From IMG/VR virus record IMGVR_UViG_3300022074_004086, positions 1-27,512 of that record: 27,512 bases of DNA; one strand, given 5' to 3'. Of this stretch, positions 1-27,512 are shown piece by piece. The translations under genes were made by a program, and so were the position numbers. Source of the DNA: a virus. Each line of letters begins with the position of its first letter. Position 1 is the first letter of the stretch. The notes under the pieces were generated by a model that ran no database searches, was not told the DNA's origin, and was given only the letters and a program-made list of their open reading frames with translations.

Positions 1-457
1 TCTTTCTGCCTGTAGCAACCTTACTATCAAATCCAGAGCATGCTGCTAACCCACCAGATTCTAGTGATGTCAGTCTATTGATGCCAGGAAATCTAAAGTT
101 TGTGTGTGCACCATTGTGATATACAATGGAATATCCTGCGGGTTTGAGTGAACAACTCTTCCATGTGCTACCAAATGATACTGTTCTATAATGAACTTGA
201 TATGTGTGACCACACTCCCGTATAATATCTTCATATCCTGCTACTTTCCCGTTGGGATTGTCTTTGATATGTGCAGATATAATATCATCCTGTGTCTCTA
301 CCATGATTTCAGTGGTAGGATCAGGATCATTGCCAAATATTTTTTTACCTTCTCTTGCTGATTTGCATGAATATACTGTTACACCGAACTGTGATATACT
401 TTGTCCGAATGAATATTGAGATATTCTCGCATCAGGTGTAGTAGCGAGTTCTTGCAT
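1..457 (-). CDS. Hypothetical protein, 3' part beyond the left edge
   Basis: An open frame begins at an ATG (457-455) one base after the TGA of the preceding 156-aa gene and stays open to the window edge, giving about 152 visible residues. It begins MQELATTPDARIS. It is rich in Ser, Gly and Thr, and has scattered cysteines (for example in TVYSCKS, IRECGHT, WKSCSL and AACSGF), which is unusual for this gene set. I do not recognise the family. Its place at the end of a minus-strand run of fibre and adhesin genes suggests a virion or tail-associated protein, but that is inference. The stop codon lies outside the window. Confidence 0.6.
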   Translation of the reverse strand, partial: MQELATTPDARISQYSFGQSISQFGVTVYSCKSAREGKKIFGNDPDPTTEIMVETQDDIISAHIKDNPNGKVAGYEDIIRECGHTYQVHYRTVSFGSTWKSCSLKPAGYSIVYHNGAHTNFRFPGINRLTSLESGGLAACSGFDSKVATGRK

Positions 458-458
458 T

Positions 459-929
459 TCAATCCTCTGCTAGTTCAGCACTAAGTGCTTCAAACTGGTC
501 GTCAAAGTCATCTTCACTGAATATATTAACAATTTGTGCTGCAGACAATGTAGGATCTACATGAGTCTCTTCCATTATTGATTGATTCTGCCTATGTTTC
601 ATCAATTCAACCATATCTACTGATTGCTCTACACCCATCATTTGTGCTAAAACTTGTTTACTATCATCCATGTTGCATTCTGCTAGTCTTGAGTTTTCGA
701 CAGCACTGTATACGTATTGTGCAATTTGGAATCTTATAGGTTCCTCATGGTCTGGTCTCATAGAATCTAAATCCATGAACAGAGGACCGTACCACTCATC
801 GTTATTAAGTGTACCATCATTATAGAATACTTGGAACTCCCCAGTGTCAATGTCGTAATTTTTCACGACAAAGGTTGGTGCTACCTCTGCATCTAATCTA
901 AATTGTGGGTCTATGTCTTCTAGTGACAT
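459..929 (-). CDS. Hypothetical acidic protein next to adhesin genes
   Basis: A 156-aa acidic protein of unknown family. The start is supported by a good Shine-Dalgarno AGGAG (plus-strand ctcct at 937-941) seven bases before the ATG. The N-terminal half looks like a small beta domain (FVVKNYDIDTGEFQVFYNDG). The middle is helical and Met/Gln-rich, and the C-terminus is strongly acidic (FSEDDFDDQFEALSAELAED). It has no signal peptide or membrane segment. It lies directly downstream of the glycine-rich adhesin-like gene (15-bp gap), a place often held by fibre-assembly chaperones or accessory fibre proteins in T4-type phages. An assembly role is therefore possible but is not shown by the sequence. 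Confidence 0.75.
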   Translation of the reverse strand: MSLEDIDPQFRLDAEVAPTFVVKNYDIDTGEFQVFYNDGTLNNDEWYGPLFMDLDSMRPDHEEPIRFQIAQYVYSAVENSRLAECNMDDSKQVLAQMMGVEQSVDMVELMKHRQNQSIMEETHVDPTLSAAQIVNIFSEDDFDDQFEALSAELAED

Positions 930-944
930 AATAATTCTCCTAAG

Positions 945-1865
945 TTAATTTACTTTGTTGCCACGGATGTCGCCATTACCATCACCCTCTGCGGAATCTT
1001 TATAATTCCATCCATCAACAGCATTTCCTGCAGATCCTTTTGTTCCACCTTGGTTATTTTGTGGATTGTTGCCATCAAGACCAAGACCACCACCATTACC
1101 ACCAGATCTAGCGGATCCTGCTCCACCAGTTCCACCTTGTCCACCACCATTTGCTTGACCAGATTGTGCTCCATTACCACCGCTAGAACCGCCAGGATAT
1201 CCTGCACCACCGCCACCGCCACCACCAGAGGTGTTGTTAGTGACATCATATTGATTGGTACACTGGTTGCCTTTCATACAGTTATTTGTTTCTGTAATAG
1301 TTTGAGTAACCGTGCCATTTCGACCTCCAGCTCCACCACCACCGCCTCCTGCGATGATGCCACCATTGTCTATGATGAATGGTGTTCTAGTATATAGTGC
1401 TCTTTGTCCGTTTTGACCGTTAGATGCTGAGTTTTGTCCTGCATTACCACCACTACCACCTCTAGCAGATATTCTAGCACCACTCTCTAATCTAAGATAG
1501 ACTTTAGAATCACTACTAAAACTACCAAGATTTACTTGTTGACGACTTTTATTAGAAGTAACAGTAAGTAAACCCTTAATTTTATTACCACTGTAAAAAT
1601 TAGATATCCACGATGCTAAATCAAAATTACCAGAACTATTAGTGTTTAGATCATGTTTGAATAAGAAATGCTCACCTTCATGAACAAGATTCCACGAACC
1701 ACCTGACTTAACATGGACTTCCTTGACATCATACCATGACCCACCATCTTTTATGTTAACGTCTTCAATATATTGCCACGAACCATTATGTTTGATACGA
1801 AGGTGTTTGTCAAGTGCGTCCCTAACATTAGTTCCTGTGTTTGTTGTATCGTAAGGTATTGCCAT
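945..1865 (-). CDS. Glycine-rich adhesin-like virion protein
   Basis: 306 aa in two visible parts. The N-terminal ~65 residues hold three tandem copies of a short unit ending in G-S-W (HNGSWQYIEDV, DGGSWYDVKEV, SGGSWNLVHEG), probably a repeated beta-hairpin. After a non-repetitive stretch (about 66-130) the C-terminal half is very glycine- and asparagine-rich, with runs such as GGGGGGAGG and GGGGGGGAGYPGG separated by less repetitive loops, one with two cysteines (NNCMKGNQCTNQ). Gly-rich segments alternating with variable loops recall the polyglycine-II sandwich of gp38-type receptor-binding adhesins of T2/S16-like phages. That comparison is structural analogy, not demonstrated homology. It follows the 1552-aa fibre-like gene by 10 bp, which fits a fibre-tip or receptor-binding role. 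Confidence 0.8.
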   Translation of the reverse strand: MAIPYDTTNTGTNVRDALDKHLRIKHNGSWQYIEDVNIKDGGSWYDVKEVHVKSGGSWNLVHEGEHFLFKHDLNTNSSGNFDLASWISNFYSGNKIKGLLTVTSNKSRQQVNLGSFSSDSKVYLRLESGARISARGGSGGNAGQNSASNGQNGQRALYTRTPFIIDNGGIIAGGGGGGAGGRNGTVTQTITETNNCMKGNQCTNQYDVTNNTSGGGGGGGAGYPGGSSGGNGAQSGQANGGGQGGTGGAGSARSGGNGGGLGLDGNNPQNNQGGTKGSAGNAVDGWNYKDSAEGDGNGDIRGNKVN

Positions 1866-1875
1866 AATTTAGAGA

Positions 1876-4800
1876 TTATATTTTATAATGGATGTCTCCA
1901 TTGTTTCCACCACTAGGACCTGAAGTAGATATTGTTCTTGCACCATATGCGTTTTGAGCATCAGTTCCGAATGTTGTTGCGGTAATAGTGCCAACACCAA
2001 TATTTAACCCATTAAGTAAGTTGGTGCTAGGATTATACAACAAGTGAGCATTATCAGTATCAATATACTGTCTATTATATCCTCCATCATTCTGTGCTGA
2101 GAACGTTACCTGATAATCAGTGTTACCATTTACTTCATCAATATTTATGTTGTCTGCGTTAGTTGCAGTTCCAGATGTATTCTGGTTACCACCAATATTA
2201 ACGCCAGGTAGATCTATGTTAGCACTACCATTAAACGATACACCACCAATATTTCTAGGAGTTGCTAGTGTTGTTGCGGTGTCTGCGTTACCTGTCAAGT
2301 TAGTAGCAGTTAGTGTTCCATTGACTGAAAGATCATTAAATGAACTGGATCCAGTGCTTGCAGTTACGTTACCAGTCAGTGCACCAGTGAATGTAGTTGC
2401 AGTGACTGTGCCTGAGAAATATCCATTTCTCCAGTCGTTTGCTGCACTACCAATATCTCTAGTTGTTCCAGATGGTACAATATCAGAGTCAATTAATGCA
2501 CTGATAGTTACAGTGTCATTTGTATCACTACCAATATCGGTGTCACCATTGACTGTTAAACTACCATCAGTTACAACGTTACCTGTAGATGATGCGACTG
2601 TAAACTTGTCAGTAGTTCCATTTCTAACTGCAAAGTTTGCATCAACATCCACTGTGTCATTAAACTCAGATGTGCCTGTGACTGTTAGATTGCCACCAAG
2701 TTCAGTAGCACCTGTTCCTGTTACTCTTAGTGTACCAGTTGACTGTATGTCTAGTCCTAGTCCGTTCTTAAGTTGTAAGTCTCCTGCACCATCAATCCAT
2801 GTTGATCCAGACGCACTACCACCTGTAATTTGTAAGTTACCAGTATCAGATAAACCAAACTTTGCCCATGCAGCACCAGTCCAGTAATAACCTAATTGAT
2901 TACCCGCTGAAATGTTACCTAAGAATCCAAAGTCACCTGTGTTGGCAGCATTAGAAGTGCTTGGTGTTCCTGTTACAACGTTAATTTTCTTAGTTGCTTC
3001 GTTGTTTGATGCTTCACCTTTGATTGTAATATCACCAGCTTCTAAGTTCTTGCTAATGATTACATCTTCATTGACTTCAATACTACCTTTGAATACACTG
3101 GTTAACTGTGTATTCTCAACTGTAATCTTATCCCTAACAATGATTTCATCAAATACAGGACGTAAGTTTGCAGTCTCACCAACAATTGATAGTGATGGTG
3201 TATCAAGTGATGCTTCTTCACCAGTAACAGCAGAGATTCTAGTGTTACCAATAAACAAGTCACCATTACTGTTAAGACCAGAGTAGAATGCGATACCACC
3301 GTTTTCCTTCTGTGACTGTGCCAGTAGTGTCTCAGCATCAGTAAGAACTCTATTCTGAACTGAGGGTAAACCAGTTGAATAGTTACCTGGTCCGAAACCA
3401 ACGTATTCAAATGTGTGGTTACCCGATCTTAGAATACTAGGTCGTCTAAGTTCAGTTGCTGTTCCACCTGTAGCATTAACCTGTACCATACGTAAGGTTT
3501 TGTCAACTTCAGATGCATCTCCATCTCTTGCTTCAAGACTAATATAGTTTGTTTGTGCAGGGTTTCCAGATCCACCAGAGTTTGCATATGAGTTATTACC
3601 TTCCTCAACATATGTGTTTACTGCTTCTTTTGTAATTGATAGAGATAGATCCTCTATTCCAGATCCATTAGTAGTCTCAACTAAACCAACAGTAATATTA
3701 CTTGCAACAGATGTCGCTGCACCTGGATCTTCAATTGGATTATCCTTATCTAAGGTAGGATATAAGTTGTTGATATTCTGTGCAAATGAGAAGTCTGATA
3801 GGTTACCATTTGTAGGTGATATACTACCTTTCAATACAGTGACGTAGTAAATACCATCTTGAACTGACTGCTTAAGTTCTTGTGCTACTTCTATATCATA
3901 GATGTAGTAAACGTTTGCGTAGTTTGTAACACTATTCCTAACTTGAATTACATAACCATTAATCGGTTCTCTTGACAATGCTGAAGAATTATCTACAGTA
4001 TAACGCATTCTATATGTTCTATCTCTAGATGATCTGTTGTCAGCAATACGTTGAGTGTATGAAGATCCAGTAAATAATGAGTTGGCATAGAATGATTCAT
4101 TACCCAAATGGTAGTGTATACCTCTATAGTTTGTTGTACCATTTACAGTGCTGTCACCAGATGTAGCAGCAGTTACCCTGACATACCAGTTTTGATGATA
4201 TGTGTCATATTGTAGTGGATGATTAGTGTCACCAGGTGTAAACTGTTGCTCTGTTACATTAGTGTATGTTGCATCTGTGGGTGATGCACTACCATCTGGA
4301 GTTACCAGTGCTGCAAATGTTGACTGAGTTGATCCATCTATCAATGATACGTATAACTTATCTTGTTTTCTAGCACCAATACTGAAACCCTGTAGTTTAT
4401 ATGGGGGTTTAGTTGCAACAGATGTATATCCATAGAGATATAGTCTCGTGTTAACTGCACCAATATATGCCCATGTAATCTCATTATCTACGACAACCCC
4501 AGATGTATGAACAGGACCTCCTCCTGCTCCTGCTGTAGATCCAGATCCTGCAACTGCTGTTGCTAAGTATGCATTACCACCATTAACTACTGAGTCGCCA
4601 ACTGATATACCTGATTGGTTGATAGCCCAGTTACTATTACCTTGTGATGCATTGTCTTGTATTTTCTGTACGTCAAGTGCAACATAACCAACAGGTATTT
4701 CACTGACAGTTCCTTTGTATGCTGCTTTACCAGAACCAGATGTTGCACCATTTAAGTTTCTATATCCTCTGTTTAGTGTTAACTCTCCACTTGTACCGTT

Positions 4801-6534
4801 GACTGCAGTAACAAGGTAGGATTCTATGTTATCTGAGGTTTCAAATCTTACATAATCACCAGCTACAATGCCATGAGTATTATTAGTAGCAGTTACACTA
4901 ACATTATCGAAGGTAGTAGTAAATGTAGTTCCACTTATGAGTGCATAAGTTCTTGATAATTTTTGTGGAGGAATAACGTGAGTGATCGTTCCAGCTTTAT
5001 CCTGTGTAAATGGTGCACCTTTAAATCCTTTTGCTCTTAATGCACATGAACCAAAGTTACTGTTAGAGTTAGTAATTGATTGGTCACCACCAGACTCAGC
5101 AACAAAGTGATCAGCAAATCCAACAGCAAACACTGACACCGCCTGTATAACTGAGTCATTTGATGCTTTGACGTGGAAGTTTCTATATGATGCTTTGTAT
5201 ATACTATCCCCATCAGTGTGTGATCCTGCAATGTATGCTGATCCATCCCATTTGATGAATGCATTATCATCTTTCTGTAGTGATACACCAGTAAACTGAG
5301 CAACAACCATAGATTTAAATCCAGTTGCTTTACTACCATCAGCATGCATACCTTGCATGCCCCATGTAGAACGTAGAGATATATTAAAGATGTATGGTGA
5401 TGAACTATCAACGTTGTCAACTTCTACTTTTACCGTTGATCCACCCGCAGTTGGGTTACCAGATGGTGCACCTGTATTAGGGTTCTTAATAATATATCTA
5501 AAGGTTGTAGGTGTTGGTATCGCACTGATAAAGAAAGATCCATTAAACCTTGATGCGTCAGTTCCTGTCACGCCCTCAACTAAAACGGGAGTTCCAACAG
5601 AGAACCCGTGAGCATCAGTCGTAGTGACTTCTGCAGTTGTTGTGAACACGTTTGTGCTAACAAAGTCAGTAACAACACTACCAATTGTTTTAGGACCTGC
5701 TGTATTAGGACCTACGATTCTATTCTCTTCTACTCTTGCCTGTAATTCGTCAGCAGATATAACACTTGTACTGTCAGGTATGTCCTGCCATGCTTTTGCT
5801 ACCTTCTGATAGTATAACTGAAGGTCAGTAACAGATAATGCATTACCATCTGTGCCATTTGTGCTGCTTAATGTATTCTTACCATCAGCATACTCAAAAC
5901 ATGTTAGTTTATGGTGAGAAAATGTTGGGGGTGACGCTGCACTTGGTTGTGCAGGGTCTTTATATACACCCTGTGATATACCATCGAAGAAACTAAACTG
6001 CCAGAAATAACATCCACCAGTAACTCTGAATACTGCAGAATTAGCAATAGATCCAGATGCAGGATCAGGAACATATAGAGGACGTAATTTAGTCTTACGT
6101 AAGTCCATACCTACGATAGATGTACCTCTAGGAACTATTACACCACCTTCTGTTGAGTTAAATTTATATAATATGTTATCAGGATTGACATTACCACTGT
6201 CGTCTACTAAACTAACATCGCTAGATCCACTCAATTCAGCGATATCAGCAGGAATAAATGCCTGTCCAGATGTATTTGTGCCTGGTCTGTTATCAATAAC
6301 ATAATCGCCAGGATATAATACTATACTAAAAGACTCAAATGTATCGTTAAACTGTCCACTTTTATATGAAAATCTTGCTGCCTCAATTAACGCCCTTTGT
6401 ATACTCTTGAAAGGACGGTTTGGAGAGTTACCTCTATTGTCAAAACTATCTGATGCATCGAAATCATCAGAGTTGACGTATAAGCAACGTCCAGTTTTTG
6501 ATGTAAAGACGTTTTTTAGTCTAGTAAGTGCCAT
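1876..6534 (-). CDS. Large tail-fibre-like virion protein
   Basis: 1552 aa, the largest gene here. The N-terminal region (RPFKSIQRALIEAARFSY, then IVLYPGDYVIDNRPG) has the look of the right-handed beta-helix virion proteins common in cyanomyoviruses. The middle is long, beta-rich and Ser/Thr/Asn/Gly-rich. The C-terminal third is a chain of fibre-type repeats built on phrases such as GSLTVNGDTDIG, TVTATTFTGALTGNV and SVNGTLTATNLTG, which also occur in loose form in the 529-aa protein upstream. It has no transmembrane segment, and no C-terminal peptidase or intramolecular chaperone motif is evident. It ends NNGDIHYKI. A structural fibre or appendage role is well supported by composition and context. 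Which T4 fibre or baseplate protein it replaces cannot be read from the sequence. Confidence 0.85.
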   Translation of the reverse strand: MALTRLKNVFTSKTGRCLYVNSDDFDASDSFDNRGNSPNRPFKSIQRALIEAARFSYKSGQFNDTFESFSIVLYPGDYVIDNRPGTNTSGQAFIPADIAELSGSSDVSLVDDSGNVNPDNILYKFNSTEGGVIVPRGTSIVGMDLRKTKLRPLYVPDPASGSIANSAVFRVTGGCYFWQFSFFDGISQGVYKDPAQPSAASPPTFSHHKLTCFEYADGKNTLSSTNGTDGNALSVTDLQLYYQKVAKAWQDIPDSTSVISADELQARVEENRIVGPNTAGPKTIGSVVTDFVSTNVFTTTAEVTTTDAHGFSVGTPVLVEGVTGTDASRFNGSFFISAIPTPTTFRYIIKNPNTGAPSGNPTAGGSTVKVEVDNVDSSSPYIFNISLRSTWGMQGMHADGSKATGFKSMVVAQFTGVSLQKDDNAFIKWDGSAYIAGSHTDGDSIYKASYRNFHVKASNDSVIQAVSVFAVGFADHFVAESGGDQSITNSNSNFGSCALRAKGFKGAPFTQDKAGTITHVIPPQKLSRTYALISGTTFTTTFDNVSVTATNNTHGIVAGDYVRFETSDNIESYLVTAVNGTSGELTLNRGYRNLNGATSGSGKAAYKGTVSEIPVGYVALDVQKIQDNASQGNSNWAINQSGISVGDSVVNGGNAYLATAVAGSGSTAGAGGGPVHTSGVVVDNEITWAYIGAVNTRLYLYGYTSVATKPPYKLQGFSIGARKQDKLYVSLIDGSTQSTFAALVTPDGSASPTDATYTNVTEQQFTPGDTNHPLQYDTYHQNWYVRVTAATSGDSTVNGTTNYRGIHYHLGNESFYANSLFTGSSYTQRIADNRSSRDRTYRMRYTVDNSSALSREPINGYVIQVRNSVTNYANVYYIYDIEVAQELKQSVQDGIYYVTVLKGSISPTNGNLSDFSFAQNINNLYPTLDKDNPIEDPGAATSVASNITVGLVETTNGSGIEDLSLSITKEAVNTYVEEGNNSYANSGGSGNPAQTNYISLEARDGDASEVDKTLRMVQVNATGGTATELRRPSILRSGNHTFEYVGFGPGNYSTGLPSVQNRVLTDAETLLAQSQKENGGIAFYSGLNSNGDLFIGNTRISAVTGEEASLDTPSLSIVGETANLRPVFDEIIVRDKITVENTQLTSVFKGSIEVNEDVIISKNLEAGDITIKGEASNNEATKKINVVTGTPSTSNAANTGDFGFLGNISAGNQLGYYWTGAAWAKFGLSDTGNLQITGGSASGSTWIDGAGDLQLKNGLGLDIQSTGTLRVTGTGATELGGNLTVTGTSEFNDTVDVDANFAVRNGTTDKFTVASSTGNVVTDGSLTVNGDTDIGSDTNDTVTISALIDSDIVPSGTTRDIGSAANDWRNGYFSGTVTATTFTGALTGNVTASTGSSSFNDLSVNGTLTATNLTGNADTATTLATPRNIGGVSFNGSANIDLPGVNIGGNQNTSGTATNADNINIDEVNGNTDYQVTFSAQNDGGYNRQYIDTDNAHLLYNPSTNLLNGLNIGVGTITATTFGTDAQNAYGARTISTSGPSGGNNGDIHYKI

Positions 6535-6548
6535 CTTTTAATGCTCTG

Positions 6549-7559
6549 TTATGAAGGAATTTCAGCCTGTTCTTCTAATCCGACTAAGGTGAAGGTAACT
6601 GCTCCAGTTGATTCTACATATAACGATTGATAAGTACCAAGGAGAATTCCACTTATCTCTTTGATATCATTGTCAGCAACTGCTAAATCATTGGCGATTA
6701 TTTGCTCAGTGGTTGTCGTTGCTACACTAGATACCAACAGTTCAACACCATTATTATCAATAAATTCTGTAGCTGGTGTTGTATTTCCCGCTGCAGCATA
6801 TCTAGTTTGTGTTGTTGTAACAGGTCTCCAAAATTTACTTAAGGATCTTTCAACATTGTTATTACCTAGTTCACGATTTTCAGTAGCAGTATCATATATG
6901 TTTGCATAATCTAAATTATTTCTAAATTCACGATTCAAAAAGTATATCGTTCCACTTAAAGGATCAAAATATCTTACCAAACCAGACCATCCTAAAGTTC
7001 CACCAGTTCCTGCATGTGAAGGACCTACAGCACATGATGCACCACCCGCACCAGTAAAGGTTGTATCACCTGGCACATCCAATCCTAATGGATGAGACAT
7101 ATTTCTTAACCATAGTCTTCCATTAGATGTATCATGATATTGCAATATAGCGGTTTGTGCTGAAGGACTTCTATTACTGTTTGTCCAAGATATTACTTCT
7201 CCTACCACAAAAGTTCCACTTAAAGAACTATAGTCTATAACGATTGAGGATGTATAACCAGTTTGCTGACCATTGCCAAGAACAAAACCAGTATAGTTTG
7301 AAGGAGCACCAGGTTGTGCTGAGGGAGCATCTAATTGTATAACGTCTGATTGCTCTACTATAGCGACTTTTACGTTGAGTGAACCACCTGTATTGTTTGA
7401 AATAAACAATTTACCACTCATTAATGTGGCACCAGGACACGTGTAAATGTTGTACCCATTAGGTGCAACGGTATTACTTCCTGCAGCAAGCGTTTGGTTA
7501 GTATATTTTGAGACTGTAGGAGTAAATGTTGCTAAGACTCCATTTTGTTTGGTCGCCAT
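6549..7559 (-). CDS. Hypothetical virion structural protein
   Basis: 336 aa, beginning MATKQNGVLATFTP. It is Ser/Thr/Gly/Asn-rich, poor in Lys and Arg, and predicted to be mostly beta. It lies between two fibre-like genes (14 bp after it, 9 bp before it), and all are read as one minus-strand unit. A local feature is a receptor-like aromatic stretch (GRLWLRNMSHPLG, then TIYFLNREFRNN). Only two residues of Cys are visible (YTCPGA and ASCAVG), and there are no membrane segments. The family is not recognised. A tail or baseplate surface component is inferred from neighbours and composition. Confidence 0.75.
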   Translation of the reverse strand: MATKQNGVLATFTPTVSKYTNQTLAAGSNTVAPNGYNIYTCPGATLMSGKLFISNNTGGSLNVKVAIVEQSDVIQLDAPSAQPGAPSNYTGFVLGNGQQTGYTSSIVIDYSSLSGTFVVGEVISWTNSNRSPSAQTAILQYHDTSNGRLWLRNMSHPLGLDVPGDTTFTGAGGASCAVGPSHAGTGGTLGWSGLVRYFDPLSGTIYFLNREFRNNLDYANIYDTATENRELGNNNVERSLSKFWRPVTTTQTRYAAAGNTTPATEFIDNNGVELLVSSVATTTTEQIIANDLAVADNDIKEISGILLGTYQSLYVESTGAVTFTLVGLEEQAEIPS

Positions 7560-7568
7560 TGTTTTAAA

Positions 7569-9158
7569 TTAGTTAGTAAAGAACACTCTTGCTCTGGAAA
7601 CTCCTCCAGAAGTAGCATAGTTTAAGGTAGTTGTACTGTTAGTTATAGGATCCGTAAGAACCACTTCTCTAGCACTGATTTTACCACCAGTGTTGTTTGA
7701 TGCATCAGTGGTTACTATTACCAAATCTCCATCAATATTAGCATTACCAGATACATCCAGTCTTTGACCAGGTGATTTGCCAACACCAAGATTGGCATTA
7801 GCATCTAGTATCATTTCATCAGTTCCAACGCTGTTAGTAAAATGTGTTCCTATGGCAGCAGCACCCTTTTGAAGGATAAACTTACCCGCAGATCCATTTC
7901 CTGCAATGATTGTTGAGCCTGTAGAATATATAGACCCTTCAACTTCTAGATTATACGTGGATGCTGCTCTACCAATACCGAGTTTGGCAGATGCGGATGA
8001 ACCAAGTTGGAACGTAGTTCCACTTGATGCGGTGATGTTGCCACCACCTGTAATGTTCCCCCCGAATACTGCATTGCCATTAGCACTATCCAAAGTAAAC
8101 TTATCAGTAGCAATAGTGATGTCGCCACTGCCTGTGATAGATGTGACAGCATCTATAGCACCTCCAATTGTAATTCCTGTTGCAGTTGTTGTAATACGGT
8201 CAGCACCGTTATGTAGTATCTTAGAGTATGCAGGAGAAAATACTGCAAAATCAGTTCCTGATACGCTATTAATTTCAATATAATTGCAATAAAGTCCCAG
8301 TGCAGGACCTGTGTGCTTTATCCAAGCTACACCACTAGCAAAATGTTTAATTACAAAATCATCATCATCTCCCAGTCTAATCTCTTTATCATCAACCAGG
8401 TCTATATGGTCGTTCAAAATGAGATCACCAGTAACAGTTGCACCCTGACTAATAATCAGTGTGTTAGAAAATGTTGTTGATGCAGCAAATGTAGCAGCAG
8501 CATTAACAGTCAAACTATCATTACTAGCGTCACCAATAGTTGCATTACCAGAAGTTACAAAACTTTCTATTGATAATGATCCTGTAAATGTAGGAGATAC
8601 AATAGTTTTGTTCTCTAGTGTTTGAGTAGTTTTTAATGTAACTAACTCATCAGTTGTATTAGTTTGTCCTTCTAATGAAGGGAAAGAATATGTATTTGTC
8701 AAACCCGATGTCAGGTTTGTTGAACTAAACTTTGCTACCTTTGTCTCATCTACTGAGTTAGGTACGATGAAATTGAGATCATTAATTGCTAAAACAGACC
8801 CCAAACGTATCTTACCAGTTCCCTGTGCAGATAGTTTAAAGTCTAAATTTTGGTCAGCGTCATCTCGTGCTTCTATATTAAGAGTGGTTCCAACTTTCTG
8901 TAAATTTAATCTTGCATCACCCATCGCAAGACCAACCTGTCCTTGGGTCTCAGAAAATACACCTGTTTTAGTTTTGCTTTCAAAACGAACACCAGGTGAT
9001 GAATATGTTCCAGAAGGAACTGCAGTAAAAATACTTCCTACTGCGGATCTTTTATTTTGGTCGGTTGGATCTGAATTATCAAGTAATAGAAGAGTATCAG
9101 ATGATGATACTTGGTCTGCACCTAATAATGTCAAATCGGAGATCTTACGAGTTGCCAC
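7569..9158 (-). CDS. Tail-fibre-like virion protein
   Basis: 529 aa. The N-terminus (MATRKISDLTLLGADQVSSSDTLLLLD in outline) is of a kind seen at the head of many cyanophage fibre or appendage proteins. The body is built of fibre repeat modules. These include a DKFTLDSANGNAVFGGNIT unit closely resembling TDKFTVASSTGNVVTDGSLT in the 1552-aa protein, and several TVTGDLILNDHI-type turns. It ends in an unrelated cap (GGVSRARVFFTN). It is the first gene after a perfect T4-type late promoter (9187-9194), so it probably heads the fibre transcription unit with the 336-aa, 1552-aa, Gly-rich and 156-aa genes downstream. Attachment to the baseplate is inferred, not shown. Confidence 0.82.
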   Translation of the reverse strand: MATRKISDLTLLGADQVSSSDTLLLLDNSDPTDQNKRSAVGSIFTAVPSGTYSSPGVRFESKTKTGVFSETQGQVGLAMGDARLNLQKVGTTLNIEARDDADQNLDFKLSAQGTGKIRLGSVLAINDLNFIVPNSVDETKVAKFSSTNLTSGLTNTYSFPSLEGQTNTTDELVTLKTTQTLENKTIVSPTFTGSLSIESFVTSGNATIGDASNDSLTVNAAATFAASTTFSNTLIISQGATVTGDLILNDHIDLVDDKEIRLGDDDDFVIKHFASGVAWIKHTGPALGLYCNYIEINSVSGTDFAVFSPAYSKILHNGADRITTTATGITIGGAIDAVTSITGSGDITIATDKFTLDSANGNAVFGGNITGGGNITASSGTTFQLGSSASAKLGIGRAASTYNLEVEGSIYSTGSTIIAGNGSAGKFILQKGAAAIGTHFTNSVGTDEMILDANANLGVGKSPGQRLDVSGNANIDGDLVIVTTDASNNTGGKISAREVVLTDPITNSTTTLNYATSGGVSRARVFFTN

Positions 9159-9186
9159 TACATACCCACAATAATACTATCAAGTA

Positions 9187-9194
9187 TATTTATA
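9187..9194 (-). promoter_or_regulatory. T4-type late promoter TATAAATA
   Basis: Minus-strand TATAAATA, an exact match to the T4 late -10 consensus. It lies 28 bp upstream of the ATG of the 529-aa fibre-like gene and overlaps the TAA stop codon of the CpeT-like gene. T4 late transcription uses only this -10 element with sigma factor gp55 and the gp45 clamp. Spacing and late-gene context fit well. Confidence 0.7.
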
Positions 9195-9612
9195 CAGTTT
9201 TTTTGAAGGTAAAAAATCCTTCACTACCTTGCCAGTATCCTTTGTCCCAAGTATGGTATTCTTTTTCATATAATCGTGCTTTACTCTCTAGTGGATCACC
9301 TTTCCATTGACACTCTGGTTCAGATTCTCCCTCAAAATATTTTTCCCTCCATCTGAAACACATATCACATGCAGGGTTATGAACTATTATTAAGTCAGGT
9401 GACACATATTCTATCTCTACAGTCTGTTCTCTGTATGGTTTGTCCATGTAACTATAACGAGACGATGTATGATATTTGTATTCATCAATCTTCTCGTGTT
9501 TTACTATTATATGTGCCCATTTTGTAGGATTTGATGCTGCTTGTGTCCAATTATCAAACTCACCCTCAAACCATTCACAAAAGGTATCACTCAAGTTCTG
9601 ATAAGTCTGCAT
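9190..9612 (-). CDS. cpeT: CpeT-like (CpcT/CpeT bilin-lyase family) protein
   Basis: 140 aa. CpcT/CpeT proteins attach, or help attach, bilin chromophores to cysteines of phycobiliproteins in the host cytoplasm. The N-terminus [19 protein letters not shown] (11-29) followed by [11 protein letters not shown] (32-42) matches the family opening G-x-F-x-N-x-x-Q-A-x-x-x-P. [10 protein letters not shown] (59-68) matches the conserved PYRQ region. The end (ACDM-F, F-G-x-x-E-PEC-x-W-x-G, DKGY, GS-x-GFFTF) follows the family C-terminal pattern. It is shorter than typical host CpeT (about 200 aa), with the central part reduced. The start overlaps the acyl carrier protein gene by 26 bp, so the two are probably co-translated. 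A decayed or re-purposed CpeT is possible. Family assignment is by motif recall only. Confidence 0.65.
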
Positions 9613-10039
9613 CGCTAGGCATAGTTTTGTTAAGAGTATCTAGAGGTTTTTTAGACATCATTGGACTATCTGCATGAGGTACAACAGTCTGTCTATTTTT
9701 TAGTGCTTCTGCTGAAATTTTCTTGACTTTTCCTTTATTCGCTTTGCATTTTTTGATTGTTTCAATAGCGTCACCAACAGTGACAATATTTCCTGCTTCT
9801 TCATCAGGAATCTCTATACCAAAACATTCCTCTAAAAACATGACAAGTTCTACCATGTCCAGACTGTCAGCATCTAGGTCGATAAATCTACTATCCCATT
9901 CAATAGAATCAAATTCAACTCTATCACCTAGAGTTTCCTTAATAGCAAGACGTGCTATCTCTAGCATCATTGGTTTAGTAATCTTTTTAGACTTTTTTAG
10001 AATGTCTTTGATTTGTGCGTATGTGTGATTATAAGACAT
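9587..10039 (-). CDS. Phage acyl carrier protein with C-terminal extension
   Basis: 150 aa. Residues ~25-97 form a clear acyl carrier protein (ACP) domain. The phosphopantetheine attachment motif is FIDLDADSL, with the modifiable Ser at 59, followed by the helix [20 protein letters not shown] and then [10 protein letters not shown]. ACPs carry acyl chains as thioesters on a 4'-phosphopantetheine arm in fatty-acid or polyketide synthesis. No phosphopantetheinyl transferase is in the window, so a host enzyme would have to modify it. Residues ~98-150 are an extra Lys-rich then acidic tail absent from ordinary ~80-aa ACPs, and there is also a ~20-residue N-terminal extension. It shares a TAATG junction with the 59-aa gene upstream and overlaps the CpeT-like gene downstream. 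The ACP fold is near certain; the function in infection is unknown. Confidence 0.88.
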
Positions 10040-10218
10040 TAGACGTAAATTACCTCATCAGATGGGACTAGTTCACGCACAAGGTCAAGGACTCTCATGA
10101 ATTGATCCATGTCGCAGTCAACCTCTTTGCGGTCACCTGTATTACTTATTAGCACAAATTTTCTTGATGTGATATCAACTACCACTTGTTCGAGGGTTTC
10201 TAGTTCTTCGTTATGCAT
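10039..10218 (-). CDS. Small conserved-looking hypothetical protein
   Basis: 59 aa starting [18 protein letters not shown]. It includes the sequence [17 protein letters not shown] and an amphipathic helix ([15 protein letters not shown]). The compact beta-beta-helix pattern and strong hydrophobic periodicity argue for a real folded protein. It ends in TAATG, its stop overlapping the ACP start, which suggests translational coupling. The family is not recognised. Confidence 0.7.
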
Positions 10219-10255
10219 TAATAGGATGCGATGATAAAACTAGTATAGCACGTGG

Positions 10256-10489
10256 TTAGGACTTTGTAAAGTAGGTAGTGTTACCCGCCCTAGCAGCACG
10301 TCTGATAGTCTCTTCGACCTTACTCATTAACTCAAGTCCTGCTTCTCTGTTTGCCTTCATATTATCCATTGCTTTACCTGTTGTATCTTCCCGCACCATT
10401 TCTTCGACGAAATCGTCTAAATGTTTTGCAAGAATACACTTTAAAAATTCTGCTTCCTGCTTACTTACTGACATGTGATGTTGTGTCAT
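10256..10489 (-). CDS. Small hypothetical helical protein
   Basis: 77 aa, charged and almost wholly helical by composition (KQEAEFLKCILAKHLDDFVEEM, then KANREAGLELMSKVEETIRRAARAG, each broken here). There is no membrane segment or recognisable motif. A second in-frame Met (MSVSKQ) six codons in could be the true start. It lies 21 bp after the spike gene and 37 bp before the 59-aa gene, and heads the small accessory run that includes ACP and CpeT-like. Function unknown. Confidence 0.65.
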   Translation of the reverse strand: MTQHHMSVSKQEAEFLKCILAKHLDDFVEEMVREDTTGKAMDNMKANREAGLELMSKVEETIRRAARAGNTTYFTKS

Positions 10490-10510
10490 TTTACTCTGTG
10501 AACTCTACTA

Positions 10511-11380
10511 TCAATTCAAGTATATTGCAGAAGCATCAAGATCAATGTTTCCACCCGCGTCAACATCAATGTTGCCTGTGGCATCGCCTTTGATTGTTCC
10601 TGTGACATCTAATTTATATGCATTACTATCAGGTGAGGAGATCATTCCATCGAATGCACCTCCGTTTATACATGATTTAGATCCACCATCTACCTTAGTA
10701 AAGACTTTACCACCAACTTGTGTTAGTAAGTTTCCGTCTACTTTTTCGTACCTGCATCCTGCTGCTCTAGTACGAACATCTCCATCACTATTGATAGAAA
10801 ATGTAGATGACTCTTTTAGTATTTTGACTTCATAATTACCCTTTACGTTCTCTTTAACAGAACCGCCTTCACTCAAATCATTTTCCAAGAACGTTGTCTT
10901 GTTTGTGTAGGCATTGGATTCTAACTTCATTTCATTCTTAGCTTGTATTGCTAAGTTTTCATCTGACTGAATAGTGCATACACCACCGACTTGCATCTGG
11001 TAGTTACCATTCACTCTATCAAAACGGTCACCTTCGACCTCACTATGCATATTACCCTCAACATATATGTTTACGTCTCCAATAACATGTAGTGCCATTC
11101 GGTCAGAATTTACATCCTTACCAACTTTTATAACAAGATTATGGTCTGATAGAATATATGTATCATTATACGATACTAGATTATTGTTTTGATCCTGATC
11201 TAGGTTCAGGAAATTGCCATTTGCATTTAGCAAACGTATATATTCTCCATCTCTGGTGCTGTTCATCTCGAACATATGACCTATAGATGTAGACTGTACC
11301 CAGTTCTTTGGATATCTTATTCTTAACTTAGGTAGGAGATTATTAACAATAGTCCCGCCTAAAAATGGATTAATAGACAT
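10511..11380 (-). CDS. gp5-type beta-helix spike (C-terminal needle) as a separate protein
   Basis: 289 aa. It contains the section GHMFEMNSTRDGEYIRLLNANGNF, which corresponds to the T4 gp5 region where the trimeric needle starts. This is followed by octad repeats of the form V-x-G-x-x-x-x-V-x-G (VIGDVNIYVEGNMHSEVEGD; VNGNYQMQVGG; VDGNLLTQVGGKVFTKVDGG) that build the triple-stranded beta-helix. The end (GNIDVDAGGNIDLDASAIYLN, in two pieces here) is the usual terminal cap. In T4 this domain is fused behind the OB-fold and lysozyme of gp5. Here it is its own ORF, starting one base inside the stop of the OB-fold gene (TAATG). It should form the membrane-puncturing tip below the hub. No PAAR protein was seen nearby. 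Confidence 0.85.
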   Translation of the reverse strand: MSINPFLGGTIVNNLLPKLRIRYPKNWVQSTSIGHMFEMNSTRDGEYIRLLNANGNFLNLDQDQNNNLVSYNDTYILSDHNLVIKVGKDVNSDRMALHVIGDVNIYVEGNMHSEVEGDRFDRVNGNYQMQVGGVCTIQSDENLAIQAKNEMKLESNAYTNKTTFLENDLSEGGSVKENVKGNYEVKILKESSTFSINSDGDVRTRAAGCRYEKVDGNLLTQVGGKVFTKVDGGSKSCINGGAFDGMISSPDSNAYKLDVTGTIKGDATGNIDVDAGGNIDLDASAIYLN

Positions 11381-14175
11381 TAGTAACCTCCGTAACCACC
11401 TTGCTGTTGATTCTGCTGCTGATTGTTATCAGTCTGCTGAGTTTGTTGTGTGGTTTGCTGTGTAGTCTGTTGTGTAGTCTGTTGTGTATTGTCCTGATTT
11501 ACTGGAGTTGACACAGGATCAGTAACAGTTGGTGTAGACACAGTGTTAGTTGTTGTGCTATCAGTTGTTGTAGAGGTATCTTGACCGTCTACTAAATTAA
11601 ATCCAGTATCTTGCAATGATGTATCTTCATCCTCTTTCGTAGATTTTATCATAGGATGACCCACACAGTCAATATATTGTGTTAATGGTAACACGTTAGT
11701 CTCTTTGATTTCTCTAGGACTTGTGTAAATGTAAGATGTGCTTAATCTCGCACCAGTTCCAGTTCCCCCAGTTGTTGATGTGCCTCTATCCTCTACAACT
11801 GGTTTTACAAAACCTAATACTGGCGTATCTATAGTTATATTAATCAATCTTCCATCTTTATCTGTGGTTGCTGTTCCAATCTGTTGCTGTTTATCACCAA
11901 CACCAATAGTAATGATTGGATCTTTATAATTAGTTCCCACGTTTGTAATATTTACATTATCTAACTTGGGTATGATATCACCGCACCTTGAATACAATGC
12001 TTTTGCATCTTGAGGTATCACTAAAGTTGGGAACTTGCTATTGAAATTCAATGTAAACTCATGCCCTGATTTAGTTTTTAACTGCAGTCCTGCAACGAAA
12101 TTTGAATTGAATGATGGGTCTATAGTTGCTATCAACATATCATCTTCAGAATAGTCTGTATCCACTACTTGTAACACATCAGGGTTTCCTTCGGTAACTT
12201 GTTCTAGATACTCTCCATCATTAACAAACTGCTGCAATCCTACCTTTGGCACTGTGACTGCATACTGTTCTTTAGGGCAGAAAGTATCAGCAGGGTCAAA
12301 TCCATATCCTATGCCAGGATTGATAACATCAACAGACTCAACCTTACCATTTACGATATTTGGTTTAAATTTAGCACCACCGCCTTCTGGTTCATTGCAT
12401 GTAAACTGTGCTTTGATCTGTGCTTCTAATCCAACACCAGATCCTTTCTTTTGCATGAATACGCCAAGTATTTGTCCTATGTCATCTATAATAGGTAATG
12501 CTTTAACTGGACTTGTTGACTTCAAGTTATCCCATACCATTTCTGGGAAGCATGGTTTCTTGTTAAGGTTAGCACTAGAACAGTTAACTGCTGAACTTGC
12601 TATATTACCACTTGAGTCATAGAAGTTAATCCCCTCAAATTTCTCAAGAGGTCCTCGTGTATCAAATGAATTTTCTGATAATCCAGATGATACTCCAATT
12701 GAACTGCTAAGATCTGATAATGAACCATTCTTAGTGTTAAATACTTTCTTAATTCCATTGCGATCAACCACTGGTACAAATCCATTCTTGGGTTTACCAT
12801 TACCAACAACTGATACTGAATTAGGAGGTTTGACTTTATATTGATCTATTTGTTTCTGTGTTGCATCATTTCCTTTTGCCTTTGCACCGATACCAGTCTC
12901 AAACACAGAAGCACCAATAGCACATGACAAAGCACCATCACAGAATAAATCTATAAAATCTCCTACCTTATTAAGTAGATTCTGTATTTTTTGTGCTGCA
13001 CCTTTGATAGCACCAGTGACACCTTTCAATATACCCAATGCACCTTGTATACTATCCATCAACTTCTTCATAATCTCACCAAGTAAATTTTGAACCAAGC
13101 ATAGTGCAGTGTCTAATACATTCTCTACCAAGTCTTTTAACATACCTTTGATAAAATCACCAAGTTCCCCTAATAATTGTTTGAATAGACATGATACAAG
13201 ATCGCCAACATCCTTAAGTTGCGTTCTGACTGCAGTATCTAACTCTGGATTTGGAATACTAAGTTGATCTAGACCATCTTGCACAAGTTTATTAGTCTCT
13301 TCCATGACCACGCCCTTGATATTTGCAGTCAGTCCTGTAAGTTTCTTTTGTATGCGTTGTGACATGATGTTTATCTCATAGTCCATGTCAACAACAGAAC
13401 CATCTAACTTATTAATAAATTGATCTATATCATTCTTTTCTACGCCACGAGCAAACTTCATAAACTCAGCAAGAGGACCTTCTAATTTTGTAGCAGTCTC
13501 TGATCCACACTTACCATTACCAACTTGAACTGTGACCTTTTGTTTTTCAGTTGCTAATGCCTGTTTCTCACTCTCCAATTTTGCAGGACCACGTTCATTC
13601 TTATCATCAGTAGAATTATGCGTATGTCCATCATTATTTTTTGGTGCTTCATCTACACCAGTTTCTTCATTAGTCTCGATTGTACTGCCTGTATTTGGCG
13701 ATATACTACCATCGTCACTATGATCTGGATACTCATAGTCAGGTGATACTAATTGTGCGAATCCTTCTTCTTTACCACCTTCTACACCATAACCTCCGCC
13801 AGGATTTTCATCAGCAAGAGTTCCCATAACAACAGGGATTTGTGCAGATGTGCCATCCATAAAGAACCCAATAACCCAACTGTTGATCTGCAATTGATGT
13901 ATAGATCCCATACCTGATCTCATGGAATATATTGGTGGCATCAATACCTGTGCCCATGGCAAATCTGTTGTAGGCAGTTCTTTTCTATTTGGATTGTGAT
14001 ATCCTACAATTCTAACCTTTACTTTATTAGTCCAATCCCAGTCACTATAATCCCAACCACCTAGTCCAAGTCGTGATGATGCGTTCCAAAATCTTCTACC
14101 ATCATTTTCTACTTGTCCAATCCACCAGTTGAACCCTTCTCTACCTATAAAATTAGCAATATTTTCGTTCATCAT
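11380..14175 (-). CDS. gp5: gp5-like baseplate hub protein (OB-fold), no lysozyme domain
   Basis: 931 aa. Residues ~13-130 match the T4 gp5 N-terminal OB-fold: NWWIGQVENDGRR, KVRIVGYHNPNRKELPT, LPWAQVLMPP, SWVIGFFMDG, PVVMGTLADENPGGG. This domain sits on the gp27 hub trimer and crosses into the spike. The T4 lysozyme domain is absent. In its place is a long helical, Cys-containing section (~240-420, e.g. LGEIMKKLMDSIQGALGILK), then beta-rich segments with repeated PG-x-GY / GTNY-type turns (VINPGIGYG, ITNVGTNYKDP). The C-terminus is a Thr/Gln repeat tail (TTQQTTQQTTQQ) ending GGYGGY. It overlaps the gp27-like gene by 4 bp and the spike gene by 1 bp, consistent with stoichiometric translation of hub, OB and spike. 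Confidence 0.85.
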   Translation of the reverse strand: MMNENIANFIGREGFNWWIGQVENDGRRFWNASSRLGLGGWDYSDWDWTNKVKVRIVGYHNPNRKELPTTDLPWAQVLMPPIYSMRSGMGSIHQLQINSWVIGFFMDGTSAQIPVVMGTLADENPGGGYGVEGGKEEGFAQLVSPDYEYPDHSDDGSISPNTGSTIETNEETGVDEAPKNNDGHTHNSTDDKNERGPAKLESEKQALATEKQKVTVQVGNGKCGSETATKLEGPLAEFMKFARGVEKNDIDQFINKLDGSVVDMDYEINIMSQRIQKKLTGLTANIKGVVMEETNKLVQDGLDQLSIPNPELDTAVRTQLKDVGDLVSCLFKQLLGELGDFIKGMLKDLVENVLDTALCLVQNLLGEIMKKLMDSIQGALGILKGVTGAIKGAAQKIQNLLNKVGDFIDLFCDGALSCAIGASVFETGIGAKAKGNDATQKQIDQYKVKPPNSVSVVGNGKPKNGFVPVVDRNGIKKVFNTKNGSLSDLSSSIGVSSGLSENSFDTRGPLEKFEGINFYDSSGNIASSAVNCSSANLNKKPCFPEMVWDNLKSTSPVKALPIIDDIGQILGVFMQKKGSGVGLEAQIKAQFTCNEPEGGGAKFKPNIVNGKVESVDVINPGIGYGFDPADTFCPKEQYAVTVPKVGLQQFVNDGEYLEQVTEGNPDVLQVVDTDYSEDDMLIATIDPSFNSNFVAGLQLKTKSGHEFTLNFNSKFPTLVIPQDAKALYSRCGDIIPKLDNVNITNVGTNYKDPIITIGVGDKQQQIGTATTDKDGRLINITIDTPVLGFVKPVVEDRGTSTTGGTGTGARLSTSYIYTSPREIKETNVLPLTQYIDCVGHPMIKSTKEDEDTSLQDTGFNLVDGQDTSTTTDSTTTNTVSTPTVTDPVSTPVNQDNTQQTTQQTTQQTTQQTQQTDNNQQQNQQQGGYGGY

Positions 14176-15419
14176 GCTTCTTCACCGTCCGAGTCAGTAA
14201 ATAATGTGAGTTTGGTAGTCATCTTATCTTCACTGTTTTTATATGTTCTTTCGACTTTGCCTATAACCCATTTACCAGAGTTAGCATAGTCCTGTTCTCT
14301 ATCTCTACCCCCTTTGTATATGTCTAATTGTACAACCTCACCAATTTCTAATGAATAATCTGATACTAATTCTATAGTGCATTTTTTATTGTAAAATAAT
14401 TTTTCCCTTAATGAGGATTGTGAGAGTTGTTTTGTAAAATCTCTTGTGTATATTCCTCTAGTAAATAATGCAGAGTCAGATATTTTAGACATAATCCTTG
14501 TATATGTGGTACTCTTATCAAATCCTTTATAGAATTCTGGTGTTCTACGAGAGTTCATCAATGGAACACTCCTATAATATTTATTGATGTTGAAAGGATA
14601 TTCTTGATATTTCATGTCTCTTAAATCTAATGTCATAGTGTTACTTAGATAAGAACCCATATTCATACCCGCTAATAAATCACATGACGATTCTACAGTT
14701 ACTTTTGATACTGATATAATACCTTTATCATCTTCCTCTTCTAACTCTGCTCCCTCATGTCCTGCAACAATTCTAGTAACAGGTTCTTTTTTGGCGAAAG
14801 AATCATATGAAACAAAATGATATCCAGACCTTGTTTCGTAGAAACAGTATCCTGCAGTTGCAGAAAATCCACTACCCCTTGCGGGTATTGCTTTTGCAGC
14901 TAACCACCTTATTGCTGTAAATGGATTCCAATATGGAGATATAAAGGAATACTTATTTAAAGTTGGTTCAAAATCTACAAGTCTATTTGGATCAATACCC
15001 ATGAGATCTTGCAAGATCTCTTTCTTAACGATCCTATCTATTTTATTACCACCACCTTTACCAAATCTACGTGATATTTTATTAGCAGCGTTATTTAAAA
15101 AATCTGTTTTACATAATCTCAACACTGCTGATGACTTTCCACCTATATTTTTCCTATCTTGTATATCGTAAATAACAAAATCTCCACCTAATTGTGTTTT
15201 TCCTTCACTATCATCAACTACTAAGAATACGTTCTCCATACCTGTTAGTTGTGATAAGAAACCACTTTCAGTATCTGTTATCTGTACGTCCATAAGCATG
15301 GTAGCAGATCTTATATCCTCAATATAATTGACATATAACACCTGATTGGTGCTTACAGGAGGGTAGTCAGCAATGAAGAATCCAACTATATTAAAATTTG
15401 ATTTCTGATTTACTGACAT
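14172..15419 (-). CDS. gp27: gp27-like baseplate hub protein
   Basis: 415 aa (T4 gp27 is 391). The N-terminal part reads as a tube/hub barrel domain (VNYIEDIRSATMLMDVQITD, then MENVFLVVDD, FVIYDIQDRK). The middle resembles the hub helical insert (KIDRIVKKEILQDLMGI, ISPYWNPFTAIRWLAAKAIP, CFYETRSGYHFVSYDSF). The C-terminal barrel has LEIGEVVQLDIYKGGRD and KWVIGKVERTYKNSEDKMTTKLTLFTD (broken here). gp27 and gp5 form the (gp27)3-(gp5)3 hub, and this gene lies directly upstream of gp5 with an ATGA overlap, exactly as a hub pair would. The start also shares a 1-bp overlap with the 552-aa gene upstream. Direct identity to T4 gp27 is low, so the call leans on organisation and pattern. Confidence 0.7.
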   Translation of the reverse strand: MSVNQKSNFNIVGFFIADYPPVSTNQVLYVNYIEDIRSATMLMDVQITDTESGFLSQLTGMENVFLVVDDSEGKTQLGGDFVIYDIQDRKNIGGKSSAVLRLCKTDFLNNAANKISRRFGKGGGNKIDRIVKKEILQDLMGIDPNRLVDFEPTLNKYSFISPYWNPFTAIRWLAAKAIPARGSGFSATAGYCFYETRSGYHFVSYDSFAKKEPVTRIVAGHEGAELEEEDDKGIISVSKVTVESSCDLLAGMNMGSYLSNTMTLDLRDMKYQEYPFNINKYYRSVPLMNSRRTPEFYKGFDKSTTYTRIMSKISDSALFTRGIYTRDFTKQLSQSSLREKLFYNKKCTIELVSDYSLEIGEVVQLDIYKGGRDREQDYANSGKWVIGKVERTYKNSEDKMTTKLTLFTDSDGEEA

Positions 15420-17077
15420 TAGAATTGTGATGTTGTATTGTATACGTCAAGGTAGGGAGAATCAAAAATCTCAGGTTGTGCAAGTTCACTACCTTCTTGT
15501 GGAGAAGGGGAGGGAGGAGGAGTATCCTCTCCAACTGTTACTCCTGCTGCAAGTGCAACTTGTTTTTCTGTCTTAGAATCTGCAGATTCTCTGTTTTCTT
15601 GTATAGTTTTATCAGTCAGTTCTGTTAAATTGACTGTCTGTTCACTATTTGGTGCGAATATATTTTTGATGCCACCAAATGCTTTCATACCAAGTTTTAA
15701 ACCCATACCCATAGGTGTCATACTAAATGCTTTGCCAGCTATACCTTTCAAACCAGATTTCATACCAGATGCTTTACCAGCTAATCCCTTTGCACCTTGG
15801 AATATTTTGGTACCTGCATTAAATGCCATACCCATAGGTGTCAAATTAAATAGTTTCCTAGCAAGAGATTTACGTTTCTTAATAGGTTGCATTGATCTCT
15901 CACCTGTTTTAGGATCACCAAGTCCTATACCATCAGCAGTTCCTGTGAATGGTGCACGTCTTCCATATGAAGGATCTCCTGCTTGACCAGCTGGTAGTGC
16001 AAGTTGACCACCGCCACCACCTTCAGCTTCTGTATTATTACTCTTAAATGCCTTTCCTATCAAATTACCTAGCATTACTTGCCATCTTGGTTTCTTTTCT
16101 CCACTTTCCTCGCTATCATTATCTTCTTCATCATTCGCAACTTCAGAACTAGCAGCACCTAAATTAAATGCAGCTGCTAACTTACTAATATTTCTATTCA
16201 ATATCTTAGATGATTCCTTACTTGGTGCAGGAATCTTCTCTAATAAATCTGTCATTGCAACAGCAGCAGATTTAGCGGGCAGTGCCAATGCATCGCTAAA
16301 TGCTTTCTTCATCTTCTCATCTACTTCAAATTCATCACTAAGATCTTTCTTTACCTTATCTGTAGCATCATCCTCACTTGCTCCTACATTCTCTAATGAT
16401 TCTACTTTAGGTGAGTCGCTAGGTTTAGCATATTTTGCAGGAACTTCTTTACCTTGTGATTCAAAGAACTTCCTTACTCTCTCGTTCTTATCATATATGG
16501 TGTTACCATCTTTATCTTTACCCTGTGCTGCGACTGGATCTGGAATTAGTGGGTCTAGTGGTTGTGATGTAGGTGTAGGAGGTTTTACTGTGCTTGTACC
16601 ACTGACTGTTTCTCCTTCTGGTTTATTACCAATCGGTGATTTGGGTTTATCTTTTCCAAGAGACTTAGCAAGTTTTGTTTTATCTTTTATGAAATTACGT
16701 ATGCCTTTACCTACGTCTGTTAGTTTATCAGTTGCTTCTCCAAACTTATCACCTACAGCATCCTTTGCCTGACCAAGTTTTTCTCCAGCTGACTGTGCAG
16801 CCTTACCTGCTTTATCACCCAATAACTGTGCGTTCTTGCCTATAGAACTGCCTACATCCTTAGCTTTATCTCCTACCTTTGTAGCAATTTTCTTAGCACC
16901 ATCTGCTATCTCACCTAGTGGAAGTCCAGGTTGAACCTCAGCTGACTCTAGTGCTTCAACCTTATCTTCTAACAATCCAACACGTTTTACCACACGACGT
17001 TGTGACTGCAGAGATCTCTGCATCATCTCATGTGATACGCCCTTATCTTGTTTATCGGAATCGCCAGGTAATTTCAT
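15419..17077 (-). CDS. Low-complexity baseplate/tail protein with internal repeats
   Basis: 552 aa, Lys/Ala/Gly-rich. Residues ~15-45 form a short coiled coil (MMQRSLQSQRRVVKRVGLLE). Residues 61-121 are LEA-like degenerate repeats (AKKIATKVGDKAKDVG, GKAAQSAGEKLGQAKDAVGD). Residues ~150-185 are Pro/Thr-rich. Acidic linkers follow (EEDNDSEES). Residues 408-425 and 449-467 are a direct duplication (LFNLTPMGMAFNAGTKIF / KAFSMTPMGMGLKLGMKAF). It lies between the M15-peptidase tail protein and the gp27-like hub. T4 has the hub genes 28 and 29 near this position, so it may be a hub component or part of a split tape measure, but I do not recognise a family. Confidence 0.7.
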   Translation of the reverse strand: MKLPGDSDKQDKGVSHEMMQRSLQSQRRVVKRVGLLEDKVEALESAEVQPGLPLGEIADGAKKIATKVGDKAKDVGSSIGKNAQLLGDKAGKAAQSAGEKLGQAKDAVGDKFGEATDKLTDVGKGIRNFIKDKTKLAKSLGKDKPKSPIGNKPEGETVSGTSTVKPPTPTSQPLDPLIPDPVAAQGKDKDGNTIYDKNERVRKFFESQGKEVPAKYAKPSDSPKVESLENVGASEDDATDKVKKDLSDEFEVDEKMKKAFSDALALPAKSAAVAMTDLLEKIPAPSKESSKILNRNISKLAAAFNLGAASSEVANDEEDNDSEESGEKKPRWQVMLGNLIGKAFKSNNTEAEGGGGGQLALPAGQAGDPSYGRRAPFTGTADGIGLGDPKTGERSMQPIKKRKSLARKLFNLTPMGMAFNAGTKIFQGAKGLAGKASGMKSGLKGIAGKAFSMTPMGMGLKLGMKAFGGIKNIFAPNSEQTVNLTELTDKTIQENRESADSKTEKQVALAAGVTVGEDTPPPSPSPQEGSELAQPEIFDSPYLDVYNTTSQF

Positions 17078-18961
17078 TTAAGTTCTTACTACTCCTTTGC
17101 CCATAGGATCAATAACTGTTTTTAAGTCAACCTTTTTAGTTGCCTTTGCCATCAATGCAGGATTCTGCGGTGATGGTACATATACAATTTTAGGTTTGCC
17201 AGGTATAGGAATTACGTTAGGAGTTCCTTCACCTCCACCTGTTCCTTGTGTTACTGGTTCATTATTTAACATTTGTTTTGAGACACCTGTGCCAGGTGCT
17301 GTAATAGAAGATCCACCTCCACCACCTTGTGCGGGAGAAGTAGAACCTGATGAGGGTGATCCTACTGGATCATCAAGATTAGGAATCCACTTATTTTTGC
17401 CAGGTTGTAACCATTTATCGTTAGGTTCGTTGTTATAGTAATCAAAGTGAACTGGATCTCCTTCACCCTGCCATTGGAAACCATACTTCTTACCATTGTC
17501 TCTCATCCACTGGTTTGCTTTTGAATAGTAGTCAATATCAATTGCCCAACCTTGACCATGTGGTGACTGTCCTACAGGTGCAGGATTTATGGCGTTTTCA
17601 TCGCCCGCTTCAGCTGCGTCTATTAATGCTTGTTGTTGTTCGGGACTTCTATATGATGATGTCACACTCATAGGTAAGTTGATACCATCTTTAGCAGCAG
17701 CATTTACTGCTTTTTCCCACGCTTTTTGAGTAGATGGGTTCAATATAATTGGTCTACTATACATGTCTTTAGTAGGATCAGGTGCTTCTACACCACTTTG
17801 TTGCTGTTCTGCTTCCTTTTGACCTGGCAATACGCCCATGTCTTTAGCAGCAAGTGTGGCATCTAAACCTACAGATATAGCAGTTCCAACGCCAGGTATT
17901 GTACCTGCAATACCAGATGCTGCTTCTAGCATTGCACCTTTAAGATCACCTGACATCAATCGTTGTCCTGCAAATAATAGTCCTGCACCTAGACCTACAA
18001 ATGGTATTTTCTTCAACAGTCCTTTACCTAGTGCCTTTGCACCTACCTTTGCTATTGCTTTACCACCTACCTTTGCAGCAACTTTCTTAGCACCTTTCTT
18101 TAATAATGCTGTTCCCGCTTTACTTGCACCCTTGACTAGTTTTGTACCAGACTTAGCAACCTTACTGGCACTCTTCATTCCTTTCTTACCAACAGCAAGA
18201 ACGTTTCTAATTTTTTTTCCTACTTTTGTTTTCTTTAGGAATTTTAATCTCTTACCTAGTTTAAGATTTTTAAGTTTGCTTAGTTTACTTAAAAAATTAA
18301 GTGGATTACCCGATCCTTTTGTTGGATCTTGTTGTGCTTTTTTCTCTTCTTTTGGCGACATTGCACCGCCACCTATCATTTTCTGTCCACCCCACCAATT
18401 TAGTGTTGATTTCAATCCAATTTTCTTAGCGGGTTTTGCTGTATCCGATATACCAAATATTGCTTTTAACTTCTGTGCCTCTGCCATGACACCACCTCTG
18501 GCAGGAGATGCGGGTAGTTGTTTTAAGAATCCTATAGAAGAACTAATAAGAACTGCTGCACCTTCTTTATAAATTTCGTTTACTGCTTCTCCATAATTCT
18601 TGACAGGAGTTACTATCTCAGGTTCCTTTTCGCCAACCTTTGCAATAGTTGGGCGTTTTACGAGACCACCCTCTGCTAATTCTACTTCTACTTTATATGG
18701 TAAATTCTTTTGCTGTGCTACTTTTGGTATTACCTTCTCTATAGTTTCTACTTCTATAGTTTCTTTTGTTTCTTTCTTCTTTATATCATCTGCTGCTTTA
18801 TATGTCTCTGTGCCACTCGCAAACTGATTGTTAGCATCACTAACGGGAACTGGTACAATAGCAGGTACGTAATTGCTTTGTGGACGAACAGCACCACTAA
18901 CCCCTGCAAACAATTCTTGCATAGAGTTTTTTAAAAAATTAGCGATTGCTCCTTCTTTCAT
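17078..18961 (-). CDS. Tape-measure-like tail protein with C-terminal M15 peptidase (VanY-type)
   Basis: 627 aa. Residues ~220-320 are basic repeats (KKGAKKVAAKVGGKAIAKVG). Residues ~320-375 are a Gly/Ala-rich hydrophobic segment (FVGLGAGLLFAGQRLM, then IAGTIPGVGTAISVGLDATL). Both are typical of tape-measure and hub proteins that cross the tail lumen. Residues ~405-510 form an M15 D,D- or L,D-type peptidase domain: SSYRSPEQQQAL, then SPHGQGWAID with zinc ligands His468 and Asp475, and DPVHFDY with Asp502 and His505. M15 enzymes cut peptidoglycan cross-link peptides. A Gly/Pro-rich tail follows. The gene starts in a TAATG overlap with the small frameshift ORF, right after the chaperone-like gp26, which is where a tape-measure gene is expected. 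T4 gp29 is 590 aa, a similar length. Peptidase: strong. Tape measure: inference. Confidence 0.8.
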   Translation of the reverse strand: MKEGAIANFLKNSMQELFAGVSGAVRPQSNYVPAIVPVPVSDANNQFASGTETYKAADDIKKKETKETIEVETIEKVIPKVAQQKNLPYKVEVELAEGGLVKRPTIAKVGEKEPEIVTPVKNYGEAVNEIYKEGAAVLISSSIGFLKQLPASPARGGVMAEAQKLKAIFGISDTAKPAKKIGLKSTLNWWGGQKMIGGGAMSPKEEKKAQQDPTKGSGNPLNFLSKLSKLKNLKLGKRLKFLKKTKVGKKIRNVLAVGKKGMKSASKVAKSGTKLVKGASKAGTALLKKGAKKVAAKVGGKAIAKVGAKALGKGLLKKIPFVGLGAGLLFAGQRLMSGDLKGAMLEAASGIAGTIPGVGTAISVGLDATLAAKDMGVLPGQKEAEQQQSGVEAPDPTKDMYSRPIILNPSTQKAWEKAVNAAAKDGINLPMSVTSSYRSPEQQQALIDAAEAGDENAINPAPVGQSPHGQGWAIDIDYYSKANQWMRDNGKKYGFQWQGEGDPVHFDYYNNEPNDKWLQPGKNKWIPNLDDPVGSPSSGSTSPAQGGGGGSSITAPGTGVSKQMLNNEPVTQGTGGGEGTPNVIPIPGKPKIVYVPSPQNPALMAKATKKVDLKTVIDPMGKGVVRT

Positions 18962-19122
18962 TAGCGTCGGTTTTCCTCAGCGATACGGTCTCGTTCCTTT
19001 TGTAGGTGTTGTGCAAGCATATTTACATATACCTCACGTTCCCAAGGCATCATATTTTCAATATCTGTCAAGCTATATTTATGGTGTTGTACCAGAGAAA
19101 AATTAGTTTGATAGAAGGTCAT
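18961..19122 (-). CDS. Small ORF / predicted -1 frameshift extension of the gp26-like protein
   Basis: 53 aa if started at the ATG 19122-19120. It begins MTFYQTNFSLVQHHKYSL and continues MMPWEREVYVNMLAQHL and a charged helix. A Pro-Trp-x-Glu-Arg-hydrophobic-helix pattern of this type is common in the T part of tail-assembly chaperones. The open frame extends back without a stop through R-I-A-L-F-H-E-G-I to the slippery heptamer at 19149-19155. A -1 shift would therefore append 62 residues to the 231st residue of the gp26-like protein, giving 293 aa. Independent initiation is also possible: GAGGG lies just before the ATG but inside a hairpin arm. Its stop shares TAATG with the M15/tape-measure gene. 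Confidence 0.75.
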   Translation of the reverse strand: MTFYQTNFSLVQHHKYSLTDIENMMPWEREVYVNMLAQHLQKERDRIAEENRR

Positions 19123-19125
19123 GAT

Positions 19126-19155
19126 GCCCTCGTGAAAGAGGGCTATACGAAAAAA
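19126..19155 (-). promoter_or_regulatory. Programmed -1 frameshift signal (T_TTT_TTC plus hairpin)
   Basis: On the minus strand the gp26-like frame reads GAT-TTT-TTC-GTA-TAG. T_TTT_TTC (19155-19149) is in the correct X_XXY_YYZ phase. Five bases later comes a perfect 6-bp GC-rich hairpin, GCCCTC (19143-19138), loop TTTCAC, GAGGGC (19131-19126). Shifting -1 leads to CGT-ATA-GCC and the small downstream ORF frame. All parts are read directly; use in vivo is inferred. Confidence 0.78.
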
Positions 19156-19841
19156 TCAGATAATCCTTCTAATACAACCTCGTTAACAACTTTAGTTTTA
19201 GGATTTTTTACCTTTAATACATGTCTAAGAGTTGGCATTGTCTCAAAAAACGATTGTATTTTTTCAAATTGATTGTTAGTTAGTCCCTCAACCCATGCCT
19301 TTGACTCATCGAGAGAGTCAGAAGTAAAGTCATCCTCACCAACATAAACTCTTTTGATGCATTTAGCCACAAGTTCGTATTCATCGACCTTTTCATCCAT
19401 AAAATTAATTTTAGCAAAATAATCTAAATCAGGGTATTGCATTTCAATAGTTAGATCATTATCTAACTTTATAATATTAGTGTGACCTTTTGGAAAATTG
19501 ACTTTGACATCATCTACCATAAATTTTACATCTACAGTTGTTTCTTTATCATCAGCACATGTGACTCTCATCTCAATCTCTTCACTAATTGATCTAGCAC
19601 GTATCTGCAGAAACAAATACTCAATGTCAAACAAAGCAAGAGTTGTCATATCTATCTTTGTAATAAGACATGCCTTTATAGTATTCGTGATAGCGTCTAA
19701 TATTTGCTCTTGATCCTCGTTTTCCATTGCCAAGATCAATAATTTCTGCTCTTTGACAATAAATGGTCTATACTTTACTCTCTTCTTTGTAGAAGGAATT
19801 GTCAACGTATAGGTTGGCGTTGCAATTTCAGGTAATGCCAT
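19143..19841 (-). CDS. gp26: gp26-like baseplate hub / tail-assembly chaperone protein
   Basis: 232 aa (T4 gp26 is 208). It follows the pattern of the T4 baseplate-hub gp26 family: a short beta N-terminus (PTYTLTIPSTKKRVKYRPFIVKEQK), then a helical part (LDAITNTIKACL, LFDIEYLFLQIRARS), then a beta region that in many relatives includes a Cys-containing insertion (RVTCADDKETTVDV), and helices at the end (LTNNQFEKIQSFFETMP). Proteins of this class resemble the G component of tail-assembly chaperones. The gene lies directly before the tape-measure candidate, and its last codons hold a slippery frameshift site, both fitting that role. The start ATG at 19841 is preceded by AT-rich sequence without a strong Shine-Dalgarno. 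In T4, gp26 is a hub-assembly component. Confidence 0.78.
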   Translation of the reverse strand: MALPEIATPTYTLTIPSTKKRVKYRPFIVKEQKLLILAMENEDQEQILDAITNTIKACLITKIDMTTLALFDIEYLFLQIRARSISEEIEMRVTCADDKETTVDVKFMVDDVKVNFPKGHTNIIKLDNDLTIEMQYPDLDYFAKINFMDEKVDEYELVAKCIKRVYVGEDDFTSDSLDESKAWVEGLTNNQFEKIQSFFETMPTLRHVLKVKNPKTKVVNEVVLEGLSDFFV

Positions 19842-19872
19842 AATTTATAATTTCAGTATATTATATAGTAGG

Positions 19873-20559
19873 TCACATAGAATGCATTAAGTGACTATAC
19901 TCATAGTAGAACCCCACTGTCACTTTAACAAGTTGAGCTGCTCCAGATGAGTATGGTATTGATGCTACAGTATATGGATATGCGTTTACGAGTCTCGCAT
20001 TCCATGGATTAAAGTAATCTTCTTTCTTTACATTTCCAGTTTCATCTCTTTGTTCAGGTGATGATCCTTTAAACTTCTCTAACTTGTTTATGAACATGTC
20101 ACATGCATAGTCTTCATAGTAGTTACATGCAAATGCTCTCTTATATGGTTGATCGTCATAGAAAAATTCAGGGTTAGCAGCGGATCCATTTTGTGTAAAA
20201 TCTTGCCATGCTCTAAAAAATTTTAATGGTAGTGATGTTCCATCCATAAAGAAACTTAAATCCAGTTCGTTGTATACTTTGGCAGTTGCCATTTTTTGTG
20301 TAATACCTTTATGAACTGACTTAACATCAAATGCAGAATAAGTTACGCCTGGCAACTGTATCTCATTACATAACAACTGTAGATTCAACTCATCACCATT
20401 ATCAGTCAACCTTAAGAAGTCCTGTCCAAGATTGTCCTCAAAGAATTTTGCTAACTTTGGTTTCTTAGCAAACGAGAATTGGTATAAATTAGATGCAGAA
20501 ATACCACCAGACTTTCCAATAGCCTGCATGAAATTCTGTACTCCTCTTGCGGATGCCAT
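19873..20559 (-). CDS. gp54: gp54-like baseplate tail-tube initiator
   Basis: 228 aa with the pattern of the T4 gp19/gp54 tail-tube fold: NLYQFSFAKKPKL near the N-terminus, ELNLQLLCNEIQLPG, a central ELDLSFFMDGTSLPLKFFRAW, and the end NAYPYTVASIPYSSG then LVKVTVGFYYEYSH. These match the tube-fold landmarks (first strand, LPG turn, P-x-x-I loop and final long strand). The tail tube itself (gp19) is usually next to the sheath gene and not in the hub cluster. Here the gene is beside gp26, gp48 and gp53 homologues, so gp54 (which starts tube polymerisation on the baseplate) is the better call. It is shorter than T4 gp54 (320 aa). Expression probably starts from the divergent late promoter just upstream. 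Confidence 0.72.
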   Translation of the reverse strand: MASARGVQNFMQAIGKSGGISASNLYQFSFAKKPKLAKFFEDNLGQDFLRLTDNGDELNLQLLCNEIQLPGVTYSAFDVKSVHKGITQKMATAKVYNELDLSFFMDGTSLPLKFFRAWQDFTQNGSAANPEFFYDDQPYKRAFACNYYEDYACDMFINKLEKFKGSSPEQRDETGNVKKEDYFNPWNARLVNAYPYTVASIPYSSGAAQLVKVTVGFYYEYSHLMHSM

Positions 20560-20564
20560 AAATA
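20557..20564 (+). promoter_or_regulatory. Late-type promoter CATAAATA for the gp4-gp53 operon
   Basis: CATAAATA differs from the T4 late consensus TATAAATA only at the first base. It ends 25 bp before the gp4 ATG (20590). Its first three bases are also the complement of the gp54 start codon. It is the mirror partner of the minus-strand element at 20585-20592. Confidence 0.55.
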
Positions 20565-20584
20565 ACCGTATGGTTTGATATATG

Positions 20585-20592
20585 TATTTATG
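20585..20592 (-). promoter_or_regulatory. Late-type promoter CATAAATA for the gp54 operon
   Basis: Minus-strand CATAAATA, seven of eight matches to the T4 late consensus. It ends 25 bp before the gp54 ATG (20559), exactly the same spacing as the plus-strand element to gp4. It contains the complement of the gp4 start codon. No other good promoter was seen ahead of the long minus-strand hub operon. Confidence 0.55.
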
Positions 20593-21045
20593 AAGTCTTA
20601 CAAGGGAAAGTACAAGGTAATCAACTATAAGAAGTATATTGGTGATCCTACGGGTGTAATATACCGTTCTTTGTGGGAAAGAAAAGTAATGATTTACTTT
20701 GATAAGCGGAAAGAAGTCAAGCGTTGGTCATCAGAAGAAATTGTAATTCCTTATCGCAACCCATTTGACGGTAAGGTTCATAGATACTTTCCTGACTTTT
20801 ATTGTGAAAGAGTAGATCCTAAAACTGGTAAGATAGTTAAAGAGGTTATCGAGGTAAAACCAAAAAGACAAACATTACCACCTAAATCTAAAGGTAAAAC
20901 CCTTCTTACAGAGCAAAAAACCTACATCATCAATCAAGTAAAGTGGGAAGCAGCACATGACTATTGCGAAAACAGAGGATACGTCTTCAGAATCTTCACC
21001 GAAGAGCAGATTCGACCAGCTAATTACAGAACTAAAAGGAAATAA
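20590..21045 (+). CDS. gp4: gp4-like head completion protein (nuclease-fold)
   Basis: 151 aa, about the size of T4 gp4 (150). The start is taken at ATG 20590 (MKSYKGKYKV). An upstream TTG adds five unconvincing residues, while the ATG version lines up with T4 gp4. Matching landmarks are YIGDPTGVIYRSLWERKVM, WSSEEIVIPYRNPFDGKVHR, YFPDFY and IEVKPK, then QVKWEAAHDYC and FRIFTEEQI. PDF (Asp69) with E88-V-K90 and Glu30 gives a PD-(D/E)xK nuclease pattern like TnsA or Vsr. gp4 caps packaged heads before tail joining. It is the first gene of a four-gene plus-strand late operon. The last 89 bp overlap the next gene. Confidence 0.9.
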   Translation: MKSYKGKYKVINYKKYIGDPTGVIYRSLWERKVMIYFDKRKEVKRWSSEEIVIPYRNPFDGKVHRYFPDFYCERVDPKTGKIVKEVIEVKPKRQTLPPKSKGKTLLTEQKTYIINQVKWEAAHDYCENRGYVFRIFTEEQIRPANYRTKRK

Positions 21046-21415
21046 AATATCACAATCTAAACTTAGAGAAGAGGTATTTAATATATTACTAGATGATGCC
21101 ACGGAAACACCAAGCACAGGTAAGTATTATACATTTGAATATGATCCTAAATTTGCAGATAGATTGAAAGAATGGGATGAATATCCACTTGTATATGCCA
21201 TGGAATATAAGAAGAATAATCTAATCGGTGCAAATATACACTATATACGTGGTACAAACTCCCGATTAAAGGCACTAAATAATAAAAGGTTTCCTAAACG
21301 AACTTTACGTCAATATATACCGAAGAATGCAGATCGCATCTTTTTTGAGATAAAGGAGGATGAAGTGCAATTATTAAGTACACTACCTATAGAAAAATTT
21401 CATCGTAACAGATAA
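20957..21415 (+). CDS. Conserved-looking hypothetical phage protein
   Basis: 152 aa. The start ATG lies inside gp4, giving an 89-bp overlap in another frame. GGGAAG stands seven bases before it, and there is no other in-frame Met until residue ~80. The N-terminal 50 residues are polar and probably helical. The core reads KYYTFEYDPKFADRL, then EYPLVYAMEYKKNNLIGANIHYIRG, a beta domain with a YPLV ... G-x-N-x-HY pattern that I recall from several tailed-phage proteins of unknown function. Its stop overlaps the gp48 start (TAATG). A virion role near the neck or baseplate is likely from context only. Confidence 0.8.
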   Translation: MTIAKTEDTSSESSPKSRFDQLITELKGNKISQSKLREEVFNILLDDATETPSTGKYYTFEYDPKFADRLKEWDEYPLVYAMEYKKNNLIGANIHYIRGTNSRLKALNNKRFPKRTLRQYIPKNADRIFFEIKEDEVQLLSTLPIEKFHRNR

Positions 21416-22722
21416 TGGCTGAAACACAAAACACAGTTATTGAATATCCAGTTGGTCTTTCAGAAATACCTTTTGCTTCTTTTTTACAGATAGAGAAGTA
21501 TAGTTATGATGAAGCACAGAAAACTGTGGCAAAAGAACAGAATGATGCTTTTGGTTCATTATCAAGAAGTCAGTTAGGTAATGCGATTGATCTTATAGGT
21601 AAAGCACAAGAAGGTGCATATGCATCTGGAGATTTTTCTGAAGGACAGAATGAAAGATTTAATGAGTTATATACAGCAAAAGACAGATCACAAACTGAGT
21701 TATTTTCTGGTGGACAAGTAAATATATACGATCCTAATGTAGATAAAAGTTTAATTGTAATAGTAAATGGTGAGGAAAAAACTATAGGTCAATTGCTGAA
21801 GGACAAGCAGGAGATGAAAGATAGACAAAGTAAAGGTCTAATGTCTAAGAAATGTATGTTACCTTTACCTAATGAATTTCAATATAAGTATGGTGCAGAT
21901 TGGAATAATGAATTTAAGTTAGGAACACTAGCACTTGCAGCAGACGATGCAGGAAGGTTTCTTGCAACAACTGGAGCTGGTGCTGCGATTGGTGGAGGAA
22001 GTAGTGCACTTGCACAATATCTTAGCAATCCAGTAACAGGTGGTGCTCAAAGTAAAGTGTTAAAATCACTTGGAATTGATCCTACAAAAGTTGTTCAAGG
22101 TGCTGCAGGAGGTGCAGCAAAAGCTGCCAATTTATATGGTGTCAACAGTCCACTTAATCCTACAAACCTTGCAGGATTGGCAGGACTAGCACCTAATGAA
22201 AACTCAATACAGTTTTTCCAAAGAATGCAGGGTAGACAATTTAGTTTTAGATTTGAGTTAGCAGCAAGAAGTAAGAAAGAAAGTAAAACGATAATTGAAA
22301 TAATTGAATGGTTTAAACGTGGTATGCATCCTGGCTCAAAACAAGGTAGAGGTAGTGCAGTATTACTTACATTCCCAGATGTGTTTGTATTATGTCCAAA
22401 GTTTGTTCAGTGTGATGAATCAGGCAACCCTGTAGGAGATCCAATACAACACCCTATGATGCCTAAGACTAAAATATGTGCATTGACCAACTTAACAATA
22501 AACACTACACCATTTGGTCAATTACAAACAATATTTGATGGATCTATTCCACTAGTAACTATGGAGTTAATGTTTATGGAAACAACAAAACTTACACGTG
22601 TGGATATGGAAGGTGCTTCATATACGGACGAAAAAGCATCAAGAGTTGTTGGTGTCAGAACATCAGAGGGTGGTTTCAAATCAAATCCAGATAATAAATT
22701 TACAGGAGTGGTAACTTACTAA
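21415..22722 (+). CDS. gp48: gp48-like tail tube cap / baseplate protein
   Basis: 435 aa (T4 gp48 is 364). The C-terminal half carries the tube-fold signature expected of gp48: FSFRFELAARSKKESKTI, IIEWFKRGMHPGS, VLLTFPDVFVLCPKF, ICALTNLTINTTPFGQ and IPLVTMELMFMET. The N-terminal half has YPVGLSEIPFASFLQIEKYSY, a charged helical region, and a Gly/Ala-rich stretch at ~183-240 (TTGAGAAIGGGSSALAQ) that may be flexible or cross the tube lumen. gp48 sits on the gp27 hub and, with gp54, primes tail-tube assembly. It overlaps its neighbours on both sides by one base (TAATG), so translation of X, gp48 and gp53 is probably coupled. Confidence 0.85.
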   Translation: MAETQNTVIEYPVGLSEIPFASFLQIEKYSYDEAQKTVAKEQNDAFGSLSRSQLGNAIDLIGKAQEGAYASGDFSEGQNERFNELYTAKDRSQTELFSGGQVNIYDPNVDKSLIVIVNGEEKTIGQLLKDKQEMKDRQSKGLMSKKCMLPLPNEFQYKYGADWNNEFKLGTLALAADDAGRFLATTGAGAAIGGGSSALAQYLSNPVTGGAQSKVLKSLGIDPTKVVQGAAGGAAKAANLYGVNSPLNPTNLAGLAGLAPNENSIQFFQRMQGRQFSFRFELAARSKKESKTIIEIIEWFKRGMHPGSKQGRGSAVLLTFPDVFVLCPKFVQCDESGNPVGDPIQHPMMPKTKICALTNLTINTTPFGQLQTIFDGSIPLVTMELMFMETTKLTRVDMEGASYTDEKASRVVGVRTSEGGFKSNPDNKFTGVVTY

Positions 22723-23339
22723 TGTTAAAAAGACTTCCCGATTTATTCTATAACTTTTCGTCAAGACCTCTTGACTCAGATTATTTGCTTGTCAAAAATA
22801 TATGGAGACGTGCACAAATTCTTGTAGAATATAAAACACAAGTTACTCTGTTTACAGAAGAGAATGTAAGAGATGGCGAGAGACCAGAAGATGTTGCTAC
22901 TAGATTATATCGAAATCCTTTTTATAATTGGACTGTACTTGTTATCAATGATATTACAGATGTATATGCTCAGTGGCCACGGTCAGTAACCCAACTACAA
23001 GAGTTTATAAATCAAAAGTATGATAATCCTATGGCAACAAAGCATCATGTAACCACAGAGGTTAAAGATGCTACTGATAATATTATTGTTCCTGCAGGAA
23101 AGGTTGTTCCATCTAATTTTCAAGTTGCATATTACAATGGATCTACAACCATTACAGCAACACCTGTAGCATCAGTAACTAATGCAACATATGAAACAGA
23201 GTTAAATTCAAAGAAACAAAATATACAAGTAGTTAAACCAGAACTAATTGAAGACTTTGTTGCTGTATATTATGAGATAGCAAATAAAGGTAAGAATCAA
23301 CCTTCAGCAACGTCAGCAGCAGATATAACAATGGATTAA
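22722..23339 (+). CDS. gp53: gp53-like baseplate wedge protein
   Basis: 205 aa (T4 gp53 is 196). Family landmarks are the N-terminal aromatic strand (LFYNFSSRPLDSDYL), the helix and turn RPEDVATRLYRNPFYNWTVLVIND that corresponds to the T4 'EELANAIYGNPQLYWVLL' region, the QLQEFINQKYDNP segment, and the end VKPELIEDFVAVYYEIA. gp53 joins wedges around the hub, completing the baseplate. It is the last gene of the plus-strand operon and ends just before the terminator that serves the convergent gp32 operon. The C-terminal SATSAADITMD tail is low-complexity. Confidence 0.9.
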   Translation: MLKRLPDLFYNFSSRPLDSDYLLVKNIWRRAQILVEYKTQVTLFTEENVRDGERPEDVATRLYRNPFYNWTVLVINDITDVYAQWPRSVTQLQEFINQKYDNPMATKHHVTTEVKDATDNIIVPAGKVVPSNFQVAYYNGSTTITATPVASVTNATYETELNSKKQNIQVVKPELIEDFVAVYYEIANKGKNQPSATSAADITMD

Positions 23340-23360
23340 AAAAGACCCCCGAAGGGGTCT
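23338..23360 (-). terminator. Rho-independent terminator with UUCG loop for the gp32 operon
   Basis: Read on the minus strand: AGACCCC, loop TTCG, GGGGTCT, then five Ts (23342-23338) running into the gp53 stop. The stem is 7 bp, GC-rich and perfect. The T-run is only on the minus-strand side, so it ends transcripts from gp32. Plus-strand read-through from gp53 would meet the hairpin without a U-tract. A second weaker hairpin (GACATC ... GATGTC, 23377-23396) follows. Confidence 0.85.
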
Positions 23361-23404
23361 GTAAGTTCCGAATGTAGACATCGCACGAAAGATGTCATCA
23401 TTAT

Positions 23405-24280
23405 TTAGTCATCTTTTGCAAGTTGTGCAAAGTATGATAACGTATCCGTTTCTTCATTTACTGATGCAGGAGCACTAGCAACAGGTGTTGGTGCTGCCTC
23501 AACCTCTTCGTATGCTGTTTCAGCATCGACTGGTTTCGAGTAGTTACCCTTCAAAGTACTCTCAAGTCTAAACTTAAGATCTTCATAGGACTTGAACTGA
23601 TCATCAGCAGTGAATGCTGCTAGACTATGTTCTTCTTTCCACAGTGCTTCCAATTCTTTGTCATTGAATCCACCTAATGTAGATGTCTCTGCAAACTCAG
23701 ACTTGTCATAGTTCCAGAATCCTGCGACTCTAGTAATCTTTAACTTAAAGTCAGCACCTTTCCAGAAATCAAATGGATTTACTGGTGTCTCATCTTCAAA
23801 TGCGGGTTGCATTGATTCCATAACCTTATCAAAGATCTTCTTACCATATCTGTATAAGAATACTCTGCCTTCATTAGAAGGATTTGCACTATCTTTAACA
23901 ACATAGATGTTGCTGTAATAGTTTAACTTACGCTTCTGTTTGCGTGCTTGATCTCTTTGTGGAGATCCCTCTGCTCCTGCGTTCCATAGTTCTCTGTTGA
24001 GATCAGAAACAGGATCTTTTTTACCTAAAGTTGTTAAGGAGTTTTCGATATACCAACCACCAGGTCCTTGGAAGGCATGACTCCAAACTTGTGCCCATGG
24101 AAGGTCTTCTCCATCGGGTGCAGGGAGAAATCTGATTACAGCGTAACCATTTCCTGCTTTGTCCACCTCTGGTTTCCAGAGACGCTCATCAGGACCTGAC
24201 TTAGTTTCAGTCTTGTTGAGATTTTCTGCTTTAGAAAGTAAGTCTTGAAAATTAGACTTCTTCAATGCACTAAACGACAT
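23405..24280 (-). CDS. gp32: gp32 single-stranded DNA-binding protein
   Basis: 291 aa (T4 gp32 is 301). It coats ssDNA in replication, recombination and repair. The core matches T4 gp32: LWKPEVDKAGNGYAVIRFLP, AFQGPGGWYIE, NYYSNIYVVKDSANPSNEGRV, FLYRYGKKIFDKV, then FKLKITRVAGFWNYDKSEF. The last ~45 residues are an acidic, Ala/Pro-rich tail ending AKDD, the usual protein-interaction tail. The T4 zinc ligands (His64, Cys77, Cys87, Cys90) are not kept: the protein has no cysteine at all, and the region reads WYIENSLTTLGKKDP. A GGAG Shine-Dalgarno lies eight bases before the ATG, and the leader is AT-rich with a small palindrome, which may matter for gp32-type self-regulation. Confidence 0.95.
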   Translation of the reverse strand: MSFSALKKSNFQDLLSKAENLNKTETKSGPDERLWKPEVDKAGNGYAVIRFLPAPDGEDLPWAQVWSHAFQGPGGWYIENSLTTLGKKDPVSDLNRELWNAGAEGSPQRDQARKQKRKLNYYSNIYVVKDSANPSNEGRVFLYRYGKKIFDKVMESMQPAFEDETPVNPFDFWKGADFKLKITRVAGFWNYDKSEFAETSTLGGFNDKELEALWKEEHSLAAFTADDQFKSYEDLKFRLESTLKGNYSKPVDAETAYEEVEAAPTPVASAPASVNEETDTLSYFAQLAKDD

Positions 24281-24313
24281 GTGTATTCTCCGTATTTTTG
24301 TATTTGAATATTA

Positions 24314-24324
24314 CTGCAATGCAG
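24314..24324. repeat. 11-bp palindrome in the gp32 leader
   Basis: CTGCAATGCAG is a perfect inverted repeat around one central base, about 34 bp upstream of the gp32 ATG, between gp32 and pebS. It is too tight for a stable RNA hairpin (three pairs at most), so if it works it would be as a DNA site. It may be chance. Confidence 0.3.
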
Positions 24325-24329
24325 CATTA

Positions 24330-24953
24330 CTATTTATTATAGCAGAATAAAAATGATTTGACAAGCTCTTCTGCTTTCTCCTCTCCGAAGATACCCTTAA
24401 GGTATCCACCGACAGGATCTAATCTTGTCATATAAGTATCAAAATCAGCATATACTGACGTATCTTCTCCATCTGGTTCTACTGCTTCTACCATCCTTCT
24501 ATATGCATCGAGATATTGTGCAAACTCTCCTACGTATTGATCTACCTCATCCATCTTACACTTACGTACAAAAATATTCTCTGAGAAGTGATTACCTTTC
24601 TCAAAGAATCTATAGTCCTCTGTTGCTACTGGAAGGTTTGGATGTGAGAACATATAGTTCTCTGTAGGATGCTGAAAATCAAATACTATGATTACCTTAT
24701 ACTCAGCAAATCCCATAAGATCCATGCCAAAACAGGGCAGATTACTGCCAGTTTTAGGATAGAGGATGTTGTTGTAAATGCTAGACTTTTCATTGTAAAT
24801 TTCTACCTCACGTGCTTTCAAAAAATATTTATGTTGCCACTCTTTCGCTACAAGAGTTGTATCACGTTTACCTTCCCAATACAATTCAGTATCAGGGGGT
24901 TGTAAATCAAAAGTATTAAACAATACTTTCTTATAATTTTGCCAAAGATTCAT
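24330..24953 (-). CDS. pebS: Phycoerythrobilin synthase (PebS-type ferredoxin-dependent bilin reductase)
   Basis: 207 aa. PebS reduces biliverdin IX-alpha to phycoerythrobilin in two 2-electron steps using host ferredoxin. The sequence closely follows cyanophage PebS: LWQNYKKVLFNTF, HKYFLKAREVEIY, IYNNILYPKTGSNLPCFGMD, KVIIVFDFQHPTENYMFS, YRFFEKGNHFSENIFVR, DTSVYADFDTYMTRLDPVGG. The two aspartates expected in the active site are present: Asp78 in FGMD and Asp179 in LDP, corresponding to Asp105 and Asp206 of P-SSM2 PebS as I recall it. It lacks the ~23-residue N-terminal extension of that protein. It overlaps the 86-aa gene upstream (ATGA) and precedes gp32. No heme oxygenase gene is in the window. 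A PcyX/PcyA-type activity cannot be fully excluded from sequence alone. Confidence 0.9.
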   Translation of the reverse strand: MNLWQNYKKVLFNTFDLQPPDTELYWEGKRDTTLVAKEWQHKYFLKAREVEIYNEKSSIYNNILYPKTGSNLPCFGMDLMGFAEYKVIIVFDFQHPTENYMFSHPNLPVATEDYRFFEKGNHFSENIFVRKCKMDEVDQYVGEFAQYLDAYRRMVEAVEPDGEDTSVYADFDTYMTRLDPVGGYLKGIFGEEKAEELVKSFLFCYNK

Positions 24954-25210
24954 TTCTTTTGTTCTTTCATATATTCTTCTCTACCATCTTTAGTAAAGAC
25001 TTTCTTCTCATAATCAAAGTAAGGATGTGGTTCAGCACTTACAACAGGGTCTTTAGTCCTATTCTTAATTACAATAAATCTATCAGCAGCAAATGTCCCT
25101 GCTAGTTGCACTTCGATGTCATCAGTGTCTTTCCAGTTGATATCACCATTTTTCTTGGTATGAAGCATTGCTTCTTGTATCTGATCAATAATCTCTTGTG
25201 TTAGTTTCAT
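24950..25210 (-). CDS. Hypothetical protein upstream of pebS
   Basis: 86 aa, starting MKLTQEIIDQIQEAMLH. It has a helical N-terminus, a central beta part (DDIEVQLAGTFAADRFIVIKN) and a Lys/Glu-rich end. There is no membrane segment or known motif. It shares ATGA overlaps with the 27-aa membrane peptide upstream and with pebS downstream, so it is part of a coupled string. It does not show the hydrophobic C-terminal clamp-binding tail of T4 gp33. Function not recognised. Confidence 0.75.
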   Translation of the reverse strand: MKLTQEIIDQIQEAMLHTKKNGDINWKDTDDIEVQLAGTFAADRFIVIKNRTKDPVVSAEPHPYFDYEKKVFTKDGREEYMKEQKK

Positions 25211-25290
25211 TTTTTAAATACACCTAATTTTGTTAGCAAATACAATGCTAGTGCTGTCCAAAAGATAACTTCTAGTCCTATGTTGTTCAT
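25207..25290 (-). CDS. Tiny membrane peptide (27 aa)
   Basis: MNNIGLEVIFWTALALYLLT then KLGVFKK. It is one predicted transmembrane helix with a positive C-terminus. Its ATG shares TAATG with the stop of the 84-aa gene upstream, and its TGA overlaps the next ATG (ATGA). This fills an otherwise empty 80-bp gap exactly, which is good evidence that it is translated. Function unknown. Confidence 0.65.
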   Translation of the reverse strand: MNNIGLEVIFWTALALYLLTKLGVFKK

Positions 25291-25544
25291 TAATAAGTAC
25301 CTCTGTATAACCACTCATCTGATTCATCCTCTGGAAAGTCATAAGGACCTTCAAGTTGCTTCAGATGTTCTCTTTCATCTAACACTTCATTGATGAGTTG
25401 TTTTAACTCTACCTTGAGTGCATCAGATATAAGATTCATTTCTCTGACCTGTAATGGCGGGATAGCAGCACGTTGCTCTTCAAGAGTTTTGCCAGTGTTG
25501 CCATCCCCAAATGACATTCCTTGAGTATCAATCTTCATGGTCAT
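25290..25544 (-). CDS. Hypothetical protein
   Basis: 84 aa. A second Met at residue 3 (MTMKIDTQGM) is an alternative start. The centre is a long amphipathic helix (REMNLISDALKVELKQLINE, then VLDEREHLKQLE) and the end is acidic and aromatic (PYDFPEDESDEWLYRGTY). It overlaps the single-span membrane gene upstream by 17 bp and the 27-aa peptide downstream by 1 bp. No family recognised. Confidence 0.7.
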   Translation of the reverse strand: MTMKIDTQGMSFGDGNTGKTLEEQRAAIPPLQVREMNLISDALKVELKQLINEVLDEREHLKQLEGPYDFPEDESDEWLYRGTY

Positions 25545-25737
25545 CCCATTGATCTGTTAAACCTTCGTTGTTAAAGAATGCTCTATACACTCCAAAACCC
25601 GCTAGTAGAACTAATATTACTAATATAGAAATACCAAGAGTTTGATTTGGGTCAGCGTTGTAATGCGGTATGAGAGCATTACATTTTGTCCATGTGCCAG
25701 GTAAAGTATAGACAGGTGGACAGGAAATAAACAACAT
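25528..25737 (-). CDS. Small single-span membrane protein
   Basis: 69 aa. The first 30 residues contain Cys6 and Cys19 and several Pro (SCPPVYTLPGTWTKC). Residues ~33-51 form a transmembrane helix (LGISILVILVLLAGFGVY), followed by an acidic tail (TDQWDDHED). Topology and function are not known. It follows a 28-aa Pro/Cys-containing ORF and overlaps the 84-aa gene. It could be a lysis or membrane accessory protein, but nothing specific supports that. Confidence 0.65.
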   Translation of the reverse strand: MLFISCPPVYTLPGTWTKCNALIPHYNADPNQTLGISILVILVLLAGFGVYRAFFNNEGLTDQWDDHED

Positions 25738-25740
25738 AAG

Positions 25741-25827
25741 TTATGCGGGGCAAGTTGGAGGAGGAAGTTTTGGAAAACGCAATCGCTTTTTCCATCTCTC
25801 TATAAAATCTTTTATCTTTTTATCCAT
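25741..25827 (-). CDS. Tiny basic peptide (28 aa)
   Basis: It starts MDKKIKDFIERWKKRLRF and ends PKLPPPTCPA. It is a strongly basic amphipathic helix followed by a Pro-rich, Cys-containing end. It fits between the TauD-like stop (25841) and the next membrane gene with only 3 bp to spare, and nothing else explains this gap. No clear Shine-Dalgarno was seen, so the call is moderate. Confidence 0.45.
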   Translation of the reverse strand: MDKKIKDFIERWKKRLRFPKLPPPTCPA

Positions 25828-25840
25828 TATATCATAAAAA

Positions 25841-26905
25841 TTATTTTGTGCAAGAACTGTGTTCGTGTTGTAGTAATTTAGTAATTTTATTCATCTTATT
25901 ATTATATCTTGTAATATATGGTTCTTGAGTGTAAGGTATGTATGATTTCTTTGTCACCTTAAATTGTAAATAAGTATAGTCAAACTGATACCTATGACAT
26001 AAACGATTTGTAGTATTACCCAATCTTCTATGTTGCACTATACTGTTATCAAATACTAATAAGTCATCATCATTTTCCCACCAGTAATCGTATGTATATT
26101 TTTCTAATCCTTTTCTTATTTCTGCTAATACTTTTCCTGCTTCTAAGTTAGACATCCCTTTGATACCTGTTACAGTATTAAAACTATAATGCAGTCCTTT
26201 GATCCCTGCAGGACTCTGTATGACTAGAGGTATTTCTGTATCTGGATCAGGGCACATATTCTTATACATCAAGTTATCCTGTGGATCATTAAGACCAGGA
26301 TTTATCCTACCAGGCACAAAGTTATGGATAAGAATCATCTCATCTAATTCACTACGAAAACTATCACTTACACTGTAATAGTATGGTGTAGTTACCATAA
26401 AACCTGTAGCACTGTTAGTCATATTCTCTGCACCCAATAATGCAACTGCGGGTGTAAATGATATGTCACCACTTTCATTACTATGCCATAACAACTCACC
26501 ATCAGCAAACATGCCTATGGGTTGTCCGTTGACTTTCTTACCACTGACTCTTAATGTATTACCTGTCTTTAGATTACAACCACCGACACGTTGAAACTCT
26601 CGTATAATTTTCTTCTCTTCGTCTGATACTTCTGTACTTGCTGTAATTTGATCTACTTGTCCATTTGCCCATGGATATTTGGCAAACAGAGTTGCTGCAT
26701 AGTTCTGTCTGTCTTTACCCCATTTTTTTATAACTTGATGAAAAGATCTACTGTCCAATCCAGTAGACTTTATAATCATGACAAGTTTTTGCATATGCAA
26801 CTTGCCAAGATCTATCCACTCACTTCGTGTGAGATGTTTGAAATCTATACCATCAACAAATATACCATATCCCTCAAGATTGGGAATATCAGTTATGCGG
26901 ATCAT
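25841..26905 (-). CDS. TauD/TfdA-like 2-oxoglutarate oxygenase-fold protein
   Basis: 354 aa. The TauD-type core is visible: MFADGELLWHSNESGD (first Fe motif area, His141), FTPAVALLGAENM, then TGFMVTT, LVIQSPAGIKGLHY, LLVFDNSIVQHRRLG (distal His292) and the 2-oxoglutarate-binding Arg in LCHRYQFDY (Arg305). Known members hydroxylate small substrates using Fe(II), O2 and 2-oxoglutarate. The usual H-x-D/E is H-S-N here (Asn143, followed by Glu144), so iron binding may be altered. There is no signal peptide. The substrate is unknown. It lies in the gp32-gp59 interval with pebS and the DUF1825-like gene. Its ATG overlaps a tiny membrane ORF by 17 bp. Confidence 0.8.
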   Translation of the reverse strand: MIRITDIPNLEGYGIFVDGIDFKHLTRSEWIDLGKLHMQKLVMIIKSTGLDSRSFHQVIKKWGKDRQNYAATLFAKYPWANGQVDQITASTEVSDEEKKIIREFQRVGGCNLKTGNTLRVSGKKVNGQPIGMFADGELLWHSNESGDISFTPAVALLGAENMTNSATGFMVTTPYYYSVSDSFRSELDEMILIHNFVPGRINPGLNDPQDNLMYKNMCPDPDTEIPLVIQSPAGIKGLHYSFNTVTGIKGMSNLEAGKVLAEIRKGLEKYTYDYWWENDDDLLVFDNSIVQHRRLGNTTNRLCHRYQFDYTYLQFKVTKKSYIPYTQEPYITRYNNKMNKITKLLQHEHSSCTK

Positions 26906-26969
26906 AATATCTTATAAGTGCTCCTGTTACTGAGATCAGTACAACAACTCCAATCAATACCCAAGTCAT
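26889..26969 (-). CDS. Tiny membrane peptide (26 aa)
   Basis: MTWVLIGVVVLISVTGALIR then YYDPHN. One predicted transmembrane helix. Its ATG overlaps the stop of the DUF1825-like gene (ATGA) and its end overlaps the TauD-like start by 17 bp, bridging an otherwise unexplained 60-bp gap. An AGGAG that could serve the TauD-like start lies within it. Unknown function. Confidence 0.55.
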   Translation of the reverse strand: MTWVLIGVVVLISVTGALIRYYDPHN

Positions 26970-27286
26970 TCTGGTAACTCCTTCATCATTTTTCTTACAT
27001 TATCTTTTAGTTTATCATAAAACTGAGGACCTACCTCATCAGGTGGCATACCTAACATACTTGCTGCATTTTTTACCTGATCTACAAGTTGTTTTGCATC
27101 AGGATCATCAGATAAGGTAACACGCATAAACATGGTCTGTTGAAGTTCAATTAAACGAAGCATTTTGTCTAACTGTTCTCGCTTCTGAGGTGATGTCAAC
27201 ATCAGACCCATCTTGTTAATCTCCATATAGAGATCTTGCATTTGTGTTAATTCTTTTTGGACTACTTCTGATTGAAAAAATTTCAT
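26966..27286 (-). CDS. DUF1825-like protein
   Basis: 106 aa, almost all helical. The opening MKFFQSEVVQKELTQMQDLY and the central Met-rich part (QTMFMRVTLSDDPDAKQLVD, then QVKNAASMLGMPPDEV) resemble the small DUF1825 family of cyanobacteria (F-F-x-S-E-x-V-Q start, F-M-x-R ... L-S-D middle), as I recall it. The family has no known function. It shares ATGA overlaps with gp59 upstream and with the 26-aa membrane ORF downstream. It marks the phage as adapted to cyanobacteria. Confidence 0.65.
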   Translation of the reverse strand: MKFFQSEVVQKELTQMQDLYMEINKMGLMLTSPQKREQLDKMLRLIELQQTMFMRVTLSDDPDAKQLVDQVKNAASMLGMPPDEVGPQFYDKLKDNVRKMMKELPE

Positions 27287-27512
27287 ACGAATTGTGTTTT
27301 GATGATATTCTTATATTTACCTTTATCTATGCTAATAAAGGGTTCGTATTTCAACACCCTATTACGGAGTGGTTTCCATACTATATCCTCTTTGATATCT
27401 TTGTCAAAGTTTCCAACATACTGGAAGATCTTATTAAAGATTGCCAAAGTCTCTATGCTAATTTTACCACCTAAGTGTGCTTTTAGCAAGGGAGGGTGGA
27501 CTCCTTCTATTA
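27283..27512 (-). CDS. gp59: gp59-like helicase loader, C-terminal part only
   Basis: About 76 residues are visible. The frame is open to the right edge (reading I-E-G-V-H-P-P-L-L-K-A-H-L), so the 5' part is missing and the in-frame TTG near 27490 is not the real start. The C-terminus lines up with T4 gp59: GKISIETLAIFNKIF against NIISFETFILLDSFL, then DIVWKPLRNRVLKYEPFISID against NLVWNNYSIKLKAYRKILNID. gp59 loads the gp41 helicase on gp32-coated DNA. In T4 it is the gene next to gp32, and here ~3 kb separate them. The stop overlaps the DUF1825-like start. Confidence 0.8.
   Translation of the reverse strand, partial: IEGVHPPLLKAHLGGKISIETLAIFNKIFQYVGNFDKDIKEDIVWKPLRNRVLKYEPFISIDKGKYKNIIKTQFV

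Follow-up and report, generated by a model that had tools for sequence, protein, structure and literature searches.

A predicted and conserved -1 frameshift signal joining gp26-like and gp51 tail proteins in cyanophages and other T4-like phages

The gp26-like locus

We analyzed a stretch of 27,512 nucleotides of viral DNA (IMG/VR record IMGVR_UViG_3300022074_004086, positions 1 to 27,512; hereafter "the window"), on the minus strand of which lie all the features described here. At 19143..19841, a gp26-like gene encodes in its 0-frame a 232-aa protein, the putative short form of a tail-assembly chaperone, which profile searches matched to PF12322 (T4_baseplate; E 9.7e-63) and to PHROG 150 (E 9e-71). 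Directly upstream (19873..20559) lies the gene of a tail tube protein (PF23849, E 3.9e-17; PHROG 45, E 8.9e-37) and, with an extension in the -1 frame at the end of the gp26-like gene, this arrangement agrees in part with the tail-chaperone-type layout recognized in an earlier, sequence-only reading of this DNA. That reading took the next gene (17078..18961) for a tape-measure candidate, a role that is putative: its 627-aa product carries a VanY (D-Ala-D-Ala carboxypeptidase) domain (PF02557) and is spanned fully by PHROG 23178, "peptidase," whereas the tape-measure family PHROG 16823 covers the VanY part only. Its gene follows the chaperone locus immediately, where a tape-measure gene is usually found.

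The gp26-like gene ends tta tct gat ttt ttc gta tag, and its protein ...L-S-D-F-F-V. Within these last codons before the stop, and in the phase that the sequence-only reading had described, lies the slippery heptamer T_TTT_TTC (19149..19155), followed by a 5-nt spacer (gtata; 19148-19144) and the hairpin GCCCTC-TTTCAC-GAGGGC (19126..19143; MFE -12 kcal/mol, z -3.1 against dinucleotide shuffles), whose 3' arm contains the Shine-Dalgarno-like GAGGG of a small downstream ORF. This 53-aa ORF (18961..19122; PHROG 634, E 8.1e-25; PHROG 150 positions 243-281) is usually annotated as a separate gp51. A -1 shift at the heptamer runs, as had been claimed, into its open frame, reading FFRIALFHEGI-MTFYQ... 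and giving a fusion of 293 aa. The C-terminal part of that fusion is a 64-codon extension in the -1 frame (18964..19155; FFRIALFHEGIMTFYQ...), open up to its stop at 18961-18963, and the 53-aa ORF is most likely just the distal part of this extension. Structure prediction gives the extension four helices (mean pLDDT 81), the first of which would be lost with a start at the annotated gp51 ATG. A fold search with the extension gave no match, and its PDB profile matches to viral coiled coils were ascribed to coiled-coil composition and set aside.

The window's 8,648 codons hold six in-phase T_TTT_TTN heptamers, and the one at 19149-19155 is the only one near a gene end. Taken alone, this site is suggestive evidence for a frameshift rather than decisive evidence; the decision thus rests on relatives.

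Shift site, -1 frame and stem-loop in relatives

Viral contigs and named phage records supplied 373 loci, and the gp26 relatives among them were reduced at 90% identity to 190 representatives. Alignment of the junction across these relatives, as the sequence-only reading had proposed, recovered an in-phase T_TTT_TTN in 189 of the 190 (159 ending in C, 17 in T, 11 in A, and 2 in G), with the TTT codon 2-4 codons before the 0-frame stop in isolates and metagenomes and with the -1 frame open for 58-71 codons after the site in 189/189. Only Vibrio phage YC (Ackermannviridae) lacks the heptamer. All 189 have T immediately before TTT, though the codon there encodes S, N, D, or A, for which the background frequency of T-ending codons is 34-79%. 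Likewise, where the site encodes Phe-Phe it is written T_TTT in 176/176 cases, whereas Phe-Phe pairs elsewhere in these genes are so written in just 2/189, a contrast for part of which a fixed neighbor residue at the other pairs may account.

Downstream of the heptamer, the sequence evolves as protein in the -1 frame. Over the 48 nt after it, single-base codon differences are synonymous 81% of the time in the -1 frame as compared with 11-12% in the other two—counts taken over sequence pairs and hence not independent, though the contrast is large—and the differences concentrate at third positions. The same holds for the segment between heptamer and ATG in the window's clade (19123..19148; RIALFHEGI in the -1 frame): across 33 sequences (11 haplotypes), the one change upstream of the ATG that alters the -1 product is an I to L, and the variable codons (CGT/CGC/CGG, TTT/TTC, and CAC/CAT) are all synonymous.

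An excess of RNA structure occupies the same place. In the family, the mean MFE of the 45 nt after the heptamer is -10.4 kcal/mol vs. -5.0 for synonymous recoding (mean z -2.25), and the excess is local, with z of -0.63 at an offset of +15 nt and ~0 at +60, then slightly up again (-0.59) at +90. When codons were exchanged among sequences (within alignment column and amino acid), the mean was -7.24 +/- 0.14 vs. the observed -10.67, a control in which lineages are mixed and significance is somewhat inflated. The perfect 6-bp GC hairpin of the sequence-only reading, with its 5-nt spacing, does exist in the window, and its stems are invariant in 33 close relatives. As a family-wide signal, however, it was rejected, being confined to the P-HM1-like clade: a stem-loop in this position is general, but its sequence differs in other lineages. 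The registers of the stems vary, as does their sequence from lineage to lineage, which suggests that the structure was rebuilt more than once. Some family members fold only weakly, which, like the lack of a conserved stem-loop sequence, tells against frameshifting; stimulatory structures of this kind are, however, common rather than universal in frameshifting tail chaperones. From these comparisons, we predict with high confidence a conserved -1 programmed frameshift signal.

Gene copy number and the T4 proteins

T4 itself was not known to the sequence-only reading to use such a shift. T4 genes 26 and 51 stand in opposite orientation, for which reason a T4 frameshift between the two was rejected as impossible. 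Both T4 proteins match PF12322, and gp51 has in addition the PHROG 634 domain that forms the -1 extension here. A profile of the fusion aligns T4 gp51 and Klebsiella phage KpV477 gp51 across the shift point with no gap at that point (FFRIALFHEGIMTFYQTNFSLVQHHKYSL is from an example alignment of predicted fusions with gp51 across it). By homology, then, T4 gp51 is a natural fusion, the same protein as the predicted frameshift product. Whole-genome searches located PF12322 at two places each in T4 and KpV477 but at a single place in every one of 15 other genomes, including P-HM1; the T_TTT_TTN site is present in 13 of these 15. The T4 lineage does without the frameshift because it carries two paralogous genes.

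Two members of Straboviridae outside the T4 group, Aeromonas phage AS-zj and Vibrio phage V07, have the frameshift site and a single PF12322 gene, which places the switch to two genes probably inside Straboviridae. We consider it likely that T_TTT_TTN with a downstream stem-loop was the ancestral route to the long chaperone across the broader T4-like group (Kyanoviridae, Emdodecavirus, Schizotequatrovirus, Ceceduovirus, Menderavirus, Pootjesviridae, and Chakrabartyvirus) and that the lineage of T4 and its close relatives swapped it for gene duplication (26 and 51). In Ackermannviridae and relatives (loci L061, L058, and L374-L378), the -1 frame is likewise open and encodes a gp51-like extension; the site there is NTT_TTY rather than T_TTT_TTN (in CBA120, gag att ttc att taa), and the signal may be another one, at which a single tRNA slips. 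L061 and L058, both checked, have a single PF12322 gene, and CBA120 and Croc have no ATG at the gp51-like extension.

As for the chaperone role, it rests on T4 homology, a G/GT-like layout, and the literature. The gp26 model (pLDDT 85) matches viral baseplate hub and hub-assembly-chaperone proteins; against the PDB, the HK97 chaperone gp13 (2ob9) had the highest listed probability (0.38), but the similarity is not significant (E 2.0).

Predicted frameshifting, its alternatives and known systems

Together, the slippery heptamer, a -1 frame that is coding, the excess of structure, T4's natural fusion, and the complementarity of one-gene and two-gene genomes point to a frameshifted chaperone pair. 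We infer, with a probability of about 94%, that the gp26-like gene yields a short and a long tail-assembly chaperone by -1 frameshifting; the shift, its rate, and the chaperone role are all predicted from sequence. Most ribosomes would terminate at TAG, which yields the short form of 232 aa. In a minority, the stem-loop that begins 5 nt beyond T_TTT_TTC would cause a pause on the heptamer and a slip of one base backward, with the Phe tRNAs of the P- and A-sites re-pairing with TTT TTT; these ribosomes would read on into the 293-aa long form, whose helical C-terminal extension carries the gp51 annotation. If lambda G/GT is a guide, the tape measure would be coated by the short form in many copies and the long form in few, and tail-tube subunits would be recruited through the extension. 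T4 and its lineage encode the equivalent two proteins in the paralogous genes 26 (short) and 51 (long).

Databases annotate two genes, as would be expected if two separate proteins were made, i.e., if ribosomes stopped at the gp26 end and, being translationally coupled, re-started 20 nt further on at the ATG. In the window, GAGGG does precede this ATG by a few nt, inside the 3' arm of the hairpin, which could hide the start signal until opened, and an ATG with a Shine-Dalgarno-like sequence is found in 10 of the 189 representatives. Coupling would not, however, require T_TTT_TTN, nor does it agree with coding selection in the -1 frame before the ATG or with T4 gp51, which holds the equivalent segment inside one protein. 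Moreover, from the site up to the conserved xNF motif, 111/189 representatives have no ATG and 56/189 have no ATG, GTG, or TTG, so that a separate full gp51 could not start there in the usual way. We regard such a coupled re-start as very improbable. A combination of the two routes, with the fusion made in all lineages and free gp51 made by re-initiation as a third product in the P-HM1-like clade, is compatible with frameshifting, and the window's clade has kept the ATG with the Shine-Dalgarno-like GAGGG; some free gp51 could be made there as well. Yet the ATG is missing from most other lineages and free gp51 is a putative product, and we judge this combination rather unlikely.

Slippage need not be ribosomal, since every member has a run of six T on which RNA polymerase might slip to give the long form. 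Such a run is short for RNA polymerase slippage, though, and it is held in one codon phase with structure beginning just after it, a pattern that fits ribosomal shifting; polymerase slippage thus appears very improbable. That a homopolymer sequencing error had split one gene would be in keeping with a split falling at a homopolymer, but the T6 context and the 0-frame stop 2-4 codons after TTT recur in 189 representatives from isolates and metagenomes alike, and this conservation refutes the artefact.

Predicted frameshifting would also account for a previously reported peculiarity of cyanophages, in which gp51 is only ~20% of the length of other gp51 proteins and the cyanophage and vibriophage copies lack ~200 N-terminal residues (Sullivan et al., 2010; PMC3037559). 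If the ancestral reading is true, the T4 lineage switched from recoding to paralogy and the truncated look of cyanophage gp51 (PMC3037559) is explained. The predicted frameshift in any case corrects the annotation of a core tail gene. Few ocean viruses are as abundant as cyanomyoviruses, and their gp26/gp51 records, where examined, show either two genes or a missing gp51: a joined gp26-gp51 gene is annotated in none of the cyanophage records examined. In the Synechococcus phages ACG-2014j and S-WAM2 (records KJ019089 and KU686211), the gp51 region between gp26 and the next gene is unannotated and has no ATG. A protein family that comes both with and without the predicted shift allows a direct test of the ratio of short to long form and of how gene duplication took its place.

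Vladimirov, Gautam and Davidson (2022, Virology 566:9) reportedly identified the T4-like tail-assembly chaperones. As far as its title and citing papers tell, that study concerns the protein family of the gp26-like protein, whereas its title puts the weight, for T4-like phages, on a mechanism that is not frameshifting. As PRFect summarizes it, some T4-like phages do not frameshift but have one gene for the short form and another for the fused long form (Vladimirov et al., 2022, per PMC10885494), while the Adele paper attributes to it the finding of poly-T frameshift signals in the chaperone genes of T4-like phages (PMC12846349). Searches of openly available papers turned up no description of a cyanophage version of the gp26/gp51 frameshift; Vladimirov et al. 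(2022) may include the site, and we put the chance that it already describes it at about even. The claim of the sequence-only reading that gp26-like proteins are frameshifting chaperones is strengthened as to the shift signal (189/190), but not in its novelty, as the chaperone idea had been put forward for T4-like phages (Vladimirov et al., 2022).

As a type, the frameshifting chaperone is already known from lambda G/GT, and a -1 frameshift is conserved in the tail genes of dsDNA phages (Levin, 1993; Xu, Hendrix and Duda, 2004; summarized in PMC5009743). Compared by layout, the window's locus resembles lambda G/GT in that a small tail gene has, close to its 3' end, a (here predicted) -1 shift, in the tail tube gene upstream, and in short and long forms with a common N-terminus; it differs in T_TTT_TTN, PF12322, and a strong downstream stem-loop. 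The TAC locus of Pseudomonas phage Adele (Vandenendeviridae; PMC12846349) shares a conserved -1 frame, a poly-T slippery motif (GTTTTT), and a downstream part mis-annotated as a separate gene, whereas it belongs to other phage families and the passages considered describe no stem-loop. The T4 proteins are homologous, with gp26 corresponding to the short form and gp51 to the long form, but where T4 has two paralogous genes, the window's locus has one with a predicted frameshift.
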